Source: Acidovorax sp. Leaf160 (lineage in GTDB: Bacteria; Pseudomonadota; Gammaproteobacteria; Burkholderiales; Burkholderiaceae_C). From it: a stretch of 47,828 nucleotides of DNA. Below are positions 1 to 47,828 of this stretch, in pieces. The translations under genes were made by a program, and so were the position numbers. The notes under the pieces are model-generated. The model saw only the letters and a program-made list of their open reading frames with translations, was not told where the DNA came from and searched no databases. Position 1 is the stretch's first letter. The number at the start of each line of letters is the position of its first letter. Where the stretch lies: NCBI RefSeq assembly GCF_001424265.1, contig NZ_LMOV01000014.1, positions 1 to 47,828 of the forward strand, written 5' to 3'.

Positions 1-210
1 AGCGCAGCGGAGGGGACGCGCACAGCAGGGTCGCCCTTTCTTTGGTGACTTTCTTTCGGCGAGACGAAAGAAAGTTACTCGCCCGCCGGGGCGAAATCCC
101 GGCCTAGCGCAGCGGAGGGGACGCGCACAGCAGGGTCGCCCTTTCTTTGGTGACTTTCTTTCGGCGAGACGAAAGAAAGTTACTCGCCCGCCGGGGCGAA
201 ATCCCGGCCT
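1..210. repeat. 105-bp perfect tandem duplication with hairpin
   Basis: Bases 1-105 and 106-210 are identical. Each unit holds an inverted repeat: CTTTCTTTCG, a six-base loop, then CGAAAGAAAG, followed by a GC-rich part (CCCGCCGGGGCGAAATCCCGG). The window starts exactly at a unit boundary, so further copies may lie to the left. The motif resembles dispersed intergenic repeats I associate with Comamonadaceae and other Burkholderiales genomes; that association is from memory. The block lies beyond the 3' end of ylqF. I see no gene in it: the short open frames across it merely follow the repeat. Confidence 0.9.
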
Positions 211-270
211 CGGAAAGCAAAGGCCCAGCACCCGCCAGCACCGCCCCCGCAACACGCCAACAGCACGCCC

Positions 271-297
271 AGGCTTCGACAAGCTCAACCCGAACGC
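271..297. repeat. Possible dispersed TTCGACAAGCTCA-type element
   Basis: The stretch AGGCTTCGACAAGCTCAACC and the following CGAACGC match a short dispersed sequence type that I recall from many beta- and gammaproteobacterial genomes (TTCGACAAGCTCAGCCCGAAC). Only one copy is present in this window, so its repeat nature cannot be shown here. The remainder of 211-360 shows no gene or obvious structure. Confidence 0.35.
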
Positions 298-360
298 TGC
301 GATCCAACGATCACTGCGCGACCCAGTAGCGCCATTCAATCCAGCGCAAACCCACGCCCC

Positions 361-1281
361 CTACCGCCCCTTCCTCGCCGCCTTCTTAGCCGCCCTCTCC
401 GCCTCCTTCACCTCCCCCGCCGCCCTCCACCCCTCGAACTCCGAAGGCGTCTCCAGCGTCACCCGCCCCAGCACGGCGCTGCGCAAATCCGTCAGCACCA
501 GTTCCGCGCCCTTCTGCACGTTCACCCGCCCGCCCGACATCACCGCCCCCCGCTTGCGCGCGATCAGTTCCAGCAGTTCGTCCTCGTGCAGCGCGGCGAT
601 GGCCTCGGGTGTCAGGCCCAGCCGGTAGCGCGCCTCCAGCAAGTGGGCGTACGGGCGTTTGAGGTACGCCAGCAGTTCCAGCGTCACCTCCTCCTCGTCG
701 TAGGCGTTCTTGCCCACCGCGCCACTGGCGGCCAGCTTGTAGCCGCTTTCGGGAATGGTGATGCGCGGCCAGAGCATGCCCGGCGTGTCCCACAGGTAGA
801 AGTCGTCCGCCAGGATGATGCGCTGCTCGAGCTTGGTGATGCCGGCCTCGTCGCCGGTCTTGGCCTGGCTCTTCTTGCTCAGGGTGTTGATGAGCGTGGA
901 CTTGCCCACGTTCGGAATGCCGCAGATCAGCACGCGCATGGGTTTGGCCATGCCGCCCCGCTGCGGGGCCAGCAGGTGGCAGGCGTCGATCAGGCGGCGG
1001 GCCGGCGCGGGCTCCGAGGCGTCGAGGCCGATGGCACGGGTCTCGGGCAGGGCGTTGTACCAGTCGAGCCAGAGCGGCGTGCGCGCGGGGTCGGCCACGT
1101 CCTGCTTGTTGAGCACCTTCACCGACGGCTTGTGGCCCGTCAGTTCGGACAGCAGCGGGTTGGCGCTGGAGCCAGGCAGGCGTGCGTCCAGCATCTCGAT
1201 CACGACGTCGATGTCCTTGATGCGCTCGGCGATGGCCTTGCGCGTGGAGTGCATGTGACCGGGGAACCACTGGATGGCCAT
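361..1281 (-). CDS. ylqF: Ribosome biogenesis GTPase YlqF/RbgA
   Basis: The 306-residue product is a circularly permuted GTPase of the YlqF/RbgA family, which acts in late assembly of the large ribosomal subunit. The GTPase motifs occur in permuted order: G4 NKQD at residues 58-61, G1 GIPNVGKST at 121-129 and G3 DTPG at 165-168. The N-terminus MAIQWFPGHM is the family signature, which fixes the start at 1281 although the frame stays open far upstream. The C-terminus is a basic Ala/Lys/Arg tail (AAKKAARKGR) that could contact rRNA. The gene is transcribed alone and faces away from a small membrane-protein gene across about 96 bases. I am confident of the family; the ribosomal role is inferred from it. 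Confidence 0.95.
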   Translation of the reverse strand: MAIQWFPGHMHSTRKAIAERIKDIDVVIEMLDARLPGSSANPLLSELTGHKPSVKVLNKQDVADPARTPLWLDWYNALPETRAIGLDASEPAPARRLIDACHLLAPQRGGMAKPMRVLICGIPNVGKSTLINTLSKKSQAKTGDEAGITKLEQRIILADDFYLWDTPGMLWPRITIPESGYKLAASGAVGKNAYDEEEVTLELLAYLKRPYAHLLEARYRLGLTPEAIAALHEDELLELIARKRGAVMSGGRVNVQKGAELVLTDLRSAVLGRVTLETPSEFEGWRAAGEVKEAERAAKKAARKGR

Positions 1282-1377
1282 GGGGGGTGTCTTTCGGGCT
1301 TTCGCAGGAATGCGATCGGATGGCAGGGGCGCCAAGGATAATCGCGACTTTCCCCGCATCCCACCGGTACCGACTGA

Positions 1378-1623
1378 ATGCCCCTGCCTCCACCTCCCGT
1401 CCATCGACCCAGCAAGAAGGAAGAGTCCGAACTGCTCTTCAAGGGCGTCACCTGCGCGCTCATCGGCCTCGTCATCCTGCTGGCGCCGTACCTGGCCCGC
1501 TCCTCCAGCGTGGGCGAGATGATGCGCCAGGCGTACTTGGTGGGCTGGTTCGCCCTGGTGCTGGGCTGCGCGTTTCTCGTGCGCTACGGGCTGCGCCGTT
1601 ACGGCGGCCGGCGTCGCTACTGA
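1378..1623 (+). CDS. Small two-TM membrane protein, unknown function
   Basis: This 81-residue protein has a short polar, proline-rich start (PLPPPPVHRP), then two hydrophobic segments at about residues 22-41 (GVTCALIGLVILLAPYLA) and 52-68 (AYLVGWFALVLGCAFLVRYG). They are separated by a short polar loop, and the protein ends in a strongly basic tail (RRYGGRRRY). The charge pattern suggests both ends in the cytoplasm. I do not recognise a named family. Its coding-type third-position GC bias and its place right after the divergent ylqF promoter region support it as a real gene. No clear Shine-Dalgarno sequence precedes the ATG. Confidence 0.65.
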   Translation: MPLPPPPVHRPSKKEESELLFKGVTCALIGLVILLAPYLARSSSVGEMMRQAYLVGWFALVLGCAFLVRYGLRRYGGRRRY

Positions 1624-1731
1624 AGAACCGACGGCTTCGATGGGACCGACGGGCGCAACGATGGCGGATGCCGCTTGGCATGGCGCGACACTCGGCGGCG
1701 GCCTGACCGGGCTGCCTGCCCACGCAGGGAG

Positions 1732-2004
1732 ATGAGCTTTCCCTCCGAACTGCAGACCGTGCGCGCCCGTTTCGCGGCGCTGGAGCTGCGTCTTTCGGCC
1801 GGCGGCGTGTCCCGGTTCCGTCCGCCCCCGCAAGAGCCCACCACCTGCTGCGGCCGCGGCTGCAATGGCTGTGTATGGGAAGGCTTCTATGCGGCGGCGG
1901 CGCGGTGGTGCGAGGACGCGCTGGAGTTGCTGGCGGACCCACCCGCCACGCAAAATCCGCCGACCAAAGCCGCTGCGCAGCCGCTGCCAGAGCCGCGTAG
2001 CTGA
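1732..2004 (+). CDS. Small Cys-rich oxidoreductase-like domain protein
   Basis: The product has 90 residues. Its centre carries the cluster CCGRGCNGCVWEGFY, typical of the small oxidoreductase-like domain family (CGRGCxGCxW). In eukaryotes this domain occurs as a short module of uncertain function; bacterial members are about 60-90 residues. The N-terminus is a short helix (LQTVRARFAALELRL) and the C-terminus is low-complexity and proline-rich. I chose the ATG at 1732 because AGGGAG lies just before it; the frame is open further upstream, but that part does not look coding. The cysteines may bind a metal, which is inference. It lies 108 bases after the small membrane protein, possibly in the same transcript. 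Confidence 0.65.
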   Translation: MSFPSELQTVRARFAALELRLSAGGVSRFRPPPQEPTTCCGRGCNGCVWEGFYAAAARWCEDALELLADPPATQNPPTKAAAQPLPEPRS

Positions 2005-2138
2005 TCCGCCGGGCGCACGGTGGCAGGGCGCGCCCTCCCCCACGCCTGAGAGGCAGCGCTGCGGCGGCGCAACGCCGTATCACCCTCCCCCCTCCGATGT
2101 ACGTCAGACGGTGTGACGAATCACGGTATTCTCGGCAG

Positions 2139-3401
2139 ATGGAATTCCCCAAGGACCGTTCTGCCGAGCCTCTCTCACAGCCTCTTGCGCAGCAGGACCG
2201 GGAACTCACGCCTTGGGAACGGGCCCGCACATCCGAGGCGCGGCTGCGGGCCGTGCAGGCGAGCGGCTTGCTCGATTCCGTCCAGGAGCCTGGCTTCGAC
2301 AGCCTGACGGCCGTGACGGCGCGGCTGCTGAAGTGCGCGGCCTCGTTCATCTCGGTGGTGGACGGCGAGCGTGATTTCTACAAAAGCCAGCACGGCTTTC
2401 CCGAGGCGCTCGCACAGGCGAGGCAGATGCAGGGGCAGACCTTCTGCCACTTCACGCTGGACCGGGACGAGGCGCTGGTCATCCACGACACCCATTCGCG
2501 CCCGGAGTGGAAGGCCGTGCCCACCGTGCAGTCGCTCGGGGTGCGGGCCTATGTGGGGGTGCCGCTGAAGTCGGGCGGCGAGAACATCGGCAGCTTCTGC
2601 GTGATCGACACGGTGCCGCGCGACTGGACGGCCGACGAGCTGGAAACCATCCGCCAGCTGGCTGCCTCCGCCGCCCGTGAGCTGGATCTGCGCGCCGCCC
2701 TCGCTGCCGCGCGCCAGGCCGCGGCCACCGCGCGCGCGCAGGCGCTGTCGCGCGAACGGGTGCTGGCCGTGGTGGCGCACGATCTGCGGGCGCCGCTGCA
2801 GGTGATCCAGCTCAGCGCCAAGCTGCTGCAGCGCAGCGGCGGCGCGGGCGCACCGCACGAAACCGTCACCCACCGCATGCTGTCGGCCGTCGGCATGATG
2901 ACGGCGATGGTGGACAGCTTGCTGAAATCCACCGACGCCCCGCCCCACCTGCAGCCGGTGGCGGCATCCACCCTGGCGGCCGACGCGGTGGACATGATGA
3001 CGCCGATGGCCGACAAGTTCTCGATGTCGCTGGTGCAGGAAGCCCTGCCCGATGCCACGCTGCAGGTCGACTACGGCCAGCTGGTGCGGGTGCTGGGCAA
3101 CCTCATCGGCAATTCGCTCAAGTATTCGCCGGCCGGCAGCACGATCCGCGTGGCGGGAAACCGCCGGGGCGACACCATCGACATCACCGTCACCGACAAC
3201 GGCGTCGGCATGACCGACGAGGAGATGGCCCGGGCTTTCGAGCCCGGCTGGCAGAGCGAATCCGCCAAGGCACGCCAGGACGGGGTCGGCCTGGGCCTGG
3301 GCATCGTCAAGTCGCTGGTGGAAGCCAACCAGGGCCAGGTGCGGCTGGAAAGCCGGCCGGGCATGGGCACGTCAGTCACCATCAGCCTGCCCTGCAGCTG
3401 A
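2139..3401 (+). CDS. GAF-domain sensor histidine kinase, no receiver partner
   Basis: Read from the ATG at 2139 this is a 420-residue soluble sensor kinase; an in-frame ATG at 2097 would add 14 residues. There are no membrane segments. A GAF domain covers about residues 45-170 and contains the QTFCHFTL and VGVPLKSGGENIGSFCVID elements usual in cytosolic GAF kinases. The phospho-acceptor histidine is H214 in VVAHDLRAPL. It is followed by the ATPase N box (GNLIGNSLKYSP), G1 (DNGVGMT) and G2 (GVGLGLGIVKSL). No response-regulator gene is adjacent, so this is an orphan kinase whose partner lies elsewhere. The GAF ligand cannot be read from the sequence. The downstream neighbour encodes an unrelated thiamine-diphosphate enzyme. 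Confidence 0.9.
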   Translation: MEFPKDRSAEPLSQPLAQQDRELTPWERARTSEARLRAVQASGLLDSVQEPGFDSLTAVTARLLKCAASFISVVDGERDFYKSQHGFPEALAQARQMQGQTFCHFTLDRDEALVIHDTHSRPEWKAVPTVQSLGVRAYVGVPLKSGGENIGSFCVIDTVPRDWTADELETIRQLAASAARELDLRAALAAARQAAATARAQALSRERVLAVVAHDLRAPLQVIQLSAKLLQRSGGAGAPHETVTHRMLSAVGMMTAMVDSLLKSTDAPPHLQPVAASTLAADAVDMMTPMADKFSMSLVQEALPDATLQVDYGQLVRVLGNLIGNSLKYSPAGSTIRVAGNRRGDTIDITVTDNGVGMTDEEMARAFEPGWQSESAKARQDGVGLGLGIVKSLVEANQGQVRLESRPGMGTSVTISLPCS

Positions 3402-3402
3402 A

Positions 3403-3437
3403 CGGGCTGAGCGGGCTGAACGGGCTGACCCAGCCCG
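3403..3437 (+). repeat. Three 9-bp repeats ending in a hairpin
   Basis: Right after the kinase stop codon, CGGGCTGA occurs three times at a 9-base period (3403, 3412, 3421). The last copy pairs with CAGCCCG at 3431-3437 across a three-base loop, giving a 7-bp stem. There is no T-tract, so it is at best a weak terminator. The rest of the gap to 3573 is GC-rich and holds nothing I recognise. Confidence 0.6.
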
Positions 3438-3573
3438 ACCCGGCCCGGGCCCCGGAGACATGGCCTGCCGCAGCGCGTGCAAGCCGGCGGCGCGCCTTTG
3501 CATTGCAGGCGTCGCTGGGCCATAGTGGCGGCTCGTTCAGCCGTCCACTCCCGCGCCCCGTGCGCTCGCCTGC

Positions 3574-5328
3574 ATGACCCACCACCCAGCACATCCCGAC
3601 TCCCCTTCCCCGACAGCCACGCCGGCCCTCCGCACAGGCGGCCAGGTGCTGGTCGATCAACTGATCCTGCACGGCGTCGAGCAGCTTTTCTGCGTGCCGG
3701 GCGAAAGCTATCTGGCCGTGCTGGATGCGCTGCATGACGCCTCCATCGCCGTCACCGTCTGCCGGCAGGAGGGCGGCGCGGCCATGATGGCCGAGGCCCA
3801 GGGCAAGCTCACCGGCCGCCCGGGCATCTGCTTCGTCACCCGCGGGCCCGGCGTGACCAATGCGTCGGCCGGCATCCACATCGCGCACCAGGACTCGACG
3901 CCGCTCATCGTCTTCGCGGGCCAGGTGGCGCGCGGAGCGCTGGGCCGAGAGGCCTTCCAGGAACTCGATTACCCCGCCGTGTTCGGCACCATGGCCAAGT
4001 GGGTGGTGCAGATCGACGATGCCCGCCGGCTGCCGGAGCTCATCTCCCGCGCCTTCCACGTCGCCACGTCCGGGCGGCCCGGGCCGGTCGTCATCGCGCT
4101 GCCGGAAGACATGCTGACCGACAGCGTCCAGGTGCCGGACGCCCTGCCCTACGCCGTGACCGAAACCCATCCGGGCGCCGAGGCGCTGCGCACGCTGGCC
4201 GCGCGCCTGGCTGCGGCGGAGCGGCCGGTCGCCATTCTGGGCGGCAGCCGATGGTCCGAGGCCGCCGTGGCCGACATGATGGCCTTCGCCGACGCATGGC
4301 AGCTGCCGGTCTACTGCTCGTTCCGCCGCCAGATGCTGTTTCCGGCCAGCCACCCCAGCTACGGCGGAGACCTGGGCCTGGGCGTGAATCCCAAGCTGCT
4401 GGCCCGCATCCGGGATAGCGACCTCGTCCTACTGCTGGGCGGTCGCCTGTCGGAGATTCCATCGCAGGGCTTTGAGCTGCTGGGCATCCCCGCGCCGCAG
4501 CAGCCGCTGGTGCACGTGCACGCCGACGCCGACGAACTGGGCCGCCTCTACCGCCCCGCGCAGGCGATCCACGCCACGCCGCAGGCCTTCGCCAAGGCGC
4601 TGGCCGCCATGCCGCCCCAGGGCACCGTGCGCTGGGCCGCGCACACCCAGGCCGCGCGCGCCGAGTACCTCGCCTGGAGCGACCCGGCGCCGATCCGCAT
4701 CCCAGGCCCTTTGCAGATGGGCGAGGTCATGCAGCACCTGAAGGCCGCGCTGGCGCCCGACACCATCTTCTGCAACGGCGCCGGCAACTTCGCTACCTGG
4801 GTCCACCGCTTCTGGCCGTTCACGCACTACGCCAGCCAGCTCGCGCCGACCAGCGGATCGATGGGCTATGGCCTGCCTGCCGGCGTGGGGGCGAAACGGC
4901 TCTGGCCTGCGCGCGAGGTGGTGGTGTTCTCCGGCGACGGCGACTTCCTGATGCACGGCCAGGAGTTCGCCACCGCCGTGCAATACGGGCTGCCGTTGAT
5001 CGTCGTGCTGCTGGACAACGCCATGTACGGCACCATCCGGATGCACCAGGAGCGCGAATACCCGGGCCGCATCAGCGCCACGCAATTGAAGAACCCCGAC
5101 TTCAGGGCCTATGCCCAGGCTTTCGGCGGCCATGGCGAGCGCGTGGAGCGCACGGAAGACTTCGCCCCCGCACTGGCCCGGGCGCGGGCCAGCGGCCTGC
5201 CGAGCGTGCTGCACTGCCTGCTGGACGCGGAAGCCATCACGCCCGGCGGCACGCTGGCGGGCATCCGCAGCGCGGCGCTGGCCCGGTCGCAGGCATCCGC
5301 TGCGAATGCAAGCCAAACCGGTCTCTAG
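3574..5328 (+). CDS. Thiamine-diphosphate enzyme, acetolactate synthase-like
   Basis: The 584-residue product has the three-domain layout of the pyruvate oxidase/acetolactate synthase family: an N-terminal pyrimidine-binding domain with the catalytic glutamate (E66 in VCRQEGGAA), a central domain (about residues 205-340), and a C-terminal diphosphate-binding domain with GDGDF...N (about 454-482). True biosynthetic IlvB usually pairs with a small regulatory subunit (IlvH), and none is nearby, so a catabolic or benzoylformate-decarboxylase-like 2-keto acid role is possible. The substrate cannot be assigned. The N-terminus is proline-rich (PAHPDSPSPTATP), and no clear Shine-Dalgarno sequence supports the start; a later start is possible. 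The stop codon lies at the edge of a dispersed palindromic repeat. Confidence 0.85.
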   Translation: MTHHPAHPDSPSPTATPALRTGGQVLVDQLILHGVEQLFCVPGESYLAVLDALHDASIAVTVCRQEGGAAMMAEAQGKLTGRPGICFVTRGPGVTNASAGIHIAHQDSTPLIVFAGQVARGALGREAFQELDYPAVFGTMAKWVVQIDDARRLPELISRAFHVATSGRPGPVVIALPEDMLTDSVQVPDALPYAVTETHPGAEALRTLAARLAAAERPVAILGGSRWSEAAVADMMAFADAWQLPVYCSFRRQMLFPASHPSYGGDLGLGVNPKLLARIRDSDLVLLLGGRLSEIPSQGFELLGIPAPQQPLVHVHADADELGRLYRPAQAIHATPQAFAKALAAMPPQGTVRWAAHTQAARAEYLAWSDPAPIRIPGPLQMGEVMQHLKAALAPDTIFCNGAGNFATWVHRFWPFTHYASQLAPTSGSMGYGLPAGVGAKRLWPAREVVVFSGDGDFLMHGQEFATAVQYGLPLIVVLLDNAMYGTIRMHQEREYPGRISATQLKNPDFRAYAQAFGGHGERVERTEDFAPALARARASGLPSVLHCLLDAEAITPGGTLAGIRSAALARSQASAANASQTGL

Positions 5329-5372
5329 CGCTTGATATATATAGGTTTTACGCTATTATTTTAATAGCAATC
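5328..5372. repeat. Dispersed palindromic repeat, copy A
   Basis: The sequence GCGCTTGATATATATAGG leads into a perfect hairpin GCTATTA-TTT-TAATAGC at 5352-5368. A near-identical copy lies at 27128-27172. Both sit between convergent gene pairs (here the thiamine-diphosphate enzyme and the FUSC gene), so a role as bidirectional terminator is plausible. The A+T-rich hairpin contrasts sharply with the GC-rich surroundings. Confidence 0.8.
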
Positions 5373-5380
5373 AACCTTCG

Positions 5381-7648
5381 TCAGGCGTTTTGGCCCGGCT
5401 GGCGGGCCAGGTCCGCTTCGCTGCGCACCTGTCCGGCCAGCAGCGCGGCCAGTTCCAGCCGGCGCAGCAGCCAGGGGTTCAGGTCGTTGGCGAACGGGTC
5501 GGGCAGCGGCTCCGGCCCGGGGGCGGCCTCTGGGCTGGCCGGTGCGGGCGGCACGGCAGCGCCCGGCGAGGCCAGCAGCGCCGCGTCGATGCGGTCGGCC
5601 GCCTGTGCCAGCGGGCCCTCGATGCGGCGGGGCTCCAGCTGGCCGCGGCGCAGCAGCAGCATGGTCTTGACGGCGGTGAGCTGGGCCAGCAGCTGGTAGC
5701 AATGGGCCTGCAGGCGCTGCAGCGAAGCGACCGGCGGGCGCACGGCGCGTGGCTCCTTCAACGACCGCTGGGTCGCCTGCACCAGAGCCGAGAGGCTGTC
5801 GTAGGCCTCGCGCCGGGCGAGCCGCCAGGCCAGCTCCGGCGCGTCGTCCACCGCCTGCAGCTGGCCCAGTCCCAGCGCCACGCGGGCATGGTGGGCCTGG
5901 GCGGCCACGGTGCGTGCCACCAGCGCGGGGATCTGGCCCCGCTCCCACGAGGGCAGCACGTAGCTGCAGGCCCAGGCGATGCCGGTGCCGATCAGCGTGT
6001 CGGCCAGCCGCTCGAACAAGGCGAACGAGGTGCTGACGCCGGTGTTCAGCATGTGCGACTGCACCAGCCCAAGCACCGTGGCCGCCACTGCGGTGATGAG
6101 ATAGCGCCGCACCGCGAAGCCGTGCGCCACGGCCTGGGCCACCGTCAGCACCGCGATCAGGCCCAGCGGCGACAGGTGGGTGGACAGCACGCCCAGCGCC
6201 AGCACGCAGCCCAGCAGCGTGCCCGCCACCCGGGCGTTGCGGCGCTCCAGCGTCTGCGCCAGGCTGCCGCGCAGCACGACGACGATGGTCAGCAGGATCC
6301 AGTAGGCATGCGTGCCCCAGGGCAGCGCGAGCGACACGATGTAGCCCGCGCCCATCGCCAGGGCCGCGCGCAGCGCGTGGCGCAGCGGCGGCGCGTCCCA
6401 GCGCCAGAGCGAGAAGAACGGCGACCACGACCAGGCCGTGGGACTGACGAACATCTGCCAGCTGGCCCGCACCACCGCCAGGTTGGGCGCTGCCTCGCCC
6501 CGCGCCAGCGCGACGAGGCGCAGGGCTTCGTCGTTGATGTGGCCGGTGCGGTCGGCGAGCGCCCGGGCCAGCAGCTGGGGCGACGGGCCCGCGCCGGCCC
6601 AGGCGGGCGGCGGTGCATCGCCGGTGCCGGCACCGTCCGGCTCCCAGCGCAGGCCGGCCAGCCGGGCGCGGCGGTCTTCCAGGGGCGGCGGCATGCGGCC
6701 CATCAGCAGCGCATCGGCGAGCTGTTCGATGTCGCCCGCCATGTCGCGCAGCACCGACTGCAGCGCGCGCAGGCCGTGGGCATGGCCCGGCTGCGCGCGC
6801 AGGGTGTCCAGGTCCAGCTCGCAGGCCAGCAGGTGGTCGCGCATTTCCAGCACCAGCAGCAGCATGCCTGCCAGCCGCTGGCGGCGCGGCGTGCGCGGCG
6901 ACTCCAGCACGACGTCGCGGGCGGACTGCAGCTGGTCCGCCAGCGCCGCGTGGCGCGCCAGCAACTGGCTGGTGAGGGCCGGGTCGGGTGGCAGCGGCGC
7001 GCCGCCCCCCGGGTCGGCCCGCCCAAAGCGGCGGGCCTGCACGCGCATCAGCTGCGCCAGCGCCAGCAGGGTGTCGGCCAGCAGCTGCACCCGGTAGCGC
7101 CCGTTTAGCGCCAGGTTGGCCAGCACTGCGTAGACCACGTAGAGCCCGGCGCCCAGGCCGAAATAGGCCGTGGTGCGCAGCGCGCCGTCGAAGGCGTTGC
7201 GGCCTTCGTGCGTGGGCACCGCCAGGCTGAACACGGCCGAGAAGATGAGCGCGATGGCCACCGGCACGCCGCGCTTGCCCCAGGCCATCGCCAGGAACGA
7301 GATGAACGCCGCCGGCACGATCAGCAGGCCCAGGCCCAGCGGGTCGTCCTGCAGCATCTGCACGCCGAAGAAGAGCGGCATGCCCAGCAGCGGCGCGGGC
7401 AGCATCTGCCAGAACTTGCCGCGGCGCGGGCCGGGCAGGTCGGGCGGCGCGGTGACGATCACGCCGACCGACGCCGCCGAGGCCGCAGCAGCGCCGAAGA
7501 ACACGTGCACGCCGGCGGAGATCAGCATCAGCCCGATGGCGACCCCGATGCCGTTGGCGACGTAATGGCTGAGGGCGGTGCGCAGCGCTGCACGCAGGCG
7601 CACGGACAGATCGACTCGGGAAGGCAGGGAATATTTCACGGGGCTCAC
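5381..7648 (-). CDS. FUSC-family membrane protein (YccS/aromatic-acid efflux type)
   Basis: This is a protein of about 755 residues with two sets of membrane segments, one near the N-terminus and one in the middle (from LRHALRAALAMGAGYIVSLAL), each followed by a long cytoplasmic part. The second set matches the fusaric-acid-resistance-like (FUSC) domain, with the TYPICAL run of helices around HAYWILLTIVVVLRGSLAQTLERR-like sequence. Members of the family act in export of aromatic or hydrophobic acids or have unknown roles, so the substrate is unknown. No ATG fits the N-terminus; GTG at 7648 (VSPVKYSL) or GTG at 7639 are the best starts. It lies downstream of gshA on the same strand and faces the preceding gene tail-to-tail. 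Confidence 0.8.
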   Translation of the reverse strand: MSPVKYSLPSRVDLSVRLRAALRTALSHYVANGIGVAIGLMLISAGVHVFFGAAAASAASVGVIVTAPPDLPGPRRGKFWQMLPAPLLGMPLFFGVQMLQDDPLGLGLLIVPAAFISFLAMAWGKRGVPVAIALIFSAVFSLAVPTHEGRNAFDGALRTTAYFGLGAGLYVVYAVLANLALNGRYRVQLLADTLLALAQLMRVQARRFGRADPGGGAPLPPDPALTSQLLARHAALADQLQSARDVVLESPRTPRRQRLAGMLLLVLEMRDHLLACELDLDTLRAQPGHAHGLRALQSVLRDMAGDIEQLADALLMGRMPPPLEDRRARLAGLRWEPDGAGTGDAPPPAWAGAGPSPQLLARALADRTGHINDEALRLVALARGEAAPNLAVVRASWQMFVSPTAWSWSPFFSLWRWDAPPLRHALRAALAMGAGYIVSLALPWGTHAYWILLTIVVVLRGSLAQTLERRNARVAGTLLGCVLALGVLSTHLSPLGLIAVLTVAQAVAHGFAVRRYLITAVAATVLGLVQSHMLNTGVSTSFALFERLADTLIGTGIAWACSYVLPSWERGQIPALVARTVAAQAHHARVALGLGQLQAVDDAPELAWRLARREAYDSLSALVQATQRSLKEPRAVRPPVASLQRLQAHCYQLLAQLTAVKTMLLLRRGQLEPRRIEGPLAQAADRIDAALLASPGAAVPPAPASPEAAPGPEPLPDPFANDLNPWLLRRLELAALLAGQVRSEADLARQPGQNA

Positions 7649-7823
7649 TATGCAGCGGCCAGGGCGGCCGCGCCATCGGACAGCGCCGACGGATGTGCCG
7701 ACGAATGTGCCGACCGCTGCCCGCATCGGCGGTTGACGGGGCCGCCAGCGCCAGTCGCCAAGCACCGGAAGGCGCCGCAGCGGCGGCGCGCCGCACGAAC
7801 CGCCGGCAAGGCGGTGCCCGCGA

Positions 7824-9359
7824 TCAGCCCAGTTGATCGACCGCCATGTACTGCTGGCGCCAGGGCTCGAAAGGCAGGGTGTCCGCCGCCTCCAGCGCCT
7901 TTTGATCGGCCACCGAGCGGGCTGCCAGGCCCACATGGTGGTCTTGCTGCGCGGCAGACCAGGGCAGTCCCAGAAGATGGTCCCGCGTCGCGGCCGAGCG
8001 GCTCAGCGCGAAGGCGGTGAAGTCGTTGCCATGCTGCTGCGTCAACTCCGCCAGCACGCGGGCCGAAGGGGTCTGCTCAGGCGCGGCGAAGGCCGCCTGC
8101 GCGGCGCGCAGCGCCTGGGCGTGCGCATCGGTCTGCTGCGCGGCGTCGAGCGCGGCGGCCAGCGGCGCACACTCGGCCAGCAGTTCGGCGCCCCATTCGG
8201 CCAGCGACACGCTGCGGCCGCCGCGCATCAGCTGCAGGCCGGGTTCCCGGCCGCGCTCGGCCACCAGATGCTGGTTGTGCTGCAGCTCGGCGATCTCTGC
8301 GGGGGTGTCGGGCGGGCTGTCGCTGAGCAGGCAGTGCAGCAGGAACGTGTCCAGCAGCCGCATCGTCTGCGCGGTGATGCCCACGGGCTCGAACGGGTCC
8401 AGGTCCATCAAGCGGACCTCGACGTACTCGACGCCGCGCTCGCGCAGCGCGTGCAGCGGGCGCTCGCCCGTGCGCACCGTGCGCTTGGGGCGGATGGTGC
8501 CGTAGAACTCGTTTTCGATCTGCAGCAGGCTGGTGCCCAGCTGGTTGTACTCGCCGCCCGGGTTGAGCACGCCCACGGCTTCGTAGGCGGCATAGGGCTG
8601 GGTCAGCGCGGCGTGCAGTGAATCGGCATAGCCCTGCAGGCCGTTGTAGCTGACGGCCAGCGAGGCCTGCGCATCGCTCTGGTAGCCCAGCCGGCCCATG
8701 CGCAGCGACGTGGCATGCGGCAGGTAGAAGGCGTTGCGGCCATCGCCCAGCGGCTGCAGGCTGTGCGTGCGCCCCGCCACGAAGCACGGGCACAGCGCGG
8801 GCGACGCGCCGAACAGATACAGCAGCACGAAGGCATGCCGGCGGAAGTTGCGGATCAGGCCGAAATACTGCTCGCTGGTCACGCCCGGCAGCGACCAGTT
8901 GTAGTGGATGCCCGAGATGGTCTGCATGCGCCGGCCGTAGCGGTGGCCCAGGCCCATGCGGTAGACGCTCTTGGCGCGGCCGATGTTGGACGAGCCGTAC
9001 CGGGCGATGGGAATGGTCTCGTCGGTGGGCAGGCCGCAGGGCATGCTCGACACCCAGAGCATCTCGCCGCCGCCGGACTGCCCCGCCAGCGCCTGGTAGG
9101 CGAACTGGTGGACCTCGGTCAGCTCGTCCAGCGTGGCCTGCACGCTGCGGTGCGCGCCGGTGATCAGCTCGATCTGCGACTCGCTGAAGTCGGTCGTGAT
9201 CAGGGGGTGCGTCAGTGCCGAGCCCAGCGGTTCGGGGTGCGGTGTGAGCGCCAGCGCGCCATTCGGCAGCACGCGCAGCCCTTCTTTCTCCACGCCACGG
9301 CGTATGCCCGCCAGGCGCTCAAGGGGCTCCGCGCCGATGCGCTCTTGCAGTGTTGTCAT
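7824..9359 (-). CDS. gshA: Glutamate-cysteine ligase
   Basis: The 511-residue product catalyses ATP-dependent joining of glutamate and cysteine, the first step of glutathione synthesis. It matches the E. coli GshA type: GVEKEGLRVLPNG near residue 22, then TTDFSESQIELIT and SGIHYNWSLP further on, and a length close to the usual 510-520. The ATG at 9359 gives the typical MTTLQERIG start. The open frame extends upstream, but without family similarity. Downstream on the same strand is the FUSC gene (gap about 175 bases) and upstream the SDR gene (gap about 154 bases), so co-transcription is uncertain. Glutathione made here is the cofactor of the formaldehyde-oxidation enzymes encoded at 42.4-45.4 kb. 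Confidence 0.95.
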   Translation of the reverse strand: MTTLQERIGAEPLERLAGIRRGVEKEGLRVLPNGALALTPHPEPLGSALTHPLITTDFSESQIELITGAHRSVQATLDELTEVHQFAYQALAGQSGGGEMLWVSSMPCGLPTDETIPIARYGSSNIGRAKSVYRMGLGHRYGRRMQTISGIHYNWSLPGVTSEQYFGLIRNFRRHAFVLLYLFGASPALCPCFVAGRTHSLQPLGDGRNAFYLPHATSLRMGRLGYQSDAQASLAVSYNGLQGYADSLHAALTQPYAAYEAVGVLNPGGEYNQLGTSLLQIENEFYGTIRPKRTVRTGERPLHALRERGVEYVEVRLMDLDPFEPVGITAQTMRLLDTFLLHCLLSDSPPDTPAEIAELQHNQHLVAERGREPGLQLMRGGRSVSLAEWGAELLAECAPLAAALDAAQQTDAHAQALRAAQAAFAAPEQTPSARVLAELTQQHGNDFTAFALSRSAATRDHLLGLPWSAAQQDHHVGLAARSVADQKALEAADTLPFEPWRQQYMAVDQLG

Positions 9360-9513
9360 GTGTTGGTCGCCGTTCCATCTCTTGTGGGCACGGAACTTAG
9401 CACGCCAGCGGACACTCTGCCGGCCACGCCCGCGCAGCCCGGCCGGCCAACGGGGCACTCTGGCCGGCCGCCACCTGGCGAGGGCTGGCCGGGGTGGGGC
9501 CAGCACGGCGGCT

Positions 9514-10422
9514 TCAGCCCCGCACGGCCATCGCCTTGCCGACTTCGGCCGTACCCTGCGCGGCGCCGCTGCCCGGCACCTGTTCGTTCGCGCGGTCGGT
9601 CACCTCGGCCAGGCGTGCCGCCAGCTGCTCGTCCGCATCGGCAGCGAGGCCGATGTGGATGCCCTGCGTCAGCGTGATGTGCGCCGCCTCGAAGCTGCCT
9701 GCGCCGGCGCAGAGAATAGTGCGGCTCGGCGCGCTCTCGTGCGCCAGCACCAGCATGGCCGGCACCACCGCTTCGGGCTTCAGCGCGGCCAGCACTTCCT
9801 CGGGCATCAGGCCTTCGGTCATGCGGGTGGCCGCGGTGGGCGCCAGGGCGTTCACGTGGATGCCGTGCTTGGCGCCTTCGATGGCCAGCGTCTGCATCAG
9901 GCCGACCTGCGCCAGCTTGGCCGCGCCGTAGTTGGCCTGACCGAAGTTGCCGTAGAGGCCGGTGGACGAGGTGGTCATGACGATGCGGCCGTACTTCTGT
10001 TCGACCATGTGTGCCCACACGGCCTTGCAGCAGTGGGCGGCGCCCATCAGGTGCACGTCCACCACCAGCCGGAAGTCCTCCATGGCCATCTTGCCGAAAG
10101 ACTTGTCGCGCAGGATGCCGGCGTTGTTGACCAGGATGTCCACCCGGCCCCAGGCGTCCACGGCCTGGGCCACCATGGCCTGCACGGCGGCGAAGTCGGT
10201 GACCGAGGCGCCGTTCGCCAGCGCCTGCCCACCCGCGGCGACGATCTCATCGACCACCGCCTGCGCGGCGGACACCGTGCCGCCGCTGCCGTCCACCGCA
10301 CCGCCCAGATCGTTGACCAGCACCCGCGCACCGCGCGCCGCCAGGGCCAGCGCATGCTGGCGGCCGAGGCCGCCGCCGGCACCCGTCACGATGGCCACGC
10401 GGCCTTGAAAGTCGAGGGACAT
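9514..10422 (-). CDS. Short-chain dehydrogenase, multifunctional-protein type
   Basis: This 302-residue SDR has the cofactor motif TGAGGGLG at residues 13-20, NNAG at 99-102 and the catalytic set S153, Y165 and K169 (YGAAK). The loop VNDLGGAVDGSGG after the first Rossmann strand is typical of the hydroxyacyl-CoA dehydrogenase domain of peroxisomal multifunctional enzyme type 2, so a 3-hydroxyacyl-CoA substrate is a reasonable guess. The last 60 residues form a tail beyond the usual SDR core and resemble the linker seen in that group. The start at 10422 is supported by GAGGAAG at a good distance. It diverges from the DUF427 gene. Exact substrate unknown. Confidence 0.88.
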   Translation of the reverse strand: MSLDFQGRVAIVTGAGGGLGRQHALALAARGARVLVNDLGGAVDGSGGTVSAAQAVVDEIVAAGGQALANGASVTDFAAVQAMVAQAVDAWGRVDILVNNAGILRDKSFGKMAMEDFRLVVDVHLMGAAHCCKAVWAHMVEQKYGRIVMTTSSTGLYGNFGQANYGAAKLAQVGLMQTLAIEGAKHGIHVNALAPTAATRMTEGLMPEEVLAALKPEAVVPAMLVLAHESAPSRTILCAGAGSFEAAHITLTQGIHIGLAADADEQLAARLAEVTDRANEQVPGSGAAQGTAEVGKAMAVRG

Positions 10423-10562
10423 GAATGAAACTTCCTCTAGGTTGACAATGACTGCCGGACTGTACGGCAGCCACCCCGCGCGACCAGTTGCCGGGGGCGA
10501 CTCCGGCAGCATCCCGTCCTGTCCATCCCTGCCCCGTTTACCCATCCCACCGAAGGAATCCC

Positions 10563-10844
10563 ATGAAAGCCACCTGGAACGGCGTCACCCTGGCCGAGAG
10601 CGACGACACCGTGCTCGTCGAGGGCAACCACTACTTTCCCGAGAGCGCCCTGCACCGCGAGCACTTCACCTTCAGCAACCACAGGACCATGTGCCCGTGG
10701 AAGGGGCAGGCCAGCTATCTGTCGGTGCTGGTGAATGGCGAAATCAACGCCGACGCCGCCTGGACCTATGCCGACCCCAAGCCCGAGGCCGAATCGATCA
10801 AGGGCCGCTACGCCTTCTGGAAGGGCGTGAAGGTCGCGCCCTGA
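10563..10844 (+). CDS. DUF427 family protein
   Basis: The 93-residue product matches the DUF427 family of small single-domain beta-rich proteins: an N-terminal MKATWNGVTLAES, then YFPESALHREHF, and the conserved TMCPWKGQASY block. The function of the family is not established. The start is supported by GAAGGAAT just upstream. It diverges from the SDR gene, and 36 bases after its stop the DnaA-box repeat block begins. Confidence 0.9.
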   Translation: MKATWNGVTLAESDDTVLVEGNHYFPESALHREHFTFSNHRTMCPWKGQASYLSVLVNGEINADAAWTYADPKPEAESIKGRYAFWKGVKVAP

Positions 10845-10906
10845 CCGAGCGCTGCCCAGCGGCGCACTGCGGGGCCCGGCTTATCCCTGTCTGCACTGGA
10901 CAATCA

Positions 10907-10915
10907 TGTGGATAA
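10907..10915 (-). promoter_or_regulatory. DnaA box, unit 1
   Basis: TGTGGATAA on the plus strand, i.e. the perfect DnaA box TTATCCACA on the minus strand. A half-match TTATCC lies in opposite orientation 26 bases earlier (10881), and an IHF-type site lies at 10943-10955, 27 bases beyond the box. Confidence 0.75.
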
Positions 10916-11044
10916 GCCGGCACAACTGCTGTATGACAACGCCAAGTCATTGATTTGCAAGGCAGTCGCACGCACTGCTTAAAATTAAGGCAGCACCGGC
11001 TTGGCGCTCGGACCCGGGTTATCCCTGGGTTCATTGGACAATCA

Positions 11045-11053
11045 TGTGGATAA
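11045..11053 (-). promoter_or_regulatory. DnaA box, unit 2
   Basis: Perfect TTATCCACA on the minus strand, with the opposed half-match TTATCC at 11019 (again 26 bases earlier) and an IHF-type site at 11081-11093 (again 27 bases beyond the box). Confidence 0.75.
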
Positions 11054-11178
11054 CTCTGAACAAGCGCTGTATGACAAACCTAAGTCATTGATTTGCAAAC
11101 AGCTTCGTTCTACTGCCCAAAAAAAAGGCACCGCTGTCCACAGGCACGCGGCTTATCCCTCGACTCACTGGACAATCA

Positions 11179-11187
11179 TGTGGATAA
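11179..11187 (-). promoter_or_regulatory. DnaA box, unit 3
   Basis: Perfect TTATCCACA on the minus strand, with the opposed half-match TTATCC at 11153 and an IHF-type site at 11215-11227. Spacing is identical to the other two units. Confidence 0.75.
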
Positions 11188-11305
11188 GTCTGCACAAGCC
11201 TTGTATGACAGCGCCAAGTCATTGATTCACAAAGGGTTCACATGGATTGCCTCATTTTTGGGCAGACCACGGGAACGGCTGGTCGTGACGCTACAGCCAT
11301 GCCAA

Positions 11306-11326
11306 TTGCTACTACTTTTATAGCAA
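11306..11326. repeat. TTGCTA..TAGCAA palindrome
   Basis: TTGCTA at 11306-11311 pairs with TAGCAA at 11321-11326 around an AT-rich loop. The ends resemble the GCTAT..ATAGC palindromes at 5352 and 27152. It lies between the DnaA-box block and the ferredoxin gene and may end transcription entering from the left. Confidence 0.5.
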
Positions 11327-11394
11327 CAAACCCTTATGGATTCAGCGCAATAGCCTGATTTCCACCTTCAACACCCGCACCCCCCCCGCTGCCC

Positions 11395-11697
11395 ATGGCC
11401 GACACCGCAAACGCCGCCCCACCCTTCTTCATCGCCCGTGTGGGCGACGATGGCACGCAGTGCGATGCCTGGCCCGAACAAACCCTGCTGGAGTCACTGG
11501 AGCAAGGTGGCATCGACTGGCCCAGCTCGTGCCGCAACGGCACCTGCCGCACCTGCATCGGCATGCTCGCCGAGGGCACCGTGCACTACCGCATCGACTG
11601 GCCGGGCGTCACCCGGGAAGAGCAGGCCGAGGGTTGCGTGCTGCCCTGCGTGGCCTACCCCGCCAGCGACCTGCGCCTCGAACCGCAGGGCATTTGA
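11395..11697 (+). CDS. Plant-type 2Fe-2S ferredoxin
   Basis: This 100-residue protein binds one [2Fe-2S] cluster through C46, C51 and C54 (CRNGTCRTC) and a distal cysteine, most likely C85 in VLPCVAYP. The cysteine pattern C-x4-C-x2-C is that of plant-type ferredoxins, and the length fits a stand-alone electron carrier. The fold-typical segment [16 protein letters not shown] precedes the cluster. It stands alone, 200 bases before ribBA, so its electron partner cannot be named from context. The start at 11395 has no strong Shine-Dalgarno sequence, but no better start exists. Confidence 0.9.
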
Positions 11698-11759
11698 CCC
11701 GGCAGCTGGCCCGCACCCACTGCAGGGGCCGGCTCGCTGGAATAGAATCGCCCGCTTCA

Positions 11760-11778
11760 CGGGAGCGCAGCGCTCCCG
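11760..11778 (+). promoter_or_regulatory. Perfect hairpin in the ribBA leader
   Basis: CGGGAGCG and CGCTCCCG form an 8-bp perfect stem with a three-base loop (CAG). It lies 12 bases after TAGAAT (11743-11748), a possible -10 element, and 119 bases before ribBA. No T-run follows, so it is not a classical terminator. I looked for FMN-riboswitch core sequences here and found none. Confidence 0.5.
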
Positions 11779-11897
11779 CACCGTGCGGCCCTGCCGCGAC
11801 GCCTGTTCTTTGGGTGGCTCCCCGCGCGAGCCGGCCGCCGCCCGCCGGGAACACGCGCCGCACCCCGGCCGTGCGGCCCTCTCGAAAGCCCCCCGTC

Positions 11898-13019
<1,122 letters not shown>

Positions 13020-13024
13020 ACAAC

Positions 13025-13489
13025 ATGTTTGGCGCAGACAAAGGAACGGCGGACAAGCTGGACGGCAAGAAACTGCACATCGGCATCGTCCAGGCCCGCT
13101 TCAACGAGAGCATCACCAACACGCTGGCGGCCGCCTGCCGCGCGGAACTGATCGCGCTGGGCGTGCAGGAAAAGCACATCCACCACGTGCTGGTGCCCGG
13201 CGCGCTGGAAGTGCCCGTGGCGCTGCAGGCCCTGGCCGAGCGCGACGAATACGACGCGCTGATCGCCCTGGGCTGCATCATCCGCGGCGAGACCTACCAC
13301 TTCGAACTGGTGGCCAATGAATCCGGCGCGGGCGTGTCGCGCATTGCGCTGGAATACCACGTGCCGGTGGCCAATGCCATCATCACCACCGAGAACATGG
13401 AACAGGCCATCGCCCGCCAGACCGAAAAGGGCGTGGACGCCGCGCGGGTGGCGGTGGAGATGGCCAACCTGCTGGAGGAACTGTCTTGA
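13025..13489 (+). CDS. ribH: 6,7-dimethyl-8-ribityllumazine synthase
   Basis: The 154-residue product condenses the RibB product with 5-amino-6-ribitylaminouracil to give lumazine, the penultimate riboflavin step. The family elements are all present: [13 protein letters not shown] at the N-terminus, [12 protein letters not shown], and [17 protein letters not shown] with the catalytic histidine. The length is typical of a subunit of the icosahedral or decameric enzyme. AAGGAAT inside the end of ribBA provides the ribosome-binding site. Its last codon and stop overlap the TTG start of nusB, so translation of the two is likely coupled. Confidence 0.97.
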
Positions 13490-14091
13490 GCGTTTCGAAC
13501 TTCGGCGACAAGCGCCCGCCGCGCCAGGCGCGCACCGGCACCACCAGCACCGGCGCCCGCAAGGCGGCTTCCAAGTCGGGCCGCAGCCGCGCGCGCGAAT
13601 TCGCGCTCCAGGCGCTCTACCAGTACCTGGTGGGCCGCAACGACGCCACGGCCATCGACACCTTCACGCGCGACCTGGCCGGCTTCCACAAGGCCGACTC
13701 GGCGCACTACGACGCGCTGCTGCACGGCTGCATCGAGACGGCCGCCTCGCTCGACGCGCTGATCGAGCCCAAGCTGGACCGCAAGATGGCCGAGATCTCG
13801 CCCATCGAGCATGCGGCGATGTGGATCGGCGTCTACGAATTCCAGCATTGCCCGGACGTGCCGTGGCGTGTGGTCATCAACGAGTGCATCGAGCTGGCCA
13901 AGGAGTTCGGCGGCACGGACGGACACAAGTACGTCAACGGCGTGCTGAACGGTCTGGCACCCCAGCTGCGCGCCATGGAAGTGGCTGCCGACAAGGGCGA
14001 CCGCCGCGACAGGAACGACAGGAACGACGGCAGCGCGCCGCCGGCCGACGCACCGGCCGATCCGGCTGCATCCGCGCCCACGAACGACTGA
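13486..14091 (+). CDS. nusB: Transcription antitermination factor NusB
   Basis: NusB binds boxA RNA with NusE (S10) to build antitermination complexes on rRNA operons. The 201-residue product has a basic, low-complexity N-terminal extension of about 40 residues, then the conserved helical core ([17 protein letters not shown] at the start, [10 protein letters not shown] in the middle, [25 protein letters not shown] near the end). The C-terminal tail of about 45 residues is poorly conserved ([14 protein letters not shown]). The start is an unusual TTG inside cTTGAg, overlapping the ribH stop and preceded by GGAGGAA. The ribH-nusB pairing is conserved in many bacteria. Confidence 0.93.
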
Positions 14092-14178
14092 CGGGCCAGG
14101 CACGGCGGACGGGCACCGGCCCGCCGACGCCGCGCCAGCCCACTGCGCCCGCGCCTTGCGGGCAGGAACCGCGCACCG

Positions 14179-15378
14179 ATGAAGTTCTCCTCCCGCGCCG
14201 AGCGCATCGAACCGTTTTACGTGATGGAAGTCGCCAAGGCCGCCCAGGCCCTGGCGCGCAGCGTGGCCGGCAGCGCCGACCCGATGATCTTCCTGAACAT
14301 CGGCGAGCCCGACTTCACGGCACCACCGCCGGTGCAGGAAGCGGCCGACCGGGCGGTGCGCGCCGGCACCACGCAATACACCCACGCGCTGGGCCTGGAC
14401 GCCCTGCGCGAGCGCATCAGCGGCTGGTATGCGCAGCGCTTCGGCGTGCAGGTGCCCGCGCGGCGCATCGTCATCACGGCGGGCGCCTCGGCGGCGCTGC
14501 AGCTGGCCTGCCTGGCGCTGATCGAGTCGGGCGACGAGATCCTGATGCCCGACCCGAGCTACCCGTGCAACCGCCACTTCGTGAGCGCGGCGGAAGGCCG
14601 GGCGGTGCTGATCCCCACCACCGCCGAAGAGCGCTTCCAGCTCAGCGCAGCCAAGGTGGAAGCCGCCTGGGGGCCGAAGACGCGCGGCGTGCTGCTGGCC
14701 TCGCCTTCCAACCCCACCGGCACGTCGATCGCGGCCGATGAGCTGCGGCGCATCCATGACGTGGTGCAGGCGCGCGGCGGCGTCACGCTGGTCGATGAGA
14801 TCTACCTGGGCCTCTCCTATGCCGAAGGCGCGGCAGGCGAAGATTTCGGCCGCACGGCCCTGGCGCTGGACGAGAACATCGTCAGCATCAACAGCTTCAG
14901 CAAATACTTCCACATGACCGGCTGGCGCCTGGGCTGGATGGTGGTGCCCGATGCCATGGTGCCGGTGGTGGAGCGGCTGGCGCAGAACCTCTTCATCTGC
15001 GCGTCCACCATCGCCCAGCATGCCGCCCTGGCCTGCTTCGAGCCCGAGAGCATCGCCGAGTACGAGCGGCGGCGGTTCGAGTTCAAGGCCCGCCGCGACT
15101 TCTTCATCCCCGCGCTGGAGTCGCTGGGCCTGCCGGTGCCGGTGGCGCCCGACGGCGCCTTCTATGCCTGGGCCGACTGCAGCCGGGCGGCCGAGCGGCT
15201 GGGCGTGCAAGGCAGCTGGGACTTCGCCTTCGCCCTGATGCAGCGCGCCCACCTGGCGATCACGCCCGGGCGCGACTTCGGCACAGCCGACACGGCGCGC
15301 TTCGTGCGCTTTTCCACGGCCAATTCGATGCCGCAGCTGCAGGAGGCCGTGCGCCGCCTGCGCTCGGTGATCGGCTGA
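14179..15378 (+). CDS. PLP-dependent class I/II aminotransferase
   Basis: This 399-residue protein belongs to the fold-type I aspartate-aminotransferase family. The pyridoxal-phosphate lysine is K242 in SFSKYFHMTGWRLG. Other family residues are visible: N in SPSNPTGT, D and Y in LVDEIYLGLSY, and the C-terminal arginine in ARFVRFSTA. The N-terminal IGEPDFTAPPPVQEA resembles group I-gamma members that act on branched or aromatic amino acids. The substrate cannot be fixed. It follows nusB by 87 bases and precedes ybgC by 37, so it may share a transcript with either. No short-sequence feature marks regulation. Confidence 0.93.
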   Translation: MKFSSRAERIEPFYVMEVAKAAQALARSVAGSADPMIFLNIGEPDFTAPPPVQEAADRAVRAGTTQYTHALGLDALRERISGWYAQRFGVQVPARRIVITAGASAALQLACLALIESGDEILMPDPSYPCNRHFVSAAEGRAVLIPTTAEERFQLSAAKVEAAWGPKTRGVLLASPSNPTGTSIAADELRRIHDVVQARGGVTLVDEIYLGLSYAEGAAGEDFGRTALALDENIVSINSFSKYFHMTGWRLGWMVVPDAMVPVVERLAQNLFICASTIAQHAALACFEPESIAEYERRRFEFKARRDFFIPALESLGLPVPVAPDGAFYAWADCSRAAERLGVQGSWDFAFALMQRAHLAITPGRDFGTADTARFVRFSTANSMPQLQEAVRRLRSVIG

Positions 15379-15415
15379 CCGGCTCCCGCCCCGTCGAACG
15401 GCAAGGCATTCCGTC

Positions 15416-15838
15416 ATGGCATTCGAATGGCCCGTGCGCATCTACTGGGAAGACACCGACGCCGGCGGCATCGTCTTCTATGCCAACTACCTGAAATTCT
15501 TCGAGCGCGCGCGCACCGAATGGCTGCGCTCGCTGGGCCTGGGCCAGCAGGCGCTGCGGGAACTCACGGGCGGCATGTTCGTCGTAGTGGACGCGCAGCT
15601 GCGCTACCTGAAACCCGCCCGGCTGGACGATGAACTGATTGTTACGGCGGCCGTTCTGGATTGCGGACGGGCTTGCCTGACAATACGCCAGCAGGCGCTC
15701 CTGAAAACAGAGCAAACCAGCGAGTCCGGCCCGGTGCTGCTGTGTGAAGGCACGGTCCGCATCGGCTGGGTTCAGGCGGACACGCTCCGTCCCGCGCGCA
15801 TCCCTGCATCCCTTCTGGAAACACTCTCAAGACCATGA
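15416..15838 (+). CDS. ybgC: Tol-Pal-associated acyl-CoA thioesterase
   Basis: The 140-residue product is a hotdog-fold thioesterase of the 4-hydroxybenzoyl-CoA thioesterase/YbgC group. The active-site aspartate is D15 in WEDTDAGGIVFYANYLKFFE, the family signature. YbgC is classically the first gene of the tol-pal operon and acts on acyl-CoAs or acyl-ACP near the inner membrane. Here it overlaps tolQ by the ATGA start/stop arrangement at 15835-15838, which implies coupled translation. Confidence 0.95.
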   Translation: MAFEWPVRIYWEDTDAGGIVFYANYLKFFERARTEWLRSLGLGQQALRELTGGMFVVVDAQLRYLKPARLDDELIVTAAVLDCGRACLTIRQQALLKTEQTSESGPVLLCEGTVRIGWVQADTLRPARIPASLLETLSRP

Positions 15839-16536
15839 ATTCGCAAGACATGTCGATCGTCAGTTTGGTGCTCAACGCCAGTTGGGTGGTGCAGTTCGTC
15901 ATGCTGCTGCTGATCGGCGTCTCGATCGCCAGCTGGGCGGCCATCTTCCGCAAGCTGTTCGCCCTCAAGCGGGTGCGCTCGCTGAACGACGACTTCGAGC
16001 GCGAGTTCTGGTCGGGCACCAGCCTGAACGACCTGTACGCAGGCGCTGCGCAGAACTCGAAGAACGCCGGCCCCATGGAACGCATCTTCGCGAGCGGCAT
16101 GCGGGAATACCAGAAGCTGCGCGAGCGCCGCATCACCGACCCCGGCACGCTGCTGGACGGCGCCCGCCGCGCCATGCGCGCGAGCTTCCAGCGGGAGATG
16201 GACGTGATCGAGTCGAGCCTCTCGTTCCTCGGCTCGGTGGCTTCGGTGTCGCCCTATGTGGGCCTCTTCGGCACGGTCTGGGGGATCATGCACGCGTTCA
16301 CCGGCTTCGCTGGCATGGAGCAGGTCACGCTCGCCAACGTGGCACCGGGCATCGCCGAGGCGCTGGTGGCGACCGCCATCGGCCTCTTCGCTGCCATTCC
16401 CGCCGTGGTCGCCTACAACCGCTTCGCCCGCGACATCGACCGCGTGGCGACCCACCAGGAGACCTTCATCGAAGAGTTCTCCAACATCCTGCAGCGCAAC
16501 CTGGGCGCCCAGCCCGGTTCGGCTTCCGGCCACTGA
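15835..16536 (+). CDS. tolQ: Tol-Pal system proton channel subunit TolQ
   Basis: TolQ (233 residues) forms the proton channel with TolR that energises TolA and so outer-membrane constriction during division. It has three membrane segments: one near residues 13-38 (VLNASWVVQFVMLLLIGVSIASW) and two after a large cytoplasmic loop, at about 130-150 (SPYVGLFGTVWGIMHAF) and 170-195 (ATAIGLFAAIPAVVAYNRF). The loop and the GTVWGIM motif are characteristic of the ExbB/TolQ/MotA family. The length is normal. It lies between ybgC (4-base overlap) and tolR (16-base gap). Confidence 0.96.
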   Translation: MNSQDMSIVSLVLNASWVVQFVMLLLIGVSIASWAAIFRKLFALKRVRSLNDDFEREFWSGTSLNDLYAGAAQNSKNAGPMERIFASGMREYQKLRERRITDPGTLLDGARRAMRASFQREMDVIESSLSFLGSVASVSPYVGLFGTVWGIMHAFTGFAGMEQVTLANVAPGIAEALVATAIGLFAAIPAVVAYNRFARDIDRVATHQETFIEEFSNILQRNLGAQPGSASGH

Positions 16537-16552
16537 TCACGAGGAGCCCCGC

Positions 16553-16978
<426 letters not shown>

Positions 16979-17079
16979 CGCCACCGCCCGGCGCAGCCGC
17001 GTTTCGCTGACTGCGCTGCGGCCTCGGACTTCCACGCTTTTCCTTTATCGCTTCAGAACCGCCCTTCCTTTCGCTCCGC

Positions 17080-18159
17080 ATGCACGCCCAAGACGATCGC
17101 GACCAGTTTGCCCCGCCCCGCCCGCCCGGGCGTCTGCGTGCCGTGGCCCTGGCGGTGCTGGCGCATGCCGCGCTGATCGGCGCGCTGACCTGGGGCGTGA
17201 ACTGGAAGACCAGCGCGGACCGGCCGGCCGTGGAGGCCGAACTCTGGTCCGCCGTGCCGCAGCAGGCCGCGCCACGGCTCACCACCCCCGAGCCGACGCC
17301 TGCGCCAGCGCCCCAGCCCCAGCCGACCCCGGCGCCGGTGCCGCCGCCCCCTCCACCGCCGCCGCCCCCTCCACCTCCCGCGCCTGCGCCACCACCGCCA
17401 CCGCGGCAGGTGGAGCCGGACACGCGCGAGGCGGACATCGCCATCGAGCGCGAGAAGAAGCGCCTGGAACAGGTGAAGAAGCAACGCCAGCAGCAGGCCG
17501 AGCGGGACAAGCGCGAACGCGAGCGCAAGGAGCAGCTGGAGCAGGAGAAGAAGGAACGCCTGCAGAAGGAAAAAGACAAGGAAAAGGAAAAAGCCCAGCG
17601 CGACAAGGCCGAGAAGGAACGCGCCGAGCGCGAACAGGAGCGCCGCGAAAAGGCCGAACAGGAAAAGAAGAAGCAGCAGCAACAGCAGGCGCAAGCCGAG
17701 GCGCAGAAGCAGGCGGAAGCCCAGAAGAAGGCGGAAGCGCAGAAGCAGCAGGCCGAGGCCAAGAAGAAGGCCGAGGCGGAAGCCAAGCGCATCGAGGCGC
17801 AGCGCCAGCAAAACCTGCTTCGCCTGCAAGGCCTGGCCGGCGCCACCGGCGGCGAAACGGCCACCGGCACCGCACAGCGCAGCTCGGGCCCCTCGGGCAG
17901 CTATGGCGGCAAGGTGGCGGCGAAGGTGCGTCCGAACATCGTCTATCCGGACGTCGTCTCCGGCAACCCGCGGACTCTTGTGGAAGTGCGGGTCGCGCCC
18001 GACGGAACCATCGTCGGCACGCGCATCACCCAGTCCAGCGGCAACAAGGCCTGGGACGACGCCGTGATACGCGCGCTGCAGAAGACCGACACGCTGCCGC
18101 GCGACGTGGACGGCCGCGTGCCACCCTCGCTCACGCTCGACTTCAGCCCGAAAGAGTAG
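17080..18159 (+). CDS. tolA: Cell envelope protein TolA
   Basis: TolA spans the periplasm and connects the TolQR motor to Pal and the outer membrane. The 359-residue product has one membrane anchor (residues 21-40, AVALAVLAHAALIGALTWGV), a proline-rich linker (about 70-113), and a long charged coiled coil rich in Lys, Glu, Gln and Ala (about 115-250). The C-terminal TonB-like domain (about 275-359) includes VRPNIVYPDVVSGNPRTLVE and ends in LTLDFSPKE. Length and order are normal. It starts 101 bases after tolR. Normally tolB and pal follow; here the next gene is on the other strand, beyond a palindromic element. Confidence 0.95.
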   Translation: MHAQDDRDQFAPPRPPGRLRAVALAVLAHAALIGALTWGVNWKTSADRPAVEAELWSAVPQQAAPRLTTPEPTPAPAPQPQPTPAPVPPPPPPPPPPPPPAPAPPPPPRQVEPDTREADIAIEREKKRLEQVKKQRQQQAERDKRERERKEQLEQEKKERLQKEKDKEKEKAQRDKAEKERAEREQERREKAEQEKKKQQQQQAQAEAQKQAEAQKKAEAQKQQAEAKKKAEAEAKRIEAQRQQNLLRLQGLAGATGGETATGTAQRSSGPSGSYGGKVAAKVRPNIVYPDVVSGNPRTLVEVRVAPDGTIVGTRITQSSGNKAWDDAVIRALQKTDTLPRDVDGRVPPSLTLDFSPKE

Positions 18160-18381
18160 TCGGCGCGGCGGGTGCCTGCGGCGCCTGCGCCGGCCCGTGC
18201 CGCCTGTTGCCGGGGTGACTTTGGCCACTCCCGGAGGCTTCACTGCCCCGGCGCCCAATGTCCACTGAGGGGCCTGGCAGGGGCGTCAGGCAATCACCTG
18301 CGTCGCCTTGGAGCTCACTGGCTTATCCACTTCACGCCATACCCGCATCGGCGTTGGCGCCGGCATTGCCACTGCCTGAAA

Positions 18382-18487
18382 CGCTACCAAAAACAGAGCT
18401 GCCTGCCCTAGAAACTCCGGGATTTCAAAGCACATCGGCTTTGAAACCCTGACGAATCCAGCGCAGGCAGCTATGGAAATAATAGCG
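18382..18487. repeat. Nested palindromic (MITE-like) element
   Basis: The ends are CGCTA (18382-18386) and TAGCG (18483-18487). Inside them AGCTGCCTGC (18397-18406) pairs with GCAGGCAGCT (18463-18472), and in the centre TTTCAAAGC (18423-18431) pairs perfectly with GCTTTGAAA (18438-18446) over a six-base loop. The whole could fold into one long imperfect stem. The ATAATAGC end matches the palindromes at 5352 and 27152, so it may be a longer member of the same family. It separates tolA from a convergent transporter gene and may terminate both. The rest of 18160-18543 holds one near-match to a DnaA box, TTATCCACT at 18323-18331, and no gene. Confidence 0.75.
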
Positions 18488-18543
18488 ATCTGCTTGCGGT
18501 GCGCCCGGGATCGGACCCTGCCGATCCCCGGCGCTTTGCAGCG

Positions 18544-19881
18544 TCACTCGCGGCGCTCTATCAACCGGTTGATGCGCAGGGCCAGCAGGGTGCAGATCGC
18601 GCCCGACAGCAGGTAGACGCTGACGGCGGCCAAGCCGAACTTGGCGGACAGGCCCAGGGCCACCAGCGGTGCAAACGCGGCGCCGAACAGCCAGGCCATG
18701 TCGGCCGACAGGGCCGCGCCGGTGTAGCGGTAGCCCGGCGAGAAGTTCGCCGTGACCGTGCCGGAGGCCTGGCCATAGGACAGCCCCAGCAGGATGAAGC
18801 CGACGATGATGAAGATGTTGTTCCCGGTCGTGCCGCCCTGCAGCATCATGGGCGTCAGCACGCTGAAAACGCCGATCAGCGCGGCCATCACGCCGAGCGT
18901 GTTGCGGCGGCCGTACCGGTCCGCCAGCCAGCCCGACAGCATCACCGCGCCGGCAGCGCAGAAGGCGCCGAAGATCTGAACGCCCAGCACATGGGAGATG
19001 GACTGCTCCGAATACATCGAGATCCACGACAGCGGGAACACCGTCACGACGTGGAACAGCGCGAAGCTGGCCAGCGCGGCAAAGGCGCCCAGCACCACGT
19101 TGCGGCCCTCGTCACGCATCAGGCGGGTCACGCTCACGGGCTCCAGTTCACGCTGCTGCATCAGGTCGGCGTAGGACTGACCGACCACCAGGCGCAGCCG
19201 GGCGAACAGTGCCACCACGTTGATGGCAAAAGCCACGAAGAACGGAAAGCGCCAGCCCCACTCCAGGAACTCGGCCACGCTCAGGCTGCTGTAGAGATAC
19301 GCGAAGATGCTGGCCGCCAGCACGAAGCCGATGGGAGCACCCAGTTGCCCGACCATCGCGTACCAGCCGCGGCGCTCCTTGGGCGCGGACATGGCCAGCA
19401 GCGACGGCAGGCCGTCCCAGGTGCCGCCCAGCGCCAGGCCCTGGCTGATGCGCAGAACGACCAGCGCCACGATGGCGGCGCTGCCGATGGAGTTGTAGCT
19501 GGGCAGGAAGGCCATGCCGGCCGTGCTTGCGCCCAACAGGAACAGAGACACCGTCAGCTTGGTGCCCCGCCCCCAGCGGCGCTGGATGGCCATGGAAATG
19601 GCGGTACCGACCGGCCGGGCGATGAAGGCCAGGGAGAAGACGGCAAACGCCATCAGCGTGCCGTCCAGCCGTGACAGGTACGGAAAGACGAACGACGGGA
19701 ACACCAGCACACAGGCCAGCCCGAAGACGAAGAAGTCGAAATATTCGGACGAGCGCCCGATGATCACGCCGACGGCGATCTCGCTGGGGGTGACGTCCTC
19801 ATGGGTATCGGCACGTGAGAGTGATCCCGAATCATTGAATTCTCCTGCTGGCACGCCAGCAGTGGCTGCGAGTCCACTCAT
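18544..19881 (-). CDS. MFS transporter, metabolite:H+ symporter type
   Basis: The 445-residue product has twelve predicted membrane helices and the features of the metabolite:H+ symporter (MHS, ProP/ShiA-like) branch: an acidic, hydrophilic N-terminus, SEYFDFFVFGLACVLVFPSF in helix 1, RPVGTAISMAIQRRWGR in the loop between helices 2 and 3, and LADRYGRRNTLG between 8 and 9. These carriers take up organic acids, betaines or shikimate-like compounds; the substrate cannot be called. The ATG at 19881 is preceded by AGGAGG, one of the best ribosome-binding sites in the window, which rejects the upstream ATG. The gene stands alone, divergent from cyoA. Confidence 0.9.
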   Translation of the reverse strand: MSGLAATAGVPAGEFNDSGSLSRADTHEDVTPSEIAVGVIIGRSSEYFDFFVFGLACVLVFPSFVFPYLSRLDGTLMAFAVFSLAFIARPVGTAISMAIQRRWGRGTKLTVSLFLLGASTAGMAFLPSYNSIGSAAIVALVVLRISQGLALGGTWDGLPSLLAMSAPKERRGWYAMVGQLGAPIGFVLAASIFAYLYSSLSVAEFLEWGWRFPFFVAFAINVVALFARLRLVVGQSYADLMQQRELEPVSVTRLMRDEGRNVVLGAFAALASFALFHVVTVFPLSWISMYSEQSISHVLGVQIFGAFCAAGAVMLSGWLADRYGRRNTLGVMAALIGVFSVLTPMMLQGGTTGNNIFIIVGFILLGLSYGQASGTVTANFSPGYRYTGAALSADMAWLFGAAFAPLVALGLSAKFGLAAVSVYLLSGAICTLLALRINRLIERRE

Positions 19882-19932
19882 GTAAAACCTCCTGTCGCTT
19901 TGATGAGTAGGTTCTACGCGCATCGACCCCGT

Positions 19933-19958
19933 CTCACAAGGCGACTTTTCCTCACAAG
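19933..19958 (-). promoter_or_regulatory. Direct repeats CTCACAAG upstream of the MHS transporter
   Basis: CTCACAAG occurs at 19933-19940 and again at 19951-19958, 18 bases apart, about 50-75 bases before the transporter start. Spaced direct repeats like this can be activator sites, but no regulator gene is adjacent. Confidence 0.3.
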
Positions 19959-20061
19959 CGGGTGGGAGTTACCCTACGCATCATCCGGTCGGCCCGCCGC
20001 TCCGTCGTGGAGGCCTCATCGGGGACAGGGGCTCGGCCCGTTCCTGACGGCAGCTTGACCG

Positions 20062-20076
20062 TGGACAAAATGTCCA
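20062..20076. promoter_or_regulatory. Inverted repeat TGGACA-N3-TGTCCA before cyoA
   Basis: A perfect 6-bp inverted repeat around AAA lies 86 bases upstream of the cyoA start and directly after TTGACC (20055-20060), which looks like a -35 element. Its position suits a repressor operator of the oxidase operon. The responsible protein is unknown. Confidence 0.4.
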
Positions 20077-20161
20077 ATCGACAAAACTGCTGTGCGTATT
20101 ACATTCCGAGGCATCCAGTAACCACGTTTCTACCTAAGCGCGCGTCCAGCGCGTCTTCAAG

Positions 20162-21217
20162 ATGTATCAATTCAAGGAAATCCGCAGGCCCGCGTGGCTT
20201 GCCGCGGCCCTGATGACCACGCTGCTGGCGGGCTGTCAGAAGGCCGTCGTGCTCAACCCGGCAGGGGACGTCGCCGCGCAGCAAGGCCAGCTGGTCGTCA
20301 CCGCGACGCTGCTCATGCTGATCATCATCGTGCCGGTGATCTTCCTGGTGTGCTTGTTCGCCTGGAAGTACCGCCACACCAACGCCGACGCCGAGTACGA
20401 CCCGGAATGGCACCACTCCACCACGCTGGAGCTGGTGATCTGGACGGTGCCGCTGCTCATCATCATCGCTCTGGGCGCCGTCACCTGGATCGGCACCCAC
20501 AAGCTCGACCCCTACCGTCCGCTGGACCGGGTGGATGCCAGCCGGCCGCTGGCCGCCAACGTCAAGCCGCTGGAAGTGCAGGTGGTGGCGATGGACTGGA
20601 AGTGGCTCTTCTTCTACCCCGAGCAAGGCATCGCCACGGTGAACGAGATCGCCGCGCCGGTGGATCGCCCGATCCTGTTCAAGCTGACCTCCACCTCGAC
20701 GATGAACTCGTTCTACGTGCCTGACCTGGCCGGCATGATCTATGCCATGCCGGGCATGCAGACCGAATTGAACGCCATCATCAACAAGGCCGGTGTCTAC
20801 CACGGCCTGGCGTCGCACTACAGCGGCGCCGGCTTCTCGGGCATGACTTTCAAGTTCCGCGGTGTGAGCGAAGGCGACTTCAATCAGTGGGTGGCCCAGG
20901 CCAAGGCCGCTGGCAAGCCCCTGAACCGCACCTCCTACCAGGCACTGGCCAAGCCCAGCGAGCGCAACCCCGTCGAGTACTTCGCCAGCGTCGAGGAAGG
21001 CCTCTACGAGAAGGTGCTCAACCGCTGTGTCGAAGACGGCAAGATGTGCATGCACCACATGATGGCGATCGACGCCAACGGTGGCGAGGCCTACCTGAAG
21101 GCGGCCGGCCTGAACCTGCCGCAGGACGTCTGCACCGTGGAGAACGCCGCGCAGGTGGTGGCCTCCCTGGGCCAGCCGCTCGCCCGCAACCCCCGCTCCC
21201 TCGCCTCCCCACAATAA
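20162..21217 (+). CDS. cyoA: Cytochrome bo3 ubiquinol oxidase subunit II
   Basis: The 351-residue product is a lipoprotein: the signal segment ends in LLAGC with the lipidated cysteine at C25. Two membrane helices follow (about residues 40-66 and 85-108), then the periplasmic cupredoxin-like domain. The CuA cysteine ligands of cytochrome c oxidase are absent, and the family blocks [22 protein letters not shown] and [19 protein letters not shown] are CyoA-type, which marks a quinol oxidase. It is the first gene of the oxidase operon, with 56 bases to cyoB. The C-terminal extension after about residue 255 includes [14 protein letters not shown], as in other CyoA proteins. Confidence 0.96.
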
Positions 21218-21273
21218 ATCCGAAGGGCCGGGGCCTGTGCGAACAGGTCCGGCCCGCATCAAAGAGACTCGAT

Positions 21274-23277
21274 ATGTCTGAACAAACCGCCGCTGTGTCC
21301 CATTGGGCCCTAGGTCGGCTCAGCTGGGATTCCGTCCCGATGGCGCATGAGCCCATCGTGCTCTGGACCTTCATCGCCGTGGTGCTGGGTGGCCTGGGCG
21401 TGTTCGCCCTCATCACCAAGTTCCGCCTGTGGGGCCCGCTCTGGCACGACTGGATCTGCAGCATTGACCACAAGAGGATCGGGATCATGTACATGATCCT
21501 GGGCCTGGTCATGCTGCTGCGTGGCTTTGCCGACGCGCTCATGATGCGCCTGCAGCAGTCCATCGCCTTCGGCGACAACATGGGCTACCTGCCGCCCCAC
21601 CACTACGACCAGATCTTCACCGCCCACGGCGTGATCATGATCTTCTTCGTGGCCATGCCGCTGGTGACGGGCCTGATGAACTACCTCGTGCCGCTGCAGA
21701 TCGGTGCGCGCGACGTGTCGTTCCCCTTCCTGAACAACTTCAGCTTCTGGATGACCACGGCCGGCGCCGTGCTGGTGATGGTGTCGCTGTTCCTGGGTGA
21801 GTTCTCCACCTCGGGCTGGCTGGCTCTGTCGAACCTGGGGGCGCAGAACCCGGGGGTGGGGCTGGACTACTACATCTGGGCGCTGCAGATCGCCGGGGTG
21901 GGGACGACGCTGTCGGGCATCAACCTGATCGTCACCATCGTCAAGATGCGCGCGCCCGGCATGAACCTGATGAAGATGCCCATCTTCACCTGGACCTCGC
22001 TCTGCACCAACGCACTGATCGTCGCCTCGTTCCCCGTGCTGACCGCCGCCCTGGTGCTGATGTCGCTGGACCGCTACGTGGGCACGAACTTCTTCACGAA
22101 CGACTTCGGCGGCAACCCGATGCTCTACGTGAACCTGATCTGGATCTGGGGCCACCCCGAGGTGTACATCCTGATCCTGCCCGCCTTCGGCATCTTCTCC
22201 GAAGTCGTGGCCACGTTCTGCCGCAAGCGCCTGTTCGGCTACACCTCCATGGTCTACGCCACGGTGGTGATCACCATCCTGTCGTACCTGGTGTGGCTGC
22301 ACCACTTCTTCACCATGGGCTCCGGCGCCAGCGTGAACACGTTCTTCGGCATCACGACGATGATCATCTCGATCCCGACGGGCGCGAAGATCTTCAACTG
22401 GCTGTTCACCATGTACAAGGGCCGCATCCGCTTCGAGCTGCCCATGATGTGGACGGTGGCCTTCATGATCACCTTCGCCATCGGCGGCATGACCGGCGTG
22501 CTGCTGGCAGTGCCTCCAGCCGACTTCGTGCTGCACAACAGCCTGTTCCTGATCGCCCACTTCCACAACGTGATCATCGGCGGCGTGCTGTTCGGCCTCT
22601 TCGCCGGCATCAACTACTGGTTCCCCAAGGCGTTCGGCTACAAGCTGGACCGCACCTGGGGCGTGCGCTCCTTCTGGCTGTGGGTGATCGGCTTCTGGGT
22701 CGCCTTCGGTCCGCTGTACGTGCTGGGCCTGATGGGCGTGACCCGTCGCGCCAACCACTTCGAAGATCCGTCGCTGCAGCCCTACTTCATCGTGGCCGCC
22801 ATCGGCGCCGCCATGATCGCTGCCGGCATCGCCTGCTTCCTGATCCAGTTGCTGGTCAGCTACCTCAAGCGCGAAGAGCTGCGCGACTTCACCGGCGACC
22901 CGTGGGACGCCCGCACGCTGGAATGGGCCACCTCGTCGCCACCACCCCAGTACAACTTCGCGTTCACGCCTGTCGTGCATGAAATCGACGCCTGGTGGGA
23001 CATGAAGCGCCATGGCTACGTCCGTCCGCTGACGGGCTTCCAGCCCATCCACATGCCGGCCAACACCGGTTCGGGCGCGGTCATCTCCGCCCTGTCGCTG
23101 GTGCTCGGCTTCGCCCTGATCTGGCACATGTGGCTGCTGGCCGGCCTGTCGTTCGCAGGCGTGGTGCTGGTCGCGATCATCCATACGTTCAACTACAAGC
23201 GCGATTTCTACATTCCTGCCGACGAAGTCGTCACGACCGAAGAAGCCCGCACACTCCAACTCGCACGCCATGTCTGA
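21274..23277 (+). CDS. cyoB: Cytochrome bo3 ubiquinol oxidase subunit I
   Basis: This 667-residue haem-copper oxidase subunit carries the low-spin haem, haem o3 and CuB, reduces oxygen to water and pumps protons. Visible ligands and signatures: [10 protein letters not shown] (haem b histidine), [11 protein letters not shown] (CuB histidine and cross-linked tyrosine), LHHFF (two CuB histidines) and HFHNVIIGG (haem o3 and haem b histidines). The length is close to E. coli CyoB (663), with the extra helices at both ends. I start it at the ATG at 21274 following AAAGAGA; longer open reading upstream overlaps cyoA and is not used. The 3' end overlaps cyoC by 8 bases. Confidence 0.97.
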
Positions 23278-23905
23278 TATCCGTCTTACCGCCGGCGCCG
23301 CCGCCGGCACCCTGGCTCCGCGCGAATACCACCCGGCGCACGAGCCCCATCCAGAGAACGGCACGGCGCTGGGCTTCTGGCTCTACCTGATGAGCGACTG
23401 CCTCATCTTCGCCGCCCTGTTCGCCACCTACGGCGTGCTGGGCCGCAGCTACGCGGCCGGCCCCACAGGCGCCGAGCTGTTCGACCTGAAGCTGGTCGCC
23501 ATCAACACGGCATTCCTGCTGGCGTCGTCCATCACCTTCGGCTTCGCCATGCTGCGCAAGCAGCTGAACGACGTGAAGGGCACGCTGCTGTGGCTGGCCG
23601 TGACGGGCTTTTTCGGCCTGTGCTTCCTGGCGCTGGAAATCTATGAGTTCCATCACCTGATCCACCAGGGCGCCGGCCCGCAGCGCAGCGCGTTCCTGTC
23701 GGCCTTCTTCACGCTGGTGGGCACCCACGGCCTGCACGTGACCTTCGGCCTGATCTGGCTCACCGTGCTGATGATCCAGATCGGCAAGCACGGGCTGATT
23801 CCGGAGAACAACCGCCGCCTGATGTGCCTGTCGATGTTCTGGCACTTCTTGGACGTCGTCTGGATCGGCGTCTTCACCTTCGTGTACCTGATGGGAGTGC
23901 TGTAA
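23270..23905 (+). CDS. cyoC: Cytochrome bo3 ubiquinol oxidase subunit III
   Basis: The 211-residue product is the five-helix CyoC type. The conserved [22 protein letters not shown] sequence begins the first helix, and HHLIHQG and [12 protein letters not shown] mark later helices. It stabilises subunit I and does not carry cofactors. It begins within the last codons of cyoB and its stop TAA abuts the cyoD start directly, so the three are translated as a tight cluster. Confidence 0.96.
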
Positions 23906-24388
23906 ATGAGCGCACAACACACAACCCACGCCCCGGCCGGCGCCCATTCCGCGCACGCAGCCCACGGCGCCCACGGCGCCCACGGCGGCCACGACCATGC
24001 GGGCGACACCCCGCACCACGCCGCCAACGAGCCGCACAGCACCTTCTCGGGCTACATGACCGGCTTCGTGCTGTCGATCATCCTGACGGCCATTCCGTTC
24101 TGGCTGGTGATGGCCAAGGTCATCGCCGACCGCAACATGGCGGTGCTGGTGCTGGGCGGCTTCGCCGTGGTGCAGATCCTCGTGCACATGGTGTACTTCC
24201 TGCACATGAACGGCAAGGTCGAAGGCGGCTGGACCATGCTGTCCACGATCTTCACCGTGGTGTTCGTCGCCATCGCCATCGCCGGCACGCTGTGGGTCAT
24301 GTTCCACATGAACACCAACATGATGCCGGACCACACCATGCCCGGCATGCCGCCGGCGCCAGCCGCGCCATCGGCCGTGACGCCTTGA
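23906..24388 (+). CDS. cyoD: Cytochrome bo3 oxidase subunit IV with His-rich N-terminus
   Basis: CyoD assists assembly of the binuclear CuB centre in subunit I. The core here (about residues 45-138) has the expected three helices (YMTGFVLSIILTAIPFWLVM, MAVLVLGGFAVVQILVHMVY, and TIFTVVFVAIAIAGTLWVMF). At 160 residues it is much longer than E. coli CyoD (about 109). The first 44 residues contain 12 histidines in AH and GAHGAHGGHDH repeats, and the C-terminus adds MNTNMMPDHTMPGMPP, rich in methionine and histidine. Such stretches often bind copper or other metals; this is inference. It starts one base after cyoC and ends in the TTG start of the SURF1 gene. Confidence 0.95.
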   Translation: MSAQHTTHAPAGAHSAHAAHGAHGAHGGHDHAGDTPHHAANEPHSTFSGYMTGFVLSIILTAIPFWLVMAKVIADRNMAVLVLGGFAVVQILVHMVYFLHMNGKVEGGWTMLSTIFTVVFVAIAIAGTLWVMFHMNTNMMPDHTMPGMPPAPAAPSAVTP

Positions 24389-25215
24389 CCAGCGAGGCGC
24401 TCACGGGCGCCGGCCCTCGCGGCCGGCGCTCCACCCTGATCCAAGCGGTGCTCATCCTGGTGGGCATCGCTTTGTTTTTGGGGTTCATCGCCCTGGGTAG
24501 CTGGCAGGTGCAACGGCGCGCCTGGAAGCTCGAGCTGATCGAGCGCGTGGACCGCCGGGTGCACTCGGCACCCGTCGCCCTGCCCCCCGTGGCCGAATGG
24601 CCGCGCGTGGATGCCGCCGGCTACGAATATCTTCCCGTCGCCGCCACCGGCCGCTGGCTGGCGGACAAGACCGTGCTGACCCAGGCGGTGACCGACCTGG
24701 GCGCCGGTTTCTGGGTGCTTACGCCCCTCGCGCGCGACGACGGCACCCAGGTGCTGGTCAACCGAGGGTTCATTCCCGCCGAACAGCGTGCCCAGTGGCA
24801 AGGCGGCGCCGGGCTTGGCGGCACCCCGGACCCGGACCCGGTCACGGTGCAGGGGCTGCTGCGCCTCAGCGAACCGGGCGGCGGCTTCCTCAGGCGCAAC
24901 GATCCGGCCGCCCAGCGCTGGCATTCGCGCGACGTCGCGGCCATCGCGGCGGCGCAGGGGCTGCCGAACGCCGCGCCGTTCTTCATCGATGCCGGGCTGC
25001 CCGGCTCGCCCGTCGCGGCGGCAGGCAACGCCAGCTCCTGGCCCCGGGCCGGAATGACGGTGATCCGGTTTGCCAACAGCCATCTGGTGTATGCCCTCAC
25101 CTGGTTCGGGCTGGCACTGATGACGGTCATCGCCGGGGTGTACGTGGCACGATACGAGCGGCGTCGAAACGCCGGCTCCGCTGCCGCTTCCACCTTCCAT
25201 GACACCGCCCCCTGA
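24385..25215 (+). CDS. SURF1-family oxidase assembly protein
   Basis: The 276-residue product has the SURF1 layout: an N-terminal membrane helix ending in LGSWQVQRRAWK (the conserved GxWQxxR), a periplasmic domain, and a second helix near the C-terminus (LVYALTWFGLALMTVIAGVYVARYERRR). SURF1 proteins help insert haem into haem-copper oxidases. No ATG is available; TTG at 24385, inside cTTGAc overlapping the cyoD stop, is the only plausible start, as in nusB. Its place in the cyo operon implies service to the bo3 oxidase. It overlaps the regB-like kinase by 17 bases. Confidence 0.9.
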   Translation: MTSEALTGAGPRGRRSTLIQAVLILVGIALFLGFIALGSWQVQRRAWKLELIERVDRRVHSAPVALPPVAEWPRVDAAGYEYLPVAATGRWLADKTVLTQAVTDLGAGFWVLTPLARDDGTQVLVNRGFIPAEQRAQWQGGAGLGGTPDPDPVTVQGLLRLSEPGGGFLRRNDPAAQRWHSRDVAAIAAAQGLPNAAPFFIDAGLPGSPVAAAGNASSWPRAGMTVIRFANSHLVYALTWFGLALMTVIAGVYVARYERRRNAGSAAASTFHDTAP

Positions 25216-26575
25216 CACCCTACCCTCCGCGAACGCTTCCGCACCGCCCGCGCCCATCCCTGCGGTGCGCAAGGCGCAGGCCGCCAACACGGCAGCAGGC
25301 CTGAAGAACCTGCAGCAGCTGATCCAGCTGCGCTGGCTCGCAGTGATCGGCCAGGTGTTCACCATCGAAGTCGCCCACTACACGCTGGCCCTGGCCGTGC
25401 CGGTGGGCGAGATGCTGATGGTGGTGGGCTGTCTGGCACTCTTCAACGGGGTCAGCCACCTGCGCTGGCGCACCGGGCACCGGGTACAGCATGTCGAGCT
25501 GTTCCTGGCGCTGCTCATCGACGTGGCGGTGCTCACGGTGCAGCTCTACCTGAGCGGCGGCACCGGCAACCCCTTCGTCTTCCTGTACCTCCTGCAGATC
25601 GCGCTCGGCGCGGTGCTGCTGCGCGGGGGGTACATCTGGTCGATCGTGCTGATCACGGCGCTGTGCTTCACCGCCCTATCGCGCCACCACCTGCCCCTGC
25701 CCGCCACGCCCGACCTGCACCAGGGCGCGCCGAGCCTCTACACCCAGGGCCTGCTGGTGTGCTTTCTGCTCAATGCGATCCTGGTGGTGATCTTCATCAC
25801 ACGCATCGGCCGCAATCTGCGCCAGCGCGATGCCCGCCTCGCGTCGGCACGGCAGCGGGCGGCGGAAGAGGAACACATCGTGCGCATGGGGCTGCTCGCC
25901 TCCGGCGCGGCGCACGAGCTGGGTACGCCGCTCTCCACCATGGCGGTGATCCTGGGCGACTGGAAGCACGACCCGCTGCTGTCTGGCCACCCTGGCCTGA
26001 AGGGCGAAGTCGCCGAGATGCAGGCGCAGGTGAAACGCTGCAAGAGCATCGTCAGCGGCATCCTGCTGTCGGCAGGCGAAACCCGGGGCGAGGAGTCTGC
26101 GGAGACCACCGTCTGCCAGTTCGCCGACCGCCTGGCCCACGACTGGCAGGCCACGCGCTCGGTGGCGGAATTCCGCTATGCCAACCGCTTCGGCGCGGAC
26201 GCAGCCATGGTGGCCGACACCACGCTGGAGCAAATGGTTTTCAATGTGCTGGACAATGCCCGCGACGCCTCGCCCGGGCGGGTGGAGCTGGTGGTCGACC
26301 GCATCGCCGACACCCTGCGCATCACCGTCACCGATGCCGGGCCGGGGTTCGATCCCGCCATCCTGTCGCGGCTGGGCAAGCCCTATCAGTCGACCAAGGG
26401 GCGCGCGGGCGGCGGCCTGGGGCTGTTCCTGGCGATGACCGTCGCGCGCACGCTGGGCGGCAGCCTGGTGGCCCGCAACCGGCCGGAAGGCGGGGCCGAA
26501 GTCGTCATCCAACTGCCTTTGGCGGCCATCGCGCTGCCGGAACCTGGAGCCTCGCATCACCATGGAACCCACTGA
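25199..26575 (+). CDS. regB: Redox-sensing histidine kinase, RegB/PrrB/ActS type
   Basis: This 458-residue membrane kinase has about six N-terminal helices (residues 40-205) and a cytoplasmic kinase core. It keeps the marks of the RegB family: the ubiquinone-sensing heptapeptide GGTGNPF at residues 120-126, the phospho-acceptor H239 in GAAHELGTPLSTMAV, and the redox-active cysteine C281 in VKRCKSIVSGIL. The ATPase N box (VFNVLDNARDASPG) and G boxes (DAGPGFD, GGGLGLFLAM) follow. In Rhodobacter RegB reports the redox state of the quinone pool. Encoded directly behind a quinol oxidase and overlapping regA by 14 bases, it probably controls respiratory genes, including this operon; that last point is inference. 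Confidence 0.93.
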   Translation: MTPPPDTLPSANASAPPAPIPAVRKAQAANTAAGLKNLQQLIQLRWLAVIGQVFTIEVAHYTLALAVPVGEMLMVVGCLALFNGVSHLRWRTGHRVQHVELFLALLIDVAVLTVQLYLSGGTGNPFVFLYLLQIALGAVLLRGGYIWSIVLITALCFTALSRHHLPLPATPDLHQGAPSLYTQGLLVCFLLNAILVVIFITRIGRNLRQRDARLASARQRAAEEEHIVRMGLLASGAAHELGTPLSTMAVILGDWKHDPLLSGHPGLKGEVAEMQAQVKRCKSIVSGILLSAGETRGEESAETTVCQFADRLAHDWQATRSVAEFRYANRFGADAAMVADTTLEQMVFNVLDNARDASPGRVELVVDRIADTLRITVTDAGPGFDPAILSRLGKPYQSTKGRAGGGLGLFLAMTVARTLGGSLVARNRPEGGAEVVIQLPLAAIALPEPGASHHHGTH

Positions 26576-27101
26576 CCGGCTGCTGCTCATCGTCGAGGAC
26601 GACGACGCCTTCGCGCGCACCCTGGCGCGCTCTTTCGAGCGGCGGGGCTACCGCGTGCTGCAGGCCGACAGCCTCACCGCGCTCGACAGCGTGCTGGCCG
26701 AGCACACGCCGGGCTACGCCGTCGTGGACCTGAAGCTCAAGGGCGAGGCCTCGGGCCTGGCCTGCGTGCAGAAGCTGCATGCCCACGACGAAGACATGCT
26801 CATCGTCGTGCTGACGGGCTTCGCCAGCATCGCCACCGCCGTCGAGGCCGTGAAGCTGGGCGCCTGCCACTACCTCGCCAAGCCCTCCAACACCGATGAC
26901 ATCGAGGCCGCCTTCGGCTTGTCGGAAGGCAATGCCGACGTGGAGCTCACCAACCGCTCCAGCTCCATCAAGACGCTGGAGTGGGAACGCATCCACGAGG
27001 TGCTGGCCGAGACCGATTTCAACATTTCGGAAGCTGCACGGCGCCTGGGCATGCACCGGCGCACCCTCACGCGCAAGCTGGAAAAGCGGCAGGTCAGCTG
27101 A
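26562..27101 (+). CDS. regA: Response regulator, RegA/PrrA/ActR type
   Basis: The 179-residue product has an N-terminal receiver domain (acidic pocket VEDDD near residue 10, phospho-acceptor D56 in VVDLKLKGEASGL, K at CHYLAKPSN) and a Fis-type C-terminal helix-turn-helix (NISEAARRLGMHRRTLTRKL). The latter is almost the invariant RegA DNA-binding sequence. It is the cognate partner of the overlapping RegB kinase. The linker between domains lacks the proline run often seen in alphaproteobacterial RegA. It is the last gene of the cyo-SURF1-reg run and is followed by a palindromic repeat. Confidence 0.94.
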   Translation: MEPTDRLLLIVEDDDAFARTLARSFERRGYRVLQADSLTALDSVLAEHTPGYAVVDLKLKGEASGLACVQKLHAHDEDMLIVVLTGFASIATAVEAVKLGACHYLAKPSNTDDIEAAFGLSEGNADVELTNRSSSIKTLEWERIHEVLAETDFNISEAARRLGMHRRTLTRKLEKRQVS

Positions 27102-27127
27102 TCATTTTTGGATGAAATCCGGCCTCC

Positions 27128-27172
27128 GCGCTTGATATACATGGGCGTAATGCTATTATTTTAATAGCAATA
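27128..27172. repeat. Dispersed palindromic repeat, copy B
   Basis: GCGCTTGATATACATGGG leads to the perfect hairpin GCTATTA-TTT-TAATAGC at 27152-27168. It matches the copy at 5328-5372 at nearly every base and again lies between convergent genes (regA and the sbmA-like gene). Confidence 0.8.
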
Positions 27173-27195
27173 AACAGTAGAGGCATGGGTTTCGC

Positions 27196-28212
27196 TCAAA
27201 GGCCGGGGTCGGTCCTGCCCGCTGCCGCCAGCGATACCGGCTCCGCCGGCATCTGCTGCTCGAAGGCGCGCAGCCGCTTGTAGATCGAGATCTGCTCGAC
27301 CACCGTGCTCCAGTTCTGCACCAGGAACTGGAACGACTCCATCACCCGGTCGAAGGCACGCGAGATCTGCTGCATCACCCCGAGCGTGATGCCGCCGGCG
27401 ATCAGCGTGGGGCCGAGCGCCACCAGGGGCACCAGCACGCTCACCTGCAGGTACGACCACTTCACGACGTCGAAGTAGAGATAGTTGAAGAACAGCCGGA
27501 AATAGTTGCGCCGTACGTCGGCGAACAGCGCTGCCGCCGTGGACGGTTGGGCGCGCGCCGGGTCGTCCTCGCCCAGCACCAGCTCCTTGCGATAGGCCGC
27601 CTCCACCCGTTGGTTGTGGAATTCCAGCCCCGGCAAGCGCACACCGACCACCGCCAGCAACAGCGTTCCGCCCAGCGACCACAGCAGCGCCACCCACACC
27701 AGCGAGTGCGGCACCGCGCCGAGCACGGGCAAGGCGGTGACCTTGTCCGACAGCATCCAGAGCACCGGGACGAAGGCGGCGAGCGTCATCAGGCTGCGCA
27801 TGAAGGTCAGACCCAGGCTTTCCATGGTGCTGGCGAAGCGCATGGTGTCTTCCTGCACGCGCTGCGCCGCGCCCTCGACGTGGCGCAGTCGCGGCCACGC
27901 AGCCATGTAGTGCTCGTTCATGGCCTGCCGCCAGCGAAAGATGTAGTGCTTGCAGAAGAAGTCCACCACCACCGCGGTGGTTACATACACCATGGCGATG
28001 CGGATGAAGGTCGACAGCTCGCTCCAGTACTGCCCAGCGGTGATGCTGCCCGGCTGCCCCAGCGACTTCTGGATCAGGTCGTAGAACGCTCCGAACCAGT
28101 CGTTGATCTGCACGTCCAGCTCGACGCGGTACCAGGTCGCCAGCAGGATGAAGGCCGAGCCGGCGATCGACCAGGCCCACCAGCGGCGGGCCAGAAAGAA
28201 GGACTTGAACAT
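27196..28212 (-). CDS. sbmA: SbmA/BacA-like peptide transporter
   Basis: The 338-residue inner-membrane protein matches the SbmA/BacA family: RRWWAWSIAGSAFILLATWYRVELDVQINDWFGAFYDLIQ at the start (shown here as the region of residues 9-48), FRWRQAMNEHYMAAWPRLRHVEGAAQRVQED in the middle, and FFNYLYFDVVKWSYLQVSVLVPLV later. SbmA imports microcins, bleomycin and proline-rich peptides using the proton gradient. It is shorter than E. coli SbmA (406). The ATG at 28212 gives the family-typical MFKSFF start. Its promoter probably lies between 28213 and 28313, as an acnB terminator sits just beyond. The call is by family; the natural substrate is unknown. Confidence 0.88.
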   Translation of the reverse strand: MFKSFFLARRWWAWSIAGSAFILLATWYRVELDVQINDWFGAFYDLIQKSLGQPGSITAGQYWSELSTFIRIAMVYVTTAVVVDFFCKHYIFRWRQAMNEHYMAAWPRLRHVEGAAQRVQEDTMRFASTMESLGLTFMRSLMTLAAFVPVLWMLSDKVTALPVLGAVPHSLVWVALLWSLGGTLLLAVVGVRLPGLEFHNQRVEAAYRKELVLGEDDPARAQPSTAAALFADVRRNYFRLFFNYLYFDVVKWSYLQVSVLVPLVALGPTLIAGGITLGVMQQISRAFDRVMESFQFLVQNWSTVVEQISIYKRLRAFEQQMPAEPVSLAAAGRTDPGL

Positions 28213-28313
28213 CGTGCGTCCGTGTTGTTGTGGTTCTGCCGGGTGAGATGCAGGCGGCCCCCTCAACGTTCCATCGCTGCCTGCCCTTTCGCCAGCAAGC
28301 GAGCCACTCCATG

Positions 28314-28344
28314 AAAAAAGCCCTGGAGATCACTCTCCAGGGCT
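28314..28344 (-). terminator. Rho-independent terminator of acnB
   Basis: AGCCCTGGAGA (28319-28329) pairs perfectly with TCTCCAGGGCT (28334-28344) around a four-base loop. On the minus strand the stem is followed by a run of six T. It lies 77 bases after the acnB stop and insulates the sbmA-like gene. The rest of 28213-28420 holds nothing else I recognise. Confidence 0.93.
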
Positions 28345-28420
28345 TGGCGGCGCGCGGCCCGCGAAGGGCCACACCGGGCGCGGGACCGCGAGCGCCGAGG
28401 CGCGCCGGCCCCCTGCCGCG

Positions 28421-31012
28421 TCAGGCGGCGACCGACTTGGCGGCTTCCGCGTATTCCTCGATCTGGTCGAAGTTCATGTAGCGGTAGACGCTCGCCTTGT
28501 CCGCATCGATCACACCCATTTCCTTGAGGTATTCCTCCTTGGTGGGCAGCTTGCCGATGCGCGAGGCGATGGCGGCCAGCTCGGCCGAGCCCAGGAACAC
28601 GTTGGTGTTCTTGCCCAGGCGGTTCGGGAAGTTGCGGGTCGAGGTGGAAATGACCGTCGCGCCTTCACGCACCTGCGCCTGGTTGCCCATGCACAGCGAG
28701 CAGCCCGGCATTTCGGTGCGGGCACCGGCCGTGCCGAACGCCGCGTAGTGGCCTTCCTTGATCAGCTCGCTCTCGTCCATCTTGGTGGGCGGTGCCACCC
28801 ACAGCTTGACCGGAATGTCGCGCTGGCCACCCAGCAGCTTGGCAGCGGCCCGGAAGTGGCCGATGTTGGTCATGCACGAGCCGATGAAGGCTTCGTCGAT
28901 CGGGGTGCCGGCCACTTCCGAGAGGAACTTGGCGTCGTCCGGATCGTTCGGGCAGCAGACGATGGGCTCCTGGATGTCGGCCAGGTCGATCTCGATCACG
29001 GCAGCGTATTCGGCGTCCTTGTCGGCTTCCAGCAGCTCGGGGTTGGCCAGCCAGGCCTCGACCTTCTCGATGCGGCGTGCCAGCGTGCGGGCGTCGGCGT
29101 AGCCGTCGGCGATCATCTTCTTCATCAGCACGACGTTGCTGGTGAGGTATTCCTTGATCGGCTCGGGGTTCAGCTTGATCGTGCAACCGGCAGCGGAACG
29201 CTCGGCGGACGCGTCGGACAGCTCGAAGGCCTGTTCGACCTTCAGGTTCGGCAGGCCCTCGATCTCGAGGATGCGGCCCGAGAACGCATTGACCTTGCCG
29301 GCCTTGGCCACGGTCAGCAGGCCCTGCTTGATGGCGTAGAGGGGAATGGCATGCACCAGGTCACGCAGCGTGACGCCGGGCTGCATTTCGCCCTTGAAGC
29401 GCACCAGGATGGATTCGGGCATGTCGAGGGGCATCACACCCGTCGCCGCACCGAAAGCCACCAGGCCGGAGCCGGCCGGGAACGAGATGCCGATCGGGAA
29501 GCGCGTGTGCGAATCGCCGCCGGTGCCGACGGTGTCGGGCAGCAGCAGGCGGTTCAGCCAGCTGTGGATCACGCCGTCGCCCGGGCGCAGTGCCACGCCG
29601 CCGCGGTTGCTGATGAAGGCCGGCAGTTCGCGGTGCGTCTTCACGTCCACGGGCTTCGGGTAGGCGGCCGTGTGGCAGAACGACTGCATCACCATGTCGG
29701 CGGAGAAACCCAGGCAGGCCAGGTCCTTCAGCTCGTCGCGGGTCATGGGGCCGGTCGTGTCCTGGCTGCCCACGGTGGTCATCTTCGGCTCGCAGTAGGT
29801 GCCGGGCCGCACGCCCTGGCCTTCCGGCAGGCCGACGGCACGGCCGACCATCTTCTGCGCCAGCGTGAAGCCGGCCTTGGATTCGGCGGGCGCCTGCGGC
29901 AGACGGAAGACGGTGGATGCGGGCAGGCCGAGGAACTCGCGCGCCTTGGACGTGAGCGAACGGCCGATGATCAGGTTGATGCGGCCGCCGGCGCGCACTT
30001 CGTCGAACAGCACGTCGCTCTTGAGCTGGAACTCGGCCACGGTCTCGCCGTTCTTCACCAGCTTGCCGTCGTAGGGCATGACGTCGATCACGTCGCCCAT
30101 CTCCAGCTTGGAGACATCCACCTCGATCGGCAGGGAGCCGGAATCTTCCTGGGTGTTGAAGAAGATCGGGGCGATCTTGCCGCCGAGCGTGACGCCGCCG
30201 AAGCGCTTGTTCGGCACGAACGGAATGTCGGCGCCGGTCGCCCAGATCACGCTGTTGGTGGCCGACTTGCGCGAGGAGCCCGTGCCCACCACGTCGCCCA
30301 CGTAGGCCACCAGGTGGCCCTTCTTCTTCAGGTCCTCGATGAACTGCATCGGGCCGCGCTTGCCGTCTTCCTCGGGCTTGAAGGCCGCGTCAGGGCGCGT
30401 GTTCTTCAGCATGGCCAGGTAGTGCAGCGGGATGTCCGGACGGCTCCAGGCGTCGGGCGCGGGGGAGAGGTCGTCGGTGTTGGTTTCGCCGGGCACCTTG
30501 AAGACGGTGACGGTGATCTTCTTCTCGACTTCCGGGCGGCTGGTGAACCACTCTGCGTCGGCCCACGACTGCATGACTTCCTGGGCCTTGGCATTGCCGG
30601 CCTTGGCCTTCTCGGCCACGTCGTTGAAGAAGTCGAACATCAAGAGCGTCTTCTTCAGCGCCTCGGCGGCCACGCCCGCCACTTCGGCGTCGTCCAGCAA
30701 CTCGATCAGCGGGTGCACGTTGTAGCCGCCCACCATGGTGCCGAGCAGTTCGGTGGCCTTGGACTTGGAGAGGAGACCGACCTTCAGATCGCCATGCGCC
30801 ACGGCGGCCAGGAAGCTGGCCTTGACCTTGGCTGCGTTGTCCACGCCGGGCGGCACGCGGTGGGTCAGCAGTTCGATCAGGAAAGCCTCTTCGCCGGCGG
30901 GCGGGTTCTTGATCAGCTCGATGAGCTCGGCCACCTGCTTGGCGTCGAGCGGCAGCGGCGGAATGCCCAGTGCAGCGCGTTCGGCTACATGGTCGCGATA
31001 GGCTTTCAACAT
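28421..31012 (-). CDS. acnB: Aconitate hydratase B
   Basis: The 863-residue product isomerises citrate to isocitrate through a [4Fe-4S] cluster. It is of the AcnB type: the N-terminal HEAT-like domain ([25 protein letters not shown]), the swivel domain next ([17 protein letters not shown]), and C-terminal cluster cysteines in [16 protein letters not shown] and [11 protein letters not shown]. The length is normal (E. coli 865). GGAGAAG precedes the ATG at 31012. It is the last gene of the leftward run mdh-tam-CitE-like-secreted protein-acnB, though a 204-base gap before it leaves room for its own promoter. A clear terminator follows. Confidence 0.97.
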
Positions 31013-31216
31013 TTTCTTCTCCAGTGGGTACTACGTTTCTAAGATGGGGCGGCTGGGCCGCGTGCCAACCGGCAGGCAACGCACGGCACGCAGGACACGA
31101 ACGACACGCGCGGCCCGAGGGCGGCCGTGCCGTGAGGCGCCGCACGCTCGGTAGGCACTTCGCGGGCCGCGAACGTGTCCTGCGGCCGGCACGCATGGCG
31201 CCGGGCCGGCTGCTGC

Positions 31217-31873
31217 TTACTTGTTGGCGGCCGCAGCGGGCAGCGGGTCGAGAACGCTCGGCTGAGGGTTGGTCTTCAGACCTTCCGCCACGAGCAGTTG
31301 CTCGGGGCTCATGCACTCGTCCGCAAGGCGTTGGCCGGCCTTCTGGTTCATCAGCATCGACTTGTTGGCGATCTGCAGCCACACGGCGCCACCGTGCTGG
31401 TCTTCCAGGCGCACGGCGCCGGTGCTGGTCGCCACAGGCGTCATGCGGTACTTGAAGCCCTTGCCTTCCAGGTTGAAGCGGCCGGGCGACGCCGGGTCGC
31501 GCTCGATGTTCACCGAGGCGCCCAGCTCGCAGGCGATGCGGCCGGTGTGCACCTTCTCCGCAATCGCCAGCTCGGCAGGCGACAGGGCCTCCTCGGCAGC
31601 CACCAGGCCGGACGCCACCTGTGCCGTCGCGCTCTTGAGCTGGGTGCGGCTGCTGTTGGCCTTGGGCTTCGCCTTGGCGACCGTGGTCTTCTCGGCGGCT
31701 GCGGACTTGGCCGTGGACTTGGCCGGGGTGGTTTTCTTGGCCGCTGGCTGCGCCGACTTGGCGGCCGGCTTGGCCGTGGTCTTGGCGGCTGCGGCCTTGG
31801 CGGCGTCAGCCGTCTGCGCCAGGGCCAGCGCGGGAGCCAGCACCATCAGCGCGGATGCGATCAGGGACTTCAT
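31217..31873 (-). CDS. Secreted Ala/Lys-rich protein, unknown function
   Basis: This 218-residue protein begins with a signal peptide (MKSLIASALMVLAPALALAQ, cleavage likely after ALAQ). Residues 21-95 form a low-complexity stretch of AAK, TAK and AKP repeats that resembles histone-H1-like or envelope-spacer sequence. The C-terminal half (about 100-218) looks folded and has two cysteines (ACELG and ADECM) that could form a disulfide in the periplasm, plus KGFKYRMTPVATSTGAVRLEDQHGG. I do not recognise a named family. It follows the CitE-like gene by 56 bases and precedes acnB on the same strand. The start at 31873 has GGGAAT upstream. Confidence 0.8.
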   Translation of the reverse strand: MKSLIASALMVLAPALALAQTADAAKAAAAKTTAKPAAKSAQPAAKKTTPAKSTAKSAAAEKTTVAKAKPKANSSRTQLKSATAQVASGLVAAEEALSPAELAIAEKVHTGRIACELGASVNIERDPASPGRFNLEGKGFKYRMTPVATSTGAVRLEDQHGGAVWLQIANKSMLMNQKAGQRLADECMSPEQLLVAEGLKTNPQPSVLDPLPAAAANK

Positions 31874-31929
31874 GGGGAGATTCCTACTCGGGGAAAAAAG
31901 CGGTGTATGAAACAACCTGCGGGGAAGGA

Positions 31930-32946
31930 TCAGGCGGCCGGAACATCGGCCGATGTGAACCATGCCTGCGCCGTCTCGGGCAGCGCTCGGCCGGTCTGGT
32001 GAGCACGCGTCAATACCTGCCAGAAATAGCGGTAGCTGGCGCGATCGTGCAAGACGCCCTCCACGCTGACCGGAGCCCAGTCGGCGTGAACGGCGGCAGA
32101 AAGGATCCGGGCAGCCAGCACGATTTCATCGTGCGCGGGGGCAAAGGCCGCCAGGATGGGCAGGATCTGGGCCGGATGGATGCTCCACATGCGGGTGAAG
32201 CCGAATTCCCGTGCGGCGCGGCCGGCCGACGCCTGCAGGGCCGCCGCATCGTTGAACTCCGTCACGACGCAATGGGACGGCACCTTGCCATGCGCATGGC
32301 AGGCCGACGCGATCTCCAGCTTGGCGCGCACCACCAGCGGATGCTCGAACTGGCCGGCAGCGCTCATGCCGGCCGCCGGAATCGCGCCCCCGTGGGCGGA
32401 CACGAAATCCATCAGCCCGAAGCTCAGGCTCTGCACCCGAGGGTGCGCGGCGATGTCGAACGCGCGGTGCACGGCAGCCGGCGACTCGATCAGCACGTGC
32501 AGCGGCAGGTGGCCGGCGCCCGCCGCCAGCAGCGCTCGCTCGGCCTGCAGCACGTCTTCGACGGATTCCACCTTCGGAATCATGATGTGGCAGAGGCGGT
32601 GCCCCGCCTCGCCCGCGATGACCGCCATGTCTTGCGCAAAGGCGGGGTGATCGACCGTGTGCACGCGGGCCGCCACGCGGGCGGCAGGCGCGGCGTCGCG
32701 GGCGAGCGCGGCCACCAGCGCCGCATGCTCACGCTCCTGCCCGACCGGCGCTCCGTCTTCGCAGTCGAGCGTCACGTCGAACACGCAGCGGCCGTACTCG
32801 GCGGTGAGTTCGGCCTGCAGCGCGAGGCTCTTGCGCATGCGCGCCTCCACCCCGCTGTAATGGTCGCAAACGGGCAGCTGCATGGCGCCGGCCTGGGCAC
32901 CCAGCAGCGCCTCGGCCGGGTGGACGAATGGGGAGGTGCCGCTCAT
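31930..32946 (-). CDS. HpcH/HpaI aldolase, CitE-like CoA-ester lyase
   Basis: The 338-residue product belongs to the CitE-like lyase family, TIM-barrel enzymes that cleave malyl-CoA, citramalyl-CoA or related esters with Mg2+. Family residues are visible: the substrate arginine in RMRKSLA, the acidic DCEDGAP, E in VLIESPAAVHRAFDIA and D in FGLMDFVSAHGG. The sequence departs from citrate-lyase beta subunit, and no CitF, CitD or CitX neighbour exists, so it is not part of citrate lyase. It overlaps tam by ATGA and is in the mdh transcript, which suggests a substrate tied to the TCA cycle. Exact substrate unknown. Confidence 0.85.
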   Translation of the reverse strand: MSGTSPFVHPAEALLGAQAGAMQLPVCDHYSGVEARMRKSLALQAELTAEYGRCVFDVTLDCEDGAPVGQEREHAALVAALARDAAPAARVAARVHTVDHPAFAQDMAVIAGEAGHRLCHIMIPKVESVEDVLQAERALLAAGAGHLPLHVLIESPAAVHRAFDIAAHPRVQSLSFGLMDFVSAHGGAIPAAGMSAAGQFEHPLVVRAKLEIASACHAHGKVPSHCVVTEFNDAAALQASAGRAAREFGFTRMWSIHPAQILPILAAFAPAHDEIVLAARILSAAVHADWAPVSVEGVLHDRASYRYFWQVLTRAHQTGRALPETAQAWFTSADVPAA

Positions 32947-33725
32947 GCCGCCCGCTGCGCAATGAGGAAGAGGCGGGGAAACGCCAGCAGCCGGCGGCCG
33001 TCGGTGCGCACGGCATAGGCAGCGTCCACCCGGCGTTCGTACTCGGCCAGGAAGCCGGCGCGCTGCGCGTCGTCCAGGGGGTCGGTGAACGGTTTCAAGC
33101 CGGTGGCGCGCACCCATTCGACGATGGTGGACGCCGACGGCATGACATGCTGATAGACCGTGTGCCACACGTCCACCAGGGCGGCGTGGGGGGCCAGCAG
33201 GTCGTAGTAGCCGCCGACCGCGAGCAGGTCGGTGCGCACCGCATCCGGGTCGCCGATGGAGGCGGACCAGGGGCCGGCCGCCGCGACTTCGCGCATCAGC
33301 CGATGGGTGGGCTCCTGCCGGTTGTCGGGCATCTGGATCGCCAGCACGCCGCCAGGCGCTAGGCTGCGCAGCAGCCGGGGAATCAGTTGTTCGTGCCCTG
33401 CCACCCACTGCAGGGCGGCATTGGCGAAGATGAGGTCGGGAGCCGCGCCCGTTGCGGGCTCCCAGCGGGCGATGTCGCCTGCGATGAATTCGACGCCAGG
33501 CAGCCGCTGCCTGGCAGTGGCCAGCATGGCTTCGGAGTTGTCCAGGCCGGTGACCTGGGCATCCGGAAACCGCTGCACCAGCAGCTCGGTGGAATTGCCC
33601 GGACCGCAACCGAGGTCCACCACGCGGGTGGGGGCCGGATGCGGCACGCGCGCCAGCAGCTCCTGGGCCGGGCGCGTGCGCTCGTCCTCGAAGCGGCGGT
33701 AGAGCGCGGGGTTCCAGTCGAGCAT
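32943..33725 (-). CDS. tam: Trans-aconitate 2-methyltransferase
   Basis: The 260-residue class I SAM-dependent methyltransferase has the SAM motif VVDLGCGPGNS at residues 36-46 and the whole-length Tam pattern (MLDWNPALYRRFEDERTRPAQELL at the start in the region 1-24, NAALQWVAGHEQLIPRL, PDNRQEPTHRLMREVA). Tam methylates trans-aconitate, a spontaneous product of cis-aconitate that inhibits aconitase. Here it lies 12 bases downstream of mdh and two genes upstream of acnB, so the detoxifying enzyme travels with the enzyme it protects. It overlaps the CitE-like gene by four bases. Confidence 0.92.
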   Translation of the reverse strand: MLDWNPALYRRFEDERTRPAQELLARVPHPAPTRVVDLGCGPGNSTELLVQRFPDAQVTGLDNSEAMLATARQRLPGVEFIAGDIARWEPATGAAPDLIFANAALQWVAGHEQLIPRLLRSLAPGGVLAIQMPDNRQEPTHRLMREVAAAGPWSASIGDPDAVRTDLLAVGGYYDLLAPHAALVDVWHTVYQHVMPSASTIVEWVRATGLKPFTDPLDDAQRAGFLAEYERRVDAAYAVRTDGRRLLAFPRLFLIAQRAA

Positions 33726-33737
33726 GACGCTTGTGGT

Positions 33738-34724
33738 TTACAGCAGGTGCTTGACGCCGTCTTGCTCGCCTTGCAGCTCGGCCAGCGTCTTGTTGATGGC
33801 TTCTTGCGAGAAGGCGTCGATCTCCAGGCCTTCGACGATCTTGTATTCGCCGTTCTCGGTGGTGACCGGGAAGCCGAAGACGATGCCGGCAGGAATGCCG
33901 TATTCGCCGTTCGATGGCACGCCCATCGTGACCCACTCGCCGTTAGAGCCCAGCGCCCAGTCACGGATGTGGTCGATGGCGGCGTTGGCAGCCGAAGCGG
34001 CCGACGACAGACCGCGTGCGGCGATGATGGCCGCGCCCCGCTTGCCCACCGTCGGCAGGAAGGTGTCGGCGTTCCAGACCTGGTCGTTGATCATGTCCTT
34101 GATCGACTGGCCGTTGGTGGTCGCGAAGCGGTAGTCGGCATACATCGTGGGCGAGTGGTTGCCCCACACCGTCAGCTTGCGGATGTCGCCCACCTTGGTG
34201 CCGGTCTTGGCGGCCAGTTGCGATGCGGCGCGGTTGTGGTCCAGGCGCAGCATGGCGGTGAAGTTCTTGGCCGGCAGGTCCGGAGCCGACTTCATGGCGA
34301 TGTAGGCGTTGGTGTTGGCGGGGTTGCCGACGACCAGCACCTTCACGTTGCGCGACGCGACGGCGTTCAGCGCCTTGCCTTGTGCGGTGAAGATCTGGGC
34401 GTTGGCGGCCAGCAGGTCGGCACGCTCCATGCCGGGGCCGCGCGGACGGGCACCGACCAGCAGTGCGTAGTCGGTGTCCTTGAAGGCTTGCAGGGGGTCG
34501 GAATGGGCTTCGATGCCGGCCAGCAGCGGGAAAGCGCAGTCTTCCAGCTCCATGATCACGCCCTTGAGCGCGTTCTGGGCCTTCTCGTCGGGGATTTCCA
34601 GCAGCTGCAGGATGACCGGCTGGTCCTTGCCGAGCATTTCGCCGGAGGCGATGCGGAACAACAGGGCGTAACCGATTTGGCCGGCTGCGCCGGTAACGGC
34701 GACACGGACGGGCTTCTTGCTCAT
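33738..34724 (-). CDS. mdh: Malate dehydrogenase
   Basis: The 328-residue NAD-dependent enzyme oxidises malate to oxaloacetate. It is of the cytosolic-type group found in Burkholderiales: the NAD motif [19 protein letters not shown] near residue 12, substrate arginines in [14 protein letters not shown], and the catalytic histidine in [14 protein letters not shown]. It heads the leftward run to tam and the CitE-like gene and faces the GntR gene across 214 bases. The region just upstream is AT-richer than its surroundings, as expected for a promoter. Confidence 0.97.
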
Positions 34725-34848
34725 GTGAAAACTCCAAAAATAATGAAGAAACAGGTGTCGGTGCAAGTTGCACCAGCGCCAGTCACCAGCAGCCCGTGCC
34801 CTGCAGAACAGCCTCGGAGTGTACTGCCGAATCGGGCGCGGCGCCAAT

Positions 34849-34876
34849 TTGTCTTATGTCTTATATAAGATATGAT
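34849..34876 (+). promoter_or_regulatory. gntR promoter with palindrome in its spacer
   Basis: TTGTCT (34849-34854) and TATGAT (34871-34876) are 16 bases apart, a good sigma-70-type promoter pointing at the GntR gene. The spacer contains TCTTATATAAGA (34859-34870), a perfect 12-bp palindrome. GntR-family operators are usually short palindromes of this kind, so autorepression is likely. The same site lies 135 bases upstream of mdh and could also control the leftward genes. Confidence 0.65.
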
Positions 34877-34938
34877 CGCTGCTTGCCCTGAATGGCCCTG
34901 GCGTATCGCAGCCCCGGCCCGGGCAGGCCCCACCAACG

Positions 34939-35730
34939 ATGTCCTCCACCCCCCTCGCCGATACCGACAGCGCAGCCCCCCTTCCCGGCGGCTCGGCGGC
35001 GTCGACGCCCGCATTCAGCCCGCTCTACCAGCAGATCAAGGGCCTGATCCTGCAGAGCCTGCAGCATGGCGAATGGAAGCCGGGCGAGGCGATTCCCAGC
35101 GAAATGGACCTGGCCGCCCGGTTCCGCGTGAGCCAGGGCACGGTGCGCAAGGCCATCGATGAGCTGGCGGCCGAGAACCTGGTGACGCGCCGCCAGGGCA
35201 AGGGCACCTTCGTCGCCACGCATGCGGAGCGCCATGTGCAGTACCGCTTCCTCAAGCTGCAGCCGGACGTGGGCGATGCGAATGACGAAGGCCCCGCCCA
35301 GCGCAGCGTGCTGGAGTGCCGGCGCCAGCGGGCCAGCGCCGAGATCGCGCGCGCGCTGATGCTGCGCTCCGGCGATCCGGTCATCCTCGCGCGGCGCATC
35401 CTGGCCTTCAGCGGCGAGCCCACCATCCTGGAAGACATCTGGCTGCCCGGCCAGACCTTCAAGGGCCTGACCGGCGAGCGCCTTGCCCAATACCAGGGGC
35501 CGACCTACGCCATGTTCGAGATCGACTTCGGCGTGCGCATGGTGCGCGCGGAAGAAAAGATCCGCGCGGTGCTGCCAGACGCAGCCCAGGCGCAGGCGCT
35601 GGGCGTGAGCGAGCAGACTCCGCTGCTGAGCGTGGAGCGCCTTGCCTTCACCTACAACGACGTACCGATGGAACTGCGCCGCGGTCTCTACCGCACCGAT
35701 ACCCATCACTACCGCAACGAGCTGAGTTGA
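34939..35730 (+). CDS. GntR-family regulator, HutC subfamily (UTRA domain)
   Basis: The 263-residue product has an N-terminal tail of about 28 residues, a winged helix-turn-helix (residues 29-97; SEMDLAARFRVSQGTVRKAIDELAAENLVTRRQGKGTFV region), and a C-terminal UTRA effector domain (about 105-258; ILARRILAFSGEPTILEDIWLP, YAMFEIDFGV). UTRA regulators sense small metabolites, usually acids or sugars. It lies between mdh-tam-acnB and sdhCDAB-sdhE-gltA, so it is a prime candidate for a TCA-cycle regulator; the effector cannot be read from sequence. A palindrome sits within its own promoter. Confidence 0.93.
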   Translation: MSSTPLADTDSAAPLPGGSAASTPAFSPLYQQIKGLILQSLQHGEWKPGEAIPSEMDLAARFRVSQGTVRKAIDELAAENLVTRRQGKGTFVATHAERHVQYRFLKLQPDVGDANDEGPAQRSVLECRRQRASAEIARALMLRSGDPVILARRILAFSGEPTILEDIWLPGQTFKGLTGERLAQYQGPTYAMFEIDFGVRMVRAEEKIRAVLPDAAQAQALGVSEQTPLLSVERLAFTYNDVPMELRRGLYRTDTHHYRNELS

Positions 35731-35808
35731 CCGTTGTGGTCTCTTCGCGTCCTCCTGTCACCAAAGCCCGAGCGCGCCGAAAATACGTGCGGCCCGACCC
35801 CACGGTTG

Positions 35809-35819
35809 TTGCATTGCAA
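35809..35819. promoter_or_regulatory. Palindrome TTGCATTGCAA before sdhC
   Basis: A perfect 11-base palindrome lies 63 bases before sdhC, directly followed by TAGAAT (35820-35825), a possible -10 element. The placement suits a repressor or activator site of the sdh-gltA operon. It is unlike the palindrome in front of gntR, so it may bind a different protein. Confidence 0.4.
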
Positions 35820-35882
35820 TAGAATTTTGGGTTGTTTGCCCGCGCAATTACAACGCAGTTACATCCACGAAAGCCCCTCGAC

Positions 35883-36317
35883 ATGACTGAAGTCGCCAAG
35901 AAACGGCCTGAATTCCGGAACATCAACGCCCTGACGGACTTGCCTACCTACCGCCTGCCTCCCGCAGGCTGGGTGTCGATCCTGCACCGCGTCAGCGGCG
36001 TGATCATGCTGGTGCTGCTGCCGTTCGTGCTGTGGATGTTCGACACGTCGGTGTCCTCCGAAATCTCCTTCGGCCGCTTCACCTCGGCCTTCACGGCCGG
36101 CGTGGGCTTCGTGCCCGGCTGGTTCATCAAGCTCGTGGTGCTGGCGCTGATCTGGGCCTACCTGCACCACTTCACGGCCGGCATGCGCCACCTGTGGATG
36201 GATGTCAGCCACGCTGCCGTGAGCAAGGAATTCGGCGACAAGTCGGCCAAGGCCACGCTGGTGATCAGCATCGCCTTGACCCTGGTGCTGGCCGCCAAGC
36301 TCTTCGGCCTGTACTGA
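35883..36317 (+). CDS. sdhC: Succinate dehydrogenase cytochrome b556 subunit
   Basis: The 144-residue membrane anchor has the SdhC signature RPEFRNINALTDL and RLPPAGWVSILHRVSG (quinone and haem region), three helices, and the haem histidine in LHHFTAGMRHLWMD. With SdhD it binds haem b and the ubiquinone site of complex II. I start it at the ATG at 35883 because the upstream part of the frame has no family similarity. It heads the operon sdhCDAB-sdhE-gltA. Confidence 0.95.
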   Translation: MTEVAKKRPEFRNINALTDLPTYRLPPAGWVSILHRVSGVIMLVLLPFVLWMFDTSVSSEISFGRFTSAFTAGVGFVPGWFIKLVVLALIWAYLHHFTAGMRHLWMDVSHAAVSKEFGDKSAKATLVISIALTLVLAAKLFGLY

Positions 36318-36362
36318 CCGGCCGCCCGCCCTGCATACATCACCCACCAAGAGGTAAATCCC

Positions 36363-36728
36363 ATGTCCGTGAACTATGGTTCCAAGCGCACCGTCGTCGG
36401 TGCCCACTACGGCCTGCGCGACTGGCTCAGCCAGCGCGTCACCGCCGTGCTGATGGCGGTCTTCACGCTGGTCGTTCTCGCCCAGCTGGTGCTGACCAAA
36501 GGCCCGATCGGCTACGACCGATGGGCTTCGATCTTCTCCGCGCAATGGATGAAGGTGCTGACGTTCTCCGTCGTGCTGGGTCTGGCGTGGCACGCCTGGG
36601 TCGGCATGCGCGACGTCTGGATGGACTACGTCAAGCCCGTCGGCCTGCGCCTGGCGCTGCAAGCGGTCACGATCTTCTGGCTCGTAGGCTGCGCCGGCTG
36701 GGGTATTCAGATCCTCTGGCGCCTCTGA
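36363..36728 (+). CDS. sdhD: Succinate dehydrogenase membrane anchor subunit
   Basis: The 121-residue protein has three membrane helices (about residues 26-44, 63-86 and 95-118). Typical SdhD blocks are present: GAHYGLRDWLSQRVTAV and the W-H pair in GLAWHAWVGMRDVWMDYV, which supplies the second haem ligand and quinone contacts. AAGAGGTAAA precedes the start. It follows sdhC by 45 bases and precedes sdhA by 33. Confidence 0.95.
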   Translation: MSVNYGSKRTVVGAHYGLRDWLSQRVTAVLMAVFTLVVLAQLVLTKGPIGYDRWASIFSAQWMKVLTFSVVLGLAWHAWVGMRDVWMDYVKPVGLRLALQAVTIFWLVGCAGWGIQILWRL

Positions 36729-36761
36729 CCCGATTCCCCCGCGACTGAAAGAGCAAAAACA

Positions 36762-38570
36762 ATGAGCTACACCAAAGCGAACATCACCACCCGCAAGTTC
36801 GACGTCGTCATCGTCGGCGCGGGCGGCTCCGGCATGCGTGCTGCGCTGGAACTCTCCCGCGCGGGCCTGAACGTGGCCTCGCTCTCCAAGGTCTTTCCCA
36901 CCCGCTCGCACACCGTGGCGGCGCAGGGCGGCGTGTCGGCTTCGCTCGGCAACATGAGCGAAGACAACTGGCACTACCACTTCTACGACACCATCAAGGG
37001 CTCCGACTGGCTGGGCGACCAGGACGCCATCGAGTTCATGTGCCGCGAAGCGCCCAAGGTGGTGTATGAGCTGGAACACTTCGGCATGCCGTTCGACCGC
37101 AATCCGGACGGCACCATCTACCAGCGCCCCTTCGGCGGCCACACCGCCAACTATGGCGAAAAGCCCGTGCAGCGCGCCTGCGCCGCAGCCGACCGCACCG
37201 GCCACGCCATGCTGCACACGCTGTACCAGCAGAACGTGAAGGCCAAGACGAACTTCTTCGTCGAGTGGATGGCGCTCGACCTGATCCGCGACGCTTCGGG
37301 CGACGTGGTCGGCGTGATGGCGCTGGAGCTGGAAACCGGCGAGCTGTACGCCCTGCAGGCCAAGGCCGTGCTGCTGGCGACCGGCGGCGCGGGCCGCATC
37401 TTCGCTGCCTCCACCAACGCCTTCATCAACACCGGTGACGGCCTGGGCATGGCGGCACGTGCCGGCATTCCGCTGCAGGACATGGAGTTCTGGCAGTTCC
37501 ACCCCACCGGCGTGGCCGGCGCGGGCGTGCTGCTGACCGAAGGCTGCCGCGGCGAAGGCGCCATCCTGCTCAACAGCAACGGCGAACGCTTCATGGAGCG
37601 CTACGCGCCCACGCTGAAGGACCTGGCGCCACGCGACTTCGTCTCGCGCTCCATGGACCAGGAAATCAAGGAAGGTCGCGGCTGCGGTCCCAACAAGGAC
37701 TACGTGCTGCTCAAGCTCGACCACCTGGGCGCGGACACCATCCACAAGCGCCTGCCCTCGGTGTACGAGATCGGCGTCAACTTCGCCAACGTCGACATCA
37801 CCAAGGAGCCGATCCCGGTCGTGCCCACCATCCACTACCAGATGGGCGGCATCCCGACGAACATCAACGGCCAGGTCGTCATCCAGAACGGCGACGTGCA
37901 CAACCAGGTGGTCAACGGGCTCTACGCCGTGGGCGAATGCTCCTGCGTGTCGGTGCACGGCGCCAACCGCCTGGGCACGAACTCGCTGCTCGACCTGCTG
38001 GTGTTCGGCAAGTCGGCCGGCCGCCACATCGTCGACTTGGTCAAGAAGAGCGGCGAGCACAAGCCGCTGCCGGTGGACGGCGCCGACCGCACCCTGGCCC
38101 GCCTGAACCAGCTGCAGGACTCCAAGGCAGGCACCTACGCGCAGGACGTCGCCAACGACATCCGGTCGTCGATGCAACTGCATGCCGGCGTGTTCCGCAC
38201 GCAGGACAGCATGGACGAAGGCGTGGGCAAGATCAACGCCATCCGCGAACGCGTGAGCAGCATCACGCTGAAGGACAAGTCCAAGGTGTGGAACACGGCC
38301 CGCATGGAAGCGCTGGAAGTGGACAACCTCATCGAAGTGGCCCAGGCCACGATGACGTCGGCCGCAGCGCGCAAGGAATGCCGCGGCGCCCACACGGTGT
38401 ACGACTACGAGCACCCGGCCGACCACCCCGACTTCCCGCTGGGCCGCAACGACAAGGAATGGATGAAGCACACGTTGTGGCATAGCGCTGACAACAGCCT
38501 CACCTACAAGCCGGTCAACCTCAAGCCTTTGACGGTGGACAGTGTGCCTCCGAAGGTCCGCACGTTCTGA
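36762..38570 (+). CDS. sdhA: Succinate dehydrogenase flavoprotein subunit
   Basis: The 602-residue catalytic subunit oxidises succinate to fumarate. The FAD dinucleotide motif [15 protein letters not shown] lies at residues 16-30, and the histidine that carries FAD covalently is H50 in [13 protein letters not shown]. Substrate-site residues appear in [20 protein letters not shown], and [20 protein letters not shown] marks the C-terminal FAD region. Length and start are as expected. The flavin is attached with help of SdhE, encoded two genes downstream. Confidence 0.98.
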
Positions 38571-38598
38571 TCCCCCGCAGCCTCACGAGAGAATCCCC

Positions 38599-39300
38599 AT
38601 GAAGCGCATCTTCCAAATCTACCGCTACGACCCGGACAAGGACGCCAAGCCCTACATGCAGACCGTCGAGATCGAACTCGATGGCCACGAGCGCATGCTG
38701 CTGGACGCCCTGGTCAAGCTCAAGCAGCAGGACCCGTCGATCTCGTTCCGCCGCTCGTGCCGCGAAGGCGTGTGCGGCTCGGACGCGATGAACATCAACG
38801 GCAAGAACGGCCTGGCGTGTCTCACCAACATGAACACGCTCAAGGGCACCATCGTGCTCAAGCCGCTGCCCGGCCTGCCGGTGATCCGCGATCTGATCGT
38901 GGACATGACGCAGTTCTTCAAGCAGTACCACTCGATCAAGCCGTACCTGATCACCGAAGGCATCACGCCCGAGAAGGAGCGCCTGCAGTCCCCAGAGGAA
39001 CGCGACGAGCTGAACGGTTTGTACGAGTGCATCCTGTGCGCCAGCTGCTCGACCAGCTGCCCCAGCTTCTGGTGGAACCCCGACAAGTTCGTCGGCCCCG
39101 CCGGCCTGCTGCAGGCCTACCGCTTCATCGCCGACAGCCGCGACGAAGCCACGGGCGAGCGCCTGGACAACCTGGAAGACCCGTACCGGCTCTTCCGTTG
39201 CCACACCATCATGAACTGCGTGGACGTGTGCCCCAAGGGCCTCAACCCCACCAAGGCCATCGGCAAGATCAAGGAACTGATGGTGCGCCGCACCGTCTGA
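38599..39300 (+). CDS. sdhB: Succinate dehydrogenase iron-sulfur subunit
   Basis: The 233-residue protein carries electrons from FAD to quinone through three clusters whose cysteines are all visible: [2Fe-2S] in [21 protein letters not shown]-like positions 55-75, [4Fe-4S] in [11 protein letters not shown], and [3Fe-4S] in [14 protein letters not shown] (the cluster C may share ligands with the previous one). The ATG at 38599 gives the usual [13 protein letters not shown] start and is preceded by GAGAGAA. It lies 28 bases after sdhA. Confidence 0.97.
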
Positions 39301-39312
39301 CCTGAACGCACG

Positions 39313-39609
39313 ATGCCCGAAGAATTGCTGGATGAACGCGAGGCAGCGAAGCTCAAGTGGCGCTGCCGCCGCGGTCTGGTGGAGAACGACCTGTTCATCG
39401 AACAGTTCTTTCTCACCTACGGCTCGCGCCTGACTGCCAGCCAGGCGCAAGGTCTCACGACACTGATGGATCTGGCCGACAACGACCTGCTGGACCTGCT
39501 GCTTCGGCGCAAGGAACTGTCAGGCGATCTCGATACGCCGAACGTCAAGGTCGTGCTTGAACAGCTGCGCCCCCGGGTAGCGGCCCCCTCTCCTGCGCTA
39601 GCGGGCTAA
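39313..39609 (+). CDS. sdhE: FAD assembly factor SdhE
   Basis: The 98-residue product is of the SdhE/YgfY family, which promotes covalent flavinylation of SdhA. The conserved RGxxE motif is RGLVEND at about residues 20-26, followed by FIEQFF and LTTLMDLADNDLLDLLL. It lies 12 bases after sdhB and 18 before gltA, so it is made together with its target. The C-terminal tail (RVAAPSPALAG) is unremarkable. Confidence 0.94.
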   Translation: MPEELLDEREAAKLKWRCRRGLVENDLFIEQFFLTYGSRLTASQAQGLTTLMDLADNDLLDLLLRRKELSGDLDTPNVKVVLEQLRPRVAAPSPALAG

Positions 39610-39627
39610 CAACAGAAGGAACCTGAA

Positions 39628-40938
39628 ATGAAACTGGCAGACAACAAGGCAACGCTATCGTTCAGCAACGGCAGTCCCAGCGTGGAATTGCCCGTGTACC
39701 AAGGCAGCATCGGCCCTGACGTGGTCGACATCCGCAAGCTGTACGCACAGACGGGCATGTTCACGTACGACCCCGGGTTCCTCTCGACGGCGGCTTGCCA
39801 GTCTTCCATCACCTACATCGACGGCGACAAGGGCGAACTGCTGTACCGCGGCTACCCCATCGAGCAGCTGGCCACCAACTGCGACTACCTGGAAACCTGC
39901 TACCTGCTGCTGAACGGCGAACTGCCCAACGAATCGCAGAAGACCGATTTCAACAATCGCGTGACCAACCACACGATGGTCAACGAGCAGATGCAGTTCT
40001 TCCTGCGTGGCTTCCGCCGTGATGCGCACCCGATGGCCGTCCTGACCGGCCTGGTCGGCGCCCTGTCGGCCTTCTATCACGACAGCACCGACATCAACAA
40101 CCCGCAGCACCGCGAGATCTCGGCCATCCGCCTGATCGCCAAGATGCCGACGCTGGTCGCCATGGCCTACAAGTACGGCGTGGGCCAGCCGTACATGTAC
40201 CCGCAGAACCACCTGAGCTACTCGGGCAACTTCCTGCGCATGATGTTCGGCACGCCGTGCGAGGAGTACAAGGTCAACCCCGTGCTGGAGCGCGCGCTCG
40301 ACCGCATCTTCATCCTGCACGCAGACCACGAACAGAACGCCTCCACCTCGACGGTGCGCCTGTGCGGTTCGTCCGGCACGAACCCGTTCGCCGCCATCGC
40401 GGCCGGCGTGGCCTGCCTCTGGGGCCCCGCCCACGGCGGCGCCAACGAAGCCGCGTTGAACATGCTGCACGACATCCAGGCCCAGGGCGGCGTGGAAAAG
40501 ATCGGCGAGTTCATCAAGCAGGTCAAGGACAAGAACTCCGGCGTCAAGCTGATGGGCTTCGGTCACCGCGTCTACAAGAACTACGACCCGCGCGCCAAGC
40601 TGATGCAGGAAACCTGCAACGAAGTGCTGGCGGAACTGGGCCTGGAAAAGGACCCGCTGTTCGCCCTGGCCAAGGAGCTGGAAAAGATCGCCCTGGAAGA
40701 CGACTACTTCGTGCAGCGCAAGCTCTATCCGAACGTGGACTTCTATTCCGGCATCGTGCAGCGCGCCATCGGCATTCCGGTGAACCTGTTCACCGGCGTG
40801 TTCGCCCTGGCCCGCACCGTGGGCTGGATTGCCCAGCTGAACGAGATGATCGGCGACCCCGAGTACAAGATCGGCCGCCCCCGCCAGCTGTTCGTCGGCG
40901 CCGAGCGCCGCGATGTGAAGCCCATCGCCACGCGTTGA
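39628..40938 (+). CDS. gltA: Citrate synthase
   Basis: The 436-residue product condenses acetyl-CoA and oxaloacetate. It is the large hexameric type I enzyme of Gram-negative bacteria (E. coli 427). Catalytic residues appear in [14 protein letters not shown], in [14 protein letters not shown] and in [16 protein letters not shown]. The N-terminal domain ([26 protein letters not shown]) that carries NADH sensitivity in this type is present. AGAAGGAA precedes the ATG. It closes the sdh operon, and a hairpin terminator follows at 41009. Confidence 0.98.
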
Positions 40939-41008
40939 TGGCCCAGGGGCGCTGCCCGGCAGGCCCCTGGCCAGCCGGTCGCGGCGCTCATCCGCCCGAC
41001 ACCGATCC

Positions 41009-41043
41009 CAGCCCGCCGGCAGCGATGCCCGCGGGCTGTTTTT
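41009..41043 (+). terminator. Rho-independent terminator of gltA
   Basis: CAGCCCGC (41009-41016) pairs with GCGGGCTG (41031-41038) and a run of T follows. It lies about 70 bases after the gltA stop and ends the sdhC-gltA transcript before the convergent AraC-type gene. Confidence 0.88.
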
Positions 41044-41162
41044 CATTGCGGGACAGCCCGCGGGCTGCTCGCCGGTGCGCAGGCCCGGGCACCCGGAGCC
41101 TACTGCCGTGCCCTGCCGTGCCTGCGGTGCCCTGCCGTGCCGCGCCCGCGAGCCCAACCGGT

Positions 41163-42179
41163 TCAGCGCCGGGCCGGCCCGCCGAACCGTTCCCGATACG
41201 CCTGCGGCGTGATGCCCAGGTGCCGCACCACCAGATGGCGCAGCGCCTGTTCCGACCCCAGCCCGACGCGGGCGGCCACCGTCTTGAGCGGCAGCGAGGC
41301 CTGCGATTCCAGCAGCCGCCGCGCACCCTCCAGCCGGGCCGATTCGACGAAGGCCGACGGGGTCTGCCCCGTTTCCTGCTGGAAGATGCGGCGGAAGTGC
41401 CGCTCGCTCATGGCCGCGCGCGCGGCCAGCACGGTGATCGGCATGGGCTCGGGCAGGTGCTCCAGCACCCAGTTCTGCACCGCCTGGATGTCGCGGTGCC
41501 CGGTGCGCTGGCTGGCCAGCTGCACGCTGAACTGGGACTGGCCGCCCGGGCGCTTGAGGTACATCACCAGATCGCGCGCCACCTCCAGCGCCAGATCGTG
41601 GCCGAAGTCCTCCTCCACCACGGCCAGTGCCAGATCGATGCCGGCAGTCACCCCGGCCGACGTCCACAGGTGCCCGTCGCGCACGTAGATGGCGTCGGCG
41701 TCCACCTCGATGGCCGGATAGCGCTGCCGCAGCAGGCTGGCCACGCTCCAGTGGGTGGCAGCGCGCCGCCCGTCGAGCAGGCCGGCCTCCGCCAGGAAGA
41801 AGCTGCCGGAGCAGAGCGCGATCATGCGCGCGACCCGGGGCGCCACGCGTGCCGCCCAGGCCACCAGGTCGGCCGATGCCGCCAGCACCTGCTCGATGTC
41901 GCGCGAGCCCACCAGAAGCACCGTGCAGCCGGCGCCCTGCCGCTCCAGGTCGGCCAGCGTGTGGGTGGCTTCCAGGGCCATCAGCGTGTCCGACCGCACC
42001 GGCCCGGCCTGCGCCGCCGCCACCCGTACCGCGTAGCCCTCGGGCCGGCCGTGCCGTCGCAGGTGCACGTTTGCATAGTCGAACACCGACATGGGTCCCA
42101 CCGCCTCCAGCGCCTTGAAGCCTGGATAGACGACGAGGTCGACGCGGTGCGGGGCGGTGCCGTGGGGGTGGGAATCCAT
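41163..42179 (-). CDS. GlxA-type regulator, DJ-1/PfpI plus AraC domains
   Basis: The 338-residue product has an N-terminal DJ-1/PfpI-like domain (residues 11-190) with the nucleophile-elbow cysteine C123 in IALCSGSFFLAEAG, and two C-terminal AraC helix-turn-helix motifs (about 230-330; ARAAMSERHFRRIFQQETGQTPSAFV and RVGLGSEQALRHLVVRHLG). This is the layout of GlxA-family regulators. It diverges from frmA with about 230 bases between, so control of the formaldehyde genes is a natural guess, but the family is known for varied ligands such as amines and betaines. The regulated target is inference. Confidence 0.92.
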   Translation of the reverse strand: MDSHPHGTAPHRVDLVVYPGFKALEAVGPMSVFDYANVHLRRHGRPEGYAVRVAAAQAGPVRSDTLMALEATHTLADLERQGAGCTVLLVGSRDIEQVLAASADLVAWAARVAPRVARMIALCSGSFFLAEAGLLDGRRAATHWSVASLLRQRYPAIEVDADAIYVRDGHLWTSAGVTAGIDLALAVVEEDFGHDLALEVARDLVMYLKRPGGQSQFSVQLASQRTGHRDIQAVQNWVLEHLPEPMPITVLAARAAMSERHFRRIFQQETGQTPSAFVESARLEGARRLLESQASLPLKTVAARVGLGSEQALRHLVVRHLGITPQAYRERFGGPARR

Positions 42180-42208
42180 GGGCGAAAGGGCAAGAAGCGC
42201 GGTGATGA

Positions 42209-43525
<1,317 letters not shown>

Positions 43526-43597
43526 GCCTCGGCCCCGGGCCAGCGCGCCCCGGGTCGCCACCCCAGCCTGCCCAGCCACGTCCAGGAGATACCGCCC

Positions 43598-44548
43598 ATG
43601 ACCACGCCGCCGCTGCCCGCCGCCACCCTGGGTTCGCTGCGCCGCGTGCGCGCGGGTGTGCTCGATGTCGCCTTCTGCGAGAGCGGCCCGGCGGAAGGGC
43701 CGCCCGTGCTGCTGATGCACGGCTTCCCGTACGACGTGCATGCCTATGAAGCCGTCGCACCGCTGCTGGCCGCACAGGGCTGCCGCGTCATCGTGCCGTA
43801 CCTGCGCGGCTACGGAGCGACCCGCTTCGCCGATGCCGCCACGCCGCGATCGGGCGAACAGGCGGCGCTGGGCGCCGATCTCCTGGCCCTGCTCGATGCC
43901 CTGCACATCGACCGGGCGGTGCTCGCAGGGTATGACTGGGGCGGCCGCGCCTGCTGCGTGGTGGCGGCGCTCTGGCCCGAGCGCTGCGCAGGGCTGGTGT
44001 CCGTCAACGGCTACAACCTGCAGCACATCGCCGCCGCAGGCAAGCCGGCGGCGCCGGCCAACGAGCAGCGCCACTGGTACCAGTACTACTTCCAGGGCGA
44101 GCGCGGGCGCGCCGGCCTCGCAGCGCACCGCGACGCGCTCTGCCGCCTGCTGTGGCAGCAGTGGTCGCCCACCTGGGCGTTCGACGAAGCCACCTTCGCG
44201 CGCAGCGCGGCTGCTTTCGACCACCCCGACTTCGTGGAGGTGGTGATCCACTCGTATCGCCATCGCCATGCGCATCCCGGCGCGCCGGGGGACCCGGCCT
44301 ACGCTTCCATCGAGGCGCGCCTGGCCGCTCAGCCCGACATCGTCGTGCCCGCCATCACGCTGGATGGTGCCGACGACGGCGTGATGCCGGTGGAAGGCAC
44401 CGCGGCGCACGCCCACCATTTCACCGGGCCGCATGCCCACCGGGTGCTGCCCGGCGGCGGCCACAACCTGCCCCAGGAGCTGCCCGACGCCTTTGCCCGC
44501 GCCGTGCTGCACCTGGTGCGCCACCACGATCCAGAGCACTTCGCATGA
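43598..44548 (+). CDS. Alpha/beta hydrolase, epoxide-hydrolase-like
   Basis: This 316-residue alpha/beta hydrolase has the oxyanion motif HGFP (about residues 49-52), and its nucleophile is an aspartate, D113 in AGYDWGGRA, not a serine. It also has the catalytic histidine in PGGGHNLPQE. Asp nucleophiles with HGxP point to the epoxide hydrolase/haloalkane dehalogenase group. The cap region (about 145-215) is rich in tyrosine and tryptophan. It lies between frmA and fghA, overlapping fghA by ATGA, so it is made with formaldehyde-oxidation enzymes; what it hydrolyses there is unknown. Confidence 0.85.
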   Translation: MTTPPLPAATLGSLRRVRAGVLDVAFCESGPAEGPPVLLMHGFPYDVHAYEAVAPLLAAQGCRVIVPYLRGYGATRFADAATPRSGEQAALGADLLALLDALHIDRAVLAGYDWGGRACCVVAALWPERCAGLVSVNGYNLQHIAAAGKPAAPANEQRHWYQYYFQGERGRAGLAAHRDALCRLLWQQWSPTWAFDEATFARSAAAFDHPDFVEVVIHSYRHRHAHPGAPGDPAYASIEARLAAQPDIVVPAITLDGADDGVMPVEGTAAHAHHFTGPHAHRVLPGGGHNLPQELPDAFARAVLHLVRHHDPEHFA

Positions 44549-45441
44549 CCCAGCCCACCACCGATTCTTCCACCGCCGCCACGCCCTTCACCCTCCTCTC
44601 CAGCCACGCCAGCTTCGGCGGCCGCCAGCTGTTTCTGCAGCACCCGTCGACGGAAATCGGTCTGCCGATGAAGCTGTGGGTCTATCTGCCACCGCAGGCC
44701 GAGCAGGGCCCCGTACCGGCGCTGGTCTACCTGGCGGGCCTCACCTGCAACGAAGAAACCTTCATGGTCAAGGCAGGTGCGCAGCGGTTGGCAGCCGAGC
44801 TGGGCCTGGCCCTCATCGCCCCCGACACCAGCCCGCGCGGCGAGCCGGCCGAGTCGCTGGAAGGCGCTACCGCCAGCTGGGACTTCGGCATCGGCGCGGG
44901 CTTCTACCTGGACGCCACGCAGGAGCCCTGGCGCCGGCACTGGCGCATGGAGAGCTATCTGATGCGCGAGTTGCTGCCGCTGCTGCGCCAGCACCAGCCC
45001 ATCGCGGGCGACCGCATCGGCCTTTTCGGGCACTCGATGGGCGGCCACGGCGCCCTCACCCTAGCGCTGCGCCACCCCGGCGTGTTCCGCTCGCTGTCGG
45101 CCTTCGCGCCCATCTGCGCGCCCACCCAGTGCCCGTGGGGCGAGAAAGCCTTCTCCGGCTACCTGGGCCCCGACCGCAGCGCCTGGGCCGAGCACGACGC
45201 CACCGTGCTGATGGAGAACCAGCCGGTCGCCCCCTACCCCGGCGGCATCCTCATCGACCAGGGCCTGGCCGACAAATTCCTGGCCGAGCAGCTGCACCCG
45301 CATCGGTTCGAGGCCGCCTGCCAGGCCATCGGGCAGCCGCTGACACTGCGCCGGCACGACGGCTACGACCACGGCTACTACTTCATCCAGACCTTCATGG
45401 AAGACCACCTGCGGCACCACGCCGGCGCGCTGCAGCGCTGA
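44545..45441 (+). CDS. fghA: S-formylglutathione hydrolase
   Basis: The 298-residue esterase-D-type enzyme hydrolyses S-formylglutathione to formate and glutathione, closing the pathway begun by FrmA. The catalytic serine is S164 in LFGHSMGGHGAL, the aspartate lies in GILIDQGLADKFL, and the histidine in GYDHGYYFIQTF. LAGLTCNEETFMVKAGAQR is the family signature with the glutathione-site cysteine region. The ATG at 44545 overlaps the preceding stop. The length is close to the usual 280-290, with a longer N-terminus (TDSSTAATPFT). Confidence 0.96.
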   Translation: MTQPTTDSSTAATPFTLLSSHASFGGRQLFLQHPSTEIGLPMKLWVYLPPQAEQGPVPALVYLAGLTCNEETFMVKAGAQRLAAELGLALIAPDTSPRGEPAESLEGATASWDFGIGAGFYLDATQEPWRRHWRMESYLMRELLPLLRQHQPIAGDRIGLFGHSMGGHGALTLALRHPGVFRSLSAFAPICAPTQCPWGEKAFSGYLGPDRSAWAEHDATVLMENQPVAPYPGGILIDQGLADKFLAEQLHPHRFEAACQAIGQPLTLRRHDGYDHGYYFIQTFMEDHLRHHAGALQR

Positions 45442-45745
45442 GCCGGCGCCTGCGCGCACCCCGCGCAGGGCGCGCCAGCGACAGCGGCAGACGCGCCAGC
45501 CGCACCTTCGCTCGCTATGGTCTCGATAGCGGCATGCCCTTCTATCGCGGACCGATCGAAGCCCGACCGGCCTGAAAGGACCGGAATGCGCCGGCACCCC
45601 GCTATGAAAAATAGAGCAGCTCCCGCGTCGGCAGCCGCTGTCCGGACCCCCACGGCGCGCTGAAAGCCCGCCACGGCACGCGCGTGGCCCCTGTGCCGGC
45701 CATCCTTAATGTGCCGTTAAGGGCTGGCACCAAGAATCGCGGTCC
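45442..45745. other. Intergenic region after fghA
   Basis: A hairpin CTGCGCG-CACCC-CGCGCAG at 45450-45468 follows the fghA stop at once, without a T-run. Several CGCTAT and ATAGCG half-palindromes (around 45515-45545) and GCTATGAAAAATAGAGC (45601-45617) look like decayed members of the dispersed palindrome family. I see no gene here. The PmrA-like box at 45705 is listed separately. Confidence 0.5.
45705..45737 (+). promoter_or_regulatory. PmrA-box-like site and possible -10 before eptA
   Basis: CTTAAT (45705-45710), five bases, then GTTAAG (45716-45721) resembles the PmrA/BasR box (CTTAAT-N5-CTTAAT) known to control phosphoethanolamine transferases. AAGAAT at 45732-45737 could be the -10. 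If so, transcription would begin next to the ATG at 45746, giving a nearly leaderless message; that oddity weakens the call. Confidence 0.4.
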
Positions 45746-47530
45746 ATGTCCTTGATCGCGTTTCCTTCGGCGCTGCGCCGACCGCCAGCGGGTGCTGGCC
45801 AGGCACCTGCTTCGGCGCCCTTCTCCGCCCCGTCGGCACCGTCCACCGCGCCGCTGCATCCCGCACGGGTGATCGTGCTCATCAGCCTCTGGCTGGCCAC
45901 GGCCTGCAACGTGCCGCTGTGGCGGGCCGTGCTGGACCTGCCCGGCGAACACGGCCTGGGTCGCATCGCGTTCCTGCTGGCCTTCATGGTGCTCGTCTGC
46001 GCCGGCAATGTGGCCGTGCTGGGCTTGCTGGCCTGGCGGTTCACGCTCAAGCCGGTGCTGGCCATCGCGGTGCTGGCGGCCGCCTTCGCCTGCTATTTCA
46101 TGTCGGCCTACGGCATCGTGATCGACACCCACATGCTGACCAACGTGCTGCAGACCGATGGGCACGAGGCGGCGGGTCTCTTCACCTGGCGCCTGCCGCT
46201 CACCGTGCTGGCACTGGCGGGGCCGCCGCTCTGGTGGCTGCAGCGCCAGCGCGTGCGTGCCCTGCCGTGGGGCCGGCGCCTGGTGCACCAGGCCTGGCTG
46301 GTGCTGGGCGCGCTGGCGGTGGGCGTGCTGTGCCTGCTGGCCGTCTTCCAGCCCTTCTCGTCCGCCATGCGCAACCACACCCAGCTGCGCTACATGATCA
46401 ACCCCCTCAACAGCGTGTACGCAGTGGGCAACCTGGTGGCGCGCCCCTTCCGGCAGGACAGCGGCCCGCTCATCCCCGTCGGTGCCGACGCCCGCCTGGG
46501 CGCCAGCTACGCCGGCCAGACCAAGCCGCCGCTGCTGGTGCTGGTGCTGGGCGAGACCGGCCGCAGCGGCAATTTCGCACTCAACGGCTATGGCCGGCCG
46601 ACCACGCCCGAGCTGTCGGCGCGCGACGACCTCGTCACCGCGCGCAACGCCTGGTCCTGCGGCACCAGCACGGCGGCGTCGGTGCCGTGCATGTTCTCGC
46701 ACCTGGGCAAGACGGGCTATGAGGCCCGCAGCGCGCGCTACGAAGGGCTGATCGACGTGCTGCAGCATGCGGGCCTGGCCGTGCTGTGGGTGGACAACCA
46801 GGGCGGCTGCAAGGGCGTTTGCGACCGGGCCGGCGAGAGCAACACGGCCTCGTCCAACGTGCCCGGCCTGTGCCCCGATGGCGAATGCCTCGACCAGGTG
46901 ATGCTGCGCGGCCTGGAAGACCGCATCGCCGCACTGCCGGCTGAGCAGCGCGCGCGCGGCACGGTGGTGGTGCTGCACCAGATCGGCAGCCACGGCCCCG
47001 CCTATTTCCGCCGCTCGGACCCGTCACGCAAGACGTTCCAGCCCGAATGCGGGTCGGTCAGCCTGCAGGAATGCAGCCAGCAGCAGTTGCTGAACGCCTA
47101 CGACAACAGCATCGTGGAGACCGACCACTTCCTGAACGCCACCATCCGTTGGTTGCAGGGGCGCTCGGCCGAGGCGCAGACCTCAATGATCTACGTCGCC
47201 GACCATGGCGAATCGCTGGGCGAGAACAACATCTACCTGCACGGCCTGCCCTACGCCATCGCGCCCGACGTGCAAAAGCACGTGCCCTGGATCACCTGGC
47301 TGTCGCCGGCCATGCAGCAGCGCATGCAGCTGCCGCTGGGGTGCCTGCGCTCGGCCATGGGCGAGCAGCATCTCACGCACGACAACTATTTCCATTCGGT
47401 ACTGGGCCTGATGGACGTGCGCACCAGCGTCTACCAGCCGCAGCTGGACGTTTTCAGCGGCTGCGCCGGCACGCAACGCGCGGCGGCCGCGGGCGCGGCG
47501 GCTCCGGCGCCCGCATCCGCGCGCGGCTGA
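45746..47530 (+). CDS. eptA: EptA/MCR-type phosphoethanolamine-lipid A transferase
   Basis: The 594-residue inner-membrane enzyme transfers phosphoethanolamine from phosphatidylethanolamine to lipid A in the periplasm, lowering negative charge. Five helices (about residues 35-205) precede a sulfatase-fold domain. Zinc and catalytic residues are visible: E270 in VLGETGRSGN, the nucleophile T307 in SCGTSTAASVPCMFS, and D486-H487 in YVADHGESLGE. Cysteine pairs (GGCKGVC, LCPDGEC, PECGSVSLQEC) match the disulfides of the family. An Ala/Pro-rich N-terminal tail of about 30 residues and a C-terminal Ala-rich tail are unusual. No pmrAB genes are adjacent. Family call is secure; lipid A as substrate is inferred. 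Confidence 0.93.
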   Translation: MSLIAFPSALRRPPAGAGQAPASAPFSAPSAPSTAPLHPARVIVLISLWLATACNVPLWRAVLDLPGEHGLGRIAFLLAFMVLVCAGNVAVLGLLAWRFTLKPVLAIAVLAAAFACYFMSAYGIVIDTHMLTNVLQTDGHEAAGLFTWRLPLTVLALAGPPLWWLQRQRVRALPWGRRLVHQAWLVLGALAVGVLCLLAVFQPFSSAMRNHTQLRYMINPLNSVYAVGNLVARPFRQDSGPLIPVGADARLGASYAGQTKPPLLVLVLGETGRSGNFALNGYGRPTTPELSARDDLVTARNAWSCGTSTAASVPCMFSHLGKTGYEARSARYEGLIDVLQHAGLAVLWVDNQGGCKGVCDRAGESNTASSNVPGLCPDGECLDQVMLRGLEDRIAALPAEQRARGTVVVLHQIGSHGPAYFRRSDPSRKTFQPECGSVSLQECSQQQLLNAYDNSIVETDHFLNATIRWLQGRSAEAQTSMIYVADHGESLGENNIYLHGLPYAIAPDVQKHVPWITWLSPAMQQRMQLPLGCLRSAMGEQHLTHDNYFHSVLGLMDVRTSVYQPQLDVFSGCAGTQRAAAAGAAAPAPASARG

Positions 47531-47582
47531 GAGCGGCACGCGCCACCACCTGCGGCGCCATTCCCTCAAGGCACAAACGACA

Positions 47583-47616
47583 AAGGCAGCGGGACGGGTC
47601 TCGTCCGTGCTGCCTT
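47583..47616. terminator. Hairpin between convergent genes
   Basis: AAGGCAGC (47583-47590) pairs with GCTGCCTT (47609-47616), and inside them GGACG pairs with CGTCC (47592-47596 and 47602-47606). The stem is strong but lacks a clear T-run on either side. Its place between eptA and the convergent gabD suggests bidirectional termination. Confidence 0.6.
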
Positions 47617-47657
47617 CGTGGTGTTGCGGCCTGCGCCGCCCAGCAGTGTCGCTCGCG

Positions 47658-47828
47658 TCAGTCCAGCTGCCCCTGGCAGACGTACTTCGTGTGCAGATAG
47701 TCGTCCAGCCCATGGGTGGAACCTTCCCGCCCATAGCCCGACTCCTTCACGCCGCCGAAGGGCGCGGCCTCGGCCGCCAGCGCGCCTTCATTGACCCCCA
47801 CGATGCCCGTCTCCAGCAACCCCGCCAC
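47658..47828 (-). CDS. gabD: Succinate-semialdehyde dehydrogenase, C-terminal fragment
   Basis: The last 56 residues of an aldehyde dehydrogenase are present; the rest lies beyond the window. The sequence [20 protein letters not shown], then [20 protein letters not shown] and [13 protein letters not shown], is the C-terminal end of the GabD-type NAD(P)-dependent succinate-semialdehyde dehydrogenase group. This enzyme would feed succinate into the TCA cycle. Other members of the group act on glutarate semialdehyde, so the substrate is not certain. Confidence 0.88.

Follow-up and report, generated by a model that had tools for sequence, protein, structure and literature searches.

A non-coding stretch on the side of the vitamin B2 gene ribBA in Acidovorax sp. 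Leaf160 carries three head-to-tail units of about 116 bp each, at positions 10879-11265 of the window, that is, of the whole analysed stretch of 47,828 nucleotides. The immediate neighbours of this array are a DUF427 gene and a ferredoxin gene, with ribBA next. Each unit holds predicted DnaA boxes (A to D), an IHF consensus and a TGC...GCA palindrome resembling a Fis site. In the list below, unit scores come from R1, a 118-position model built from 62 units, those of the window among them; box scores are matches to eight consensus positions, and the proposed roles refer to boxes I to III of the DnaA-reactivating (DARS) loci of E. coli.

10563 to 10844, plus strand: DUF427 gene, context, left of the array
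10879 to 10993, plus strand: unit 1, R1 model positions 2-116, 90.3 bits; the unit belongs to the R1 training set
10881 to 10889, plus strand: unit 1 box A, TTATCCCTG, 5 of 8 consensus positions, proposed DARS box I
10895 to 10903, minus strand: unit 1 box B, TTGTCCAGT, 5 of 8, proposed DARS box II, 14 bp after A (start to start)
10907 to 10915, minus strand: unit 1 box C, perfect TTATCCACA, proposed DARS box III, 12 bp after B
10917 to 10925, minus strand: unit 1 box D, 4 of 8, alternative box III
10943 to 10955, minus strand: unit 1 IHF consensus WATCAANNNNTTR, perfect, predicted from sequence
10976 to 10992, no strand: unit 1 palindrome TGC...GCA, Fis-like, 5 of 6 consensus positions
11017 to 11131, plus strand: unit 2, R1, 85.9 bits
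11019 to 11027, plus strand: unit 2 box A, 5 of 8
11033 to 11041, minus strand: unit 2 box B, 5 of 8
11045 to 11053, minus strand: unit 2 box C, perfect TTATCCACA
11055 to 11063, minus strand: unit 2 box D, 6 of 8, alternative box III
11081 to 11093, minus strand: unit 2 IHF consensus, perfect, predicted
11114 to 11130, no strand: unit 2 palindrome TGC...GCA, Fis-like, 5 of 6
11151 to 11265, plus strand: unit 3, R1, 90.1 bits
11153 to 11161, plus strand: unit 3 box A, 5 of 8
11167 to 11175, minus strand: unit 3 box B, 5 of 8
11179 to 11187, minus strand: unit 3 box C, perfect TTATCCACA
11189 to 11197, minus strand: unit 3 box D, 6 of 8, alternative box III
11215 to 11227, minus strand: unit 3 IHF consensus, perfect, predicted
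11248 to 11264, no strand: unit 3 palindrome TGC...GCA, Fis-like, 5 of 6
11395 to 11697, plus strand: 2Fe-2S ferredoxin gene, conserved neighbour, right of the array, with ribBA next

The coordinates and spacings given in the preliminary description of this DNA are correct. The perfect boxes start at 10907, 11045 and 11179 on the minus strand and, in all three units and without gaps, an opposed TTATCC lies 26 bp before the perfect box (start to start) and 27 bp separate that box from the perfect IHF consensus. Around the perfect box, the 19-mer TGGACAATCATGTGGATAA occurs in three exact copies in the window, with no further window match at up to three mismatches and 0 in 100 shuffles. The unit had been described as 80 bp long, with unrelated spacers between the copies. 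The alignment of related units instead extends conservation to position ~114, giving a unit of ~116 bp, and the spacers hold one more conserved site, the 17-bp TGC...GCA palindrome, at a fixed distance past the IHF site. No Rfam match to 10400-11800 was found up to E 0.1, and a structured RNA was rejected as a reading on that ground. A scan of 10845-11394 found no sigma-70-like promoter, other promoter types lying outside its coverage, and the one terminator-like site (11008-10992, minus strand) is uninformative given a shuffle mean of 0.6. Elsewhere in the window, at 25199-27101, reading by eye identified a sensor kinase together with a response regulator of the RegA type whose helix-turn-helix belongs to the Fis family; there is a PF02954 match at 26970-27086.

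Conservation was assessed on 100 distinct units from related genomes, obtained from 104 hits of an nhmmer search in which identical cores were counted once. The offsets are fixed across the 100 extracted units: TTATCC stands at its place in 86 of them, TGTGGATAA in 81, the predicted IHF site in 85 (and perfect in all three window units) and the TGC...GCA palindrome in 93. At the palindrome, the Fis consensus GnnYAnnnnnTRnnC is matched at 6 of 6 positions in 32 of the 100 units and at 5 of 6 or better in 80, each window unit having 5 of 6. A minus-strand half-box, GGACAA, precedes the perfect box in 84 of the 100, while a downstream copy is found in 29. The columns flanking the unit carry little information (75 units, near-duplicates removed).

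Within its own genome the array stands alone by BLAST, which returned no second copy and only chance-level short matches. It is therefore not a dispersed repeat of the kind that would have spoken against a dedicated locus, and an ordinary repeat family was rejected as an explanation. R1 detects one further, degenerate place in this genome (C28:292372). A second model, R2, rests on 31 units, of which 30 come from other genomes and one comes from this second locus, and includes no window and no E. coli sequence; of its six own-genome matches, those placed are the three window units, C28:292372 and a weaker one beside the latter. The second locus (C28:292372-292471), between hemE and priA, is degenerate and DARS-like, with two cores (L254 2873-2972 and 3255-3297). 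The dnaA gene lies on a different contig from the window array.

Sixteen of the 17 genomes of the genus, the present one included, carry the array. Loss of the boxes in close relatives, which had been named as a point against the proposal, is thus seen in one genome only (G013), which has no R1 match either. There the neighbouring ferredoxin is also without a match at E 1e-15, so that the segment may have been lost or may fall in a gap of the assembly. At the family level, BLAST matches 37 of 299 genomes and R1, at E 1e-3, 212 of 399 genomes and 93 of 141 genera, the E-values of R1 and R2 being rough by the tool's own statement. In the order-level search 48 of 300 genomes match, our own and three family members included, and the matches outside the family are weak (~31 bits or less), many of them partial. 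An exact-pattern scan of named genomes yielded 53 stretches, mainly from Acidovorax and Paracidovorax and also from Extensimonas, Giesbergeria, Alicycliphilus, Diaphorobacter, Simplicispira, Ottowia and Hydrogenophaga. Neither 72,556 plasmid records nor 50,697 phage records gave a blastn match at E 1e-5.

The form of the array is regular across 45 loci (46 searched, the duplicate L026 dropped), which contain one to seven units each and never units on mixed strands (0 of 45). In 43 of 57 pairs of consecutive units the starts are separated by 124/125 bp (20 cases) or by 134/135 bp (23 cases), two classes that differ by about one helical turn. Among 20 loci whose surroundings were fetched (L101-L120), 17 have the array upstream of ferredoxin and ribBA and in the same orientation as these genes; the exceptions are the single units L102 and L103 and a four-unit array elsewhere in the genome G162. 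In L102 and L103, both from our genus, the single divergent unit lies upstream of nadE as read by eye, and a Pfam scan of one frame at the presumed nadE gave no match; a single divergent unit upstream of a Pfam-confirmed nadE is present in L261 (genus g19). In 16 genomes with checked context and both features on one contig, the array lies 0.30-0.47 of the contig from dnaA. The second array of G162 lies at 0.08, and G034 has two arrays, at 0.15 and 0.37. On the same scale, and with the positions of oriC, DARS1 and datA that we assume for E. coli, DARS1 is at 0.33, DARS2 at 0.21 and datA at 0.10. Location is given as distance from dnaA only, because the E. coli-type dif pattern, sought as a marker of the terminus, had 0 matches in 22 genomes at 3 mismatches.

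The arrangement of the boxes recalls the cores of the E. coli DARS loci. On L194 the DARS1 core has its boxes at 5108(+), 5122(-) and 5134(-), and on L139 that of DARS2 has them at 3136(+), 3150(-) and 3162(-); both have the order + - - and start-to-start distances of 14 and 12 bp. The DARS2 position agrees with published deletion primers (PMC4585315). Boxes A(+), B(-) and C(-) of the window have the same 14 and 12 bp as DARS I/II/III. In DARS, boxes I and II are opposed, permitting head-to-head contact of DnaA (PMC8682772; PMC5742627).

This likeness was noticed first, and 273 spacings were scanned afterwards. In 44 dispersed or other-family units, 14/12 came out at the top (18.57; next 16.73; mean 13.6, sd 0.97). 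It was also at the top in the 100 Comamonadaceae-type units, with 17.87 versus 17.64 for the combination A-C-D (26/10), a narrow margin, so that the 14/12 reading rests mainly on other genera. DARS core spacing and orientation are accordingly clear in the 44 other units and marginal in the Comamonadaceae type. Because box B (5, 5 and 5 of 8) and box D (4, 6 and 6 of 8) score nearly equally in the window, the window units alone cannot choose between A-B-C and A-C-D, whereas in units L242 and L244 of genus g40 B is the better box, which favours A-B-C. Box III and the IHF site are 36 bp apart in the Comamonadaceae type; in the other set 26 bp is the commonest value (25 of 44), one helical turn less.

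Trained without any E. coli sequence, R2 retrieves both E. coli cores: DARS2 at L139 3135-3185 (20.7 bits, E 4e-5) and DARS1 at L194 5107-5153 (20.4 bits, E 5e-5), the match covering the core only. datA is matched weakly (13.4 bits, E 0.008; model 12-54), box I being absent from the match. The window units score 48.4, 45.4 and 42.1 bits, a retrieval that is only partly independent since the R2 training units were found with R1, which holds the window units; the E. coli retrieval is independent. Unit 3 is aligned from box C on (model 16), which is compatible with A-B-C or A-C-D. A 35-bp core matrix made from 27 units gives 30.6 for DARS2 and 29.7 for DARS1 versus a maximum of 20.4 in 200 shuffles, 19.0 for datA, not far below that maximum, and 25.1, 23.2 and 18.6 for the window units. 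A second site with DARS-core geometry was observed near DARS2 (L139 3451-3487; E. coli K-12 2969450-2969486), with 17.4 bits in R2 and 30.8 in the core matrix.

Beyond the order, R2 at E 1e-3 or lower matches 279 of 369 genomes of the class, often in the core only, and has no match in the other 90; as the search was confined to the class, some of these matches may be generic DnaA-box clusters. We inspected 58 loci from the top of the list (L305-L362, mostly one per genome; L303, from our own genome, and L304 were left out), and 14 of them lie immediately upstream of priA, all 14 on the strand opposite to it (L306, L313, L314, L319, L322, L324, L325, L330, L338, L340, L345, L353, L359 and L362). 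PriA domains were confirmed by Pfam in the two priA loci scanned and in our own genome. The E. coli priA region has no R2 match, so this location is not common to E. coli. At the class level the best IHF offset is again 26 bp from box III (mean 5.44 of 9, against a median of 3.12 over offsets), a result that is partly circular because R2 holds IHF columns; 9 of 57 loci, one of the 58 having been dropped for a core score <25, have at least 8 of 9 matches there. Other placements were seen as well. Clusters of DARS-like modules occur upstream of xseA, the gene of the exonuclease VII large subunit, in three genomes of families f8 and f32 (L251, L252 and L253), and in a fourth genome between aconitase B and transaldolase genes (L250). 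In genus g272, two loci (L305 and L307) have DARS-like cores towards the other end of a rib-type gene cluster, beside genes taken by eye to be thiL, nusB and pgpA. One g40 genome has related modules at four dispersed places.

The partner proteins that such modules would call for were also considered. IHF is presumed to be available in the host. Hda was found over the cut-off in 10 of 10 genomes, our own included. Our genome also encodes a 77-aa protein of the Fis family between dusB and purH (neighbours read by eye). Against NF002517 this protein scores 122.1, just above the cut-off of 122; its score of 78.1 against NF001659, the E. coli-type Fis model, falls short of the cut-off of 99.

Taken together, these observations suggest that the array is a chromosomal, compact tandem locus of the DARS2 type that would reactivate ADP-DnaA, a reading to which we give a probability of roughly two in three. 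The preliminary description had proposed a datA- or DARS-like control locus, and the analysis bears this out with the DARS side favoured, on account of box orientation and spacing, the order core-IHF-palindrome and the retrieval by R2 of both DARS cores and only weakly of datA. In each unit, ADP-DnaA would occupy box A (+) and boxes B and C (-). As boxes A and B face each other, like DARS I and II in E. coli, a pair of AAA+ domains could come into head-to-head contact, with release of ADP. IHF would bend the DNA just past the core; the palindrome could receive a Fis-like protein that gives the complex stability and links it to growth. Apo-DnaA would then depart and reload with ATP, providing more ATP-DnaA for the next initiation at oriC, and the three head-to-tail copies may raise capacity or cooperativity. 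What we infer from the sequence is that the proteins bind, that ADP is released, that initiation is affected and that the number of copies plays a part.

The opposite effect on DnaA would follow if the array were datA-like, with DnaA and IHF stimulating hydrolysis of DnaA-bound ATP and repressing initiation. Such a function is conceivable because datA, with five boxes and one IHF site (PMC4585315), also uses DnaA boxes plus IHF, the array has perfect examples of both, and datA gives some signal with R2 and the core matrix (13.4 bits and 19.0, respectively). Its box order does not fit, however: the opposed I/II boxes and the 14/12 spacing agree with DARS1 and DARS2 and not with datA, whose match begins without box I, and nothing in datA as described corresponds to the Fis-like palindrome, so we regard a datA-like locus as unlikely. 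A site that merely binds and buffers DnaA without nucleotide exchange would account for clustered boxes of presumed high affinity, three of them perfect, away from dnaA. Titration needs good boxes alone, though, and leaves the fixed spacing, the orientation, the IHF site and the palindrome across genera unexplained, which makes it quite improbable.

Control of ferredoxin-ribBA transcription in cis by bound DnaA and IHF is suggested by the upstream, co-oriented position of the array in 17 of 20 loci, and we hold it to be very improbable given the related modules beside nadE (L261), xseA and priA and at the four dispersed places of the g40 genome, and a promoter scan that, within its sigma-70-like coverage, was empty. 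The preliminary description had also considered the relic of a plasmid origin. The iteron-like direct repeats would suit this origin or an ordinary mobile repeat, but the array adjoins ferredoxin and ribBA in many genera, plasmid and phage records are without a blastn match at E 1e-5 and BLAST finds no other copy in the genome; we give this explanation next to no credence.

For the DARS2-type reading, the wider distribution allows a historical account that we offer tentatively, with the odds somewhat against it. DARS-type modules, consisting of a core and an IHF site at a fixed distance, may be ancient in the class Gammaproteobacteria (in the GTDB sense, including Burkholderiales), with the region upstream of priA as one old site. 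Comamonadaceae relatives would have amplified a compact DARS2-like module to form tandem arrays beside ferredoxin-ribBA, and E. coli DARS1 and DARS2 would be relocated, reduced survivors.

To our knowledge, the regeneration of ATP-DnaA has been worked out for DARS1 and DARS2 of E. coli and not elsewhere. DARS loci in E. coli and its relatives are known, and the compact tandem form in Comamonadaceae, as predicted here, appears to be new. As far as we found, the literature has no description of a tandem, compact DARS form or of a DARS in Comamonadaceae, no title on DARS outside E. coli and its relatives, and no paper joining DARS with Betaproteobacteria or Comamonas. PMC4245941 associates the core of DARS2, and Fis as well, with relatives of E. 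coli among the gamma-proteobacteria. The claim that no such locus is described in this group therefore stands as far as titles go and needs qualifying in view of a passage of one review that extends the conservation of DARS2 spacing to 'beta- or gamma-' (PMC5742627); one review names Burkholderia too. The one to seven copies per locus offer a natural series for relating DARS dosage to initiation, and a sequence model makes such loci predictable in many genomes. If the placement upstream of priA holds, it would be a new link to the gene of the replication-restart helicase.

Among the known systems, the oriC region of the family, upstream of dnaA, likewise has perfect and near-perfect DnaA boxes, but its two boxes are about 50 bp apart. 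A copy of oriC was rejected: in 18 stretches located around dnaA or at the ends of contigs, no hit of the unit profile had an E-value below 0.33. E. coli datA, compared at the position that we take it to have, shares the combination of DnaA boxes with an IHF consensus and differs in box order and spacing: its R2 match starts after box I, and the window units do not have the datA-type box order around the IHF site. DARS1, which we take to lie between bioD and uvrB, shares the 14/12 core geometry and orientation, whereas the window module carries IHF and palindrome sites in addition; DARS1 functions without a protein factor (PMC4585315). The closest comparison is with DARS2. It differs in not being packed into ~116 bp and repeated head to tail, here three times, in lying beside mutH and not beside ferredoxin-ribBA, and in lacking the degeneracy of boxes A and B seen in the window. 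The gap between core and IHF site is 27 bp here and ~58 bp in E. coli by our own placing of IBS1, so the window units do not match this spacing; IBS1-2 were placed as two one-mismatch sites 3 bp apart, a separation taken from PMC4245941. Shared with DARS2 are an intergenic position far from oriC, the three-box core + - - with 14 and 12 bp on the A-B-C reading, and an IHF site, predicted here, on the box III side of the core. In DARS2 the order continues with Fis (PMC4245941), and in the window units the Fis-like palindrome stands at that place.
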